A stretch of DNA of 64,000 nt. It comes from Bacteroidota bacterium. GTDB lineage: Bacteria > Bacteroidota > Rhodothermia > Rhodothermales > Bin80. Positions within the stretch are counted from its first letter, which is position 1. The number at the start of each line of letters is the position of its first letter. Below, piece after piece: positions 1-64,000 of this stretch. Position numbers and translations under genes: made by a program. The notes beneath the pieces were generated by a model. The model saw nothing but the letters and a program-made list of their open reading frames with translations, was not told the DNA's origin and made no database searches. The stretch lies in assembly GCA_026708685.1 (NCBI GenBank), contig JAPOUL010000016.1, positions 1 through 64,000 of the forward strand. The letters are read 5' to 3'.

Positions 1-34
1 ATTCACAAAAAATCAGTTAAATTCGCCTAAAACA

Positions 35-53
35 GAGGTTTTGCAAAAGGCTC
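35..53. repeat. IS/MITE-like terminal inverted repeat at the left edge
   Basis: The 19-base sequence GAGGTTTTGCAAAAGGCTC here is identical to the right terminus of the complete 99-bp element at 19151-19249. The bases just inside it (CTAAAACA, 28-35) resemble the inner part of that element's left terminus. It therefore looks like one end of a related mobile element, the rest of which lies outside the window to the left. No transposase fragment is visible in the remaining 34 bases. The element family cannot be assigned from the terminus alone. Confidence 0.55.
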
Positions 54-118
54 ATTCAACAACGATTGGAAGAAATGATTCTTGAAGAGATTCAGATTGA
101 TGGAGATGATAGAAAATT

Positions 119-1000
119 TCATTTAGTTTGAGAAACCGGATTCTTTTTCTGGGCAGGCTCAAGAAGAAGATTGAGTAGATGAATGACGGTACGTCGAAGT
201 TGCCGCCGGTCCACCACCATATCTACAAAACCGTGATCTTTCAAAAACTCCGCACTCTGAAATCCTTTGGGAAGATCCTGTCCAATCGTTTCACGAATCA
301 CGCGAGGACCAGCAAATCCAATGAGTGCACCGGGTTCAGCAATATTGATATCACCCAACATGGCAAAAGAAGCGGTGACTCCACCAGTGGTAGGGTTGGT
401 TAAAATAGAGATATAGGGGATTCCTTTCTCATTGAGCCTTGCAATATGTGCACTGGTTTTTGCCATCTGCATCAGACTGATCGCTCCTTCCATCATGCGA
501 GCGCCTCCGCTCTGTGAAACAACGATCACTGGAATGTCTTGATCTACCCCGCGGCGGATGGTGCGGGTAATCACTTCACCAACGACCGAACCCATGGATC
601 CGCCTATGAATGAAAAGTCCATGGTTGCAATGGATACCGTATGGTGCTCCATCTGTCCAATTGCAGATTGAACCGCATCTGGAAGCCCAGTCTTTTTTCG
701 AGTTGCAGTGAGTCTTTCAGAGTATTTTTTTCTGTCCGAAAATTGCAACGGATCGCTGGAAATCATCGTTTGATCCTGTAACTCTATGGATCCTTTGTTG
801 AGCAACAGAGACAGATATTTTGAGGAACTCAGATTTCGGTGGTAGCCACATTTTGGGCAGATCTGAAAATTCGTGTCCAGTTCCCTAAGGTGACAGATGG
901 CTCCACAGGCTGGACATTTTTTCCATTGCCCAGCTGGAATTTCGTGATGCCCACTACGGCTAGTAAGAATTCCCTTTTTTGTTCTTTTGAACCAACTCAT
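119..1000 (-). CDS. accD: Acetyl-CoA carboxylase carboxyltransferase subunit beta
   Basis: AccD is the beta half of the carboxyltransferase that moves the carboxyl group from biotin carrier protein to acetyl-CoA, giving malonyl-CoA for fatty-acid synthesis in the cytoplasm. From the chosen start the N-terminus carries the family zinc ribbon, with Cys29, Cys32, Cys48 and Cys51 in two C-x2-C pairs. The crotonase-like carboxyltransferase core follows, with SGGARM and a Gly-rich GGVTASFAMLGD stretch. An ATG six codons upstream (1018) is possible, but the start at 1000 gives the family-typical MSWFKR opening. The length of 293 aa is normal. The gene is divergent from the EF-G-like gene across about 140 bp. 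accA is not in the window. Confidence 0.96.
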   Translation of the reverse strand: MSWFKRTKKGILTSRSGHHEIPAGQWKKCPACGAICHLRELDTNFQICPKCGYHRNLSSSKYLSLLLNKGSIELQDQTMISSDPLQFSDRKKYSERLTATRKKTGLPDAVQSAIGQMEHHTVSIATMDFSFIGGSMGSVVGEVITRTIRRGVDQDIPVIVVSQSGGARMMEGAISLMQMAKTSAHIARLNEKGIPYISILTNPTTGGVTASFAMLGDINIAEPGALIGFAGPRVIRETIGQDLPKGFQSAEFLKDHGFVDMVVDRRQLRRTVIHLLNLLLEPAQKKNPVSQTK

Positions 1001-1143
1001 AACTGTAAAGTATTCCAATTCCGTTTAAACGATTTAGAACCTATGTGTTCTCTTTTGAAGAAAATATTCGTCAAAAGTAGATAAAATGTCGTGTCTATTT
1101 TATATTTTGTTCAATTCAACCTAAAATTAACGACTAATTACCA

Positions 1144-3264
1144 ATGAAAGTATACCATCCTGAACAGATTCGTAATGTTGTTCTGGTAGGCCATCAAGGG
1201 AGTGGAAAAACATCCTTGGCGGAATCCATGCTGTTTGTGGGCAATAAGACCCGGCGGCTAGGGACTGTGACTGAAGGGTCCACGGTCAGCGATTATCAGC
1301 CTAGTGAGAAGGAGAGGCAGATGTCTATCTTCTCCAGTCTTTTGCATGTTGAATGGAAAGATCATAAAATCAACATCATTGACACGCCCGGCTATCCAGA
1401 TTTTGTGGGGGAAGTGGTCGCTGCGATACGCGTGACCGATACGGCTATCTTCGTCATGAATGCCCAAGAGGGCGTTGAAGTTGGAACCGAACTGGCATGG
1501 AGTGCTGCGGCTGAAAATGAAAAACCATTGATGTTTGTGATCAATCAAATTGATAGACCACAAGCCGATGTTGATTCACTGATCACCCAGATGCGGGATC
1601 GATTTGGATCTGGGATAACTGTAGTGCAATTTCCTACCGCAGCCCCCAATGTTCTGATTGACGTATTGGTGATGAAGCAGATCACTTTCAAGCCTGGCTC
1701 TCAGGATGCTCCTATCTATAGCGAGATTCCAGAAGAGTATCAAGATCGTGCAGAAGAGTTACACAATTCCTTGGTGGAAGATATTGCTGTTAGTGATGAA
1801 GAGTTAATGGAAAAATATCTTGAAACGGAGCGGCTGAGCGAAGAAGAAATGCGGGCAGGTTTGCGTGATGCAATGTTGGAGCGGTCACTGTTCCCTGTAT
1901 TTTGCACGAATGCGACGACCAATGTAGGGGTAGCACGTCTGATGAGTTTTATAGATAATGTCGTTCCATCTCCTCTTGATGCACCTGCAATTCCAGTGAG
2001 CGATGGCGATCCGATTAGATCTGAGGAACATGGAAGTCCAGTCGTTTTTGTGTATCGCACCATGGCAGAGCATCATGTTGGTGACTATTCATTTTTTAGA
2101 GTGTGTCGTGGCATCATTGAATCGGGTGTGGATCTTGAAAATGCTCAATCAGGTGTGATGGAGCGTTTGGGTCAGTTGTATGTGCTCAACGGCAGGGATC
2201 GCGAAACGGTTTCACGCTTGATCGCAGGTGATTTGGGAGCACTGGTCAAGCTTCGTGAAACGCAAACGAATCATACCCTTCGAAAGAAAGGAGATCGTTT
2301 GGTCGTGGCTCCAATTCCTTTCCCTGAACCGCGTTATCGGGAAGCAATTCGTGCAAAAACCGAAGGAGAGGAGGATAAACTCGCACAAGGGCTTCACCAG
2401 ATTACCTCCGAAGATCCATCATTGGTCGTTCTGCATGAGCCTCATCTGAGTCAGATCACGCTTGGAGGTCAGGGTGCCATGCATCTAAAGGTTGCACAGT
2501 TTCGATTGAAATCTAAGGTGAATGTTGAAGTGGAATATATTCAACCTCGTGTTGCCTACCGTGAAACGGTCACGGTGGAGGCAAGAGATTCCTACCGACA
2601 TAAAAAACAGACCGGAGGTGCTGGACAATTCGCTGATATTTCTGTTTTGATTGAACCACTAGATGGAGAATTTCAGAAACGACCAGACATCAACGTTCGC
2701 AATGTCGCTCAGTCCACAACTCCTTGGGGGTCAACGATTGAATTTATTGATGCGATAGTCGGAGGCGTGATTGACATGCGTAGATTTTTTGGAGCCATCC
2801 AGAAAGGAGTTCTGGAGGGAATGCAAAGAGGCCCCGTTGCGGGGTACCCTGTTGGTGATGTCCGTTTTGTGATCTTTGATGGAGGCATGCATTCGGTGGA
2901 CTCTAATGAAAATGCTTTCCGGACAGCCGCACGCATGGTTTTCCGTGAATCTTTTAGAAAAGCGAAGCCCGTCATTTTAGAGCCCATCCATGATGTAGAG
3001 GTAAAGGTTCCTGATGCTTATACTGGGGATGTCATGGGCGATCTCAATGGACGGCGTGCTATGATCAAGGGAATGGAATCCGAGGGGAATCTGCAAAAAA
3101 TTCTCGTGCAGGTTCCTGAAGCCGAGCTCTACCAGTACTCCACACGAGTTCGTTCTATGACGCAGGGTAGGGGAATTCACTCTGCACGCTTCAGCCACTA
3201 TCAGGCCATGCCTCGAAATGTCCAAGAACAGGTCGTGGCAGCTGCCGCGAAGGATGATCAGTAG
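1144..3264 (+). CDS. EF-G-like translational GTPase (EF-G paralogue)
   Basis: The protein has 706 aa and full EF-G domain architecture: a G domain, domain II, and domains III-V with a GG-GQF motif in domain IV. The P-loop GHQGSGKT is at residues 16-23. The G3 motif is DTPGYPDF at 80-87, so the position that holds the catalytic His in canonical EF-G (DTPGHVDF) is Tyr84. The G4 motif is NQID (134-137) rather than NKxD. These variants are typical of the EF-G-like paralogues (such as Thermus EF-G-2) rather than of main fusA. A role in translation or ribosome maintenance is inferred; the essential translocase is presumably encoded elsewhere. The gene is convergent with the giant repeat protein. 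No Shine-Dalgarno sequence is visible before the ATG. Confidence 0.88.
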   Translation: MKVYHPEQIRNVVLVGHQGSGKTSLAESMLFVGNKTRRLGTVTEGSTVSDYQPSEKERQMSIFSSLLHVEWKDHKINIIDTPGYPDFVGEVVAAIRVTDTAIFVMNAQEGVEVGTELAWSAAAENEKPLMFVINQIDRPQADVDSLITQMRDRFGSGITVVQFPTAAPNVLIDVLVMKQITFKPGSQDAPIYSEIPEEYQDRAEELHNSLVEDIAVSDEELMEKYLETERLSEEEMRAGLRDAMLERSLFPVFCTNATTNVGVARLMSFIDNVVPSPLDAPAIPVSDGDPIRSEEHGSPVVFVYRTMAEHHVGDYSFFRVCRGIIESGVDLENAQSGVMERLGQLYVLNGRDRETVSRLIAGDLGALVKLRETQTNHTLRKKGDRLVVAPIPFPEPRYREAIRAKTEGEEDKLAQGLHQITSEDPSLVVLHEPHLSQITLGGQGAMHLKVAQFRLKSKVNVEVEYIQPRVAYRETVTVEARDSYRHKKQTGGAGQFADISVLIEPLDGEFQKRPDINVRNVAQSTTPWGSTIEFIDAIVGGVIDMRRFFGAIQKGVLEGMQRGPVAGYPVGDVRFVIFDGGMHSVDSNENAFRTAARMVFRESFRKAKPVILEPIHDVEVKVPDAYTGDVMGDLNGRRAMIKGMESEGNLQKILVQVPEAELYQYSTRVRSMTQGRGIHSARFSHYQAMPRNVQEQVVAAAAKDDQ

Positions 3265-3366
3265 AAGTAGGTTGTTGACTTTCAATAGCATGGTCATCCG
3301 ACAGATTCCCCATGATTGTCTGTCAATAGATAGTAACGTTGTCAAGAAATGAAGCCTGCTGACTCT

Positions 3367-3379
3367 GAGGACTATCCTC
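3367..3379. terminator. Weak hairpin between convergent genes
   Basis: GAGGA (3367-3371) and TCCTC (3375-3379) form a 5-bp stem with a 3-base loop, followed on the + strand by an AT-rich tract. A second inverted repeat, GACAGA...TCTGTC, lies about 60 bases upstream. The position between two convergent genes fits a termination zone, but there is no proper U-run. Confidence 0.25.
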
Positions 3380-3385
3380 TGTAAT

Positions 3386-6300
3386 CTAAAATTTTAATGA
3401 GCTTTGCAGATGGATACTCACATTTCCAAAGGTGGCGTTATGGTAGTGGGTTAATCCTGACATCCCTACTGACATCCATTCCCACGGTCGTAGTTCGCCA
3501 CCCAATCGAAAGACTTGACCACTTGATAGTTGAGTAACTCCAACGATTGAACGGGCAGTTCCATGGCTGAGGGGTATTCCATAGGCCAATTCTACATCTG
3601 TGCGATGCAGATTGGAACTGGGTGGATTTGCATCCAGAATCGTTTGCTGACGATACAAGCTCATCCCTTGACTTAGCCCATAGGATGGACGCAGACGTAT
3701 CATTAAGCCCTTGGATGGATGACCGAACTGAATGGATCCAGACACACCCCATTCGGTGAACCCTTCTGTACTGTGGAGGATAAGGCTTTGGGAGCGCAGG
3801 TCTCCATGCAAGTTCCATTGTGGGTAGGCAATCCGTACTCCACCCCCAACTTCCAGTCCTACGCCCGTTTCAGCATCTCCGCCATCCTGACGTATATTTG
3901 CCTCCACGAAGGGGAGAATCCCATCAGCGATCCTGAAAGCAGTTTCCATTCCTAAACGGACCCGAACCACTTCTACCCGGATTCCATCGAAATCTATCTT
4001 GCCATCAGCGTAGAGAACATCACCAAAATAATCTACTTGAGTAGAATTGACCGATGCAAGATGACCTCTTAATCCAAGCGATCCATATGTGGATGTCAGG
4101 TCTTCATCTAAGAGGTGATCTTCAAAATCTCCCTGACCATAGCCTCCACCCATCCATACTCTCCAGTCTTCACCTTCGTAGGATACATAAGGATAGATTC
4201 CTGTGAGAGATGAATTGATATCTCTGGGAATTCCATAGAATTCAAAGGACCCATCTCCCTGACTGTGGGAAATCATCATTCCAAAAAGCCATCCTGCGTT
4301 CCAGCGATAGTCCGCTCCCAGCATTGCAGTTGAAACATCTCCATGTATGGTTAAGGATTCATCATCGCGGCTACTGAAACGTCGGAATGCTCCTCGCCCC
4401 CAGACGCCAAAACTGCCTCCTGATACAGCAGTCGCTTGTGAGATTCTGCAACCTGACAGTAATTCACCTAAGGATGGAGTCCAAGTGGAGTTGGCATGCC
4501 AAAGTTGGACTATATCTGAGCGTTGAGTAGCCGAGCAGGTGGGGGCCATCGGTTGTAATCTCTCTAGGAGTGCCTCGGTGAGATGGACAGATGCAGTACG
4601 AATGAATCGGGCTGTATATGCCACATAAGCCGGTCGGAATGAATCAATTGGGAAAGGATCATCATTCAGAATGACGGCTTGGCCCACAGATTTGTTTATT
4701 CTCACAGAGTCGGAAGATTCAAGATGAACGAAAAACGTTTTTTCATGCAACGCCTGATCGTCCTGTAATAGGGATACTTCAATCGTTTGTTGAATCATAC
4801 CCGGGTCAAAACGTAACTCCCCAGTCATCAATGCGTAATCTTGACCGGCCGTAGCAGTCCCGTCTTGAGTATGATACTGAACCGTAATCGGGTAGGGGCT
4901 TGGATGAGACAGATGTACGTTAAAGGTCAAAAATCCATCACCCCCGCTCACCATCGCATCATCAATCGTGACGCTTGCACTACCTTCATCGTCTATAATC
5001 GTAGCGATGGCTTCATGATCACCGATGATGACTCTCTGTGAAGGGCTGGGATGTTCAAGTTTGACGTAAAACGTTTTGTCACCGTCTATCTCTTCATTAT
5101 CTGCAATGACAAACTGAATGACTCCTTGCGTTCCACCGGGATCAAAGATGACAACTCCTCTTGAGGACGTATAATCCTCACCAGTCTTGGCGGACCCGTC
5201 TTCTGATTGATACTGAACGGTCACTACTTGATCAAGGGGTGCACTCAGAAATACGGGTACCTGAATGAGACCTGCATCTTCTCGGACAGACGTATCTTCA
5301 ATGGTGATGACTACCTTATCGTCATAAATGATCTCAACTTCCACAGAAGCTGGTTCAAAGCTACTTCCAAGTGCGTTGAGTGTGAGTGTGATGTTGGGCT
5401 GATTGGCAACTTCAGGGTCATCCACAGCAGTAAGGGTAACGGATTGAGGCACATTCCACGCTTGTGGGCCTGTTGGAGTAAAGGTCAGTCGGTTGGGTGA
5501 TACGTCTATATCCGAATTTTCATGCCCTGAAATAGCCACCGTTACATTAGTCAATGGCTTTGATGATAATTGAACATTGAATGTTGATGATGGACCACCT
5601 TCTTGAATGGTCAAATCTTTTTCGGATACCTCAATTCGCTGCTGATCAACGTCATCAATGATTACCTCAATCGTTTCAATAACTCCGTCATAATCCTCAC
5701 CGCCCCGTGCGTTTAGTTGTATGGAAACCCGATCATTCGGCAGAGCATCGTCATCTTTAAGAGCATACAGGTCAATTTTCTGAATCTGATTCTGATCAGA
5801 GAGAGTAAACATGGTGGGAGAGTTCTCCAGTCGGATACCAGTCCCCAATACATTCACAGTAACCGTTACCTGTGAAATCGGCACAGTACTGAGTTTGACT
5901 GTAAAACTTCCAGTGTGGCCTTCTTGGATATTCAAAGAGGTTGGAGAGGTGAATAACTTGGGCTCATTCGTATCGTTAATGGTTAATTTCAGGTCTACTC
6001 GTTGAGCCGATCCATAGTCTCCCCCGGTAGCTGTATGGGTGAGGGTCAGGTGTTCATTTTTAGCGTCATCATCCCTCATAGCACTCACAGTGACCGTCTT
6101 GGGATCATTCCAGTTGATGGTTGAAAAAACTAGCCTTGATTGAAGACCGCTTGTAACTGCATCCGCATCAACGGTGACCTCTTTTTGCGCCCCGGTAATG
6201 TTCACGGTCACCACTGATGATGGTTGAGAACTTAAGCTGACGGTATAGTTCCCGGTAGATCCCTCATTGATCGTCAATGATGATTTGCTCACCTGTATAG

Positions 6301-9300
6301 CCACATCTTCATCATCATCCACTGTCACAGCTACGATAACGGGATCAGCATCATCGTAATCACCACCAGAGGAATCATGGGTGAGAGTCACTTGATCATT
6401 GATTGCATCCTCATCCGATCCAGCAAGGACCATAATGGATTTGGGTTGGTCCCAGTTTGCCGTTGTAAAGGTCAAAGATGATTGATTGCCAGTTACAATG
6501 GGATCGGTGTCAATGGCCACCTGTCCTTCAGAAACGGACACATCAATTGTCACAGTTGCTGTTGGCTGTGTAGACAGTCTTACGGTGTAGGACATAGTGC
6601 TTTCTTCTTTGATCGACAAACTTGATTGACTCACTCGGATGGATGGAGTATCCTTGTCATCAACAGTAACCCTCACGTTCACAGGATCGGCGGATCCATA
6701 GTTAGCCCCAGTTGCTGTATTGGTCAAGGTAACTGGGGGATCATCCATTGCATCTTCGTCGATTTCTACACTCACATGAACACTTTGGGGCTTGTCCCAA
6801 TTTGTAGCTGTGAACTCCAGAAGGGTCTGGTCGCCCGATGCGTCAAGGTCGGTATCCACGGTCACATCTTCAGAAGCACCAGAGACTGAAACTCTAACAG
6901 TCCCCAACGGAGCAGTGGCTAAATTGACTTTGTAGGAAGAACTTGTTCCCTCAGTGACATCCAGCTGCAACGGAGTTACGACTAGTCCAACATTATCATT
7001 GTCTGTCACCGTTACCTCAACATCTATGGGAGTAGCAGTTGCATACTCGCCTCCAGAAGCCGTATTGGTCAGGGTTGCATCATCCTTGATTCGGTCGGAA
7101 TCATCACCAGCTTGAACAGTCACGATTTGATTGCTATTCCAATTTGAACGGGTGAATGTCAGTGTAGATTGGTTGCCCGCGAGTGAAGGATTCGTATCTA
7201 CGGTCACTTCTCCTGACATACCAGAAACGGTAACGGTTACATCCAGCGAGGGGAGAGTCGCCAACTTGACATTGTAGGTATGACTGCTTTCTTCCAATAC
7301 TGTTAGTTTTTGAGGATCGACTACTAATTCGGGCTGATCATTATCGGTCACATTTACCGTTACTGGAACTGAAGGAGCTGCTCCATAATCTCCACCCTCG
7401 GCGGAGTTCGTCAGGGTGACGATATCATTGGTTGTATCATCATCATGGCCTGCATGGACGCGGACATCTTGAGTCTGATCCCAATTGCTTGCGTTAAAAC
7501 TGAGGATTGATTGATTGCCCAATTGAACAAGATCGGTGTCTACAGTCACCTCGCCTTGGGATGCAGAAATTCGTACGGTGACGTTGTCCGATGGACCCGG
7601 TTGTGTTGCAAGTCTCACGGTATAACGTGTACTCTTTTCTTCTACAATGTCCAGTTCAACTGGGGACACCATCAAGGCGGGTGTATCAGAATCCTTGACC
7701 GTCACAATGACATTGACGGCCTTTGCCGTTCCATAATCACCGCCAGAGGCTGTATTGGTCAGGGTTACTCGGTCATCACTCGTATCATCATCTGAATCTG
7801 CCTTGACCGTGACTTCCTGAAATGCATCCCAGTTATCAGTCGTAAAGGTGAGTGTATTTTGATCCCCCGTCTGATTTGGATCCGTATCAACCATCACTTT
7901 GCCAGAGGGATTATCTACCGTAACAGTAACTTCGGCTGAAGGCGTGGTTGCTAACTTTACCTTATAGATTTTCGCATCTCCATCCTCATCAACGGTCAGG
8001 GCAGTTGGTGTTACCTCTAACGTAGCTACGTCAGAGTCCACCACCGTTACGGATACCTCGGCTGACGTATTTTGGTACTCTCCTCCCGAAGCTTGGTGAG
8101 ACAGTTTCGCCTTATCATCAATGGCATCTTCATCAGAGGCAGTCATAACTGTCACTGACTGCGGATTTTCCCAATTTTCAGTCGTAAATGAGAGTGTGGA
8201 TTGATGGCCACTTTGATCACGATCGGTATCAACAGTTATATGATCATTGTCTGAGGAGATGGTCACTTGTACATTCCCAGATGGTTGCATAGCTAAATGG
8301 ACATCATAGGTGTCGGCATCACCTTCATTGATCTTGAGGCTCGTTTTACTCACCTCTATCGAAGGCTTTGGAGGAAGACCTTGATCGATCACACGCACGG
8401 TAACCTTACCAGATACATCATCAAACCCACCCCCAGTAGCTTCCACGGTGAGGACACCCTCTTCATTGACTGTATTATCGTCCCAGACAGCACAGAGTAA
8501 GATTTGATTACCAGCGTCAAGGTCTCCACTGGCTTGGGTTATCTTGGCCGAGGTTTGAGAAACGGTTAGGCTCGGAATTGCGGGATCAGGGCCAGAAACC
8601 TCCAATTCCACATCTCCGCCCAGAGGAAGATGGGATAACTGAATGTAGAGATTTTCACAATCTGGATCCCCCTCTTTGACTTCCTCAACAGTATGCAAGA
8701 TTAACTCCCGAACATCATCATCTTTCACAGTGACCTTCACGAGGATCTCTGGGGTAGAATCGTAATTGCTTCCACTGGCTTGATTCGTTAAAGTGGCCGA
8801 ATCATCGGTTCCATCTTGATCCTGACCCGCAAACACCCGAACTGCCTGAGGTTCGTTCCAGTTGCCCGTCGTAAAGGTGAGAGGAGTGGTTTGTTTGCCA
8901 GATGTATCTGGATCCGTATCAATGGTAACTTCTCCCGACGCACCACCGACTGCAACGTAGACATTACCAGTTGGGATGGTTGCTAATCGTACCGCGTAAC
9001 TTTTATGATCACCTTCATCAATGGTGAACTCGGTAGGTTCCACTATGAGACCCTCTTTATCATCATCAATTTTCTTGAAGGTGTAATCTAAGGTAATCCC
9101 TTCGTATTCTCCGCCATAGGCAGTGATCGTGATCGTTTCAAGATCATCAATCGTGTCATCGTCTTCAAAGAACGAAACTGAAAAGGTTAAATCATTTGAT
9201 GATTTAGGCTTAAATGAGAATAGCTCATCCGACGGATTTACTAAGCATCCATTCGCGTCAACCCTAGAAGTGATCGTCACATGTTGTGGTTTTGGAATAC

Positions 9301-11404
9301 ATAGGGTTACCTTCTGGGTTACTGAGGTGGAAGGTGATAATGTAAAGTCTATTGTGCGTCCTTCAAGTGCTTCTAAAGTATTGGATGGAGTCAGCCGTAA
9401 GGATGGAGTTTCATTATCATTCACCGTAACGGTTACATCTACGGTGCTGGTTTGACTATCATACTGAGGTCCACTGCTATTCCAAGATCCTTTATTTTTG
9501 AGGATCACTACATCGTCTGCAGCGTCATCATCATGCCCAGCACGAACCCACACATCTTGGGGAGTATCCCAGTTATCAGGCGTGAATGTTAGATTTTTTT
9601 GAGACACTGATTGCGTGAGATTGCTACGATGGGTATCCACAGTCACTTCCTCAACAGGATCTTCCTGAATGATGGAGACGGTTTCAATTTTAGAAGGCTT
9701 TTGAGACAGTTGCACAGTATAGTTAACAGGATCCCCTTCTTCTTGCACAGTTATTTTGTTTGTATTCACAACAACCCCGATTTTGTCTGGATCGTCGATC
9801 GTGACTTTGACATTTGCGGATGCAAAATCTTGATCAGAGGAAGTATTGGTTAAGGTGACGGTATCATGATAGGCATCATCATCTTCAGCAGCATAGATCG
9901 TAACAGTCTGAGGTGAATTCCAGTTGGTCGTAGTAAAGGTGAGGGGAGTGGTTTGTTTATCGGGCGTAGTGGCATCCGTATCTATGGTTATCTCTCCAGA
10001 TGCACCACTCACAGAAACCGTAACGATCCCCGGTGGTTGTGTATTCAGACTTACTTTATAGGGTTTATTTCCTCCCTCTGCGACAGTCAAGTTCTCTGGA
10101 TCGACAACGACCTCTCCATGAAAATCATCTTCAATAGTGAGCCATAAAGATTGCATCATCCCAGCATATCCTCCACTATTGGCATCCCCTAACAATTGAA
10201 TGTGAATCCTCTCCTCGTCATTACTATCCAGATCTCTTTTCGCCCTGAATCTAAGATTCTGTGAACCTTTACAATTCCTCTGGTCAAATACAAGCGGGGA
10301 ATTCAAGATTTCTAATTTGTCGGCCAGTGCAGGATTTCGAAATGTCGCATTAAGCGTGACAGTAATCGAATGATGAGGGCACTGCGTCAAACTAATTTTT
10401 ATGAACCTTTCGTTATCCGTGTCCTGTGTCTGTGGGTTGTCCGACTCATACATGCCTTTGGAACAATTTGAAGGATCATCACACTTCAAGCCCCCAGTTT
10501 CTTCGTCCTTGACTTGCAGGGTTATGGTGACAGGAGATGATCCATCATACCCAGGTCCTGAAGCTTGCAATGTTATATATTCCACATCATCTCCGTTGAA
10601 AGCAGGCTGCCGTCTAAGTATATCTTCGTTGGTGGTAGTGAGTGATATTCGTTGGGCATTTTGGCGTCCAAAGGTTCCAGCTGTAAATGTAGTAGTGCCT
10701 TGATTGCTTGCTAATGGCGTACCATTGACAGACATTTTTACGGGGATCGTATGATCAAAGTCCTTGGTGATCCTGACGGTGACAGTCCCCGTAGAGGCAT
10801 CACCTAGCCAGAAATCAAAATCAGTAAAAGTATCACCTTCTTTGAGCTCAATGGTTGACTTGCTCACCTCCAAGGTACTGTTTCTATTGGTATCAACTGA
10901 AAGGTAGGAGAGTAGATGATGATCGGTAATGGAATCAGATAAGGAGGAGGGGTGGGTATCTGCGAACAAGTCATCGATGGACAAGACTTCAACGTTCACC
11001 TGTCGCATCTGCGGTCTATCAATACTCCAATTCGGAAAGATTACAGATTGATGATCTTCGGACCAAAAGACCATGGAAAGATCGCCTTGAAATTTGGTTG
11101 GTCTATGAATGACGGGTTGGAGATAGGAATGACTTGATTCAGATATCAAGCTGGGATCTGTATGCACATGGGTAGTCGCCTGTGAAATCAATTGACTCAC
11201 ATATTCCGCTGAATCAGGATTTTGAACCAGATGATACGAATCAATAACGGACAAAGAGGGGGCTTTCTCAGAGGGAGAAAATTCCACATTCTGTCCCCAT
11301 TGACTGTGTGCATGGGGAGTGATCAAGAGGGTAATTACAATCAACATCCACATGACAGCAGGAGTCCACATACCAAAAACCACTGAAATTCTGTGAGCCA
11401 CCAT
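3386..11404 (-). CDS. Giant secreted Calx-beta-like repeat protein with C-terminal beta-barrel (autotransporter-like)
   Basis: This 2672-aa protein begins with a signal peptide: a hydrophobic segment up to about residue 34 with a likely cut after AHS. Residues ~180-2030 hold about 16 diverged repeats of 105-120 aa. Their shared pattern is V-x-P-x-x-L-x-V-x-E-G, then a GEVTVDTD stretch, LTFTTxNWxxPQ, a DDD cluster, TLTNxASGGDY, and a closing VTVxDxD. Acidic residues at repeat ends suggest calcium binding. Residues ~2030-2250 hold two classical Calx-beta domains (EDGSAKTGEDY; QDGTATAGQDY). The last ~340 residues (from FGVWGRG, near 4411) are alternating hydrophobic strands ending in an aromatic residue (LKF), like an autotransporter barrel. 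No type IX sorting domain is seen. Cell-surface display and adhesion are inferred. The gene stands alone, convergent with the EF-G-like gene. Confidence 0.85.
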   Translation of the reverse strand: MVAHRISVVFGMWTPAVMWMLIVITLLITPHAHSQWGQNVEFSPSEKAPSLSVIDSYHLVQNPDSAEYVSQLISQATTHVHTDPSLISESSHSYLQPVIHRPTKFQGDLSMVFWSEDHQSVIFPNWSIDRPQMRQVNVEVLSIDDLFADTHPSSLSDSITDHHLLSYLSVDTNRNSTLEVSKSTIELKEGDTFTDFDFWLGDASTGTVTVRITKDFDHTIPVKMSVNGTPLASNQGTTTFTAGTFGRQNAQRISLTTTNEDILRRQPAFNGDDVEYITLQASGPGYDGSSPVTITLQVKDEETGGLKCDDPSNCSKGMYESDNPQTQDTDNERFIKISLTQCPHHSITVTLNATFRNPALADKLEILNSPLVFDQRNCKGSQNLRFRAKRDLDSNDEERIHIQLLGDANSGGYAGMMQSLWLTIEDDFHGEVVVDPENLTVAEGGNKPYKVSLNTQPPGIVTVSVSGASGEITIDTDATTPDKQTTPLTFTTTNWNSPQTVTIYAAEDDDAYHDTVTLTNTSSDQDFASANVKVTIDDPDKIGVVVNTNKITVQEEGDPVNYTVQLSQKPSKIETVSIIQEDPVEEVTVDTHRSNLTQSVSQKNLTFTPDNWDTPQDVWVRAGHDDDAADDVVILKNKGSWNSSGPQYDSQTSTVDVTVTVNDNETPSLRLTPSNTLEALEGRTIDFTLSPSTSVTQKVTLCIPKPQHVTITSRVDANGCLVNPSDELFSFKPKSSNDLTFSVSFFEDDDTIDDLETITITAYGGEYEGITLDYTFKKIDDDKEGLIVEPTEFTIDEGDHKSYAVRLATIPTGNVYVAVGGASGEVTIDTDPDTSGKQTTPLTFTTGNWNEPQAVRVFAGQDQDGTDDSATLTNQASGSNYDSTPEILVKVTVKDDDVRELILHTVEEVKEGDPDCENLYIQLSHLPLGGDVELEVSGPDPAIPSLTVSQTSAKITQASGDLDAGNQILLCAVWDDNTVNEEGVLTVEATGGGFDDVSGKVTVRVIDQGLPPKPSIEVSKTSLKINEGDADTYDVHLAMQPSGNVQVTISSDNDHITVDTDRDQSGHQSTLSFTTENWENPQSVTVMTASDEDAIDDKAKLSHQASGGEYQNTSAEVSVTVVDSDVATLEVTPTALTVDEDGDAKIYKVKLATTPSAEVTVTVDNPSGKVMVDTDPNQTGDQNTLTFTTDNWDAFQEVTVKADSDDDTSDDRVTLTNTASGGDYGTAKAVNVIVTVKDSDTPALMVSPVELDIVEEKSTRYTVRLATQPGPSDNVTVRISASQGEVTVDTDLVQLGNQSILSFNASNWDQTQDVRVHAGHDDDTTNDIVTLTNSAEGGDYGAAPSVPVTVNVTDNDQPELVVDPQKLTVLEESSHTYNVKLATLPSLDVTVTVSGMSGEVTVDTNPSLAGNQSTLTFTRSNWNSNQIVTVQAGDDSDRIKDDATLTNTASGGEYATATPIDVEVTVTDNDNVGLVVTPLQLDVTEGTSSSYKVNLATAPLGTVRVSVSGASEDVTVDTDLDASGDQTLLEFTATNWDKPQSVHVSVEIDEDAMDDPPVTLTNTATGANYGSADPVNVRVTVDDKDTPSIRVSQSSLSIKEESTMSYTVRLSTQPTATVTIDVSVSEGQVAIDTDPIVTGNQSSLTFTTANWDQPKSIMVLAGSDEDAINDQVTLTHDSSGGDYDDADPVIVAVTVDDDEDVAIQVSKSSLTINEGSTGNYTVSLSSQPSSVVTVNITGAQKEVTVDADAVTSGLQSRLVFSTINWNDPKTVTVSAMRDDDAKNEHLTLTHTATGGDYGSAQRVDLKLTINDTNEPKLFTSPTSLNIQEGHTGSFTVKLSTVPISQVTVTVNVLGTGIRLENSPTMFTLSDQNQIQKIDLYALKDDDALPNDRVSIQLNARGGEDYDGVIETIEVIIDDVDQQRIEVSEKDLTIQEGGPSSTFNVQLSSKPLTNVTVAISGHENSDIDVSPNRLTFTPTGPQAWNVPQSVTLTAVDDPEVANQPNITLTLNALGSSFEPASVEVEIIYDDKVVITIEDTSVREDAGLIQVPVFLSAPLDQVVTVQYQSEDGSAKTGEDYTSSRGVVIFDPGGTQGVIQFVIADNEEIDGDKTFYVKLEHPSPSQRVIIGDHEAIATIIDDEGSASVTIDDAMVSGGDGFLTFNVHLSHPSPYPITVQYHTQDGTATAGQDYALMTGELRFDPGMIQQTIEVSLLQDDQALHEKTFFVHLESSDSVRINKSVGQAVILNDDPFPIDSFRPAYVAYTARFIRTASVHLTEALLERLQPMAPTCSATQRSDIVQLWHANSTWTPSLGELLSGCRISQATAVSGGSFGVWGRGAFRRFSSRDDESLTIHGDVSTAMLGADYRWNAGWLFGMMISHSQGDGSFEFYGIPRDINSSLTGIYPYVSYEGEDWRVWMGGGYGQGDFEDHLLDEDLTSTYGSLGLRGHLASVNSTQVDYFGDVLYADGKIDFDGIRVEVVRVRLGMETAFRIADGILPFVEANIRQDGGDAETGVGLEVGGGVRIAYPQWNLHGDLRSQSLILHSTEGFTEWGVSGSIQFGHPSKGLMIRLRPSYGLSQGMSLYRQQTILDANPPSSNLHRTDVELAYGIPLSHGTARSIVGVTQLSSGQVFRLGGELRPWEWMSVGMSGLTHYHNATFGNVSIHLQSSLKF
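4650..10880 (-). repeat. Coding repeat array (about 16 Calx-beta-like units plus 2 Calx-beta domains)
   Basis: About 330-350 bp per unit encodes the diverged ~110-aa modules of the giant protein. The most regular units are the central ones (roughly 5960-8400), which share VDTD, LTF-x4-NW, DDD/DED and TLTN-x-ASGGDY motifs at constant spacing. Units near the N-terminus are irregular: one carries two Cys-containing segments, and one lacks the NW motif. Units are diverged at DNA level, so this is an old duplication array. Confidence 0.8.
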
Positions 11405-11949
11405 AATAGAAAATGGATTAACTTATAATGTCTAAACATTAACAATATAGATATTTATACACATAAAGTTCAACCAATGATTAAAAATTTTTCATCTCGT
11501 CAATCATGTTTGTTTTCAATTCATCATGAGTTACTCCAAAAATGTCACTGAACCAGTGCGGATCACGCTTCATTTGTGACCGTTGTCGTATCAAAACTTC
11601 GCTCATGATTGAGCATGAAGGTTTATATGATCTGCCGGAGGCTTTCTCATCTCAATAACGCCAAGTGTATCTTCTTTTTTCCAATGAAATGGAAGAACTC
11701 CTTGCCGTATCAACCACTGCCCAAACTACTCGTTGAGAATGAATGAATCTGAATGTGAATCATGTTTCCATCAGAATCAGTGACCTCATGTGAGGTATTT
11801 TAGAGTTCACGGAAGAGCCGATGAAACGGGTTTACAGACTCTTTTTCATCAAGAGCAAAGGAGTAAACCCAACAAGGGGGGATGGACTTAGGGTTGGATC
11901 AGATCAATGAACCGACTGGATCATTAGAGATCTGACCTTTGGAAATGGA
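11405..11949. other. Intergenic region with a possible 41-codon ORF and hairpins
   Basis: This stretch of about 545 bases lies between the start of the giant gene and the end of ricT. On the minus strand an ATG at 11606 opens a 41-aa frame ending at 11481. It begins MSEVLIRQRSQMKRDPHWF and has no recognised family. It could be a small gene or the tail of a decayed one, since the frame stays open about 14 codons further upstream. Inverted repeats are GGGTTTAC/GTAAACCC (11828-11835/11863-11870), ACCTCA/TGAGGT (11783-11788/11791-11796) and TCAGATC/GATCTGA (11899-11905/11929-11935). The last lies just past the ricT stop. Confidence 0.4.
11444..11473 (-). promoter_or_regulatory. Candidate promoter of the giant repeat gene
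   Basis: On the minus strand TTGAAC (11473-11468) is followed after 18 bases by TATATT (11449-11444), about 40 bases before the ATG of the giant gene. The surroundings are markedly AT-rich. The match is to the general sigma-70 pattern, not to the Bacteroidota TAnnTTTG element, and it is only suggestive. Confidence 0.3.
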
Positions 11950-12936
11950 TTAAGATTTACGTTGTTTACCAGCGGGTTTCTTACCACGGGGTGTGCGGCG
12001 ATGTAGAGCTTGAACATCGTCCAGTTCAACTTCTTCAATCAGATTGTTATCTAACTTGACGCGAATTGACCTTGAAAAAATATTCATGCTCATGACATGC
12101 CCAGTTCCATGAGGAGTATCAACTCTGGATTTTTTTCGAGGAAATTTCTTGAGTATTTTCATGTACTGTTCAAGTTCATAATTTAAACAGCACTTGAGTT
12201 GTCCGCAACGTCCAGTAAGCCGTTCTTCGTTCAGAGGCATATGCATTTTTCGTGCAGCAGATGCGGAAACGGGAGGAATTTGACGCATCCACGATGAACA
12301 GCAGAGCTCGCGCCCACAGACACCAAGTCCGCCAACCCTTGCGGCTTCCTCACGAGGGTTCAACCGTAAAAATTCCACGCGAGACTTAAAGCGGCGGCAG
12401 AGTTCACTGATGACGGGCTTTAAAGTAACCTTGGTCTTCGTCGTGTAAAAAATAGTCAACCGCTTCCGGTCAAACTGCCATTCGGCATCAACGACCTTAA
12501 CAGGAATCTGCCTTCGGTTGATGGTGGCCTTTGTGGCAACAAGCGCTTCCTTTTCAGATGTTTTGTTCTTGTTATAGATCGTACGATCATGAGATGAAGC
12601 CAAGCGAAGGACCTGCCCATAATTTGAATGATCTCGTGAACGGATATGTACGAGCTCTCCAGTCAGCACCACCTGTCCATAGTCAACTCCCCGCTGAGCA
12701 GAGACAATGATTTCATCTCCAGTACGAACGGGTAGGTTACGATTGTTCTGATAAACTTTTCTACGCCGTCCCTTGAATGCCACTTCAACCAGAGTACAGT
12801 GGTCGTACCCACCGCTCTTGGAGGATTCAGGAAGCCAGTCAAAAATCTGGACGGAGGGGCAACTATCATTGCACCCGCCATATCCTCCTAAGGAACCGCC
12901 ACTACAGCCACAAGTTCCATTTGAACCACATGCCAT
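11950..12936 (-). CDS. ricT: PSP1 domain protein, RicT/YaaT family
   Basis: The 328-aa protein has a Cys-rich N-terminal extension (CGSNGTCGC ... GGCNDSC), as in Bacteroidota PSP1 proteins. A middle domain has a GDEIIV-x-A-x-RGVDYGQV segment. The conserved C-terminal PSP1 domain has the cysteine cluster CGRELCCSSW and CGQLKCCLNYE. In Bacillus, RicT (YaaT) works with RicA and RicF in an Fe-S-containing complex that affects RNase Y; in Bacteroidota the family's role is not settled. The C-terminal tail is Lys/Arg-rich. holB lies upstream on the same strand after a gap of about 400 bp, and the holB-ricT order is commonly conserved. The family call is firm; function in this organism is inference. 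Confidence 0.88.
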   Translation of the reverse strand: MACGSNGTCGCSGGSLGGYGGCNDSCPSVQIFDWLPESSKSGGYDHCTLVEVAFKGRRRKVYQNNRNLPVRTGDEIIVSAQRGVDYGQVVLTGELVHIRSRDHSNYGQVLRLASSHDRTIYNKNKTSEKEALVATKATINRRQIPVKVVDAEWQFDRKRLTIFYTTKTKVTLKPVISELCRRFKSRVEFLRLNPREEAARVGGLGVCGRELCCSSWMRQIPPVSASAARKMHMPLNEERLTGRCGQLKCCLNYELEQYMKILKKFPRKKSRVDTPHGTGHVMSMNIFSRSIRVKLDNNLIEEVELDDVQALHRRTPRGKKPAGKQRKS

Positions 12937-13339
12937 ATTTCGAGTAGGTTAATGAGTAACGAATGAGAATGGGAAAACGCTTTTCGTCTTTCCAGGTTCA
13001 TTCATCCATGAGCGTACTTTTGTCCAAAGGGAATGAGTGCGGATGCATTGACTTCAAGTGACTGCATTAGAGGATCAAAGAAATATCAGAGAAAGCCTTG
13101 ATGACAGGGTGGTCCATAGATTTCATCAAATCGGTTCTTTATGAAGTAAAAGGTGGAGACATAAGTGTACAATCGCAACTGATAAATTCTTTACGTTACT
13201 TGAGATTCATTGCACCATCCATCCATGAAAGACGATGGCAAGGACTTGTATAGACTCAGGGAAATGCATGTTTGATCTTCAACGGGTACATTCCCATGCA
13301 CAAGGAAAACATGAAGTACCGTATTACGAATCTGAATGT
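12937..13339. other. Intergenic region between holB and ricT
   Basis: About 400 bases on the path from holB to ricT. I see no convincing gene, tRNA or clean terminator. An imperfect inverted repeat (GGGAAAACG / CGTCTTTCC) lies near 12971-12993, roughly 40-60 bases upstream of the ricT ATG. A short plus-strand frame at 13235-13504 runs into the 3' end of holB and has no protein-like composition. Confidence 0.4.
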
Positions 13340-14506
13340 TCAAGATTGGAATGGAGAACTCAAGGGGGTATAGAGTTTTCTAGTGTGGAAGGATCGCATA
13401 GCTTGCCCCAAATGAGTGGAGAGGTTTGTGAGCAGCAAGGTGGTGTTGATATTGAATTCTGTCAGCGTGAGGGCTTCTTCTGTGAGTCTATGCATCGCCT
13501 CTAAGTCTGCGTCTGGAAGGTTGCGACAGAATTTGATGATGTGCTGCTTCTGATCACTATTGACTAGGGGTGCCTCTTCGCCCATGGATTGATAGAGACT
13601 GATATCACGGATCCAGCTCAGTAAGAGTTTGAGTAAATTCTTGATGCCATCTCGGCTGGATTGGCCGATCTCTGTAATGAGGTTGAGCTGCTCGCTAATC
13701 GGACCCGAAAATGCGAAACGCAGAAACTTCAGGACGCGTTGACGATCATGCTTGAGTTCATCACTTTGTCCAAGTTGTACAGCCCGCATGTAGGATCCTT
13801 GAGACATTTGGGCAACAAGTTCAGAAAGACCAGAATCAAGTCCATTTCGCTCTTGCAAGGCGGTGGCAATGTCATCGGAGGATAGATTTTCAAAGGCTAC
13901 GTGTTGGCACCGTGACAGGATCGTTGGCAATAAAAGATCTTTCCGGGAAGTGGTCAGGATAAAGATGGTATCGGGGCCGGGTTCTTCCAGAAGCTTCAAA
14001 AATCCATTCGCCGCTCGCTCGTGAATTGCGTCAATATCTGTAATGATTGCGATACGATAAGCTCCAATGGATGGTCGCATCACCATTTTTGAGCGAAGAT
14101 CCAAATTGATGCGATCCACAGAATAACGTGCCTGTTTGAGTCCTTTGGTCGTTTTTTTACTGTTGTCTAAGTTGGGTGCACGCTTAAAGTCATTGGCTGC
14201 ATAAGGATCTTCTGAAAGCATATGGATCCGAAAGTTTACGTCATCAGATTTTGCATCACTGGGCTGCGGAATCATGAAGAGAACATCTGGATGCTGTAAG
14301 GCCTGAACTTGTTTGCAGGATGAGCACGGGGGAGGCTTCCCACATCTCTTGCATAGCAGTGCATGGGCAAACGCAAGGGCCACCGCACGTTTACCAGTAC
14401 CGTCTAAACCATGAAACAGGTATGCATGCGCCACATGTCCAGACTCTACAGCACCCTGCAGTAAGTCAACAACTCGTTTCTGTCCAATGACTCTATCCCA
14501 AAACAT
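13340..14506 (-). CDS. holB: DNA polymerase III clamp-loader subunit delta' (HolB-type)
   Basis: An AAA+ clamp-loader protein of 388 aa. The Walker-A-like loop is GLDGTGKR (33-40), with Arg where ATP-binding subunits have Ser/Thr. The zinc module has Cys52, Cys55, Cys61 and Cys64. The conserved NGFLKLLEEPGPDTIFILTT segment is the sensor 1 region, followed by LLPTILSRCQ, the SRC arginine-finger motif. In the loader complex delta' helps place the beta sliding clamp on primed DNA. The start at 14506 (MFWDRVIGQ) matches the family opening. The C-terminal ~150 residues are less conserved, as is usual. It is divergent from the tRNA gene 80 bp away. Confidence 0.88.
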   Translation of the reverse strand: MFWDRVIGQKRVVDLLQGAVESGHVAHAYLFHGLDGTGKRAVALAFAHALLCKRCGKPPPCSSCKQVQALQHPDVLFMIPQPSDAKSDDVNFRIHMLSEDPYAANDFKRAPNLDNSKKTTKGLKQARYSVDRINLDLRSKMVMRPSIGAYRIAIITDIDAIHERAANGFLKLLEEPGPDTIFILTTSRKDLLLPTILSRCQHVAFENLSSDDIATALQERNGLDSGLSELVAQMSQGSYMRAVQLGQSDELKHDRQRVLKFLRFAFSGPISEQLNLITEIGQSSRDGIKNLLKLLLSWIRDISLYQSMGEEAPLVNSDQKQHIIKFCRNLPDADLEAMHRLTEEALTLTEFNINTTLLLTNLSTHLGQAMRSFHTRKLYTPLSSPFQS

Positions 14507-14585
14507 GAAGGTATAATGTTTTCAATGGAGATTGATATCGTTGCCGATGCAACCCGATGGATTGGTAAACCGTTCAATCATCTAT

Positions 14586-14659
14586 GGCGTGGTAGCTCAG
14601 TTGGTCAGAGCGTGCGACTCATAATCGCAAGGTCGAGAGTTCAAGTCTCTCTCACGCCA
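14586..14659 (+). tRNA. tRNA with CAU anticodon, probably tRNA-Ile2 (lysidine type)
   Basis: A complete 74-nt cloverleaf: acceptor GGCGTGG/TCACGCC (7 bp), D arm GCTC/GAGC, anticodon stem TGCGA/TCGCA with loop CTCATAA, and T arm GAGAG/CTCTC with TTCAAGT. The discriminator is A, and CCA is not encoded. G1-C72 pairs and the anticodon stem lacks three G-C pairs, so it is not initiator tRNA. The core GCGACTCATAATCGC followed by GGTCG and TTCAAGTC resembles E. coli ileX more than elongator tRNA-Met. I therefore favour Ile2, in which TilS converts the wobble C to lysidine. Elongator Met remains possible. Confidence 0.93.
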
Positions 14660-14740
14660 CTGGATGCCCAAGTTAATCGGTGTCTAGTTCAACAGTTGAT
14701 TCATGGATACCCCAAGATTTCTACTATACCAAGATATCAG

Positions 14741-15130
14741 CTACCGTTGATCTTGATCAAACAACTCAACAAGCACATCCTCATGATCTGGTCTAACCAG
14801 AGCGAGGATGGCATGGTGTGGAGCGATGATGTACTTCTTGCCCCGATATGAAAATTCAATCCCATCGTTTCGCTGATAAAAAGCAAGATCTCCAATTTTT
14901 GCCTCCAGTGGCAGATATCGTCCAACTTTTTTGGGTTCAGCCCAAGGCTCATCGTCCGAGTAGTCAGGATTTGGAATCAAGTGCCCAGGTCCTACCTGTC
15001 TGATACGTCCAGATCCAATTCGATCTCGCTCAGCAACCGATGCAGGCAGTACCAAACCTGATTCAGTCTGCTGGTCTCCACTTTCGGGCTCAATGAGTAC
15101 ACGATCTCCAACAATAATTAACTCTGGCAT
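14741..15130 (-). CDS. GroES-like (Cpn10 family) protein
   Basis: About 129 aa from the second ATG (15130), which gives the opening MPELIIVGDRVLIEPE. The Cpn10 beta-barrel is recognisable: GDRVLIEPE, a mobile-loop-like ESGLVLP, GRIRQVGPG, a KIGDLAFYQR strand and the C-terminal YIIAPHHAILALV. About 30 extra residues are inserted between the GPG and KIGD strands (Asp/Pro/Trp-rich), and an acidic tail makes it longer than the ~95-aa GroES. No groEL is adjacent, so it may be a second co-chaperonin-like protein rather than the main GroES. The symporter gene lies 12-19 bp upstream on the same strand, so the two may be cotranscribed. Confidence 0.78.
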   Translation of the reverse strand: MPELIIVGDRVLIEPESGDQQTESGLVLPASVAERDRIGSGRIRQVGPGHLIPNPDYSDDEPWAEPKKVGRYLPLEAKIGDLAFYQRNDGIEFSYRGKKYIIAPHHAILALVRPDHEDVLVELFDQDQR

Positions 15131-15148
15131 GATCAATCCTGCAGATGA

Positions 15149-16942
15149 TTAAGCAGTATGTGGCTCATCATGGAATGATTTTCGAAGGTAAAGTGTGGAC
15201 ACCACTGCAATCATGGATATTGCGATACCCAACCAGAGGTCACCTAAAATCATATAACCGACAGCAAATAGACTTGAATACACTAAAGTGACCCCCGCGA
15301 ACCATTGATAGATCATAGAGGCTAGGGAAGAATCGGGTTTGATACTTGGGTGTAACGATGCTAGACTATGCCAACCTGGCCCAGCAGGTCTGACTAAAGT
15401 GTAAAAGGCCTCAAGGGTTGAGGCATCCGTCGGCTTCGTCACAAATGTTGCAACCAGCCACAGGACGGTGGTAATCCCCACAACCACAAATAGGTTGGTT
15501 GGAAAGGGGTCCTGAATGCCCGGTACTGGAATACCAAACAAGGTCAGGAGCACAAGGATAATTGGTGCTAAAGTAGCAACGAGTTCACTCCACGCGTTGA
15601 TCCTCCACCAATACCACCTGAGGATCAGAACGGTGCCGAGTCCTGCCGAGGCGGTAATGATCAGCGCCCAAGCTTGGCTGATGGATTCCAGTTGGGTTGC
15701 AAGTAGAATACTCAGCATGGCAACAATGAAAGTCAGGATTCGCGAGATCAGGACATAGTGACGCTCACTCTGATCGGTCCTTACAAATCTACGCCAGAAA
15801 TCGTTGACCAGATAAGAAACGCCCCAATTTAGCTGAGTAGAGATCGTACTCATAAATGCGGCCAGAAAGGCTGCAAATACAATTCCCAACAAGCCAGCAG
15901 GAAGCACATCTCGCATGACCATGATGAATCCTTCGCGAGAATGGGTTAAGTCAGGGTACAGAACAAGGGAGGCCAATGCAACTAAAATCCATGGCCATGG
16001 GCGAATGCAGTAATGAGCAACGGTAAAGAAAAGTGCGGAGAAGGTTGCATCTCGTTCACTGGCCGTTCCCATCATTCGCTGGGCACTGTAGCCTCCACCA
16101 CCCGGTTCGGATCCTGGATACCAGCTGCTCCACCACTGAATACCAATAAAGGCGACGAAAGCAGGAATGGACAAGGCAAAGGTGGCGGTGGCAGTGGATA
16201 CATCTCCAAGCGATGGAAAAAACTGGAATGTTTCTGGGGGCAAGTGAGATCTAAGGCCTGAAATTCCTCCAATTTCAGGCAAACGAAGAACGAAGATGGC
16301 CATCAGAATGGAGCCTGCCATAGCAAGTGTAAACTGCATCACATCCGTGACAGCGACTCCCCAGAGGCCAGAAAGCAGAGCGAAAATCGAGACGGCAATG
16401 ACAAGAATGCTCACCACAAAAAGTGCAGCACTCATGGTGATGCCCCCGATGGAAAAGGAAGTTTGTCCGAAGATGGTCAAATCCCGCCACAAGACCTTGA
16501 TGGCCGTTTCCATCGCAAGAGACACCCAGCCAATGATGACGGTATTCAGGAAAAGTCCAAAATAGATTGCCTTGATGCCTCGAAGCCATGCTGCCGGCTT
16601 GCCAGAGTAACGCACCTCAACAAATTCTACATCAGTCTGAATTCCACAACGCCGCCATAGCCTTGCGAAAAAGAATACCGTCAGCATTCCGCCAAATGCA
16701 AAATTCCACCAAATCCAATTGCCAGCAATCCCATTTTCTGCAACCAATTCAGTGACAGCCATAGGCGTATCGGCAGCGAAAGTGGTTGCAACCATACTGA
16801 TTCCAGCCAACCACCAAGTCATTCTCCTCCCACTGAGAAAAAATTCAGAAGTATTTCTCCCCGCCCGTCTGGAATAATAGATGGCAATGGCGGCGACGAT
16901 CACGAAGTAGACTCCGATAATAATCCAGTCAAGTAGTGTCAT
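15149..16942 (-). CDS. Sodium:solute symporter (SSS family)
   Basis: A polytopic inner-membrane protein of 597 aa with at least 13 hydrophobic segments. The family signature is clear: an N-terminal helix MTLLDWIIIGVYF, SGRRMTWWLAGISMVATTFAADTP at the sodium-binding helix 1 region, and an AAFMSTISTQLNWGVSYLVND segment typical of the Na2 site. The substrate cannot be read from sequence. The overall form is of the large SSS branch often found in Bacteroidota for sugars or organic acids. It is upstream of the GroES-like gene on the same strand. The start at 16942 puts the first transmembrane helix right at the N-terminus, as expected. Confidence 0.88.
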   Translation of the reverse strand: MTLLDWIIIGVYFVIVAAIAIYYSRRAGRNTSEFFLSGRRMTWWLAGISMVATTFAADTPMAVTELVAENGIAGNWIWWNFAFGGMLTVFFFARLWRRCGIQTDVEFVEVRYSGKPAAWLRGIKAIYFGLFLNTVIIGWVSLAMETAIKVLWRDLTIFGQTSFSIGGITMSAALFVVSILVIAVSIFALLSGLWGVAVTDVMQFTLAMAGSILMAIFVLRLPEIGGISGLRSHLPPETFQFFPSLGDVSTATATFALSIPAFVAFIGIQWWSSWYPGSEPGGGGYSAQRMMGTASERDATFSALFFTVAHYCIRPWPWILVALASLVLYPDLTHSREGFIMVMRDVLPAGLLGIVFAAFLAAFMSTISTQLNWGVSYLVNDFWRRFVRTDQSERHYVLISRILTFIVAMLSILLATQLESISQAWALIITASAGLGTVLILRWYWWRINAWSELVATLAPIILVLLTLFGIPVPGIQDPFPTNLFVVVGITTVLWLVATFVTKPTDASTLEAFYTLVRPAGPGWHSLASLHPSIKPDSSLASMIYQWFAGVTLVYSSLFAVGYMILGDLWLGIAISMIAVVSTLYLRKSFHDEPHTA

Positions 16943-17507
16943 ACTAAAAGTGCTCCAGTTGTAATGTCATGAGATTCAATCAATAGAGAGAAATGATACT
17001 TTACCCATGAAGTGTCAGACCATGCATGAACGGCAACTCGGTTGAATGTACGCTATTTGGCCAATGTTCAGTAGAACAGTAGCCGTGGTGAACCGTCATC
17101 TGGCACCCCATGTTGATCATAAAAAAAATGATAGAATCAGAATCATTGATGGATATGAAGAAATAATTCTTAGTAATATAGCATAAAACAACCAACCTAT
17201 GGACGACCTATCCACACTTTGAGCATGAACCAAGCAGAATAGGCTTCAAATTGTCGTATGTACATGAATCCGCTCAGGTCAGAATATTCGACTTCAAGTC
17301 CAGTCACAGGAGTGTTTGCTTGATGCAAAATCAACAATAAATGATCTTGTCATCGTTATCTAACTTGGGAACACGTAGTATTATTTTGAGTTCAATTTTA
17401 TGATGAGAATCCATGGTGATCCAGTATTCGGATTCCACAGTTGGAACCTCTAATACAGAGCAATTCTCACATCCATCATCTACTTGTTGTTTTTTCCGTA
17501 ATCAACG
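16943..17507. other. Intergenic region, divergent symporter / apt
   Basis: About 565 bases separating the divergent symporter and apt genes, so it should hold both promoters. I see no tRNA, repeat element or convincing gene. A 64-codon minus-strand frame (17001-17195) has no protein-like character. A-rich and T-rich runs occur near 17118-17126 and 17490. Confidence 0.4.
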
Positions 17508-18038
17508 ATGACCGACCCGATCCAAATTCTCAGAGAGGCAGTTCGGACCGTACCGAACTTTCCAAAGCAAGGCATTAATTTTCAAGATATTACTCCTGTA
17601 TTATCGAATTTGAATCTACTCAAGTTGGCTGTACATCAACTGGCGGCACCTTTTAAGGAAAGTCATATTACGAAAGTGATTGGAGTGGAATCTCGGGGCT
17701 TTGTGATGGCCCCAATGATTGCTCTTGAGTTGAACGCAAGTTTCGTTCCAGTTCGGAAAAAAGGCAAATTACCCAGAGAGACATATAGCGTCTCGTATAA
17801 CCTTGAGTATGGATCGGATACGATAGAGATGCATATTGATTCGGTAAAACCCAATGATCGTGTTTTAATCCATGATGATGTACTTGCTACTGGAGGGACT
17901 GCCGCAGCCGTAGAAAATTTGGTGGACAGCAGTGGTGCTGAAATCGCGGGAATGGCGTTTTTTATTGAGCTGATGGAATTAGCGGGGAGATCCAAATTAA
18001 GGAATTCAGATAGAATTCATTCTGTACTTCACATCTGA
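17508..18038 (+). CDS. apt: Adenine phosphoribosyltransferase
   Basis: A purine-salvage enzyme of 176 aa that converts adenine and PRPP to AMP. The N-terminal PNFPKQGINFQDITPVL segment is the APT-type hood, and a VESRGF motif follows. The PRPP loop VLIHDDVLATGGTAAA (from about residue 118) carries the two Asp and the TGGT signature. His replaces the more usual Val before the Asp pair. C-terminal MAFFIELMELAGR is typical. Length is standard. It faces ridA convergently across about 200 bp, in which I see no gene. Confidence 0.95.
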   Translation: MTDPIQILREAVRTVPNFPKQGINFQDITPVLSNLNLLKLAVHQLAAPFKESHITKVIGVESRGFVMAPMIALELNASFVPVRKKGKLPRETYSVSYNLEYGSDTIEMHIDSVKPNDRVLIHDDVLATGGTAAAVENLVDSSGAEIAGMAFFIELMELAGRSKLRNSDRIHSVLHI

Positions 18039-18241
18039 TGAATATGTCCTGATCACTGAATGAAGGTGGAAACAACGAAGCATGTAGTTGAGCATCTTCT
18101 TGAGATCATCATGTGCGAAACAGAACGTAATATTTACTCGGGGATTGATGATATGATGTGACTGTAGGGAGGTCATACGAAAAAAGGTAACACACTTGAG
18201 TCCATGAAAGATGAGATTAGGTAAAGCAGAATTGAGATCAA

Positions 18242-18628
18242 CTATTTGATTGCTACACATGAAATCTTGATGAGTGCTCCTCTGGGAAGGCCCGATACGG
18301 CAACTGTTTCGCGGCTTGGAGGTAACTCGGTGAAGTATTGAGAGTACACTTCATTCATATTGGCGTAGTCATTCAAATCTCGAAGGAAGATTGTACAGTG
18401 GACAACATGCTCATAACTCATTCCTGCACAGCGAAGTACCGCACCAAGATTCTTCAGGACTCGGTCCGTCTGTCCCTCAATCGTATGATCTGAAAATCGT
18501 TCAGTACGAGGATCGGTAGCAATCTGTCCTGCACAGTAAAGTGTGTCACCTACTAGAATCCCCTGACTGTACGGCCCAGTAAACCCTGGGGCATTGGAAG
18601 TCTTGATAGCTTTACGAGTATGCAACAT
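18242..18628 (-). CDS. ridA: RidA family enamine/imine deaminase
   Basis: A 128-aa Rid (YjgF/YER057c/UK114) protein. RidA hydrolyses reactive 2-aminoacrylate and related imines from PLP enzymes, giving 2-keto acids and ammonia. Family features are APGFTGPYSQGI near the N-terminus, YCAGQIA, and the active-site Arg in PPSRETVAVSGLPRGALIKI near the C-terminus. It forms trimers in other species. It is a single-gene unit; the upstream region to 19150 has no other gene. Confidence 0.93.
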   Translation of the reverse strand: MLHTRKAIKTSNAPGFTGPYSQGILVGDTLYCAGQIATDPRTERFSDHTIEGQTDRVLKNLGAVLRCAGMSYEHVVHCTIFLRDLNDYANMNEVYSQYFTELPPSRETVAVSGLPRGALIKISCVAIK

Positions 18629-19150
18629 TACATGGGGTGTTTATTCATCTAAAGTTCAAATTATAAAGCCAATGAAAGGCTGATTCAGCACGATCATCAT
18701 TCTTCACTGCAAGATAAGGTAAAATACTTTGAATACGTTAAAAATAAGGCACTCAATAAATATAGTACAATTTATTACGGAAAATTAATGATTTGCCCGA
18801 ATAAAAATGGGCAAAACAAGGATTTTTATTAAATCTTTTGAAAATAGTTGCATCCCATACCACGGCAAGCATTGAGATCTTTAACTGTGTAGAAAAATCA
18901 CAAAGGAGTTGCATCAGAGATGAAGAGCTACCATCCATGAATGTATTAGCGGGTAATAACAAAGCGGTAGTTGTGGCAGTTTTTCTGCACGGTCAACACC
19001 AAAACATTTGAAGAGAGGAGAGGTGATTGACCTGTAGTGGTATGTGGTAGAAAGAGAGTTCATACTCAGACATCAATGATTTGTTCCATCGTTTGCATCA
19101 TGGAATGGGCATAGAATTGTTTTGATGCGTTAAACTTACCTCTATAAAGT
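18629..19150. other. Intergenic region upstream of ridA
   Basis: About 520 AT-rich bases between ridA and the MITE-like element. It contains a clean hairpin, TTTGCCC (18793-18799) pairing with GGGCAAA (18810-18816) across a 10-base A-rich loop, followed on the + strand by an AT-rich tract. No gene or tRNA is convincing. A 69-codon minus-strand frame (18753-18962) is probably chance. Confidence 0.4.
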
Positions 19151-19249
19151 GAGGCGTTTGCAAAACCTCTGCGTTTTAGAAAAAATTAATGCACTGATGC
19201 TCTTCTGGTTCGTTTTTTGGAGTTGATCCTGAGGTTTTGCAAAAGGCTC
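19151..19249. mobile_element. 99-bp MITE-like element with terminal inverted repeats and 4-bp target duplication
   Basis: The left end GAGGCGTTTGCAAAACCTC (19151-19169) matches the reverse complement of the right end GAGGTTTTGCAAAAGGCTC (19231-19249) at 17 of 19 positions. The element is flanked on both sides by AAGT (19147-19150 and 19250-19253), a perfect 4-bp direct repeat as left by transposition. There is no coding capacity, so it would be moved in trans. The right terminus recurs exactly at 35-53. The following SDR gene starts 24 bp beyond the right end, so the element sits in its promoter region. Confidence 0.75.
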
Positions 19250-19273
19250 AAGTCAATCACCAACTTGTATATC

Positions 19274-20086
19274 ATGGATCTTGGACTTGAGAGGCGATCA
19301 GCACTCATCACTGGAGCCAGTAGTGGATTAGGGCTTGCAGTTGCTATATCTTTAGCACGAGAGGGATGCAATGTGACTATTTGTTCTCGTGATGAAGCCA
19401 GAATTCAAAAGGCAGCAGAAGCGATTTGTAGATATGATTGGGCTGATTCAGATAAAATTTACCCGCTTGTTTGTGATGTGACGGAAGAAGCACAGGTACG
19501 CCTCTGCATTGAACAATGCGTCAAGCGATTTGGGCACCTGCATATATTGCTCACCAATGCAGGAGGACCGAAGACGGGGCTGATGGATGACTATACTGAA
19601 GAGGACTGGCGTGATGGATTGGAACTCAATCTGATCAGCACGATCAATTTATGTCGTTACGCATTACCACACCTGCGCTTGGCTGCCCATCAAGATGGGC
19701 ATGCCCGAATTCTAATGCTCACTTCGATTGCCGCAAAACAGCCCATCAGTTCTCTGTATCTATCCAATACATCAAGAGCAGGTGTACAGGGATTTGCCAA
19801 GACTCTATCGGAGGAGGTTGGTAAAGATGGAATTACTGTAAACACTCTACTTCCTGGGTTTACCCGTACGGATCGCCTCCAGCATTTGGTAGATTATCTT
19901 GCCGAGAAAGAGGGAAAAACCAAAGAACAGGTTGAGAAAGGATGGGCTGAGCAAGCATCCCTGAACCGCTTGGGAGAGCCGTGGGAATTTGCCGCTGCCG
20001 CAACATTTCTAGCCAGTCAGCAGGCTGGTTTTATCACCGGGGTAGCTCTGCCCATTGATGGTGGATACTCAAAGCATATTTTGTAA
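19274..20086 (+). CDS. Short-chain dehydrogenase/reductase lacking the canonical Tyr/Lys pair
   Basis: A Rossmann-fold SDR of 270 aa starting MDLGLERRSALITGASSGLG, with the NAD(P) loop TGASSGLG. LTNAGGPK is in place of NNAG, and the C-terminal GFITGVALPIDGGYS is typical of FabG-like SDRs. The catalytic segment reads TSIAAKQPISS then LYLSNTSRAG. Ser is present, but the positions of the usual Tyr and Lys are Ser and Arg. This fits a known SDR branch with an LSN-x2-R motif, whose activity is unclear. An in-frame ATG further upstream (19217) would place the N-terminus inside the MITE-like element and is rejected. The stop codon abuts the mnmA start (TAA-ATG). Confidence 0.85.
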   Translation: MDLGLERRSALITGASSGLGLAVAISLAREGCNVTICSRDEARIQKAAEAICRYDWADSDKIYPLVCDVTEEAQVRLCIEQCVKRFGHLHILLTNAGGPKTGLMDDYTEEDWRDGLELNLISTINLCRYALPHLRLAAHQDGHARILMLTSIAAKQPISSLYLSNTSRAGVQGFAKTLSEEVGKDGITVNTLLPGFTRTDRLQHLVDYLAEKEGKTKEQVEKGWAEQASLNRLGEPWEFAAAATFLASQQAGFITGVALPIDGGYSKHIL

Positions 20087-21295
20087 ATGAAGCAAAGAGT
20101 ATTGGTGGCCATGAGCGGGGGAGTGGATTCCTCGGTAGCTGCTGTTCTCCTACACAAGCAGGGGTATGAAGTCATCGGGATCACCATGAAAACATGGGAT
20201 TACAGCGAAAGTGTGCCTCATCGTACTGGGAAAGAGGTTGGCTGTTGTACTCTGGATTCCATGAATGATGCACGTCAGGTTGCTCTTACCCACGGGTTTA
20301 CTCATTTCATAGTAGATATTAGAAAGGAGTTCGGCGACTGGGTGATTGAACGATTTACCGATGAATATCTCGCGGGTAGAACGCCTAACCCCTGTGTTCT
20401 TTGTAACACACATATCAAATGGGATGCTTTATTGCAAAGAGCCGATGATCTTGATTGTGCACTCATTGCAACCGGGCATTATGCTCGGGTCCGTCAAGAA
20501 AACGGACGGTCTATTCTGTCCACTGGTTTGGATCTCAATAAAGATCAGAGCTATGCCTTGTGGGGGCTTCCACAGCATCAACTTGCTAGAACCGTCTTCC
20601 CACTGGGTCACTATGAGAAACCAGAGATTCGTCATCTGGCTGAACAATTTGGGCTGTATTCCATTGCCCAGAAACCTGATTCGTACGAAATCTGCTTTAT
20701 TCCTGACAATGACTATCGACGTTTTCTGAGAGATCGAGTGCCTAACCTTGACAAAAGTGTCAGTAATGGTCCGATAATTCTATCGGATGGAACCGAAGTA
20801 GGACGACATAAAGGATATCCTTTCTATACCATTGGGCAAAGACATGGACTCAACATTGCATTGGGTTACCCTGTGTATGTTTCATCGATTGATCCCAATA
20901 CCAACACCATTACCGTCGGTACTCAAGATGAACTGTTTCACCAAACCTTGGTCGCTCATCAGATCAACTGTGTTAAGCATTCTTCCATTGATCAGGAGCA
21001 ACCTGCAATGGCGAAGATTCGTTACAAGGATCCTGGTGCCCCCTGTGTGGTTCGTCAGACAGCTCGCGATGAATTGCAGGTATCCTTCCTTGAATCACGA
21101 AAAGCAATTACACCTGGACAATGTGTTGTGATCTATGAAGGTGAAGATGTGTTAGCGGGTGGTTGGATTCAGCATGTGGTGGATTCACCAGAAAAGATCG
21201 GGCTTTTTGATGCATCAAACGCTTCTCATGCTCTGCATAGTGATGATTCCGATGACAGGCTTGACCTGTCGTCCAGCTCCGTCTCCCGATCCTGA
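20087..21295 (+). CDS. mnmA: tRNA-specific 2-thiouridylase MnmA
   Basis: MnmA thiolates U34 of tRNA-Glu, -Gln and -Lys, using ATP and a sulfur relay. The PP-loop SGGVDSS is at 10-16. The catalytic cysteines are Cys106 (NPCVLCN) and Cys203 (YEICFIP), with GHYAR and KDQSYALW motifs between them. The protein is 402 aa, longer than the ~360-370 aa usual. The last ~35 residues after GGWIQHVV are an Asp/Ser-rich tail encoded by DNA that also encodes, in another frame, the start of the next lipoprotein. The gene begins directly after the SDR stop codon, so the two are probably translationally coupled. Confidence 0.95.
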   Translation: MKQRVLVAMSGGVDSSVAAVLLHKQGYEVIGITMKTWDYSESVPHRTGKEVGCCTLDSMNDARQVALTHGFTHFIVDIRKEFGDWVIERFTDEYLAGRTPNPCVLCNTHIKWDALLQRADDLDCALIATGHYARVRQENGRSILSTGLDLNKDQSYALWGLPQHQLARTVFPLGHYEKPEIRHLAEQFGLYSIAQKPDSYEICFIPDNDYRRFLRDRVPNLDKSVSNGPIILSDGTEVGRHKGYPFYTIGQRHGLNIALGYPVYVSSIDPNTNTITVGTQDELFHQTLVAHQINCVKHSSIDQEQPAMAKIRYKDPGAPCVVRQTARDELQVSFLESRKAITPGQCVVIYEGEDVLAGGWIQHVVDSPEKIGLFDASNASHALHSDDSDDRLDLSSSSVSRS

Positions 21296-21560
21296 TGATG
21301 AGCATCTAGAGCACTCCAATGAGATGAATCAAGACATACATGGAACGGGCACGATTGTGTGGAATGATTTTGAGGGGGGATTCTTTGGCATTCAGGATTC
21401 GACTGGATCAAAATATTATCCATTGACTCCTCTGGATCAAACGCTGCAGGTAGATGGAACTGCGGTGGAGTTTGTCCTCAGGATACAACGTGATGTGATG
21501 ACCACCGTCATGTGGGGTTCACCAGTAACTGTGATCCGTATCCACAAGACTGATTTGTGA
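21210..21560 (+). CDS. Small putative lipoprotein overlapping the 3' end of mnmA
   Basis: A 116-aa protein from the ATG at 21210. It starts MHQTLLMLCIVMIPMTGLTC, a short hydrophobic leader ending at a cysteine, which suggests lipid attachment, although the lipobox (GLTC) is weak. A Pro/Asp/Glu-rich linker follows, then a beta-rich region (GTIVWNDFEGGFFGIQDSTG ... VMWGSPVTVIRI) reminiscent of small OB-like folds. No family is recognised. It overlaps mnmA by 86 bp. A longer in-frame start at 21159 is possible but would precede the leader. The clean leader and protein-like composition argue that it is real. Confidence 0.6.
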   Translation: MHQTLLMLCIVMIPMTGLTCRPAPSPDPDDEHLEHSNEMNQDIHGTGTIVWNDFEGGFFGIQDSTGSKYYPLTPLDQTLQVDGTAVEFVLRIQRDVMTTVMWGSPVTVIRIHKTDL

Positions 21561-21610
21561 TCTTTGGCAGGTAGTCTTCCATCAGAGCGGTGCCCCTGTA
21601 ATGGAATCCA

Positions 21611-22594
21611 TTATAGATCTACTTCAGTTCCAAGATTCGTTTTTTCAGCTGTCTTTACCAGAAAGCTGGCCACAACCAGATCTTGAATTGCATTGCCAAC
21701 CGACTTAAAAAAAGTAATTTCCGAGCTATTGTTGCGTCCCTTTTGATGTTTGATCAGAATCTCTCCCAATTCAGCATGGATATGTGATGTGTCAAAGAGC
21801 CCCTTTTGAATAGGAATCGTGAGATCCCCAGCCTCTCGCAAACATGCCTCTCGTTGGTCTACAACCACTTTTGCCATTGCAATGACTTCACTGGGAATTT
21901 CTCTCATATCTGGTCTATAGGATCCGATTCCATTGATGTGAGTGCCAGGAGCTATATGCTCTGCCTCAAAGACGGGCGTAAGAGAAGTCGTAGCCGTGCA
22001 TATAATATCTGCCTCCATGAGATCTATGGGTGATTTTGCACGAACCACATCCATTGCATAGCGATCTCTAATGGTGTTGATGAACTGATCGGTTCGCTCT
22101 GGTGTTCGTCCAAAGACAATGACTTTGACAATCGGGCGTACGGTGCAGACTGCTTCTAGTTGAGTATGTGCCTGAACACCAGTGCCAAACAGTGCCAATA
22201 CCGATGATTCAGGGCGAGAGAGGATTTCAGTGGCTAGTCCACTTCCTGCACCAGTTCGCAGTGATGTAATATACTCGCCGTCCATAAGTGCAAGAGGAAC
22301 ACCATTTGATGCATCACTGACGGTAATGAATGCGTGAATGAATGGAAGTCCGTAGAGTGGATTTTTTGGATTGACGGTCACCACCTTGAGTCCAATCTGA
22401 TCCAGGTCCTGTGAGAAGACAGGCATGAATAATGCACGCTGACCATCTTCTTGGGTAGGCATATTCATACGTACTGGAGCATGAGCCCATCCAGATGCAA
22501 GCGAGATAAATCCCTCACGCATAAGATCAATGGCCTGCTTCATGGATATTGCAGATGCTATATCTTTTTTGGATAGGATTCGTAGTGTAGGCAT
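21611..22594 (-). CDS. Ornithine cyclodeaminase/mu-crystallin family reductase, likely delta1-pyrroline-2-carboxylate reductase
   Basis: A 327-aa NAD(P)-binding protein of the OCD/mu-crystallin family. The Rossmann loop LALFGTGVQAHTQLEAV lies mid-protein. The conserved SLRTGAGSGLATEIL segment precedes it, and THINGIGSYRPDMREIPSE lies towards the C-terminus. It follows the hydroxyproline dehydratase with only 3 bases between the two genes. The two steps then run trans-3-hydroxy-L-proline to delta1-pyrroline-2-carboxylate (dehydratase), then NAD(P)H reduction to L-proline by this enzyme. The family also includes true ornithine cyclodeaminase and alanine dehydrogenase; the partner gene decides my call. 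Confidence 0.82.
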   Translation of the reverse strand: MPTLRILSKKDIASAISMKQAIDLMREGFISLASGWAHAPVRMNMPTQEDGQRALFMPVFSQDLDQIGLKVVTVNPKNPLYGLPFIHAFITVSDASNGVPLALMDGEYITSLRTGAGSGLATEILSRPESSVLALFGTGVQAHTQLEAVCTVRPIVKVIVFGRTPERTDQFINTIRDRYAMDVVRAKSPIDLMEADIICTATTSLTPVFEAEHIAPGTHINGIGSYRPDMREIPSEVIAMAKVVVDQREACLREAGDLTIPIQKGLFDTSHIHAELGEILIKHQKGRNNSSEITFFKSVGNAIQDLVVASFLVKTAEKTNLGTEVDL

Positions 22595-22597
22595 GGA

Positions 22598-23644
22598 TTA
22601 AGATGAACGAACAAGAAAGCCGTGTTGATAAGGATCGGTTGCGTCTAACAGAAAGGTGTGATGTCCAGTGATGAAAGCAGTCCCAGTAATTTCTGGGATG
22701 ATGGCTTGATGGGGGCCAAAAGTACATTCTTCAATGACCTGCCCCGTGAAGGAGCTGCCAATAATACTTTCAATGCGTACGCTTTGCCCAATCTCAAGAT
22801 GATCACGGGCATGGAGAAGGGCTAATCGTCCACTGATTCCAGTCCCCGTTGGACTGCGGTCGACTTCTCCGTCGGCAAAGATACACACATGCCGGGTGTG
22901 GGCATCTGGAGATTCAGCAGTACCAATAAAGATCACGCCATACAAAAAGCCTACATCGGGTTCAAATGGATGATCAATGGTTGTGTTTTCGGTGATGGTC
23001 TGTTTGATCAACATTCCAGAATGAACGAGATCTTTGGTATGTGATGGATCTGTTACAAGTTCTAGATCACTGGCATGAACAAAGGCATAGTAAGCTCCTC
23101 CATAAGCAAGATCATACGGTACAATTCCTAGTTCTGGTACATCGACCGACTGATCCAATGCATGTGCATACGACGGGACATTATGGAAGCGAACCGATTG
23201 TACATGACCATCTTCTATGAGGGCAAAGGCGGTAACGCGGCCAGCAGGAGTGTCAATGGTCACGCATGTTTCGGGAGCAATGATGGGCAGGATTCCAGTT
23301 TCCAGAACGACCTTGACCACTGCAATAATTCCATGACCGCACATGGTACTGTAACCATCATTATGCATGAATAATATCCCAAAATCTGCATCGTTACTTA
23401 TGGGTTCGGTAAGTAAGCATCCATACATTTCAGCGTGTCCGCGTGGTTCCCACATCAGGGCAGTACGGAAGGAGTCAAAAGAGTCTTTCAAGTTCTTTCG
23501 GCGTGCAAGAATCGTATCTCCCTCAGGTTGAGGAAATCCTGATAAAATGACGCGTAGAGGTTCACCTTCGGTATGAGCGTCAATACATTCAATCACATGC
23601 CCTTTTGGATACCACTTCTCTGATAATTGAAAATCAAGGTTCAT
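22598..23644 (-). CDS. trans-3-hydroxy-L-proline dehydratase (proline racemase family)
   Basis: A 348-aa proline racemase superfamily enzyme. The first active-site Cys is in STMCGHGIIAV. At the second site, where racemases and 4-hydroxyproline epimerases have Cys (DRSPCGTG), this protein has Thr (DRSPTGTGISG). The Cys/Thr pair is the hallmark of trans-3-hydroxy-L-proline dehydratases, which eliminate water to give delta1-pyrroline-2-carboxylate. IDAHTEGEPLRV at the N-terminus is also typical. It is the first gene of a two-gene operon with the reductase. Use of collagen-derived or other hydroxyproline is inferred. Confidence 0.88.
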   Translation of the reverse strand: MNLDFQLSEKWYPKGHVIECIDAHTEGEPLRVILSGFPQPEGDTILARRKNLKDSFDSFRTALMWEPRGHAEMYGCLLTEPISNDADFGILFMHNDGYSTMCGHGIIAVVKVVLETGILPIIAPETCVTIDTPAGRVTAFALIEDGHVQSVRFHNVPSYAHALDQSVDVPELGIVPYDLAYGGAYYAFVHASDLELVTDPSHTKDLVHSGMLIKQTITENTTIDHPFEPDVGFLYGVIFIGTAESPDAHTRHVCIFADGEVDRSPTGTGISGRLALLHARDHLEIGQSVRIESIIGSSFTGQVIEECTFGPHQAIIPEITGTAFITGHHTFLLDATDPYQHGFLVRSS

Positions 23645-23899
23645 AGAATCGAAATGGAATATGGTTGTTCAACCAACGATGGAACATGAAATGAATATTC
23701 AGTCACTTGATCTTCGAGTCTCTGATGATGAGATATGAGTCATCAAGGAGTGAATGAGTTGGTCATCGTGAGAAATCATCATCACGTATAAAAAGTGCAT
23801 ATTACCGATCTATGAGATATTGTGGAACTTCATTGGTGCTGATCGTATCCAATCATTCTATGTGGAGAAACATAAAGTATCTTGGTTTCCATGAATCCA

Positions 23900-26800
23900 C
23901 TAAATTGCAGAAAACATCTTTTGGATGTAAGAATACTTGTCTTCCTCTTGAAAAAGGATATTCAGATGTTCAAGTTCCTGTTTGGAGATGCTCCACATTC
24001 GGCTCATCTCGGTGGATTGAGTGTTAGAGATAATAAAAGAATGAAGGGATACATTTCGATCATCTAAACGCTCTTCAATCTCTTTGATCGTTTTGAAGAA
24101 TTGAATTTTCGGGTTATCCACCGATAGATGACGGATTCCTTTGGGGTCAATGAACAAGATTTTTTGTTTACCTTGGGATACCAACCATAAGATGAAATCA
24201 GGATAAAAATTGCCGGCTTCAAAGAAGCCAACACCCCGTCCACGGCTAAGGTTACGGAGTAGATAAACTTCTCGATTCTCACAGAAATCAGGATTTCGCC
24301 TCAGAAAAAATCTTAGATCTTTCACGAACGCTAGTTCGCTTTTGTTAAGTGGAGCCGGGCTAATTTCTACGAGTTTAGATTCTACTGTGAGTAACGGCTC
24401 AAATAAGTGATGACCAAACCAATGGGCTTCAATTCCCTTGAACTCCCATTCTACGGCTTCCCGTCGTTCAATGGCATCTTTGAGATGATTAAGTTCGGCG
24501 ACAATCTCGTCTTTTGACTGGTCAATGATAATTCGATAATAGCCCTCTTCTTCGGAGGAGTCACTGATTCCCAAAAGATTCGGATCGTTATCATCTAAAA
24601 GGCTGTACTCAAGATGGGGAAGTTCCCACTGACGCATTCGGAATGTGTAGTATCGTTCCATATACTTTTTAAGTAGGGCAAGGGCGATCTCTTGCCACAA
24701 ACGGACCTTGTCGTATGAATCTCCAATCATTTCTGAGGGTGGTATCAGTAGACGATACCAATGTTGATCGGAAAGAAGTTCTTTGATGACTGATGGAGAT
24801 AAGTTGAGGTTGTACCAGCCTCGTTCCGTTTTGAATCGGTGAAGTTCAAGGTAAAGAAAGTCGTAGTCAAAGAAGGCGATTTGTTCTGAGTTTAGGGATA
24901 CTGGGTCTTGAACTGCATCAATATCCTCGCCAATCTCCGTTTTTGACTTCATTGCCTGAATCATAGGGTACCAGTTGAGACGGACCGGATTTTTGTACAG
25001 ATACTCCGTAGTCGGATCGTTTTCTAGATCAGGTGGTGCTAGCGTTGGGGTGGGGCCAAGTTGTTCAAATGCAGTGCCAGATTCAGTGGTCACGCCATTG
25101 ATTTTCTTTTTGATCCGAACCGTTTTAAGTTTTTGTTTTCCAAAATTTTTGATCACGGGTAAGATAAACTCCACTCGATCTTCATTGGTGGGGAGCCCTT
25201 CCTCAATAAGAAAATCTCTGAACTGTGCCATATAGTCAGCATGAATTCCAAAAATCCCAAGGGTTTCCAATATACCGATATGATTGGGACGTTCAACTGA
25301 TTGATCTGTCTGAATACTGCGTTTAAGGCTCATATTTTGCCCTTTAAGTCGTACTCCTCGGCCAAACAACTGTATGATCTGTGCACCTTCACTTTTTCCA
25401 ACATTCATGAGTCCCATCGTTGAAACCCGCCAACTATTCCAACCTTCTGTAAACTTTTTTGAGCCGATGAGAATATTAACCTTTGAGTCAGACTGATTCA
25501 ATTCGTGAAAAATAGATTTTGAGAACTCGCTTTCTTCGGTATGTAGGCCCATTTCATCACATATTCTGACAAGCTTCCCATCATCGCCTACATTAATGAC
25601 ACCAAATGGTTCTCCGCGTGAGCCTAATTTGAGAGCAATTTCACCGGATGCTTGCTTAAGGTTCTCGATACACAATCGGCCTCTAATGGATGAATTGAAG
25701 ATGGTCGTAATTGTTTCATCATAGATTTGAGATGGAGATAAGTTGAGTGTATCAAGGTAAGTAAAGCGCTCAGCCAAAATATTTTTTCCTTGGTAGTTGA
25801 CCAGCCCTTGATGAAGAACTTGATCAATCCGGTGGATACTGCCCGATCTGTCTGATACATATCGGTCTAAAAATTTCAGAATCTCAACAATATCAGAGGC
25901 ATCTTTTTTAGCAAGAGTAGCTGTGACCCGTCCACCTACGAAGATCCAAAGTGGGTTTTCAATATTAAATGGGCGAAAAACATGTTCTTGATTTCTGTAG
26001 AGAATCTGTTGCTGAAAAAAAGAGATAAGACACGCAACCATATACGTATCTAAGTGACTTTTTTCTTTAATATTATCAAGGTTTAGAATCTGATAATCTT
26101 TCCCATATCCATCAGAATAAAAGTATCGATAGGAATAGTCGTAGAGTATGCTTTTGGCATATATATTTGTAAGGTCTAAATTGCCCTTAATGGCGTGCCC
26201 AAAAGTTGCAGAGTATTCAAAAGAAAATCCATTTTCACAGAGTGCATTACGATAGCCCATCCAAACCCCCCCTTTGCCAGCACTTGCCCCACGATGTCCT
26301 TCATCTATAAGGACTAAATTGTTACCTTCAAAAGCATCAACTGCAACGGTCTTATCTCCCATATCTTCTTTAAGCTTCGTGATTTCGAGGATCTCAACAG
26401 TCTGATCATGGAATAGACCACTTCGATTTTTCTCAAACAAATGTGCAACAATACCGGATGAATGAAACTCGTGAAGATGTTGACGCGAAAGACCTTCATT
26501 AGGAGTAAGCAATAGGATACGGTTTAATTCCCTTGGTTTACCATATTTTGACAAATAATGGAGGTATTGAAAAAGGTTGATGTGCATGATGAGTGTCTTC
26601 CCACTACCAGTAGCCATCCAAAATGCTAATTTGTTGAGTTGGGTAGAGGCTTTTTTTGAGTCATCAAATTTCTCAATCTTTTCAAGTTTCGGTTTACCAA
26701 GGTTATAGATATCAATCTGTCTATTTAACTCAGCAAGAAGAGATTCAGGATCACGAAAGTATCGGTCAAGGTAGATCTCACAGAAAAGCAGTGCAAGGTA

Positions 26801-27124
26801 CTGAAAGTATTTCCAGACGATTGGCGGCTCGTAACGGGTCATTCGGTTTTTGTTCACCCGCTTAGTGTGCTTCACAATATTTTGATCATATTCCAGTAAT
26901 AAACTCTCAGGAAGTTTCTTAGATGATGAGCAGTGCTCTGCCAGATGGGTATGGAAGTGGTGAGAATTACTAACATTAAGCCCTTCTTTTAAGTTTATTT
27001 TCAGAACAGAGGCCAGTTGATCAAAATCCATCACATTGAACAAAGACAGTATCCATTGATTCAGAATCAATTTATGTGGAAACGGTATCTTCGTTTTTTT
27101 GCGACTTCTCCGTGATCTAATCAT
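23900..27124 (-). CDS. res: Type III-like restriction endonuclease (Res), helicase-nuclease subunit
   Basis: A 1074-aa SF2 helicase. The Walker A motif MATGSGKT is near residue 170, the DEAD-like box LIDEGHRG near 273, and a C-terminal helicase lobe carries [19 protein letters not shown] and QLFGRGVRL. Near residue 970 is a PD-(D/E)xK-like nuclease motif: FYPDFILW, then ILFIDPKG. This is the ATP-dependent translocating and cleaving subunit of type III restriction systems. Its start codon overlaps the mod stop codon in ATGA, so it is translationally coupled. It is longer than EcoP1I-type Res but collinear in domain order. Confidence 0.88.
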
Positions 27125-30100
27125 AGTAGATCCTCACAATTGAACATTTGACTATGGAAATCATCTTCAATCAGTCGCACTTCCCATGAATTGGACGAAT
27201 TTTTTAGCTTTTCAAGATTGGTTCCCCCATTGATCCAGATAATATCAAATTCACTTTTTTGATCTGAAGAGTAATGGCTCATAAACCATGTATCTAGCAC
27301 GAGATTATCTTTTTCCTGATTCCCATTGAGCGTTCGCCAGATAATAAGGGCATTTTGTCCATCTGGTGTAGAACCTGTGATCGTTCGAAACCAGTATGAT
27401 CCATTTAAATCAGGTCTTAAATCCCCTTTAATGTGGAGACGTTTCTCTTGATCTCTTTGAAATTCAGCAGTGAATTTTTGCGGAGCAGAGATCGTGTTAA
27501 CCGTTAGGCCGATCAACCAGTTAAACGTTTCTATCAGGTCAACATGAATCGCTTGATTCTCGTCGGACCCAGGCATTTTAACGTTAAGCTTGTAGGCATC
27601 GGGGGAATCAAAACCTTGAATATTGAGCAGAGACTGGCTCCCGCGAGTCTCAACATCAAGCATATAACGAAGAGTATACTTTTCACGGAAGCCATTAATA
27701 CCCTCTGATTCGGGATGATCAAGAAGATTTTTTTGTGGAGGAGTTGAATCAAGTTCCAAGTTATTGAGTGTATCTTCATAGGATTCAAGTCGAATAACCT
27801 TAAAAATCCGCGGACTACGTGCAATCTCAATCTGAGTGGCTTGGCGTGCAGGACTTCCATCTTTCCATTCGGGTGTAAATGTTACTTTTTTAAGGCGCGG
27901 GAGTAGAACTGTATCAAAATAGTTTCCCATCTCAACGAGAGTGAATTTTCGGCGGTGACCGTCTTTGCGGTTTAAGCAAATAACAGCGTGTCCAGTAGTT
28001 CCAGAGCCAGCGAAATAATCTAATACTTCACCGTCAAGATTCTCGCCTAGCGTCACATACAAAACATCTTTAGTTGCCCCCAAAGCTTTAGGAAAGCCAA
28101 ATTCTGATTGCCCAAAGAGTTTATTAAGTAGTTTAGTACCGTGGGATGCTGCATCATACTTACTGCTGATCCAGACGGATTTTGGCCTTTTGCCGCGTTT
28201 AATGCGATCTTTCAACAATACCTTCCAATCTCCTGAGCTACGTTGTTCAATTTTGATTTCCCCCCTTGATACATGATTAAGGAAAGAAGGGGGAGTTTTA
28301 CGCCAAACACGTTTTTTACCGTTACTATCTAGTGGCAAGATTTCAATTGCTCCTAAAGTATTAGTTAGATGAATGTGTCCAGAATCTGGCTGATAATAGA
28401 TTGGGTAGAAAGAATTAGGACGCTCTTCAGGTGTAGAAAATCCTCCTGTTCGCAGAAAGTCACGCCACTTGAAAGCACCGATTTCATCTACTTCTGTATA
28501 TGATTCAAGTGCATTGTCTGAAAGTGGAAAGAATCTAATTTCAGCATTAGTTCCTGGTAACCCAAAGAAATGATAGTACTCGTGACAGGTTGCTAAGAAC
28601 CGATCATTTGTTCTTCCAGATGGTTTTGTTTCGACTACAAGTGTACCTAATGACCCACTGGATCCAAATATGGAATTAAGTAGCTTGGAGAGATTGTCAT
28701 TTTCAAAATCATCAATGGCTACACTTAATACAGATTCTTTATGGAGCATTCCTTGGGTTCGTAAGATCCCTTGTTGGAGTAGTGTCATCCAAGTGGAATG
28801 ACGATATTCGTTTTTGTAGAGTAAAGATGCTTCAGAAGTATTATACGGAGGATCAATGTAGACGCACTTAATACGTTTATGATTATAGGTTGACATGAGC
28901 GAAAGTGCTTGAAAATTTTCGCTGTGAAAGAGGGTTCCGTCTGTTTGATCATCTAAATTCTCAATAGACGCAAGTAACCGATCAGTAAAATCACGACAGA
29001 AATGCCTAGTATCCACCATAAGAGTTGGGTGTGCATTCAGAAACTCCGTAGAAATGTGATCGGTGTATCCTGGAGTCACCAAGTCGCCATTAATCTTATC
29101 AACTGAATAAAGATCTATCCATTCCTGACATTGAGATTGATTGTTAATGATTTCGGGGTAGAACTCTTCGGGGATAGTGCCAATCGTGATGCAGTAACTT
29201 GTCTCAGTAACAAATTTTTTCTTGAGCCATAATTTTTTCTGAAAGTCCTCCAACTGGGCAAGAAAGTCTATGATTTTATTCGCAATCGTTCGGATTACCT
29301 TAACTGTAGAGAGAAAATGCTGTACGTGAAAGATGGTCGCGTTTTGTACATCGTCCAGATGAATGACTTCGTTTTTGATATAGAAATCCAATTCACGTCT
29401 CAGGAAAGCACCCAAGTCTTTGTGGATGAAGAAATCATACGTATTCCGAGCTGTATATCGTCGGATATGGGCTTCAAGTTTACTGTATTGGGCAGAGTTA
29501 CCATTGGAAAGATCATGAGCAGTAGATAATCCCGTAATCCATTGAGAAAGATCAGGATTGGTAATAGACAGAATGCACTTGGTGGCAAGTTGTATGAGAT
29601 CCTGTTGAGTAGGCGGTTTCTTTCTGACAGTTCGATCGTTTTCGGGCCAATCAGCCAGAGTGGATGGACGGTACTCAAAGCGAATGATCAACTCTTTGCC
29701 CTGATTACCATCTTCCTCAAAGATAAAATCATCACCAGACTTCCAGCTAGATGCAAGTACAAACACATGTCCTTTCCCATTGGGCGCTTTATTATTGTTA
29801 TGTTCACTCTCCGTAGCATCCGAAAGCTTGAAATGCACACGCATCGGATCATTGCCATCCTCTGGTTGTAATCTAAATGTATAGTCGCGAAGATACTCGC
29901 TTGACTTGATATAGTATTGGTCCTTGTTAGCCCAATGGAGCGTGACTTCCTCTCCCTCGTACGGGATAGCATATACTCCTGATTTATAGACGCGCTTGGC
30001 AATAAAATCTCCCTCTGAGTAATAGCGACGGAAGAAGTGATACAAATGATCATAGACATTATTGATCAGATGTTCTACATCGGGCGAAATGGTTTCAATG

Positions 30101-30384
30101 TGAGCATGTATATCTCTGACTACAGGAGAGACATCGGGGTCAATTAATGCCTCTCTGAGGTTCTCTTCCATCTTAGAAACTCTCCGTTCTAACAATGATT
30201 TATCAATAGCTTGATATTCTTTAAAGGCTTCTTTAACCTGCGGGAAAAGATCATTGTCAAGAAATGTGGAAATTTCAGCCCTTTTCGCACGCATAATACG
30301 GTAAAGCCCAAAGTCCAGATCAGGTTGATCTAACTGGAAGAGTTCTGCCAGTAATCCTTTGAGTTTTTCATATTTTTCAATCAT
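27121..30384 (-). CDS. mod: Type III-like DNA methyltransferase (Mod), beta-class
   Basis: A protein of about 1087 aa. The motif order DPPY (IDPPYNTSE, near residue 510) before the SAM-binding FAGSGTT (near residue 790) identifies a beta-class N6-adenine or N4-cytosine amino-methyltransferase of the Mod type. The region between them should be the target-recognition domain. The unusually long N-terminal half (~500 aa) contains the YYSEGDF ... [11 protein letters not shown] ... [10 protein letters not shown] block found in long Mod proteins. The ATG at 30384 (MIEKYEKLK) is preferred; an ATG seven codons upstream (30405) is possible. The gene is first in a two-gene operon with res and lies about 290 bp from tRNA-Thr. 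Confidence 0.86.
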
Positions 30385-30672
30385 ACTTATTTGATGTATA
30401 GGCAAATTCTGGAAGGTGGAATGAATTGTGACAGGAAAACGAACTAAGTTAATAAAATGTTCAGTAAAATCAAAATACTCATGTCAATTTTGAATGACAA
30501 TGAAGGCTTTTGAATAATCGCAATGTTTTCGTGGAAATATTGCCAAGAGGCACTTATGACGCGTTAATTAGAATTGACAGGGAGGTTTTCAAATGGCTCA
30601 TAAGATGGTTTAGAAGAAGTCTATGAGAATGAAATCCTCACATCATATGGCTTGGAAGATCATGGTGGGAAG

Positions 30673-30744
30673 AGCCAACGGCCGGACTTGAACCGGCGAC
30701 CTGCTCATTACGAGTGAGCTGCTCTACCACTGAGCTACGTTGGC
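30673..30744 (-). tRNA. tRNA-Thr (anticodon CGU)
   Basis: A complete 72-nt minus-strand cloverleaf: acceptor GCCAACG/CGTTGGC, D arm GCTC/GAGC, anticodon stem GCTCA/TGAGC with loop CTCGTAA (anticodon CGT in DNA), and T arm GCCGG/CCGGC with TTCAAGT. The discriminator base is U. CCA is not encoded. It lies between the type III system and the carboxypeptidase gene; tRNA genes often mark insertion points, but I see no attachment-site repeat here. Confidence 0.95.
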
Positions 30745-30903
30745 TGAACCGTATTTCACGCACAGTTCTGATTGTAGTTTCTCATTTCTGAACGATTTGA
30801 TGGAGTGTGAGGTTGGAAATTCTCCTTGAAGATCAGATTCAAGAATGATGGAATGTCCCAAAAGGTTGCTATCTTTGGGGCATCTTCTCTTCCATGTACT
30901 TGA

Positions 30904-32418
30904 ATGGATTCTAAGTGTCAGGCTTATTTTACAGAACTTCTTGGGATTGTTAAAACCGTAGGTGATCTTCAATCTACGGCATCCCTACTTGAATGGGATC
31001 AGGAAACCTATATGCCAAAAGGGGCTATGGATTCCAGATCTCGTCAGGTCTCCACGCTCAGCTCATTAGCTCACGAGATTTTCATTCGTGACCGTACAGG
31101 TGAATTACTTGAGATGCTCTCTGGCACAGATGGAGAATCAGTAGGGTTTCAGGAAAGTTTGATTCGTGTGACCCAACGAGATTTTTCCCGAGCACGCAAA
31201 CTATCTCCCGAGCTGGTTGGATGCATTGCAGAGACAACATCCAAGGCAAAGTCCACATGGATTCATGCCTACAATGAGAATGATTTTGGAAATTTCGCCG
31301 ACGATTTGGAAAAGATCGTGGATTTGTGTCTTCAGAAAGCGGAAGCAATTGGATATGAGGAGCATCCGTATGATGCACTTCTTGACGAGTATGAACCTGA
31401 CATGACCTCAGCCCAGGTGACAAGTCTTTTTGAGGATTTAAGGGCATCACTGATTCCAATGGTGCAGGCGATTCAGGAGAGTTCATCTCCCAAGCATGAG
31501 TATCTTCATCTTTCATATGATGGGGATATTCAGTGGGATTTTGGAATGGAAATTTTACGTGATATAGGTTTTGATTTCCAGCGAGGCCGACAGGATATGT
31601 CTGCCCATCCTTTCAGTACTTCTTTTTCAGTGAATGATGTACGCATCACTACACGAGTGAATGAGAGAAACCTCGTTTCTGGACTATTCAGTTCGTTACA
31701 TGAGGCAGGGCATGGGATGTATGAGCAGGGAATTGATGCAGAACTTGACGGTACATTATTGGCTCAGGGAACGTCGCTTGGCATTCATGAGTCACAGTCA
31801 CGGCTATGGGAAAACCAAGTCGGACGAAGTTTTCCGTTCTGGACATGCTATTATCGTGATTTACAGCAACGATTCAAAAGTCAACTGGGCAATGTTTCTT
31901 TAAATGACTTCTATCACTCAATCAACAGGGTTCATCCGTCACCTGTCCGAGTGGATGCAGATGAAGTCACCTACAACTTACATATTATGCTTCGGTTTGA
32001 GATAGAGATGAGGCTAATAGAACAGAAGTTGTCTGTCAGAGAACTGCCCGAGCTCTGGATGGATACCATGCAAGACTATCTGGGGATCCAACCAGAAAAT
32101 GATACGCAAGGAGTTCTACAAGATATTCACTGGGCGTTGGGAGCCATAGGATATTTCCCAACCTATGCAATCGGGAATCTGATGTCTGCACAGATCTTTT
32201 CCTGTGCACAAAATGCCATCCCGGACCTCCATGATCAGATTGCGATGGGTAAGTTTCATCCCTTACGGCAGTGGCTTCAGGTCAATATTTTTCAATGGGG
32301 GCGAAAAATGTCTGCAACTCAAATTCTTGAACGTCTCACAGGCGGAGGAATTACGGCTTCTCCATGGCTTGAATATATACGGAAAAAATATAGCGTCATC
32401 TATGGAACCTTGCCATAG
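30904..32418 (+). CDS. M32 family metallocarboxypeptidase (carboxypeptidase Taq)
   Basis: A 504-aa zinc peptidase of family M32 that removes C-terminal residues from peptides in the cytoplasm. The zinc motif HEAGH lies in SSLHEAGHGMYEQG, and the third ligand region is IHESQSRLWEN, both hallmark sequences. HPSPVRVDADEVTYNLHI is the conserved M32 substrate region. The N-terminal SLLEWDQETYMPKGA is also typical. Length matches the family (~500 aa). It probably forms a unit with the downstream hibernation factor 40 bp away. Confidence 0.94.
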   Translation: MDSKCQAYFTELLGIVKTVGDLQSTASLLEWDQETYMPKGAMDSRSRQVSTLSSLAHEIFIRDRTGELLEMLSGTDGESVGFQESLIRVTQRDFSRARKLSPELVGCIAETTSKAKSTWIHAYNENDFGNFADDLEKIVDLCLQKAEAIGYEEHPYDALLDEYEPDMTSAQVTSLFEDLRASLIPMVQAIQESSSPKHEYLHLSYDGDIQWDFGMEILRDIGFDFQRGRQDMSAHPFSTSFSVNDVRITTRVNERNLVSGLFSSLHEAGHGMYEQGIDAELDGTLLAQGTSLGIHESQSRLWENQVGRSFPFWTCYYRDLQQRFKSQLGNVSLNDFYHSINRVHPSPVRVDADEVTYNLHIMLRFEIEMRLIEQKLSVRELPELWMDTMQDYLGIQPENDTQGVLQDIHWALGAIGYFPTYAIGNLMSAQIFSCAQNAIPDLHDQIAMGKFHPLRQWLQVNIFQWGRKMSATQILERLTGGGITASPWLEYIRKKYSVIYGTLP

Positions 32419-32458
32419 TTGATTTGGTTATTCATCATCATTACTCATCTCTAATTCT

Positions 32459-32827
32459 ATGACATCCGATTCACATTCATCTGAGCATACGCCCAAGTTT
32501 GACATTGAGTACTACACCGAAAGTGCAAGTCTCTCGGAGCGAGAAAAAAAGATCATTGAGAGCCGAATTCACAAACTGGCACGCGGTCATCGAGATATCT
32601 CTGGTGCCTCTGTTGCCTTGGAGTGTGTCAGTGGAGCCAATAAGCGTGCGGAGTACAAAGCCCGCCTTGTCGTCTATTGTAAGCCAGCAAACGTAGCTGC
32701 TTCCCGCACCCATGACGCTGTCTATTCTGCCGTTACGGATGCTTTGGATGCAGTGGAGCGGCAGATTCGTGACCAACGTGAGCGAATGCGTGATCGTCAT
32801 AGAACCCATCGCACCGTCCATCCGTGA
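32459..32827 (+). CDS. hpf: Ribosome hibernation promoting factor (HPF/RaiA family, short form)
   Basis: A 122-aa protein with the sigma-54-modulation/HPF fold: FDIEYYTESASLSEREKKIIESRI, then VALECVSG, KARLVVYC, and a final helix AVTDALDAVERQIRDQRERM. This class binds the 30S subunit in stationary phase and blocks the mRNA/tRNA channel. The long-form C-terminal dimerisation domain is absent, so this is the short type. The tail is Arg/His-rich. It lies 40 bp after the carboxypeptidase gene on the same strand. Confidence 0.85.
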   Translation: MTSDSHSSEHTPKFDIEYYTESASLSEREKKIIESRIHKLARGHRDISGASVALECVSGANKRAEYKARLVVYCKPANVAASRTHDAVYSAVTDALDAVERQIRDQRERMRDRHRTHRTVHP

Positions 32828-33149
32828 GTTGCTATTTTGGATTTTCTCAGTATATTTCGATGGATTTGATCGTCATGGAAGAAAATCTTGGGTTCAGTAG
32901 GCATGTATGGATTGGTTCACTCACGCATCGGACTTTGCTTCCTTGATCTTATATACCGGTGCACTCTCTGTTGTAAATACTCGTGAAAAAATCCTTTAAC
33001 TCTTCCTTTGATCTCACCAATCAGGTGGAAGTACATGTTATAAATAGCTATGAGGAAGAAAACCAATCATTCCCCAAATTTTTGACCTACGGTCAGTTAA
33101 ATTTGACAGTACATTTTACCTGCCCATTTTCAAGGTTTGATTACAGAGC
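32828..33149. other. Intergenic region upstream of DAHP synthase
   Basis: About 320 bases with no gene I can support. It should hold the promoter of the DAHP synthase gene; a TAnnTTTG-type element is at 33098-33105. Poly-A and T-rich stretches occur, but there is no strong terminator hairpin after hpf. Confidence 0.4.
33098..33105 (+). promoter_or_regulatory. Candidate Bacteroidota -7 element for the DAHP synthase gene
   Basis: TAAATTTG matches the TAnnTTTG -7 consensus of Bacteroidota primary-sigma promoters, 44 bases before the ATG. No good TTTG -33 partner is found at the expected 19-base distance, so support is limited. Confidence 0.25.
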
Positions 33150-34511
33150 ATGAAACAGAACGCTACTCTGGATTGGTCTCCCAGTTCGTGGAGACAAAAA
33201 AAGGCTATTCAGCAGGTTGATTATACGGATGAAGAACATCTTTCATCTGTTTTGTCTAACCTCAATCAGTTCCCTCCTTTGGTCACATCATGGGAGATTG
33301 AAGGGCTTCGCACACAGCTAGCGGAAGCAGCAGCGGGGCGAAGGTTTGTCCTTCAGGGTGGAGACTGTGCGGAGAGTTTTGAGGACTGTAGAGTGGAACT
33401 CATCAAAAATAGATTGAAGATTTTACTCCAGATGAGCGTGATTTTGATCTATGGGCTAAAAATGCCCGTGGTTCGGATTGGGCGCTTTGCTGGGCAGTAT
33501 GCAAAACCGAGGAGTGCATCTACCGAGACAAGGGATGGCGTTTCATTGCCTTCCTATCGTGGGGATAACATCAATGCACCCGAATTTACACAGGAGGCAA
33601 GAGTCCCCAACCCTGATCGTCTACTACAAGCCTATTACTGCTCTGCCATCCAGTTGAATCTGGTTCGGGCACTTGCAGATGCAGGTTTTGCCGATCTTCA
33701 TAATGCCGATAACTGGAACCTGAGCTTTGCACAAGAGGCACCCTATATTGAGAGTTATCACAAGATCATTCAAAAGATTCATAAAGCGTTGGATTTTGCC
33801 AAAATTGTGTCCGACCATCCGATCGGAGGGCTTGGTCGAGTCCAGTTTTTTACAAGTCACGAAGCACTTCATTTACCCTATGAGGAAGTCTTTACACGAG
33901 ATGTTGCTCATAAAAATGCGATCTATAACCTGTCTACGCACCTACCCTGGATCGGCAAGCGTACATTGTTTAACGACAGTGCTCATGTGGAATACATGCG
34001 TGGAATACGTAATCCTATTGGGTTCAAGATCGGTCATGATATGGCCCCCAGTGATCTGACGGCACTGGTACGAAATTTGAATCCACTCAATGATCCCGGC
34101 AGACTCATGATCATTACGCGGATGGGGGCATCAAAAATTGCCGATTCCTTACCTCAACTGATTGATGCAATTCAGCGAGCGGGGTTGAATGTCTTATGGG
34201 TGTGTGATCCCATGCATGGCAATACAGAGACTGCAGCTGGTGGAATCAAAACTCGAAAGTTTGGTAACATCCTCGCGGAGTTGGAATGCGTAATCGATAT
34301 GCACGCCCGAATGAAGACCGTTTTGGGTGGAGTCCATTTTGAACTGACAGGTGAAGATGTCACCGAATGTGTTGGTGGTGCAAGTGGAGTAGAGGAGTGT
34401 GATCTCAATCAGCGATATCATTCCACCGTAGATCCGAGACTGAATGTAAGTCAGTCCTTGGAAATGGCTCTCAAGATTGCTCAGAAATATCAAGATTTTG
34501 ATATTTCCTGA
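33150..34511 (+). CDS. Class II 3-deoxy-D-arabino-heptulosonate 7-phosphate (DAHP) synthase
   Basis: The first enzyme of the shikimate pathway, joining phosphoenolpyruvate and erythrose 4-phosphate. The 453-aa protein is of the class II (plant/Mycobacterium) type. Signatures are WSPSSWRQKKAIQQVDY at the N-terminus, RRFVLQGGDCAESFEDC with the metal-binding Cys, VVRIGRFAGQYAKPRS, and WVCDPMHGNT with the metal-ligand His. GGVHFELTGEDVTECVGG and NQRYHSTVDPRLN follow near the C-terminus. It supplies chorismate, the precursor for the Trp branch whose genes lie 22 kb away. It ends 12 bp from the convergent Sel1 gene. Confidence 0.95.
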   Translation: MKQNATLDWSPSSWRQKKAIQQVDYTDEEHLSSVLSNLNQFPPLVTSWEIEGLRTQLAEAAAGRRFVLQGGDCAESFEDCRVELIKNRLKILLQMSVILIYGLKMPVVRIGRFAGQYAKPRSASTETRDGVSLPSYRGDNINAPEFTQEARVPNPDRLLQAYYCSAIQLNLVRALADAGFADLHNADNWNLSFAQEAPYIESYHKIIQKIHKALDFAKIVSDHPIGGLGRVQFFTSHEALHLPYEEVFTRDVAHKNAIYNLSTHLPWIGKRTLFNDSAHVEYMRGIRNPIGFKIGHDMAPSDLTALVRNLNPLNDPGRLMIITRMGASKIADSLPQLIDAIQRAGLNVLWVCDPMHGNTETAAGGIKTRKFGNILAELECVIDMHARMKTVLGGVHFELTGEDVTECVGGASGVEECDLNQRYHSTVDPRLNVSQSLEMALKIAQKYQDFDIS

Positions 34512-34523
34512 TCATGGACTCCA

Positions 34524-36329
34524 TCAATGATCAAGTGAATCTTCGGATTTGTGAGAGGAAGAGGGCTGAGAATTGATGAGTGTTTGCAGATGTGCAAGTC
34601 GTTTTTCCGCCTGTATCAGTTCATCGGGAGAGAGTTTTTGTTGAAGCTCATTGACAGCTTCCCATCCCTCATTGTCCCCCCTAGCTGCAAGTTTCATCCA
34701 CGCATAGGCTTCAACGAAATCTTGAGCAAAAGCATCACCCTGGTAATAGTTGATCGCAATTGCAATTTGTGCCTTGGTGTGACCGCGAGTGGCGGCAGTA
34801 TGAGCCCATTTTATGAATTCAACATGATCTTTCTTCACTCCCTGACCTTTCAAGTAAGCCATGCTCACATGGTACTGTGCATGTAGATGTCCCTGTTCTG
34901 CAGATTTTTTAAACCATTGGAAGGATTCTTCAAAATCCTGCTCCACACCATCACCGTTATGATATAAACCCCCTAGATAATACTGGGCTTTGATATGTCC
35001 CTGAGCGGCAGCTTTATGATACCAGTTCGCTGCAATGGTGAAATTTTGACGAACTCCAGTACCATGAGAATAGAGATATCCGAGCCGATACTGGGCCTCA
35101 GCAAGTCCTTGTTCAGCCGCTAAAAAGATCCACCGTGCGACTTCTTCATCATTTTGTTCAACTCCCTTACCCATTGAATAGGCCCTTCCGAGATTGTATT
35201 GGGCCCATACATTACCATTCTCAGCTGCGGCCTTGAGCCACTGGATGGCTTTCTCGTCATTTTGGGAGACTCCTTTACCATCTCGATATGCCATGGATAG
35301 ACGATACTGTGCATCGGTGTCTCCTTGCTCTGCAGCTCTTTTCCACCATAGGACTGATTGGGAATAGTCTTGTGGTACTCCATCTCCTTGATAATAGAGA
35401 CTTCCTATATTGAACTGTGCATCTACATCACCTTGTTGTGCTGCTAAATTCCACCATCTGAAAGCCTTGGAAAGATCTTGTGGAACACCATCTGCACGCT
35501 GATAAATCACCCCAAGATTGTACTGGGCTCTTGTATGACCCTGCTCTGCCGCTTGCTGATAGTATCGGATGGCTTTTGCGATATTCTTATCAATGTCTTC
35601 ACCAGAGTGGTAGAGATTTCCTAAAATAAACTGAGCATTAGCATCATCTTGGTCAGATGCGAGCATATACCACTTTACAGCTTCTTGGATGTCTTGACCA
35701 ACGCCATCTCCATGTCGATAAAGTGTGCCGAGAGTGACTTGAGCACTTGAATCGCCTTGGTCGGCAGCTTTTCTATACCATTTCGCGGCTTGTTGATTAT
35801 CTTGCTGAACCCCCAACCCACGCAGATACATGGTCCCTAAGTTATTTTGGGCTCCTGCAAGTCCTTGAACAGCAGATTTTTCGTACCAATCGGCAGCTTT
35901 ACATGGATCTTCTTGAACACCTTGGCCAAGTCGGTACGCAGTTCCAAGTTCATATTGAGCCTCTGGGTGTTGTTGTGCTGCAGCTTTTCTCCACCACCAA
36001 ACGGCTTTCTCATCGTTTTGCTGAACACCTCGTCCGTGGTGATATGCATATCCGAGCATATTTTGTGACTCAGAGGCACCTTGTTCAGCGGCCTTTCTAA
36101 ACCAAAACTCTGCCTTACAGTAGTCCTGTTCCACGCCATCGCCTCGGTGATACATCACTCCCAGGTTATTCTGTGCCCTTACATGTCCACGCTCAGCGGC
36201 CTGTTTCCACCATTTTTTGGCCTCGGCATGGTCTAGTTGCACTCCAAGCCCTTCTTTGTAGATGCATCCCAAGTCGTATTGGGCTTGAATGTTTCCACAT
36301 TGAGCGGCATATTTGATTTTTTCAACCAT
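34524..36329 (-). CDS. Sel1-repeat (TPR-like) protein with 15 repeats
   Basis: The 601-aa protein is almost wholly made of 15 consecutive 36-residue Sel1-like repeats. Each has the pattern A-Q-x-x-L-G-x-x-Y-x-x-G-x-G-V-x-x-D and then A-x-x-W-x-x-x-A-A-x-Q-G. The repeats start within the first 15 residues, and no signal peptide or transmembrane helix is seen, so it is predicted cytoplasmic, which is less common for the family. Sel1 proteins act as scaffolds for protein complexes; the partner is unknown. The last ~45 residues form a Gln/Leu-rich helix and a Ser/Asp/His tail. The gene is convergent with DAHP synthase. Confidence 0.9.
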   Translation of the reverse strand: MVEKIKYAAQCGNIQAQYDLGCIYKEGLGVQLDHAEAKKWWKQAAERGHVRAQNNLGVMYHRGDGVEQDYCKAEFWFRKAAEQGASESQNMLGYAYHHGRGVQQNDEKAVWWWRKAAAQQHPEAQYELGTAYRLGQGVQEDPCKAADWYEKSAVQGLAGAQNNLGTMYLRGLGVQQDNQQAAKWYRKAADQGDSSAQVTLGTLYRHGDGVGQDIQEAVKWYMLASDQDDANAQFILGNLYHSGEDIDKNIAKAIRYYQQAAEQGHTRAQYNLGVIYQRADGVPQDLSKAFRWWNLAAQQGDVDAQFNIGSLYYQGDGVPQDYSQSVLWWKRAAEQGDTDAQYRLSMAYRDGKGVSQNDEKAIQWLKAAAENGNVWAQYNLGRAYSMGKGVEQNDEEVARWIFLAAEQGLAEAQYRLGYLYSHGTGVRQNFTIAANWYHKAAAQGHIKAQYYLGGLYHNGDGVEQDFEESFQWFKKSAEQGHLHAQYHVSMAYLKGQGVKKDHVEFIKWAHTAATRGHTKAQIAIAINYYQGDAFAQDFVEAYAWMKLAARGDNEGWEAVNELQQKLSPDELIQAEKRLAHLQTLINSQPSSSHKSEDSLDH

Positions 36330-36460
36330 AGGGATTCTGAGTTCTTGTAACGGTTATGAGATGTCTAAATATAAGAACGATGAAGTACGATTTGGTACTT
36401 AACCAAGGGTTTTCTCAATGCTTATAGTTCATTCACAGGAGATTTTGGTCTACCCTCTCT

Positions 36461-39400
36461 TCATCCAATGAAGCCATTTTCAGTCATCATTCTCTTTTTT
36501 GAACGATTGAGAGATAGCATAGCGACGGTGGCTAATGGGGCCAATAGTGTGGAAGAGAACAGCCCTGCAGTAACGGTAACCGCCAATCCAGTCCAAAAGT
36601 CATCACTGTTAGGGAAAACCAACAGTGGCAACATTGCAGCTGCACTCGTCAACGTCGTAGTCCACATCGGGCGTAACCGTTCACGAACAGCCAATCGAAC
36701 TAAAAGTGCAGTATCTCCATAAGGACGGATCAGTCGTAGTTGACGAAACCGATCGGTAAGGAGGATGCTGTCATTGACCGCAATTCCAATCAACAGGACG
36801 ACTCCAATAAATGCCCCTTCAACAAAACTGACATCCATCAACAGAAACCCAAGACAGACTCCAACTCCCGCCATGGGAACACTCAGCATCACAACGAAGG
36901 GTAATCGCCACGATTCAAAGATGGAAGCAGTGACAAGAAATACCAACAGGATGGTAGCGACAAATACCCAACCAAAGGTTCGGCGCGTTTCCTCGGTAAA
37001 AAAGAAGGTGTTACGGTCATCAATGCGGTATCCAGGTGGTACAGGGAATGCAGACAGAGCACTCTCAATGAACTTCTGACGCATCTCAAAGGGTCCTCGG
37101 TAGTCGATATTCATATGGCGAACATACTGTTGGTTTTCTCGCTCAATTTCTGCAGACATCTCAACGATGCTGTAATCCGCAACCCCGGCAAGACGAAGAA
37201 AGGAACTGTCGCCTACAACCAGAGGGCGTTGGGTAATTCTGTCAATATCAATGTCCGCTGCCTGATCTACGATAAGACGAATGGGGATCCGAGAATCGCC
37301 AGCAATATCTGCACGCCATCGGGGACGCGTAGTTTCGAAATAGGGAGCCATGCGGTATCGGATCCAATACGCATCTGCTCCCGTTCGTGCGGTCGCGTCC
37401 GCCGTCCAATCAAATTGAAGGACTTGACGGGACTGACTGGTAATCCAGGTTCGGCGTGTAGAGTTTAGGTCAACCCCCTGAACACGGCGGCTACGGCCTT
37501 TGACAAATTCACCAAACTGGTGAACCAGTGCGTCAAGATCTTCGTAGTTGGGGCCATACAAACGAATGCTTGCCCCATTGAATCCTCCACCTCCACCACT
37601 GTAGTAGCCTGTCTGAGGAATGATTTCGCCGACAGAAACGGACATCCCACCCAGCAGGATTGCCTGACCAACCAAACGACGTTGAAGCAGATATGGACCA
37701 GGGGTTTGTAGCGATCCTTTTCGAAATTCGATCAGCAGGAGGGCATTATCATCGCGGACGCGGACATCGGTGCGGTAGACGCTTTCTTCAGCCAAGGCCA
37801 TTCGCTCAAAATTCGCAATCAGAGAGTCGCTCCGTTCAATGGTATTTCCCTTTGGGAAGCTGAGGCCAACATGGATTCTCTGACGTTCACGATAGCCCCA
37901 TGGTTTGTAGAAAGATACGTTGCGGAAGAAAGGGCGAAACACACCCCCCAACACAGGGTCAAGAAACTGGCGTAGATCCTGAATGAGTGGATCCCCCAAT
38001 GTGACATTATAGAGATTGGCATACCGCTCCTTGATTTCATTGGACCACCCTGAACGAGGTTCATTGATCTGTGTGGGCAGTTTCCAGAGTGGAGTCCCTA
38101 TCATGAGAATCAAAAGAATCAACGTTATTTTAGGAAACCGAGCGATGATGGAGTAGGGGGTTGCAACGGTTCTTCTAAGCCACTTCCATGATGGCTTTTC
38201 TACATGAGCGGGTAAGTAACGTACAACTACAGGAACAAAAGTCACAGCACTGATTAGAGAAATGAGCAGCGTAAGGCTCACCAAGACTCCAAAGGGTAAA
38301 AATAGGTCACGCAGTTCCCCACTCAAATATACAAGTGGAAGCATGACGGCCATCGTGCTTAAGGTGCCCCCCAGCAAAGGGAGCCAAACGGTTTTTAAGG
38401 CCTCCTGGGTGCGAACGATCTGTAGTTGGAGCCCACTCAATCCGCGTGCATGAAATTTTTTCTGTTGAAGGAGCAGCTGTTCCACCACCACCACACTATT
38501 GTCGATGAGGAGTCCAAACACAAGGACCAGTCCTGCGAGGGTGATGATGTTTAATGAGAGATCAAAGAGCCGAAACAGGGCAAGTGCTGGGGCAAGAGCA
38601 ACGGCAACACTGAAAAGAACAACCAGAGTTGCACGTATACTTTTGAGCATAAACAAAAGGACGAGGATGACAAGTACAAAGCCAACCCCGCCTCGTAGAG
38701 TGAGATCATCCAGTAATTCACGGACATTTTCGGTGCGATCTATCACAACCAGAATCCTTGCCCCCTCTGGCAGGTCATGACTCAGTTCGTCAATTCGTTC
38801 ATGCACCTTCGTTGCGACATGGATCATATGAGATCCACGCGTACGTTCTACATCTAGGGCAACCGCATTTAATCCATCAATGCGTCTGATATGATGGCGG
38901 GGAGCAGGTCCGAGTTCTAGGTGAGCTACCTGATCCAGTCGTACGGGAAGTCTTCCTGGAACACTTTGGCTGACGATGATGGACGAAAGGCGATCGATAT
39001 CAAGTTCGGGCCTGTTGATCATGAGATATCCTGCGCCTTGGGCATCCATGCGACCAAAGACATGATCACGCAAGGAAGAACCAATTTGAGCACTTACTTG
39101 ACCGTACTCAATCCCATAGGCATCCAAGCGTTCGGGAAGAAGCCTGATCAAGAGCTCTCGCTCACTACCGCCGGTGACCTCCACTAAGTCAACTCCAGAG
39201 ATACTTTCGAACTTCGGTCGTAACCGTTGATCTGCGAGCTTCCTAAGCTCATCCGGGCTGTAGGGACCAATCAAGCGCAAGGTCATAAAGCCCTGCACAT
39301 CTCGAAACACTTCAGGAATTTCTTTGGTCAGACGGGGGGTAACATCTTCGGGCAGCTCGTTTCTCAGGAGAGTGAGGTTTTCTCCAATCTGCGTGCTGAA

Positions 39401-39715
39401 TGTACTCAGATTAATGTCTTCATCCACTTGAATCTGAATATGTGAGTGACCTTCAGATGAAAGACTGTTCACTTCGGCGATCCCTGGAACCATCTGGATG
39501 GCTCGCTCAATGGGTGCTGTCACATATCGTTCAACCTGACGGGGGGAAGCCCCAGGCCAGTTAGCGGAAATACTCACGCGGGGCAGTTCAGTATTAGGAG
39601 TATACTCAATGGGTATATCCAGCATAGCCCAGATTCCTGCCATGACCAATGCAGTAGACCAAGAAACCACCGCAATCGGTCTTTTCAGAAGTTCAGCAGC
39701 TACCTTACTGAGCAT
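36461..39715 (-). CDS. RND-family efflux pump inner-membrane protein
   Basis: A proton-driven RND transporter of 1084 aa with two homologous halves, each one N-terminal transmembrane helix, a large periplasmic loop and a cluster of further helices. RND hallmarks: WPGASPRQVERYVTAPIE in the porter domain, and helix 4 GLVLVFGLLIDNSVVVVEQ with the proton-relay Asp. The second-half equivalent is GVVLLIGIAVNDSILLTDR. Substrate is unknown. The adaptor and a second RND gene lie divergently on the other strand, 132 bp away, so the intervening segment is likely a shared control region. No adaptor or outer-membrane channel gene accompanies it on its own strand. Confidence 0.92.
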   Translation of the reverse strand: MLSKVAAELLKRPIAVVSWSTALVMAGIWAMLDIPIEYTPNTELPRVSISANWPGASPRQVERYVTAPIERAIQMVPGIAEVNSLSSEGHSHIQIQVDEDINLSTFSTQIGENLTLLRNELPEDVTPRLTKEIPEVFRDVQGFMTLRLIGPYSPDELRKLADQRLRPKFESISGVDLVEVTGGSERELLIRLLPERLDAYGIEYGQVSAQIGSSLRDHVFGRMDAQGAGYLMINRPELDIDRLSSIIVSQSVPGRLPVRLDQVAHLELGPAPRHHIRRIDGLNAVALDVERTRGSHMIHVATKVHERIDELSHDLPEGARILVVIDRTENVRELLDDLTLRGGVGFVLVILVLLFMLKSIRATLVVLFSVAVALAPALALFRLFDLSLNIITLAGLVLVFGLLIDNSVVVVEQLLLQQKKFHARGLSGLQLQIVRTQEALKTVWLPLLGGTLSTMAVMLPLVYLSGELRDLFLPFGVLVSLTLLISLISAVTFVPVVVRYLPAHVEKPSWKWLRRTVATPYSIIARFPKITLILLILMIGTPLWKLPTQINEPRSGWSNEIKERYANLYNVTLGDPLIQDLRQFLDPVLGGVFRPFFRNVSFYKPWGYRERQRIHVGLSFPKGNTIERSDSLIANFERMALAEESVYRTDVRVRDDNALLLIEFRKGSLQTPGPYLLQRRLVGQAILLGGMSVSVGEIIPQTGYYSGGGGGFNGASIRLYGPNYEDLDALVHQFGEFVKGRSRRVQGVDLNSTRRTWITSQSRQVLQFDWTADATARTGADAYWIRYRMAPYFETTRPRWRADIAGDSRIPIRLIVDQAADIDIDRITQRPLVVGDSSFLRLAGVADYSIVEMSAEIERENQQYVRHMNIDYRGPFEMRQKFIESALSAFPVPPGYRIDDRNTFFFTEETRRTFGWVFVATILLVFLVTASIFESWRLPFVVMLSVPMAGVGVCLGFLLMDVSFVEGAFIGVVLLIGIAVNDSILLTDRFRQLRLIRPYGDTALLVRLAVRERLRPMWTTTLTSAAAMLPLLVFPNSDDFWTGLAVTVTAGLFSSTLLAPLATVAMLSLNRSKKRMMTENGFIG

Positions 39716-39847
39716 ATCGTTCCAAAACTATTGATCGTGTGCGAACTATGATCGCAGATAGGTGGTTCCAAAGTCATAGGATCCATTCAACCACTGGTTC
39801 GTAGTATTCTAAGTTCATCATCCACCTAAGTCGGATACTCCCTATCT

Positions 39848-41122
39848 ATGGCTGATAGTACTCGTTCAGGCCAGAAGATTCAACCTTGGCATATATTCGG
39901 TGCCATTTTAGCAGTGGCTACGACTGGTTTGGTGATTTACGGGCTTTGGCCTGCACTTTCAGGAGAAGATATTGATGGAGAATGGCAAGCCACCGAAGGA
40001 CCAGTTACCACTGCTGCTCCCGTAGATGTGATGGTTTTAGAGCGTAGGGAATTCCCGCTTCGTGCCGAAGCGACGGGACATCTTTCTCCTTGGCGTGAAT
40101 CAAAGATCAGTGCAGAAACGAGCGGACTGATTGTTGACCGCCCAGTAGAAGAAGGGCAGCGTGTCCGAGCAGGGCAGACTGTGCTCCGCCTTGATGATCG
40201 TGAACCTAAAATTCTACTTGCAGAAGCAGAAGCGGCACTTCTGCAGGCTCGTGCGGACTATGCCGTCCAACTCAGTAATGCAGGGGAGTTTTCAGTTGCA
40301 GATACGTCTCAGCTTGCTGAGGCAAGAACCCGATTCATCCATGCCCAGAAGGCTCTCTCCGAGGGGACCATCACGCCATCCGAATTTGCAAGAGTCCAGA
40401 GGCATTTTGAGGCGATGGATGTTCTGGCTGGCAATCGGCGCGAGGATGTCGCGGCAGTCTATACCAATCTTACTCAGAGAGAGCAGCAGGTTGAAAAGGC
40501 CCTGCTCCAGGTAGAGCGGACCCGCGTGGTTGCTCCATTTACTGGTCGGGTTGCAGATCTGCAGGTTGAACAGGGCCAGCATGTTGGAACCGGAACTCAC
40601 CTTCTGACCCTTCTTCAAGATAACCGAATGAAAGTGAGTGTAGATGTACTGGAAGCTGATCTGGTCCATATTCGCCCTCAAGTGACGGCAAATGTCGTTG
40701 TGCCAAGCTACAGTGATGAGGTATTTCAGGGCTACGTTCATGCGGTGAATCCATCTGTAGATCCTACCACTGGCACTGGACGCGTAACGGTTGCACTCCA
40801 GAATCCAGGGGGCAGGCTCGTCTCCGGTTTATATGCGGATGTCGCCTTAGAGACCAATCGGTTGCAGGATCGGATGGTTGCCCCATCTGATGCCGTTATT
40901 GTACGTCAGGGTAGAGATGTCGTCTTTTTAGTCAAAGGTGGGAGATCCTACTGGATGTATGTTATTGTGGGAGAGAGGTCGGGAAATTTCACGGAGATCA
41001 TTCGGGGTGATCCCCCAAGCGTCGTTGAGCCGGGCGATTCCCTGATCGTTGTGGGCAATTACGCACTGGCCCATGATGTTCCAGTTGAAATCAGCTCCGT
41101 AGTTGAGTTAGGACTTCAGTAA
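39848..41122 (+). CDS. RND efflux periplasmic adaptor (membrane fusion protein)
   Basis: A 424-aa adaptor. A single N-terminal transmembrane anchor (about residues 16-36) is followed by the lipoyl/barrel-sandwich half-motif SAETSGLIVDRPVEEGQRVRAGQ. An alpha-helical hairpin is predicted from the Ala/Gln/Glu-rich stretch (LLAEAEAALLQARADY). The returning lipoyl half is VVAPFTGRVADLQVEQGQHV, then beta-barrel domains. It links the inner-membrane pump to an outer-membrane channel. Spacing to the downstream RND gene is 29 bp, indicating an operon. No TolC-like gene is in the window. Confidence 0.92.
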   Translation: MADSTRSGQKIQPWHIFGAILAVATTGLVIYGLWPALSGEDIDGEWQATEGPVTTAAPVDVMVLERREFPLRAEATGHLSPWRESKISAETSGLIVDRPVEEGQRVRAGQTVLRLDDREPKILLAEAEAALLQARADYAVQLSNAGEFSVADTSQLAEARTRFIHAQKALSEGTITPSEFARVQRHFEAMDVLAGNRREDVAAVYTNLTQREQQVEKALLQVERTRVVAPFTGRVADLQVEQGQHVGTGTHLLTLLQDNRMKVSVDVLEADLVHIRPQVTANVVVPSYSDEVFQGYVHAVNPSVDPTTGTGRVTVALQNPGGRLVSGLYADVALETNRLQDRMVAPSDAVIVRQGRDVVFLVKGGRSYWMYVIVGERSGNFTEIIRGDPPSVVEPGDSLIVVGNYALAHDVPVEISSVVELGLQ

Positions 41123-41151
41123 TTACCGCACCCTGATTCAACCGATCAGGA

Positions 41152-44100
41152 ATGAAACTATTGATCACGTTCTGCTTGAATCGTCCTGTTGCAGTATCGG
41201 CGTTCTATACTTTGCTGGTGGTTCTGGCGGTGGTAGCCTATGTCCGACTTCCAGTGGCTCTTCTTCCTGATCTGAGATACCCAGGACTGGTAGTATGGAC
41301 GAGCTATCCTGATGTGCCTCCTGATCGCGTTGAACGTGCTGTCACCGAACGAATTGAGCAGGCAGTTGCTGGCACTGCTGGACTCACGAAAGTGACATCC
41401 AGGACACTCCTTGGGGGAAGCCTTGTCCACTTGCAGTTCGGCTGGAATTCCGATCTTGATCTTGCACTCTTGGATGTGAGAGAAAACTTGGATCGCTTAG
41501 GAGATACGTTTCCCCGAGAAGCATCCCGGCCATCGGTTCTCCATCTTGACCCCGGTGATCGCCCCATCATGATCATTGCCTTGCGCTCAGGTGATCCTGT
41601 TGGGGAAAATCTACCAGAGGATTTAGTGGAACTCAAACGAACGGGACGTGACCTCATTGCTCGGCGATTAGAGCAACTCAAGGATGTGGCCCGGGTGCAG
41701 GTGACGGGTGGGTTTGAACCGAGAATTGAGGTAGAGATTGACCCAGATCAGAAGCTCGCTTATGGAATCAGCCTTGATCAGATTGCCCGTGAGCTTGAAG
41801 GGGCCAATGTAGCTCTGCAGGGCGGGGTGATTCGGCGTGGCCCCTTTCGCTATCCAGTTGAGATCAGTGGAGAATTTAGAGGGACGGAGGATATTGAAGA
41901 AACAATCATTTCCATGAGAAACCGTTCCCCCATTCGCTTGCGTGATATTGCGAAGGTTCAGGATGGTGTTGCAGACCGTGGGGGGATGGTTCGTCTGGAT
42001 GGTGCGGAAACTCTCCTCCTGCTCATAGAACGCAAGGCAGATGCAAATGTCGTCCGTGCTGTGAATGAAATTCGTACGGTTCTCGCCCAACTGGAAACCG
42101 AATTTGACCAGTTATCTTTTGACGTGATTGTTGATGAGAGCCAATTCATTAAGGCAGCTATTGGTGGGGTTACCCAAGCTGTCATTCTTGGAGGAATTCT
42201 GGCGATTCTTGTTCTCTTCGCATTCTTGAGAAGAGTACGAGTATTATTGGCGGCCGCTGTTGCAGTTCCACTTTCGTTGGGGGTCACGATGGTCTTCTTT
42301 GAGCCTCTGGATGTGACCTTCAATCTGATTTCTTTGAGTGGCTTAGCACTGGGAGCAGGGATGCTCGTCGATAATGCCATTGTCGTGATTGAGAATATTG
42401 CACGCTTGCGTGAGAAGGGTCAGTCTCTCTTTGAGGCAGCCAAAAGTGGTGCTTCAGAAGTTGCTGGTGCAATAACGGCGAGTACATTGACAACGATTGC
42501 CGTCTTTTTACCCATTACGTTGGTGGAGGGACTGGCTGGCCGCCTGTTTAGAGATCAGTCTCTGGCAGTTGTATGTTCTCTTCTTGCGTCATTGCTGGTG
42601 GCCTTGACGGTCGTTCCCCTCATCGTATCTCGAGGGAAAGATTCTTCTGCAACTTCTTCACGGTCACCCCATACGGGGGCAGGTCTGTTGTGGCGTTATG
42701 AACAGGCCCTTTCCTGGAGTCTGGATCACAGATGGAGTGTTCTAATGTTGTGTGCTATTCTCCTCATGGGATCTGGACTCATGATTAACAACCTACCGCG
42801 AGAGGTGATTCCAAAAACGGAACAGGGACGCGTCCATGTCCGAATGACGTTACCGACGGATGCCGACCTTTCCATGGTCGCGGCTAGGGCATCAGACATT
42901 GAATCTTATGCCCAATCTGGAGGATGGGCAGACCGAGTGCTTGCGGATTTAGGTGAGCGCGATCAGGCTCGTTTGGATTTGGACCCACGCCCGCCGTACG
43001 AAGGAGATCTTACTCTGCTGCTATCGCCCAATCAAACCGCCGATCAAGTTCTTCCTGCATTGGCTTCTCTCCAACTGCCAAACGATGTAACCATCCGTGC
43101 ACAGCGTGTAGAAACCCAATTGGAGCAGTTACTGACCGTCGGTGACTCCGATATCCTCATTGATTTGGTGAGTGAAGAGCGAAGGGATGCCGAGGCTGTG
43201 GTGGAGAGGATTGAAGGGCTGTTGGCTGCAAGACCAGAGTTGAATAATGTCAGACGCTTGGATGAGGCTTCGGTACCTACCTATCAGCTGACATTTAACC
43301 GGGATGTGATGAATCGTTATGGCGTGTCGGCCATGACGCTTACTTCGTATCTTGAAGCAGGAGCCCGCGGCAATGAAGCGACGACGCTAAAAACCGTCAA
43401 CGAAGAGGTTCCAATCGTTATCAGATCTCGGTTTATTGATTCCATAGAGCGGTTACTGGCACAACAGATTCCGGCTCGTGATGGTCTTATGCCTCTTGGT
43501 ACATTCGTTGATGCAGAGTCCATCCCATTACCTGCCGCTCTGGTTCGAGTGGAACATGCATCGGTGGTTCGCCTCACTGCAGATGTTGCCCCTTCATCTG
43601 ATTTACGTGCAGCGATGGGTGCAATCCAGGAGGTGACAGACGCTGAATTACCATGGATGGTACGCAGTCAAGTCGGTGGGGCAGTGGAGGTCTTTCAGCA
43701 GAGTTTATGGGGTGTTGCATTGAGCCTGGCACTGAGTTTATTGCTGGTCTATCTGATCTTGGCTGCTCAGTTTGAGAATCTAGTTCAACCGTTGATCATT
43801 TTAATATCGGTGCCCTTGGCTACTGCTGGAGTTGCGTTTGTGCTGGGAATTACGGGGCAGTCCATCAACCTTATGAGTTTGATGGGAACGGTGGTACTGG
43901 TAGGAATCGTGGTCAATGATGCGATCATCAAGACGGATTTTATCAATCAGCGTCGTGCAGCGGGGATGTCGATTCGTGAGGCGATTCTGGCGGCTGGACA
44001 TGATCGCGTTCGACCGATACTCATGACGACGGTTACAACAGTTCTTGGGCTATTACCGTTGGCTCTTGGGTTTGGTCAGGGAGCGGAGTTACGTGCACCG

Positions 44101-44211
44101 TTGGCCATTGCCATTGTTGGTGGTCTAACCAGTGCATCGCTACTGACCCTCTTTATTGTGCCAGTACTCTATAGTGTGGTTTCGAGGGAGAGCAAACCCA
44201 TGCGACGGTAA
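41152..44211 (+). CDS. RND-family efflux pump inner-membrane protein (second)
   Basis: A 1019-aa RND pump of the HAE-type fold. The N-terminal helix MKLLITFCLNRPVAVSAFY is followed by the porter motif YPDVPPDRVERAVTERIEQ. Helix 4 is LGAGMLVDNAIVVIENIARL with the essential Asp, and the second-half helix is GTVVLVGIVVNDAIIKTDFI. It is cotranscribed with the adaptor gene. It is only distantly similar to the divergent RND protein, so the two are not a recent duplication. Substrate unknown. Confidence 0.92.
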   Translation: MKLLITFCLNRPVAVSAFYTLLVVLAVVAYVRLPVALLPDLRYPGLVVWTSYPDVPPDRVERAVTERIEQAVAGTAGLTKVTSRTLLGGSLVHLQFGWNSDLDLALLDVRENLDRLGDTFPREASRPSVLHLDPGDRPIMIIALRSGDPVGENLPEDLVELKRTGRDLIARRLEQLKDVARVQVTGGFEPRIEVEIDPDQKLAYGISLDQIARELEGANVALQGGVIRRGPFRYPVEISGEFRGTEDIEETIISMRNRSPIRLRDIAKVQDGVADRGGMVRLDGAETLLLLIERKADANVVRAVNEIRTVLAQLETEFDQLSFDVIVDESQFIKAAIGGVTQAVILGGILAILVLFAFLRRVRVLLAAAVAVPLSLGVTMVFFEPLDVTFNLISLSGLALGAGMLVDNAIVVIENIARLREKGQSLFEAAKSGASEVAGAITASTLTTIAVFLPITLVEGLAGRLFRDQSLAVVCSLLASLLVALTVVPLIVSRGKDSSATSSRSPHTGAGLLWRYEQALSWSLDHRWSVLMLCAILLMGSGLMINNLPREVIPKTEQGRVHVRMTLPTDADLSMVAARASDIESYAQSGGWADRVLADLGERDQARLDLDPRPPYEGDLTLLLSPNQTADQVLPALASLQLPNDVTIRAQRVETQLEQLLTVGDSDILIDLVSEERRDAEAVVERIEGLLAARPELNNVRRLDEASVPTYQLTFNRDVMNRYGVSAMTLTSYLEAGARGNEATTLKTVNEEVPIVIRSRFIDSIERLLAQQIPARDGLMPLGTFVDAESIPLPAALVRVEHASVVRLTADVAPSSDLRAAMGAIQEVTDAELPWMVRSQVGGAVEVFQQSLWGVALSLALSLLLVYLILAAQFENLVQPLIILISVPLATAGVAFVLGITGQSINLMSLMGTVVLVGIVVNDAIIKTDFINQRRAAGMSIREAILAAGHDRVRPILMTTVTTVLGLLPLALGFGQGAELRAPLAIAIVGGLTSASLLTLFIVPVLYSVVSRESKPMRR

Positions 44212-44306
44212 ATCATTCTTCATTGGCCATCCCAATTGATCAACGAAGTTCGTCATGTATGGTTATATGAGCTAAGATCTGCGTGTGAACTGCATGTCCG
44301 AATATT

Positions 44307-44328
44307 CTGTCCCTGCTGTTATGGACAG
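44307..44328. promoter_or_regulatory. Inverted repeat upstream of methylmalonate-semialdehyde dehydrogenase
   Basis: CTGTCC (44307-44312) and GGACAG (44323-44328) form a perfect 6-bp inverted repeat with a 10-base spacer, 26 bases before the ATG. It could be an operator or a leader hairpin. No regulator gene is adjacent. Confidence 0.3.
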
Positions 44329-44353
44329 TTGTTAGAAATTCTTTATCCAAAAG

Positions 44354-45817
44354 ATGAGTCTGATGAACGATTTACCACTTTATATCGGGGGAACATGGAA
44401 GCTCTCAGTTTCTGATGATCTCCTCAATGTCATCAATCCTGCCACAGCAGAAACACTCAGCAGGGTTCCTATGGCATCACGAGATGATGTACACTTAGCA
44501 GTGACCAATGCACAGGAGGCCTTTAAAGGTTGGAGAAGAACTCCTGTCACAGAACGGTCGCATTATTTGTATGCATTTCGGGCAAAGCTGGAAGAATATT
44601 TTGAGGAGATTGCCCGCGTCATGACGCTGGAGTGCGGAAAAACGATTGCCGAAAGTAGGGGCGAGCTTCGGCGTGGAATTGAAAATGTGGAAGTCGCATG
44701 TGGTACGCCATCTATGATGCAGGGACGCAACACCGAGGATGTCTCCCGAGGAATTGATGAGCATCTGATTCGGCAGCCTCTGGGCATAGTGGTGGCCATC
44801 ACTCCGTTTAATTTTCCGGGTATGATTCCGCTATGGTTTTTGCCGTCTGCTATTGCTACGGGAAACTGTTTTATCCTCAAGCCAAGTGAGAAAACCCCAC
44901 AGACGGCCGCCTGGCTCATTCGACTGCTTCATGAAGTTGGATTACCCGCTGGAGTCGTGCAGTTGGTTCATGGAGGTAAAGACGCGGTGGATGCACTCAT
45001 TGAGCACCCTGGTACTCATGCGGTGAGTTTTGTTGGATCCACAGCTACATCAAGATATGTCTATGCAAAGGCGGGTGAACATGGTAAGCGTGTGCAGTGT
45101 CAGGGCGGTGCAAATAACATAGCCGTCATAGATGAAAATGCAGAAATAGACACTGCCGCAGAAACGATTGCTGATTCAGCCTATGGTTGTGCAGGTCAGC
45201 GTTGTCTTGCCAATAGCCTGGCCGTGACGGTAGGTGGTGCAGGAACGATGTTTACCGAGGCTATGACGGAGGCGACGCAGGGGCTGCGGGTTGGATATGG
45301 ACTGGATGAAGAATCACAGATGGGCCCCGTCATTACACCAGCAAGTAAAGCCTCCATTGAACAGACCGTTGGACTAAGTCAGCGGGAGGGGGGCAGGCTT
45401 TTAGTTGATGGCCGTGGCACGAATGTGGATGGATTTGAAGATGGTAACTGGATCTTTCCCACACTGGTGGACCAAGTTCACCCTAATAGTACGCTGGCCA
45501 CCCATGAAGTGTTTGGCCCCGTCTTTGGGATCATGCACACGGATCATATTGATCATGCGATTGAATTGGTCAACGCCCAGAGAAAGGGTAACATGGCGGT
45601 TCTGTTTACACGCGATGGAGCTGCTGCTCGAAAATTTCGCTATGGGGTGGAGGCAGGCAATATTGGGATCAATGTTGGTGTTGCAGTTCCCATGGCATTT
45701 TATCCATTTTGTGGATGGAAAGACAGTTTCTTTGGTTCACTTCATGCTCAAGCCATGCATGGCGTAGAGTTTTACACGCAGACCAAAGTCGTGGTTGAGC
45801 ATTGGCCAGGTGCATGA
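44354..45817 (+). CDS. mmsA: Methylmalonate-semialdehyde dehydrogenase (CoA-acylating)
   Basis: A 487-aa aldehyde dehydrogenase superfamily member of the MMSDH branch. It oxidises methylmalonate semialdehyde (valine breakdown) and malonate semialdehyde to propionyl-CoA or acetyl-CoA with NAD. Signatures: TPFNFPGMIPLWFLPSAIA, ILKPSEKTPQ, the catalytic Cys in GCAGQRCLANS, and the MMSDH-specific AFYPFCGWKDSFFGSLHA near the C-terminus. Length is normal (~490 aa). A strong hairpin follows the stop codon. It appears to be a single-gene unit; myo-inositol breakdown is an alternative pathway role. Confidence 0.93.
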   Translation: MSLMNDLPLYIGGTWKLSVSDDLLNVINPATAETLSRVPMASRDDVHLAVTNAQEAFKGWRRTPVTERSHYLYAFRAKLEEYFEEIARVMTLECGKTIAESRGELRRGIENVEVACGTPSMMQGRNTEDVSRGIDEHLIRQPLGIVVAITPFNFPGMIPLWFLPSAIATGNCFILKPSEKTPQTAAWLIRLLHEVGLPAGVVQLVHGGKDAVDALIEHPGTHAVSFVGSTATSRYVYAKAGEHGKRVQCQGGANNIAVIDENAEIDTAAETIADSAYGCAGQRCLANSLAVTVGGAGTMFTEAMTEATQGLRVGYGLDEESQMGPVITPASKASIEQTVGLSQREGGRLLVDGRGTNVDGFEDGNWIFPTLVDQVHPNSTLATHEVFGPVFGIMHTDHIDHAIELVNAQRKGNMAVLFTRDGAAARKFRYGVEAGNIGINVGVAVPMAFYPFCGWKDSFFGSLHAQAMHGVEFYTQTKVVVEHWPGA

Positions 45818-45824
45818 TTTCGAT

Positions 45825-45859
45825 AACAGCATTCATGCGTTGAACTTTGGAATGCTGTT
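45825..45859 (+). terminator. Hairpin terminator after mmsA
   Basis: AACAGCATTC (45825-45834) and GAATGCTGTT (45850-45859) form a perfect 10-bp stem with a 15-base loop, beginning 8 bases after the stop codon. The following T-run is weak and interrupted (TGCACTTTC), so termination may be partly factor-dependent. Confidence 0.55.
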
Positions 45860-45999
45860 TGCACTTTCACAGTATTCACGAATGATCTAAGTTGTTATTG
45901 TATCGTATTTTCATTGGGTGACCAAGTCTAACATTCAACGATTCACATCTTTGTGGATTGATCTGTTTCAATGGTCAAAACTTTCATTATGAACGATAG

Positions 46000-48900
46000 A
46001 TGATTCCGAACCGACAGATGACTACGTTTTCAAGAAGAATCGCCATTATGTTGATCATGGTGGTCGGATTTTCACTCGATTTTGACGCACATGCTCAAAT
46101 CGAAGAGGTGTTTAAGGATGCCAAGTTTCGATACATTGGGCCGTCCCGTGGAGGGAGAGTAACGACTGTGACTGGGCATAAAAGTAGCCCTGGTACATTC
46201 TACATGGGGGCCACCGGTGGAGGAGTCTGGAAAACCACCGACTATGGAGTCCATTGGGAGAATATTTCGGATGGGTACTTTGAAACAGGCTCCATTGGTT
46301 CCATTGATGTGGCTGATAGCAACCCCAAGATCGTCTATGTGGGTACTGGATCGGATGGACTGCGCAGCAATGTCATCATCGGGCGTGGGATTTATAAATC
46401 CATGGATGAAGGTCAGTCATGGGAGCACATAGGGCTTCGAGATGCTGGTCAGATTACGTCTGTCGTCATTCATCCAACCAACCCTCAGGTCATCTATGTG
46501 GCCGCTCTCGGGAATCCGTTTATCGCCAATGCCCAACGGGGTGTTTTTAAGTCCGTGAATGGCGGACAGACCTGGGATCACATCCTGTTTGTTTCCGATC
46601 AAACTGGAGCTGTTGATATAGAACTTGCCCCAGAAAATCCAGAGATCATCTACGCTGCCATGTGGCGTTCAGAACGCAAGCCATGGACCATTATCAGTGG
46701 AGATGATGGTTCAGAAAACGGGATTTACGTTTCGCGAGATGCAGGCAAGACTTGGCAAAAGAGCACGGATGGATTGCCGCAGGGCTTGATTGGGAAAATT
46801 GATCTTGGTGTCAGTAATGCAGATCCAAGTCGGGTCTATGCCCTAGTTGAAGCCATCCCCGAAGAGGAAGGGCTATATCGGTCCAATGATCTGGGGGCTT
46901 CTTGGCATGTGGTCAGTACAGAGAGTGACCTGATGACTCGCCCCTTCTATTATACCAATGTGGATGTAGATCCAACGAATGCAGAAGTGGTATGGGTCAA
47001 CAACCTTGGACTCTGGCGTTCCCATAATGGCGGAGAAGAATGGGAGAGAGTGGATACGCCACATGGAGACAATCATGATATGTGGATCAATCCAGATGAT
47101 CCACGGATCATCGTCCAGTCCAACGATGGGGGTGCAAATGTGACTCGGGATGGGGGTGTCACTTGGTCAACGCAGCTCAATCAGCCAACGGCAGAGCTGT
47201 ATCAGGTGGATATCGATTCAAGATTTCCATACTGGGTCTATGCCGGACAGCAGGATAATACGACGATTGCATTGCCAAGCTTCCCACCGGATGACCGACC
47301 CGGTGGAGCTACCGCCTACTGGGAGGATATTGGGGGGTGTGAGACGGGTCCATCGGTTCCCCATCCAGCCAATCCGATGATTGTCTACAGTAATTGTAAA
47401 GGGACGTTTCGACGCTATAACCGAGCAACGGGGCAGCAGCAGTCCTATTATGTGGGAGGCATCAATATGTATGGAGTCAATCCGCGAGAACTGCCTTATC
47501 GCTTTCAACGGGTGGTTCCCATTGAAATCTCTCCCCACGATCCCAGCGTCATTTATCATGGTTCTCAGTATGTGCATCGCACAACCAATGAGGGGCGTAC
47601 TTGGGAAACCATTAGTGGAGACCTGACCGCATTTCGGCCCGAACGTCAAGTGATCAGCGGGGGACCCATTACCCGTGATATTACGGGAGAGGAGCATTAT
47701 AGTGCACTTTATGTGATTGAAGTATCTCCATTGAATGAACAGGTCATTTGGACAGGTTCCAACGACGGCCCCGTCCATGTGACGCGGGATGGAGGCCAAT
47801 CATGGGTCCATGTGACACCGCCAGATATGCCTCCAGAAGGGCGGGTTCAAACCATTGATCCATCACCTCATCAAGAAGGCAAGGCGTATCTCGCCGGCTA
47901 TCGCTATCTACTTGGAGATTTTCAGCCTTATATCTACCGCACATCAGATTATGGTATTACATGGACAAGATTGACCGATGGTACCAACGGGATTCCAGAT
48001 GATTTTCCAACACGCGTGATTAGAGAAGATCCAGATCAAAGTGGGTTGCTCTATGCAGGAACGGAGTTTGGATTGTTCGTGTCACTGGATGATGGAATCA
48101 CTTGGGAAACATTTCAGATGGGACTACCTGTGACCCCCGTAACAGATCTTCGAGTTCATCAGCAAGATCTTGTTGTCTCAACCATGGGGCGTGGATTTTG
48201 GATTCTGGATAATATCACTCCACTCCATCAGTTTTCTGCTTCCGCACTTGATTCAATGAGTGTTCTTTTTCCAGTGAGAGATGCATATCGGGTGAGGTAT
48301 CCATTGATGGGAACAGATAGTGCACAACCAAGATACCTACGACCTGGGGTCATCATTGATTATTTCCTGAATGCTGACAAGGAAGGGGACATATTTTTGG
48401 AAATTCTTAACGAAGATGGAATCTTGGTTCAAAGAATAGAATCTGATGCCATTGAAGTGGAGCCATCAGAGGAGCAGGGGATGCGTGAAGTCCCCCCAAG
48501 AATGACCGCTAAGGTAGGATTAAAGCGGACTGCTGGTGCCCATAGATATATCTGGGATATGCGTCATGCGGGGTTGAATTTTGAAGATGACCAGACGATT
48601 CGAGGTCCAATTGTTCCGCCTGGCCACTATGAATTTAGACTCACAGTGGATGACAGGATTCTATCTCAGCATGGTGTCATCCGAATGGATCCCCGGGTTG
48701 CACTTGATGGTGTAACGCAAGAAGATCTTGAACTACAATTTGAGTTTTCAATGAATCTCTTGAGGGTTCGTGGAGATGTATTCACAGCAGTTCATCATAT
48801 TGATTCCTTGATGGAAGGATCCATAGATGGTGCATTACTGGAATCCCTTGAAAACCTGAGAGCAAGACTGGTGACCGATGAAGGTTACAGCTATCCTCAG

Positions 48901-49041
48901 CCTATGTTGATGGATCAACTCAGATACTTATCAAACTTTACTTCAAGCGGGGATTTTCGTCCCGGTCAGGATGCCTATGATCGACTGAATCAGCTCCGTT
49001 CGGATGTTCTTGGAATCATTGAACAACTTGAGAGCCTATAA
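46000..49041 (+). CDS. Secreted BNR/VPS10 (sortilin-type) beta-propeller protein
   Basis: A 1013-aa protein with a signal peptide (hydrophobic residues ~13-30, cut near AHAQ). The mature part has repeated Asp-box/BNR motifs, such as SMDEGQSWEHI, SVNGGQTWDHI, SRDAGKTWQKS, SNDLGASWHVV and SDYGITWTRL, typical of sortilin/VPS10 ten-bladed propellers and related WD40/YVTN-type proteins. The ~250-residue C-terminal part (from about residue 750) is a beta-rich domain followed by a helical end. These proteins are frequent in Bacteroidota and often misnamed glycosyl hydrolases; no catalytic residues can be assigned. Export to the periplasm or surface is expected. A second ATG six codons in is possible. 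Confidence 0.85.
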   Translation: MIPNRQMTTFSRRIAIMLIMVVGFSLDFDAHAQIEEVFKDAKFRYIGPSRGGRVTTVTGHKSSPGTFYMGATGGGVWKTTDYGVHWENISDGYFETGSIGSIDVADSNPKIVYVGTGSDGLRSNVIIGRGIYKSMDEGQSWEHIGLRDAGQITSVVIHPTNPQVIYVAALGNPFIANAQRGVFKSVNGGQTWDHILFVSDQTGAVDIELAPENPEIIYAAMWRSERKPWTIISGDDGSENGIYVSRDAGKTWQKSTDGLPQGLIGKIDLGVSNADPSRVYALVEAIPEEEGLYRSNDLGASWHVVSTESDLMTRPFYYTNVDVDPTNAEVVWVNNLGLWRSHNGGEEWERVDTPHGDNHDMWINPDDPRIIVQSNDGGANVTRDGGVTWSTQLNQPTAELYQVDIDSRFPYWVYAGQQDNTTIALPSFPPDDRPGGATAYWEDIGGCETGPSVPHPANPMIVYSNCKGTFRRYNRATGQQQSYYVGGINMYGVNPRELPYRFQRVVPIEISPHDPSVIYHGSQYVHRTTNEGRTWETISGDLTAFRPERQVISGGPITRDITGEEHYSALYVIEVSPLNEQVIWTGSNDGPVHVTRDGGQSWVHVTPPDMPPEGRVQTIDPSPHQEGKAYLAGYRYLLGDFQPYIYRTSDYGITWTRLTDGTNGIPDDFPTRVIREDPDQSGLLYAGTEFGLFVSLDDGITWETFQMGLPVTPVTDLRVHQQDLVVSTMGRGFWILDNITPLHQFSASALDSMSVLFPVRDAYRVRYPLMGTDSAQPRYLRPGVIIDYFLNADKEGDIFLEILNEDGILVQRIESDAIEVEPSEEQGMREVPPRMTAKVGLKRTAGAHRYIWDMRHAGLNFEDDQTIRGPIVPPGHYEFRLTVDDRILSQHGVIRMDPRVALDGVTQEDLELQFEFSMNLLRVRGDVFTAVHHIDSLMEGSIDGALLESLENLRARLVTDEGYSYPQPMLMDQLRYLSNFTSSGDFRPGQDAYDRLNQLRSDVLGIIEQLESL

Positions 49042-49155
49042 ATTATAAAGTTCGTCAACAATAGATGTCTCATCAGATGTTTCACATGCTTCGTATCATC
49101 CATCTGAAGATCATGTTTCTGTCATTTTCTTTGCATTAGAATAAAAGAATCATCC

Positions 49156-52116
49156 ATGGTTTTCGGACGCACAACAGAGGAGTCCTTTAACGTTGCTCTT
49201 GGTCAGGCCCTTCGTCAAGCACATGCCTATTGGTCTGCTTCACCAGAGTGCATCCGTGTAGAGCAGACAGGGCTGTTACATTCCCCTACGCCTGCGAAGC
49301 CCGATCTGTTGATCCATGACCGCCTTTTTCCACCAGTGATCCTTGAGTGCTCCTTTGACGCACGAGATGCCGATCGGGATGCGATCAACCGTCTTGGTTG
49401 CGAGACAAGGCAGGGGCGTTTTCGCATCCATGCGGCCATTGCACTTCATATGGATGATTACTTCCGTCAGGTGCAGGAATTTGCCATTGCCGAAGAACTC
49501 TTAGGCGGCCACCCGATTCACTATGCGGTTCATCAGCTTCTTGACCGATCAGGGCAGACTTCCATTTCGAAGACACATCATCGACGTTGGCCCTCTCGCG
49601 GATTTATTCAGGGCACCGTCTTTGACCTTGCCTCCCTGTTGCCATCCATTGGACTTCCGTTAGAGCAGGTGGAAGCGATCGGTGATCAGGTAGCCCGGTT
49701 GGTAGAGGAGGCGGCCAGCGGATTGGAGATGACGCTGTCAACCAAGAATCAGGAGCGGATTGCCGCACATTTGCACCAACGCTCCCCACTAAAGGGTCTT
49801 CGTACCATGATGGTTCTGTGGTTGAACGCATTGTTGACACAGCAGCGTCTGGCCGTGTCGGATACCGCGGGTGTGACACCTCTTGATTTTACCAGTGAGT
49901 CGTATCCCGATCTGCAACAGCAGATGAAGACATGGAGAGACATTAACGAGTTGAACTGGAATTCGGTATTTGAGCCAGCGATCGAAGTGCTTCACTTGGC
50001 CAGTCAATTTAATCCATTGGAGACTTCACGAATGCTCTCCAAGCTGATCACGGCAGTTCTCCATATAGAGACGGCCCAACTGGGGTTGCATATCAGTATA
50101 GGTGCGGAGTTGTTTCCGAAGTTAAGTGAGGATCGTAAACAGGCGGCAGCATTTTATACCCAGCCTGCTACGGCAGAACTCTTGGCGGGGTTAACGCTAC
50201 GTCAATCGCATCTATCTGAACAACAGTGGAGTGATGCCTTGCTCTTCACGCAACGGCATTTGAGTGATCTGGCATGTGGTACGGGAACGCTGCTTCGTGC
50301 GGGGTATCGTCGGCTTGCCATGTTCCATGAGCAGGCGGGAGGCACGCCGGAGAGTTTACGCAGTTTTCATACCTCTGCCATGGAAGGAGGCCTGATAGGC
50401 ACCGATATAAGTCCGATCGCTGCCCATTTGACGGCTTCATCGTTAGCTGCACTGGGGTATGGAGATCCATACGGAGATACACAGATCGGTTGGGTAGAGG
50501 TGGGTGGAGCAAGAGCACAGACGGGTTCGTTGGAGTACTTTTCGACTCCTCAGATTGTAGATCTTTTTCATATTGGCAGTGGTCAATCTACCGGGAATGG
50601 CAATGGAGAAGCAAACTCTGTCACGGTTCAAGATGGATCTATTGATTGGATCATGATGAATCCGCCCTATTCACGGACTCGTGGTGGGCAGAGTGTATTT
50701 GACATAGCAGGTTTGTCGGATCAAGAGCGGAAGGCATGTCAGAAGCGTTGGAGAGATTTGGTCAAGCATGAGCCGGTGAACAAACAGGCGGGATTGGCGG
50801 CATCGTTTTTAGATTTGGCACGATTGAAGTGTAAACCTGGGGGTCGGATTGGATTTGTGCTCCCGCTTTCGGCGGCTTTTGCAGAGTCGTGGTCTGTTAC
50901 GCGTCGTATGATAGGAGAAGAGTTTGAAGAGATTCTGGTTCTTGCTGTCGCCAGTGGTCAAGCTTTGGGCAAACAGGCACTATCGGCAGATACCCAGATG
51001 GAAGAGATGCTTTTGATAGCAACGAAGCGTAAGCATGGTACTTCGGATAGCACCGAACAGATTCAGTGTGTGACGCTTCGTGCACCTGTTGTACGGGTTG
51101 GGGAAGCAGCAGAAATGGCAAGAGCGATTCAATTGAGTATAGACTCCCTTGATGACTCCACGAAGAGTTATCCCGTTCAAGTTGGGGAGGATGAGATTGG
51201 ACAGGTCTATGCCTTTGATATCCGTCATGCTGGTGCCCCGTGGAATGCACTTGGTGTACTCCATGCAGATCTTGCATTGGCTGCCAATGCACTTTTAGAT
51301 GGGCATCTGATCTTTAATGGAGAGTCTATGGAGATTGGACTACCAATGACCACCATTGGTGAATTATTTACCATTGGACCAACCCATGACCTGATCGGGC
51401 ATCTTGCAGGGAGAGATCCTCGCGGAGCCTTTGAATTGAATCCTGTCTTTGATCATGTAGATGCGATTGGTCCAGATCGGGCATTGTGGAAAGCGGACAG
51501 TTCAACGCAAACTCAACTGATGATTCATCTGACCCACAAGGGATCTGCACCAAAAAGTGTTGGATCGAAAAAGCAACGAGATGCCATGCGTCAACATAGA
51601 AGTACCTTGTTCTATGCTCGCAATATGCGATGGACTTCGCAAGCTCTGTTGGCAGCTATCACACATTATCGGGGTATGGGTGGACGTGCATGGGCATCGT
51701 TACAGCATGAAGATGAACATCTATGTAAATGTTTTGCACTGTGGGCTAACTCGACCTTGGGATTCCTTATTCACTGGACCCAGGGCCAAAGAACCCAAAG
51801 CGGGCGTTCCACGACGCAAATGAAAGCCCTGTCCAATATTCCATGCCCCCAACTTGACCTTATTCCAGTACACAAGCTGAAGCATGCCTCCATGGTATTT
51901 GATGAACTCTCCAAGGAGAAACTTCGGCCTGCGTGTCAGGCACATACAGATCCTGTGCGTAAAAAAATAGATCATGTTGTTGCTGAGATGCTTGGTATAG
52001 ACTCTAATCCAACTGCTGAGATGGTTCGTACTTTGCGATGGCTCTGGTGTAATGAACCATCCGTTCATGGGCAGAATCGTAAAGCAGTAGCACTTTTGAA
52101 AAAGAGTTTAGCTTAG
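49156..52116 (+). CDS. N6-adenine DNA methylase-like protein, tandem copy A
   Basis: A 986-aa protein. Its N-terminal domain (~1-150) has a PD-(D/E)xK-like pattern, Pro49-Asp50 and then VILECSF with Glu64, but Ser66 where the nuclease Lys would be. The methylase core has SAM-binding motif I LACGTGTLL (372-380) and catalytic NPPY (502-505), the gamma-class (HsdM/N6_Mtase) order. The ~350-residue C-terminal part may hold target recognition. No helicase, specificity or separate nuclease gene is adjacent. Copy B follows 313 bp downstream. DNA from 49723 to 52079 appears identical to copy B, while both ends differ. It could be a standalone type IIG-like enzyme or an orphan methylase with a dead nuclease domain. 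Confidence 0.82.
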   Translation: MVFGRTTEESFNVALGQALRQAHAYWSASPECIRVEQTGLLHSPTPAKPDLLIHDRLFPPVILECSFDARDADRDAINRLGCETRQGRFRIHAAIALHMDDYFRQVQEFAIAEELLGGHPIHYAVHQLLDRSGQTSISKTHHRRWPSRGFIQGTVFDLASLLPSIGLPLEQVEAIGDQVARLVEEAASGLEMTLSTKNQERIAAHLHQRSPLKGLRTMMVLWLNALLTQQRLAVSDTAGVTPLDFTSESYPDLQQQMKTWRDINELNWNSVFEPAIEVLHLASQFNPLETSRMLSKLITAVLHIETAQLGLHISIGAELFPKLSEDRKQAAAFYTQPATAELLAGLTLRQSHLSEQQWSDALLFTQRHLSDLACGTGTLLRAGYRRLAMFHEQAGGTPESLRSFHTSAMEGGLIGTDISPIAAHLTASSLAALGYGDPYGDTQIGWVEVGGARAQTGSLEYFSTPQIVDLFHIGSGQSTGNGNGEANSVTVQDGSIDWIMMNPPYSRTRGGQSVFDIAGLSDQERKACQKRWRDLVKHEPVNKQAGLAASFLDLARLKCKPGGRIGFVLPLSAAFAESWSVTRRMIGEEFEEILVLAVASGQALGKQALSADTQMEEMLLIATKRKHGTSDSTEQIQCVTLRAPVVRVGEAAEMARAIQLSIDSLDDSTKSYPVQVGEDEIGQVYAFDIRHAGAPWNALGVLHADLALAANALLDGHLIFNGESMEIGLPMTTIGELFTIGPTHDLIGHLAGRDPRGAFELNPVFDHVDAIGPDRALWKADSSTQTQLMIHLTHKGSAPKSVGSKKQRDAMRQHRSTLFYARNMRWTSQALLAAITHYRGMGGRAWASLQHEDEHLCKCFALWANSTLGFLIHWTQGQRTQSGRSTTQMKALSNIPCPQLDLIPVHKLKHASMVFDELSKEKLRPACQAHTDPVRKKIDHVVAEMLGIDSNPTAEMVRTLRWLWCNEPSVHGQNRKAVALLKKSLA
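49723..52079 (+). repeat. Identical 2357-bp repeat, unit 1
   Basis: This block matches 53000-55356 base for base wherever I compared, at a constant offset of 3277. It is bounded on the left by an a/g difference at 49722/52999 and on the right by t/a at 52080/55357, after which the sequences diverge. Upstream of the left boundary similarity continues at lower identity back to the gene starts. Confidence 0.8.
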
Positions 52117-52429
52117 AGGTGCAATCAACTCCTCTCTTGAAAATTTGTGATCAGAGGATAACATGCTATCAAAGAATTTCTAATGGATATGAGTTGTGGT
52201 TGTAGGGATATTATTACAAATAGCTTATAGTTTTAAGTCATTATGGAACAATACATAATTCTAAATCCATGGGCCTTACAAATCGCCTCATCATTTATAA
52301 GACTTGGTTAAATTACACGATATACATTTTGGGGTAATTTGTCAAAAATCCCTCTATAATATCACAAATAATGGTAGAACATGAATCTAAGAAATTCGTT
52401 ACTATCTCAAACTACAATTCATAATTTTC
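52117..52429. other. AT-rich spacer between the two methylase copies
   Basis: This 313-base spacer is much more AT-rich than its flanks and has no gene I can support. An inverted repeat, AAATTAC (52310-52316) with GTAATTT (52334-52340), lies 90-120 bases before the copy B start. AGAGG/CCTCT at the copy A stop codon could be a weak hairpin. It shows no similarity to the region upstream of copy A (49042-49155), so the duplication did not include the promoter. Confidence 0.45.
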
Positions 52430-55384
52430 TTGATGAAAATTGGTCGCACCACGGAGGAATCCTTTAACGTTGCTCTTGGAGCTGCACTCCGCCAAGTGCG
52501 TGCCCATTGGTCTGCCTCTCCTGAGTGTATCCATGTGGAACAGACAGGGCTGTTACACTCCCCTACGCCTGTGAAGCCCGATCTGTTGATCCATGACCGC
52601 CTTTTTCCACCAGTGATCCTTGAGTGCTCCTTTGACGCACGAGATGCCGATCGGGATGCGATCAACCGTCTTGGTTGCGAGACAAGGCAGGGGCGTTTTC
52701 GCATCCATGCGGCCATTGCACTTCATATGGATGATTACTTCCGTCAGGTGCAGGAATTTGCGATTGCCGAAGAGCTCTTAGGTGGTTATCCGATTCAGTA
52801 TGCGGTTCATCAGCTTCTTGATCGATCGGGACAGATCTCCATTTCGGAGACACGTCATCGACGTTGGCCTTCTCGCGGATTTATTCAGGGCACGGTCTTT
52901 GATCTTGCCGCTTTGTTACCATCCATTGGACTTCCTTTAGAGCAGGTGGAAGCAATCGGTGATCAGGTAGCCCGGTTGGTAGAGGAGGCGGCCAGCGGGT
53001 TGGAGATGACGCTGTCAACCAAGAATCAGGAGCGGATTGCCGCACATTTGCACCAACGCTCCCCACTAAAGGGTCTTCGTACCATGATGGTTCTGTGGTT
53101 GAACGCATTGTTGACACAGCAGCGTCTGGCCGTGTCGGATACCGCGGGTGTGACACCTCTTGATTTTACCAGTGAGTCGTATCCCGATCTGCAACAGCAG
53201 ATGAAGACATGGAGAGACATTAACGAGTTGAACTGGAATTCGGTATTTGAGCCAGCGATCGAAGTGCTTCACTTGGCCAGTCAATTTAATCCATTGGAGA
53301 CTTCACGAATGCTCTCCAAGCTGATCACGGCAGTTCTCCATATAGAGACGGCCCAACTGGGGTTGCATATCAGTATAGGTGCGGAGTTGTTTCCGAAGTT
53401 AAGTGAGGATCGTAAACAGGCGGCAGCATTTTATACCCAGCCTGCTACGGCAGAACTCTTGGCGGGGTTAACGCTACGTCAATCGCATCTATCTGAACAA
53501 CAGTGGAGTGATGCCTTGCTCTTCACGCAACGGCATTTGAGTGATCTGGCATGTGGTACGGGAACGCTGCTTCGTGCGGGGTATCGTCGGCTTGCCATGT
53601 TCCATGAGCAGGCGGGAGGCACGCCGGAGAGTTTACGCAGTTTTCATACCTCTGCCATGGAAGGAGGCCTGATAGGCACCGATATAAGTCCGATCGCTGC
53701 CCATTTGACGGCTTCATCGTTAGCTGCACTGGGGTATGGAGATCCATACGGAGATACACAGATCGGTTGGGTAGAGGTGGGTGGAGCAAGAGCACAGACG
53801 GGTTCGTTGGAGTACTTTTCGACTCCTCAGATTGTAGATCTTTTTCATATTGGCAGTGGTCAATCTACCGGGAATGGCAATGGAGAAGCAAACTCTGTCA
53901 CGGTTCAAGATGGATCTATTGATTGGATCATGATGAATCCGCCCTATTCACGGACTCGTGGTGGGCAGAGTGTATTTGACATAGCAGGTTTGTCGGATCA
54001 AGAGCGGAAGGCATGTCAGAAGCGTTGGAGAGATTTGGTCAAGCATGAGCCGGTGAACAAACAGGCGGGATTGGCGGCATCGTTTTTAGATTTGGCACGA
54101 TTGAAGTGTAAACCTGGGGGTCGGATTGGATTTGTGCTCCCGCTTTCGGCGGCTTTTGCAGAGTCGTGGTCTGTTACGCGTCGTATGATAGGAGAAGAGT
54201 TTGAAGAGATTCTGGTTCTTGCTGTCGCCAGTGGTCAAGCTTTGGGCAAACAGGCACTATCGGCAGATACCCAGATGGAAGAGATGCTTTTGATAGCAAC
54301 GAAGCGTAAGCATGGTACTTCGGATAGCACCGAACAGATTCAGTGTGTGACGCTTCGTGCACCTGTTGTACGGGTTGGGGAAGCAGCAGAAATGGCAAGA
54401 GCGATTCAATTGAGTATAGACTCCCTTGATGACTCCACGAAGAGTTATCCCGTTCAAGTTGGGGAGGATGAGATTGGACAGGTCTATGCCTTTGATATCC
54501 GTCATGCTGGTGCCCCGTGGAATGCACTTGGTGTACTCCATGCAGATCTTGCATTGGCTGCCAATGCACTTTTAGATGGGCATCTGATCTTTAATGGAGA
54601 GTCTATGGAGATTGGACTACCAATGACCACCATTGGTGAATTATTTACCATTGGACCAACCCATGACCTGATCGGGCATCTTGCAGGGAGAGATCCTCGC
54701 GGAGCCTTTGAATTGAATCCTGTCTTTGATCATGTAGATGCGATTGGTCCAGATCGGGCATTGTGGAAAGCGGACAGTTCAACGCAAACTCAACTGATGA
54801 TTCATCTGACCCACAAGGGATCTGCACCAAAAAGTGTTGGATCGAAAAAGCAACGAGATGCCATGCGTCAACATAGAAGTACCTTGTTCTATGCTCGCAA
54901 TATGCGATGGACTTCGCAAGCTCTGTTGGCAGCTATCACACATTATCGGGGTATGGGTGGACGTGCATGGGCATCGTTACAGCATGAAGATGAACATCTA
55001 TGTAAATGTTTTGCACTGTGGGCTAACTCGACCTTGGGATTCCTTATTCACTGGACCCAGGGCCAAAGAACCCAAAGCGGGCGTTCCACGACGCAAATGA
55101 AAGCCCTGTCCAATATTCCATGCCCCCAACTTGACCTTATTCCAGTACACAAGCTGAAGCATGCCTCCATGGTATTTGATGAACTCTCCAAGGAGAAACT
55201 TCGGCCTGCGTGTCAGGCACATACAGATCCTGTGCGTAAAAAAATAGATCATGTTGTTGCTGAGATGCTTGGTATAGACTCTAATCCAACTGCTGAGATG
55301 GTTCGTACTTTGCGATGGCTCTGGTGTAATGAACCATCCGTTCATGGGCAGAATCGAGAAGCAATCACTCAGTTGAAACGTTGA
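52430..55384 (+). CDS. N6-adenine DNA methylase-like protein, tandem copy B
   Basis: A 984-aa tandem paralogue of copy A, offset by 3277 bp. It differs from A in the first ~190 residues at scattered positions: the MMKIG start, R/H changes, YPIQ for HPIH, ISET for SKTH and AALL for ASLL. It also has a different C-terminal end (NREAITQLKR instead of NRKAVALLKKSLA). The body, including the LACGTGTLL and NPPY motifs, appears identical. The N-terminal PD ... ECSF pattern with Ser for Lys is conserved. Its promoter region is unrelated to that of copy A, so the copies may be expressed differently. Function as for copy A. Confidence 0.82.
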   Translation: MMKIGRTTEESFNVALGAALRQVRAHWSASPECIHVEQTGLLHSPTPVKPDLLIHDRLFPPVILECSFDARDADRDAINRLGCETRQGRFRIHAAIALHMDDYFRQVQEFAIAEELLGGYPIQYAVHQLLDRSGQISISETRHRRWPSRGFIQGTVFDLAALLPSIGLPLEQVEAIGDQVARLVEEAASGLEMTLSTKNQERIAAHLHQRSPLKGLRTMMVLWLNALLTQQRLAVSDTAGVTPLDFTSESYPDLQQQMKTWRDINELNWNSVFEPAIEVLHLASQFNPLETSRMLSKLITAVLHIETAQLGLHISIGAELFPKLSEDRKQAAAFYTQPATAELLAGLTLRQSHLSEQQWSDALLFTQRHLSDLACGTGTLLRAGYRRLAMFHEQAGGTPESLRSFHTSAMEGGLIGTDISPIAAHLTASSLAALGYGDPYGDTQIGWVEVGGARAQTGSLEYFSTPQIVDLFHIGSGQSTGNGNGEANSVTVQDGSIDWIMMNPPYSRTRGGQSVFDIAGLSDQERKACQKRWRDLVKHEPVNKQAGLAASFLDLARLKCKPGGRIGFVLPLSAAFAESWSVTRRMIGEEFEEILVLAVASGQALGKQALSADTQMEEMLLIATKRKHGTSDSTEQIQCVTLRAPVVRVGEAAEMARAIQLSIDSLDDSTKSYPVQVGEDEIGQVYAFDIRHAGAPWNALGVLHADLALAANALLDGHLIFNGESMEIGLPMTTIGELFTIGPTHDLIGHLAGRDPRGAFELNPVFDHVDAIGPDRALWKADSSTQTQLMIHLTHKGSAPKSVGSKKQRDAMRQHRSTLFYARNMRWTSQALLAAITHYRGMGGRAWASLQHEDEHLCKCFALWANSTLGFLIHWTQGQRTQSGRSTTQMKALSNIPCPQLDLIPVHKLKHASMVFDELSKEKLRPACQAHTDPVRKKIDHVVAEMLGIDSNPTAEMVRTLRWLWCNEPSVHGQNREAITQLKR
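53000..55356 (+). repeat. Identical 2357-bp repeat, unit 2
   Basis: Second copy of the block at 49723-52079, same orientation. Direct repeats of this size so close together would be prone to recombination, with loss of one copy or conversion between them. Confidence 0.8.
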
Positions 55385-55530
55385 GACTGAACGTTATTCT
55401 CATGTTTGATAAGCGTTTCTGGTTAGAACAATGAATGGCCAAGGAAAATGGTCAACCAAGTTCTGGGCAGTAACATAAGATGTACAGAAGTGTTGACAGA
55501 TGGATCCATCAACGGGGTATCTCCCAAATG

Positions 55531-56571
55531 TTATGGCACTGAGCCAAATCCATCAGAATGGCTAAATTTTTTTTGCGCTAGATCAGAAAATCGTTGCTTT
55601 CGAGAGATCAGATAGTCAAAAAGAACTCGACCGTTGTAGGAGGGGAGAGCTTCTATATTGGATGGAGGAGAGTATTGGTAGCGCATCTTGTGGGCATGAA
55701 GATAACCACGCATCACCGCAAAGGCATGCTTCCACTGTCCACGAATCAGCCACATGAGTGCAGCACAATGATCAAGGATGATTCGTTGCAAGAATACTTT
55801 TCGAAAATGAAGAGGTGGTAGATTCTTGTAGAGCATTAAAATGCTGTTGCGAATATTGTAATAGAGTTTTTGGCTATTTTTTCTTGAGAGGGTTGCACCT
55901 CCCATATGGTAGACTGTACTCTGGGGAACAACCCCGATTTGATACCCAAACCGTCGTAATCGCCAGCATAAATCAATCTCTTCCATGTGAAGGCCAAACA
56001 ACTCATCAAGTAAGCCCACCTCCTCTAATGCACTACGGCGCAGGAGCATCGCAGCTCCGCTTGCCCAGTCGATACAGGAAGGAGCGTCATACTGCCCAGT
56101 GTCTCGCTCCGTTGTTTCAAAGATGCGTCCCCGTGCAAACGGGTATCCGAGTTGATCAAGAAATCCACCACAGGCTCCCGCATACTCAAAGGAATCTCTT
56201 TTCTTGAAGTGTAAAATTTTTGGCTGAAGAGCTCCAATCTGAGGAAACTTCTCGGCATATTCAACTAGGGGGGAAAGCCAGTTTCGGGAGACTTCTACAT
56301 CATTGTTGAGCAAAATCACATAGTCCGTTTTCAGGGACTCAATGGCTTCATTGTTTGCACGACTAAATAGCCAATTGTCAGGATGAGCCATGATCTCAAC
56401 ATTAGGAAAGTGTTCTTGGACCCATTCAATGGATTGATCTGAGGAGTGATTGTCAACAAAGATAATGCGGAGGTTGTCCCAATCGGTTTGAACAACAGAC
56501 GGAAGACACTTCTGGATAATGGGGAGCCCATTGTAGGAGACAATGATCACTGCCACACTTGGAGTTACCAT
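55531..56571 (-). CDS. Glycosyltransferase family 2 (rhamnosyltransferase-like)
   Basis: A 346-aa GT-A fold enzyme from the chosen ATG (MVTPSVAVIIVSYNG). The nucleotide-sugar site is FVDNHSSDQS, the metal motif is LLNNDVEV, and the catalytic region is GLHMEEIDLCWRLRRFGY. A C-terminal helical segment (LRKVFLQ ... ALMWLIRG) follows. The family resembles WbbL-type enzymes that add sugars to cell-envelope polysaccharide. An upstream in-frame ATG (56643) would overlap the preceding lipoprotein gene by about 50 bp and lacks the family opening. It is the last gene of the trp/lipoprotein minus-strand run, 19 bp after the DUF4296-like gene. Confidence 0.88.
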   Translation of the reverse strand: MVTPSVAVIIVSYNGLPIIQKCLPSVVQTDWDNLRIIFVDNHSSDQSIEWVQEHFPNVEIMAHPDNWLFSRANNEAIESLKTDYVILLNNDVEVSRNWLSPLVEYAEKFPQIGALQPKILHFKKRDSFEYAGACGGFLDQLGYPFARGRIFETTERDTGQYDAPSCIDWASGAAMLLRRSALEEVGLLDELFGLHMEEIDLCWRLRRFGYQIGVVPQSTVYHMGGATLSRKNSQKLYYNIRNSILMLYKNLPPLHFRKVFLQRIILDHCAALMWLIRGQWKHAFAVMRGYLHAHKMRYQYSPPSNIEALPSYNGRVLFDYLISRKQRFSDLAQKKFSHSDGFGSVP

Positions 56572-56590
56572 AGATGAATCCGCAGATACA

Positions 56591-56935
56591 CTAAAATCCA
56601 GAGACAGATCTGGATTCCTGTGCCATTTGATTGTTGACCTCATTCAAAACAGCCAAATAGGTATCAGGATGTTTGGAGTAGAATTCAATCCGATCGGTAT
56701 ACTCATCGGGAGACAGACCGTGATAGGACAGAATAGAATCAAACGGGATGTCACCTGTACCAAACCCTAATTCCGTTCTTGCGTTGATCAAATTGACATC
56801 CACAAAGACATCAATCATGACGCTGTCCATCTCACTGAGTTCTGACTCATCTTTTGTGGATACACATCCAATATGAAGCATGAGGATCGTGATGATCCAA
56901 CAAGCATTAAATGCCTTCAGGTTGGGTTTCTTCAA
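56591..56935 (-). CDS. Small lipoprotein resembling DUF4296, probable TTG start
   Basis: The protein part is a leader plus about 90 residues: FVDVNLINARTEL, then ILSYHGLSPDEYTDRIEFYSKHP and YLAVLNEVNNQM. This matches the helical pattern of Bacteroidota DUF4296 lipoproteins. No ATG fits the leader. A TTG at 56935 gives (M)KKPNLKAFNACWIITILMLHIGC, with a basic n-region, a hydrophobic core and a G-C lipobox end. Frames starting further upstream (ATG-type start at 57058) overlap the previous gene by 150 bp and would bury the leader. With TTG it overlaps the DUF4837-like gene by 29 bp. Function unknown; outer-membrane lipoprotein expected. Confidence 0.65.
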   Translation of the reverse strand: MKKPNLKAFNACWIITILMLHIGCVSTKDESELSEMDSVMIDVFVDVNLINARTELGFGTGDIPFDSILSYHGLSPDEYTDRIEFYSKHPDTYLAVLNEVNNQMAQESRSVSGF

Positions 56936-58031
56936 GTGTTCGGAATGTATGGGCGATGACTTCCATTTGGCGAAGAAATTCTCGCTTCGAGAAGTTAGGG
57001 GCGAACACCATTCCATCAATGAGATAGAGTCGTTGGCTGGATTCATCATAAAATGCATAGGTTAAAAAGGGGCCTCCCATCCCAAATGGGAATTTACGTC
57101 CATTTTCTCGACCGACCATATGCCATAATCCCCTAAATTCAATCGCATAGCGCTCCTTAAAATTAATTTCCTGAGCAGTCATCGGTCGCCGGCGGTCAAT
57201 CTCAATCCATCCACCGGCTGTGCCACCAATATACATTTGTGTCAGGGAATCCCGAGTAGCCACCATCCATTCAGGATTCAGTTTGGACGGATCGGCTTGA
57301 TCTTCGTAATAGACAAAAACACTTCGCCAGGTTTCCGTCAGTGTACGGCGGAGCCATACGAATTGAGTCGTGTCTAGAGCAATAAAATAGTCATGCTGTC
57401 CATGAACGGCAAATCCATGTCGGTTCATGATCGTTTCCTCCAGATCGTGCTGGCGGCCAAGATCAAACATTTCACGATGCAGGCGTTGTCTGGAGATGGT
57501 ATTATAGTGGTATCTCAATTCATCAGAATAGTCTTCAAGAGATGCAATCAAATCATCCGATGAAGCTCCGACAAGATAATAAACCAATTGGCTTCTGCGC
57601 CACTGGTTGGGTCTTGCTACAAGAGCAGGTGAACCCTCATTAATCATCTGACGCACGGAGTCATCGCTAAAGATTGCGTTCAGGTATTGATGTTCAAGAC
57701 TTGCCGAAGAAGAAACGGAATCAGATGATATCAAGCCAACGAAGAGTACATTTTTACGCTCCTTCACCATATCAAAGATGGCATTTGAAGTCAGGCCAAT
57801 CGCGGTAAGATCAAATTCTGGTTCAACGGAGGGCAAGGTTTCAATTCCACCACCTATATGGATTCGCAGGGCTTCACCGACATTCCCATTCCAGAGAGCT
57901 GAATCAATCACCACAGTCATCTGGCCTTCCTCTCCAATAGCATCAGGACGAAAGTCCCCCCCCAGCAAACCACCATCACCACATCCGATAGCAGATACTG
58001 TAACAAGGGCGAAGAATAAAATTCGTAGCAT
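56907..58031 (-). CDS. DUF4837-like lipoprotein
   Basis: A protein of about 374 aa from the ATG at 58031, starting MLRILFFALVTVSAIGCGDGG, a clear lipoprotein signal with lipobox SAIGC. The mature part begins with FRPDAIGEEGQMTVVIDS and has LRIHIGGGIETLPSVEPEFDL. It ends with a segment containing WHMVGRENG and GGPFLTYAFYD, as in DUF4837 proteins of Bacteroidota. A frame from 58121 would overlap trpA by about 80 bp and hide the signal peptide. It starts 8 bases after the trpA stop, so it is probably transcribed with the trp genes. Function unknown. Confidence 0.82.
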   Translation of the reverse strand: MLRILFFALVTVSAIGCGDGGLLGGDFRPDAIGEEGQMTVVIDSALWNGNVGEALRIHIGGGIETLPSVEPEFDLTAIGLTSNAIFDMVKERKNVLFVGLISSDSVSSSASLEHQYLNAIFSDDSVRQMINEGSPALVARPNQWRRSQLVYYLVGASSDDLIASLEDYSDELRYHYNTISRQRLHREMFDLGRQHDLEETIMNRHGFAVHGQHDYFIALDTTQFVWLRRTLTETWRSVFVYYEDQADPSKLNPEWMVATRDSLTQMYIGGTAGGWIEIDRRRPMTAQEINFKERYAIEFRGLWHMVGRENGRKFPFGMGGPFLTYAFYDESSQRLYLIDGMVFAPNFSKREFLRQMEVIAHTFRTLEETQPEGI

Positions 58032-58039
58032 GATGTATC

Positions 58040-58855
58040 TTAAAGAGTTGGTTTGAGCGAGCGGATAAATAGTGTCAGCTTCTGGCAACGCTTTTGCAGA
58101 GTCAGGTCTGAATACCCCCAAAGGCGTTTAATTTCCTTGATCACAGCTGAGCCAACGATAAAGCCATCGGTATGTTTGGACAGCCGCTTGGCATCTTGGT
58201 GAGATTGAATGCCAAAGCCAACCATCAAGGGGTTCTTATCAATGATGTGGCGTGCATCCTTTAAATAGGAATTGATCGTATCCTGCTGTCCATCCAATCC
58301 AGTTCCCGTAAGACCAGTAATGGAAACGCAATAGACAAATCCATCGGATAATTGATCAATCTGCTTCATGCGCTCAATGGATGTATTCGGTGCAACGAGA
58401 AACACCAAATGAAGACGATCCTGCTGGGCATGGTCACGGAGCATGGATGCTTCCTGGGGTGGAAGATCAGGAATGATGAATCCATCTGCTCCAGCGAGAG
58501 CTGCCTCAGTACAGAATGTGCGAATGCCAAATTTTAGGATGGGGTTAATATATCCCATTAGAAGGAGGGGAGTCTCACTGGTTTTTCGAAACGCTCTGAC
58601 GGCATCCAAAGTACTTTTCATCGTAGCCCCTGCCTGAAGAGCCGTAGTACTTGAATGTTGGATGGGTAACCCTTCGGCCAATGGATCGCTGTGGGGCATA
58701 CCCAATTCAATAAAGTCGGCACCTCCTTGATCAATCGCATGAAGCAAATGAAGTGTATCATCAGGACTTGGAAATCCACTGGTCAGAAAGATTCCCATCG
58801 CTTTTTGCCCTCTTTGCTGTAGCGAATGGAGTTTGATAGACAATCGTGAACTCAT
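58040..58855 (-). CDS. trpA: Tryptophan synthase alpha chain
   Basis: A 271-aa TIM barrel that cleaves indole-3-glycerol phosphate to indole and glyceraldehyde 3-phosphate, passing indole to TrpB through a tunnel. Catalytic Glu50 (E. coli Glu49) is in DFIELGMP. The position of catalytic Asp60 is Glu61 here (SDPLAEG), a conservative but notable change. The phosphate-binding GLTGTG and VGFGIQ segments are present. Its ATG overlaps the trpB stop codon by four bases, showing translational coupling. Order on the minus strand: trpF-trpB-trpA. Confidence 0.94.
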
Positions 58856-60042
58856 AGGTGATCCATGATGGTTTGCATGTCTTTATCTCCACGACCAGAG
58901 CAGTTGACGACAATGACGGCATCATTCTCCATTTGATGGACAATCGTTTCCAGTGCGGCGATGGCATGTGCCGTTTCAAGTGCTGGGATTATTCCTTCGG
59001 TACGAGATAATAGGGAAACCCCTTTTAGGGCAGCATCATCGGTTTCGGAGAGATAGTGGACACGTCCAAGATCTTTCAGATAGGAATGTTCGGGTCCCAC
59101 CCCTGGATAATCCAAGCCAGCAGAGACTGAATGGGCAAGTGAAATTTGTCCCTCCTGATCCTGTAGAAGATAGCTCATAGCTCCATGTAAAACGCCTACT
59201 TCTCCCAGCGTGAGGGTCGCTGCATGTTTTCCATGTAGCCCTTCACCGGCAGCCTCTACGCCAAACATTTGTACATCAGGTGCATTGATAAATGGGTAGA
59301 AGATCCCAATTGCATTGGATCCACCACCTACACAAGCGACGACCGCATCAGGAGTCGACCGTTGGACTTTTTCCTGGAGCTGTGTCTGGACTTCTTCACC
59401 GATGATTTTGTGAAAGGTGCGCACCATCATTGGATAGGGATGGGGCCCAACGACCGAACCGATGATATAAAACGTATCTGTAGGGTTAGAGACCCAATCA
59501 CGGATGGCTTCATTGGTCGCATCCTTGAGTGTTTGGCTTCCACTGGTAGCCGGTCTGACCTCTGCTCCCAAGAGCTTCATACGCTCTACGTTCAATGCCT
59601 GCCGATCCATGTCTTCGGCACCCATATAGACGATACATTGAAGTCCAAATCGTGCCGCCACTGTGGCGGTAGCTACGCCATGCTGTCCAGCACCCGTTTC
59701 TGCAATAATACGGGTTTTACCCATTTGAAGGGCAAGCAAGATCTGCCCAATCGTGTTATTGATTTTGTGTGCACCGGTGTGGCATAGGTCTTCACGCTTC
59801 AGATAGATCTGTCCCCTTCCTAATTCATGGCTGAGTCGCTCTGCAAAGGTCAGTGCGGTAGGGCGGCCGACATACGTATGAAGAAGTGATAGATATTGAT
59901 GTTGAAAGGCAGGATCAGCCCAGGAGCGTTCAAAGGCTTCCTGAACAGCATGGAGCTCGGGGATCAGGATCTCGGGAACGAAAGCACCTCCATACGGTCC
60001 GAAGCGTCCATTCTGATCGGGTGCATCATACCCCATGGTCAT
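58852..60042 (-). CDS. trpB: Tryptophan synthase beta chain
   Basis: A PLP enzyme that joins indole and serine to make tryptophan. Motifs: [13 protein letters not shown] at the N-terminus, the PLP lysine in [26 protein letters not shown], the phosphate-binding [10 protein letters not shown], and [12 protein letters not shown] at the C-terminus. The start is ambiguous among three nearby ATG codons (60060, 60042, 60036); I use 60042, with a short overlap with trpF. Length of about 396 aa is normal. It is translationally coupled with trpA downstream. Confidence 0.95.
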
Positions 60043-60667
60043 GGTTTTCAATGGATTCAAAGAAATGATTGATCAAATCAAAATTTTTAATGCCAGGCGA
60101 GTCTTCAACTCCACTGGATACATCCAGTCCCCAGGGGGATACCATCTGGAATGCCTCCTGGACATTCATGGGAGTTAATCCGCCAGCCAAAATGATCCGA
60201 AAGTCTTTGGATAACGATTGAGCTACACTCCAGTCAAATGATGTTCCAGTTCCGCCCGATAATTCTGGATGCCAAGTATCCAGAAGAAATGCATCTACAC
60301 AATGTTCATAGGCACCAAGAATTCGCGATAGAGATCGTGCAGTATCTTTGGGCTGAACACTGAATGCCTTGAAGACAGGGAGGGTTATACGATGACAGTA
60401 GGCTGGAGACTCATCTCCATGAAGTTGCACGACATCAAATCCAGCGGTTTCGCTGTTACGATTGACGGTTTCGGCATCAACATTGACAAATACGCCAACC
60501 GATTCTGGCCCGTGAATCCATTCAATGATTTCCTTGGCATGATGTGCATCAATAAAGCGAGGGCTACTGGGGTGTTGAATGAATCCCAGATAATCCACCC
60601 CTTTGCCAGCACAGAATCGTGCATCAGCGAGCGAAGTGATTCCGCAAATTTTTACTTTACAAGACAT
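60026..60667 (-). CDS. trpF: Phosphoribosylanthranilate isomerase
   Basis: A 213-aa TIM-barrel enzyme that isomerises phosphoribosylanthranilate in tryptophan synthesis. The catalytic Cys is in KICGIT at the N-terminus, and [12 protein letters not shown] is typical. The C-terminal phosphate site includes [14 protein letters not shown], and the catalytic Asp is in [16 protein letters not shown]. It is the first trp gene of the run; trpE, trpG, trpD and trpC are not in the window. It ends inside the start of trpB. The Eco57I-like remnant lies 73 bp upstream on the same strand, so the trp promoter should be in 60668-60739. Confidence 0.94.
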
Positions 60668-60739
60668 AAAGATTGAGGGGTTCTTCCATGAATCTTGTGG
60701 ATAGTCAATAGAGTATGGGAGTCATCAGAGGGAATAGGG

Positions 60740-61159
60740 TCACATCACAATGTTTGCATTGGGTTCGCCAGATTCCAATGCATTGAACCAATGTAGACAC
60801 ATCTGCAAGGAAGAATACTGTCCATATTTCGCTTCCTCCTTCTTCTGAAAAGTCGTAAATGTCTCATAGATATACTGGATATCATCGGTATTGGTTACAC
60901 CGTAGAGATGAAAGAATGCGGCATCCAACTTCGCTCTCAGATTGAGTCGCTGTTGTGGATCCCATACAAAAGGAGGCTGCACCTCACCAGATTCACTGAT
61001 ATACCCCATCCCATCAGCAAGTGATGACATATCCGTAGAGGTATAGGTTAGTGTGAGTGCAGCTTCCGAGATCACTTTTTCAGCGGATTCTTGACCAAAA
61101 GAAAAAGAATGAAATGTTTCCAGAGAAACGACGGGCATCTGCTTTAAGACGAACCACAA
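60740..61159 (-). pseudogene. C-terminal part of the Eco57I-type methylase, out of frame with its main body
   Basis: This 139-codon frame has only a TTG at its beginning and reads WFVLKQMPVVSLETF, then RLNLRAKLDAAFFHLYGV, DIQYIYETF and EAKYGQYSS. That is the standard C-terminal end of Eco57I-family methylases. It continues directly from the upstream frame (QKVQTTHF) if one T is added to the T5 tract at 61158-61162. It is therefore the displaced tail of the same gene and not an independent protein, unless frameshifting occurs. Confidence 0.82.
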
Positions 61160-64000
61160 AAATGGGTTGTCTGAACTTTCTGACGGGCTACATAATCAAA
61201 AACGATCGAGTTCAGATTGGCTAGCATACACAGAAGTTGCGAAGGTGAGACTGGTTGATCTGCCGTAGTACGCAACAGAGGTAGGGTATGACCGACTCCA
61301 CTTCTGGGGATCAGAGCTGCAATCATCGTGCGCATGTTGGTGACCGATGTCACATCTTTGAATCCGATCATCCAAGGAGTTTGCTCAGGCCATGCGTCAT
61401 CATTGTCAAGGATCCAAAATCTAGGTTCAGGTAACCGGTTAGGATCTTGCTTTTCTGCATCGCTCAGGTCCTGTTTTTGTCCAGGCCGAAACAGATTTTC
61501 TGGATTGATTATGCTATCGGATGCCCGATGATCAAATGCCTGAACCATCTTGCCTTCATAGAGAGGAGACCACTCACCACGCTTACTTCCGAATCGATTG
61601 TTTCCAACGGGAAATGCCTTTTCATCCTGAAGTAACTGATTCCTTGTTCTAAACAAGTCTGAATCACTCCCCGTATTGTACATGGCATAATATTGAACAG
61701 GCCATGCTCTATGCTCCCCGTCTGATTTCTCATGGATTAGAACTGGCATTCGATCATAGATAGAGAAGGTGAGCTGAGCATCCCGTTGAGTACGAAAGAT
61801 CGGTGCAGTTCCAGTATTTGGATTGACTTTATGAAAATCAGAATGGGAAAGTTCAAAACATTTTTCTGGATGATTGACCTGTGCAGGATCATCAAGAAAA
61901 AAACCAAAACGAGTAGGATGGGAGGACTGCTGAGCACTGGCAAGAAAGACACAGAATTTGAATCGTCTGTCTACATCTGGAAAGAAGAGGGAGGCCTGCT
62001 CCGATGGATGGGATTTCAGATTTTCTTTCGATGATCGGGATCTACGGTTTTCAAAATCATAGAGTGCTCGCAGTTTACCCACATGAGCAATGCTCCGAAA
62101 GAATTTCGCGAATTGCTTGTCGCCAGCGATTCCTGAAGGAATCAAAAGTCCTATGCGTCCACTCGGCTTGATCAGCGATAATGAACGAGCCAGGAACATG
62201 GCATACAGGTTTTTGCCGCGCCCAATGTCTTTGTAAACATCCAATCGCGGCACGACCGCATTGATCCTTTCAATGCGCTGTTTGGCAAGAATAAATTCCT
62301 CAGCCAGTGGGTCATCGGATTTTTGAAGTGCGGTTATCATCTGATGACGTTCCGCTGAGGTCAAAGTATAGGCAATCTCGGGTTTCCGAGTCATGAACCA
62401 CTCAATGGGCTTTAACTCCATCCGTTCCCACGGTGGATTCCCAACGATGGCATCAAAGCCTGAGTCATCACCATTGGAGTTCCAGTCAATCCATACATCT
62501 GGGAAAGCGATCTCCCAGATCAGGAAATTTTCCCGCTGTGCAAGGTCTCTCACATCCCGCATCAGATCCACGGTCTCTGGATCAATCACATCGGATGGTT
62601 GGGGCAGTGGGTAGCCCAGTGCAATCTGAACTGGATCGCCAAATCCACCGTCAAGCCATAAGGAAAAGACCTGACGCACACCTGCATCCGAAAGATTGAA
62701 CCACTCAAAAGCATGGTACATGGCTACAAATGCATGCAGTGGCTGACTGGCGGTATGAATCTGTGAGAACATATTCTGAGAACGAGAGATATCGGAAACA
62801 TCTACATCCTCTATCCGATTCAGTACTCTCATCTGTTCCATGGTGGAAATGGCCTCCAGCACTGGTTCACGCATCAAAAAACCATGTTTTTCAACATGAG
62901 AGAGTACTCTGGGTGTCTCAGCTCCAAACAGGCTATCTCCACAGATCAGATGGTGATCAAGAAAACTCAACGGAGCCCCCGTAGTGAGCGTATGAAGCCA
63001 AAGCGACACCTTGGCCAGCTCAACCGCCATTGGATTCTTGTCTACGCCATAAATGCATCGCTTGAGCACCAGTCGACGAATAAGTCTCTGCTGATCTAGG
63101 AGTGCATCCTCAATCACCCAGGAATTCTTTTGGGCATTGTCACGAATACGATGCTCCATCTCTTTCACCTGAGCAGCGACGGGAGAACAATACCCGTCTA
63201 CAAGTACTTCCGAGTACGCAATCGCATTTACTACGTGTTCAGCCAACTGATCAACCAGGTTCACCAAAAAATGCCCCGATCCCATGGATGGATCACACAT
63301 TTTGAGGTCAAGAATGGCCAGGGCTGGGTCCACTTTGGAGAGTTCAACACGGATATCATCGGTAAATTCTTGATGACTTACATCAAGCTCATTCACCTTC
63401 TCTTTGAATGCTTCCTTAGCACGGTGAATGAGTGGTGTGATTGTTTGGGAAACAATCAGGCTTACAAGGTCATCTGGAGTATAGTAGCTTCCCTGATTTT
63501 TTCGTGCAGACGAGTTGAGTTGAATGTGAACTCTACCATCACGCCGGACGACTTCCTGATCAAGAAGTTGCTCATAAATGGCACCAAGATGTTGGACCCC
63601 TAAATTCCGATAATTGATATAGCGGCGACCAGAGGAGGTTTTCTCAAATGAAAGAGCATCCACCACTTGTGCCATCATTGCATCGTGGAGGGTAATTTCA
63701 TTGAGAAGCAGGGTTTGAGATAAATCAAACAATCCACCATTGTACGGGGGCAGTCCTATGGAAGAATCTCCGTCGGCGATGATCCGGCAGATGGCTTGAA
63801 AACAGCACCAATAGATGCCTGTTTGATTGGAGAAGACATCAAACTCGTCTTTTCTTCGTCCAACATCATTGCGGATCAGCTTCCGAAAGGAGTAATCATC
63901 GTATCTGCGATCATGCACGGGCAGGAGTCCTCGGTCTTCACTGTAGAGTAGAAACAGAAGTCGATAGAGAAAGATCAGGGTTGATTGTCGGATCTGACTG
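61144..64000 (-). CDS. Eco57I-type (type IIG-like) DNA methylase, 5' end beyond window, frameshifted near 3' end
   Basis: The frame is open to the window edge, giving at least 952 residues without the N-terminus. The reading before the first possible GTG start includes LLFLLYSEDRGLLPVHDRRY, a block conserved in this family, so the true start lies outside. Motifs: GSYYTPDDLVSLIV, SAM motif DPSMGSGHFLVNL, IYGVDKNPMAVELAKVSLW, and catalytic IVGNPPWERM, which has Trp for Tyr as is usual in this class. A premature stop at 61144 follows a one-base shift in a T5 tract, and the normal tail continues in the next frame. No nuclease or helicase gene of the system is within the window. Restriction or phage defence is inferred. 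Confidence 0.85.
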   Translation of the reverse strand, partial: SQIRQSTLIFLYRLLFLLYSEDRGLLPVHDRRYDDYSFRKLIRNDVGRRKDEFDVFSNQTGIYWCCFQAICRIIADGDSSIGLPPYNGGLFDLSQTLLLNEITLHDAMMAQVVDALSFEKTSSGRRYINYRNLGVQHLGAIYEQLLDQEVVRRDGRVHIQLNSSARKNQGSYYTPDDLVSLIVSQTITPLIHRAKEAFKEKVNELDVSHQEFTDDIRVELSKVDPALAILDLKMCDPSMGSGHFLVNLVDQLAEHVVNAIAYSEVLVDGYCSPVAAQVKEMEHRIRDNAQKNSWVIEDALLDQQRLIRRLVLKRCIYGVDKNPMAVELAKVSLWLHTLTTGAPLSFLDHHLICGDSLFGAETPRVLSHVEKHGFLMREPVLEAISTMEQMRVLNRIEDVDVSDISRSQNMFSQIHTASQPLHAFVAMYHAFEWFNLSDAGVRQVFSLWLDGGFGDPVQIALGYPLPQPSDVIDPETVDLMRDVRDLAQRENFLIWEIAFPDVWIDWNSNGDDSGFDAIVGNPPWERMELKPIEWFMTRKPEIAYTLTSAERHQMITALQKSDDPLAEEFILAKQRIERINAVVPRLDVYKDIGRGKNLYAMFLARSLSLIKPSGRIGLLIPSGIAGDKQFAKFFRSIAHVGKLRALYDFENRRSRSSKENLKSHPSEQASLFFPDVDRRFKFCVFLASAQQSSHPTRFGFFLDDPAQVNHPEKCFELSHSDFHKVNPNTGTAPIFRTQRDAQLTFSIYDRMPVLIHEKSDGEHRAWPVQYYAMYNTGSDSDLFRTRNQLLQDEKAFPVGNNRFGSKRGEWSPLYEGKMVQAFDHRASDSIINPENLFRPGQKQDLSDAEKQDPNRLPEPRFWILDNDDAWPEQTPWMIGFKDVTSVTNMRTMIAALIPRSGVGHTLPLLRTTADQPVSPSQLLCMLANLNSIVFDYVARQKVQTTHFCGSS

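Follow-up and report, generated by a model that had tools for sequence, protein, structure and literature searches.

The window, a stretch of 64,000 nucleotides at the start of contig C149 of the host genome (G000; 3.83 Mb in 170 contigs), holds a 99-bp element that occupies the intergenic region between ridA, on the minus strand, and the gene for an SDR oxidoreductase, which mnmA follows (Table 1). The first-pass annotation had described 19-bp inverted ends with 17 matches, AAGT on both sides and a distance of 24 bp to the SDR start, and direct reading bore this out: the terminal inverted repeats agree at 17/19 positions around an interior of 61 bp, and the ATG at 19274 lies 24 bases past 19250. 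That start is itself supported by the motif M(D/N)LGL, which begins at the same place in 10/10 genus genomes, the SDR gene being found in all of them. The element contains no transposase gene or other coding content, and an Rfam search of the window returned only two tRNAs and no match to the element. Because its ends are inverted repeats, its transcript would be expected to pair into a long hairpin, with a predicted energy of -32.9 kcal/mol (z -3.1). Three sites in the window fit the terminus pattern when up to 3 mismatches are allowed, where 0.06 would be expected; the third of them is at 35-53.

Table 1 Features of the window around the 99-bp element and at the contig edge
Feature	Position	Strand	Remarks
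Contig-edge fragment with the same terminus	1..53	-	Same sequence as the end of contig C50; putative end of an autonomous IS of the host
Target-site duplication AAGT, left copy	19147..19150	.	Read directly
Left terminal inverted repeat	19151..19169	+	GAGGCGTTTGCAAAACCTC; read directly and found by terminus pattern search
MITE	19151..19249	+	99 bp; identity 99% with one copy, on another contig, and ~73-94% with most others
Right terminal inverted repeat	19231..19249	-	Plus strand reads GAGGTTTTGCAAAAGGCTC; minus strand GAGCCTTTTGCAAAACCTC
Target-site duplication AAGT, right copy	19250..19253	.	Read directly
SDR oxidoreductase gene, downstream of the insertion	19274..20086	+	Context
mnmA, next gene past SDR	20087..21295	+	Context

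A search for the terminus across the genome had been proposed in the first-pass annotation, with the caveat that a lone copy would speak against transposition; the search found other copies in number, and that objection falls. About 40 places in the host genome resemble the 99-bp element, a 14-base half-terminus with at most 2 mismatches matches 229 times (47 times for the reversed control), and the genome holds at least 60 distinct family insertions belonging to several subfamilies. We collected 66 distinct insertions from the loci and stretches read in the host: 43/66 are exactly 98 bp long, none has direct repeats of 5 bp or more, and exact 4-bp direct repeats flank 43/66, where re-paired flanks give an expectation of 1.2; the 66 probably include some false pairs, a 94-bp candidate at L028 among them, which makes this last fraction slightly conservative. 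The insertions keep away from genes: seven of 54 lie within an ORF of 100 aa or longer, compared with 56% expected. As the closest copy is 99% identical, the subfamily of the window element was probably active recently.

The copies are not all of one build. One (L012:1504-1601), flanked by a GAGT duplication, is chimeric, its left half deriving from one subfamily and its right half from another; elsewhere, three MITEs of different subfamilies lie within 900 bp (L106:1704-2595; host contig C170, ~57200-58100). Short forms of ~60 bp occur at L116:2418-2478 (host contig C18), L028:1479-1538 and L030:1486-1545, some with intact 4-bp duplications, which suggests that these short forms can also move. 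Across the family the interior keeps its length and, in part, its sequence, with a partly conserved core, ATATTGCTCTGAAGCACCTG. That the near-constant 98 bp and this core, kept across diverged subfamilies and species, reflect selection on the interior instead of simple descent seems to us unlikely, if worth bearing in mind; such selection might act through the spacing of a transposase-DNA complex or through a shared RNA- or protein-binding function.

Among 39 genomes, the host included, the family is present only in the host and in two of its nine genus-mates, G005 and G001. The first-pass annotation had named the same sequence at this locus in distant relatives as counterevidence, but the insertion is absent upstream of the SDR orthologue in 9/9 genus-mates; their upstream sequence has diverged too far to reveal an empty site to the base. 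In G001 a separate insertion, a decayed member of that genome's own subfamily, sits ~170 bp upstream of the gene (L126:1320-1400). The many copies, the 4-bp duplications, the patchy distribution and the absence from orthologous upstream regions fully sustain the original view of the element as a non-autonomous transposed sequence.

Further afield, in two other uncultured bacteria, loci L160/L164 (PVC group) and L186 (genome G042) carry elements of ~100-131 bp, 3/5 with exact 4-bp duplications, whose ends are near-identical to those of the window element but whose interiors differ and whose hosts are distant. Many terminus copies are also present in G039, G041 and G042, which are distant genomes from the PVC group and others, and many G042 contigs break near the terminus. 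Most exact terminus matches in a public genome scan lack a partner end and were treated as chance or unresolved; the SDR region, as a query against plasmids, gave no match, and a literature search with the terminus string found nothing.

The first-pass annotation could not name a parent IS and proposed looking for one with the same ends, and such elements exist in the genus. A terminus scan of G001 found many contigs broken at it, with two end types, GAGCCTCTTGCAAAACCTCTGGATCG and GAGCCTCTTGCAAAACCTCTGAGCTC, each common to several contigs, the pattern that a collapsed multi-copy IS would leave at its two ends. Running inward, a diverged G001 copy encodes a transposase fragment with DUF772 whose best NCBIfam match is IS1182; judged from these sequences, G001 looks to hold several copies of an IS1182-like IS, whose two ends its contig ends resemble. 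With the protein of this fragment as query we located an intact IS of 1646 bp in G006 (L188:579-2224), with left end GAGCCTCTTGCAAAACCTCTG, other end GAGCCTCTTGCAAAACCCT and a 4-bp duplication, TAAT. Its product is a 382-aa transposase with DUF772 and DDE_Tnp_1, again with IS1182 as best NCBIfam match; by domain, the relatives' IS transposase scores above cut-off for PF05598 and PF01609 and just above it for PF13751. Against NF033551 (NCBIfam IS1182), still its best match, the relatives' transposase reaches 85.6 bits and the transposase of ISUnCu17, annotated as IS1182-like, 80.2 bits; neither attains the curated cut-off of 270, and we therefore call both IS1182-like only. The nearest annotated plasmid relatives are of the IS1182 family.

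The left end of the G006 IS matches the right end of the window MITE at 18/19 positions and its left end at 16/19, and the G001 IS ends score the same (18/19 for the right end, 16/19 for the left). Both the G006 IS and the MITE have a 4-bp duplication, whereas the IS is far longer, encodes a DDE transposase and has an unrelated interior. Position 7 of the ends differs between species: it is T in 122/124 MITE ends of the host and C in 20/26 of those of G001, and likewise C in the G001 IS ends and T in the host's candidate IS end. In each species the MITE ends thus appear to carry the letter that the IS ends have at this position, the host's IS end being a candidate. On G001 contig C46 (~6030-6369; the last ~330 bases of L176), a truncated gene for an IS1182-like transposase leads into an apparent CRISPR array of ~5 copies of GCTCAACAAAGGCCGAGGCGTTAACCTCGGCGACAC with ~35-40-bp spacers, the last copy being degenerate.

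Within the host bin, a domain search found no DUF772 and protein searches found no transposase of the IS1182-like type. The end of contig C50 and the start of the window's contig share 53 bp, GAGCCTTTTGCAAAACCTCTGTTTTAGGCGAATTTAACTGATTTTTTGTGAAT, in which the terminus reads GAGCCTTTTGCAAAACCTCTG; together with two common flanking bases they make a 55-mer, as would be expected where short-read assembly breaks at a repeat. Of the host IS candidate only these two contig ends, reaching 34 bp into the interior, are present, and the shared fragment may instead belong to a further MITE subfamily. We infer an IS1182-like IS in the host species, present or past, the body of which is likely missing from the bin because the repeat contig was lost in assembly or binning. 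Other candidates were rejected: of the eight host genes with a DDE_Tnp_1 match, 0/8 are flanked by a terminus pair at IS distance, and the interior next to an unpaired terminus at C156:20131 occurs once only. Between the MITE interiors and the IS found there is no clear similarity, which leaves an origin from an IS through internal deletion a conjecture. The case also suggests that dozens of MITEs can be retained in a draft assembly from which the parent IS is missing.

We treated as observed the transposition signature, the multi-copy family, the absence at the orthologous place, and the G006 IS with its matching ends and 4-bp duplication. The best explanation, to which we give a probability of about 0.88, is that the element is a non-autonomous MITE inserted at AAGT, most likely moved in trans by an IS1182-like transposase of the ISUnCu17 type. 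The DUF772/DDE transposase of such an IS would recognise the 19-bp ends of the MITE in trans and cut the target with a 4-bp stagger, and insertion between ridA and the SDR gene would have duplicated the 4-bp target AAGT; the stagger is deduced from the 4-bp duplications, and the remaining steps are modelled on the IS.

A transposase of another family with similar ends, for example IS5, IS4 or IS1380, is a quite improbable mobiliser. The host does have eight DDE_Tnp_1 matches, and the relatives' transposase also scores against IS5 models, but the terminus pair accompanies the IS1182-like elements of G006 and G001 and ISUnCu17 and none of the host's matches, so that the IS1182-like type is the probable mobiliser. 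The ends, the duplication length and a species-specific base connect an orphan-looking MITE family, from a Bacteroidota genus that is uncultured, with a named transposase type.

The suggestion in the first-pass annotation that the element may supply or disrupt the promoter of the SDR-mnmA pair found no support. A search of the region around the element gave neither a sigma-70-like promoter nor a terminator, a weak null result since the promoters of Bacteroidota differ. Genome-wide, we found no preference of insertions for promoter, co-directional or convergent positions (12 divergent, 12 convergent and 17 co-directional), and an effect on SDR is therefore hypothetical. A regulatory effect on SDR-mnmA is conceivable from position alone; any effect on expression is presumably small or absent. 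That the element is a cis-regulatory or RNA element of SDR-mnmA (a promoter, attenuator or RNA-stability hairpin), retained for that role, is correspondingly very unlikely: its closeness to the SDR start, its folded transcript and the independent decayed relative upstream of the same gene in G001 would fit such a role, but the hairpin is the expected outcome of inverted ends, this copy is absent in nine relatives, and neither the surroundings of the element nor the placement of its kin points to a promoter or terminator. For the SDR gene, the element is one among many intergenic insertions and by itself no sign of regulation. An inverted repeat arisen by chance, or a recurrent motif with a regulatory or RNA role that was never transposed, could account for the conserved length of the interior and the part of its sequence that is shared, but it finds no Rfam match and is already refuted by the exact 4-bp duplications, none of them extending to 5 bp, leaving it practically no standing.

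Comparable elements are known. ISUnCu17, from an Aeromonas plasmid (NZ_AP026405.1), is bounded by GAGCCTCTTGCAAAAG / GAGCTTCTTGCAAAAC and flanked by the 4-bp duplication ATGA; its ends are related to those of the window MITE (12-14 of 19 positions matching) and both have 4-bp duplications, but ISUnCu17 is autonomous, ~1.5 kb long and codes for a transposase. Some IS1182-family members instead target palindromic sequences, for which IS1272 is cited (PMC5678879). The published equivalent is MITEPye1 of Paracoccus yeei, a 159-bp element attributed to the IS1182-family ISPye18, with 18-bp ends like those of ISPye18, 4-bp direct repeats, intergenic locations, a long stem-loop and 1-3 copies per chromosome that are 96-100% identical (PMC11578231). 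By description, the present family resembles MITEPye1 in being non-coding and intergenic, with IS1182-type ends, 4-bp repeats and a stem-loop, and differs from it in its length of 98-99 bp, its dozens of copies and its several divergent subfamilies. It is therefore of an already known type, though it stands out for the number of its copies and their uniform length; the window element itself is an ordinary case, if a well-documented one.
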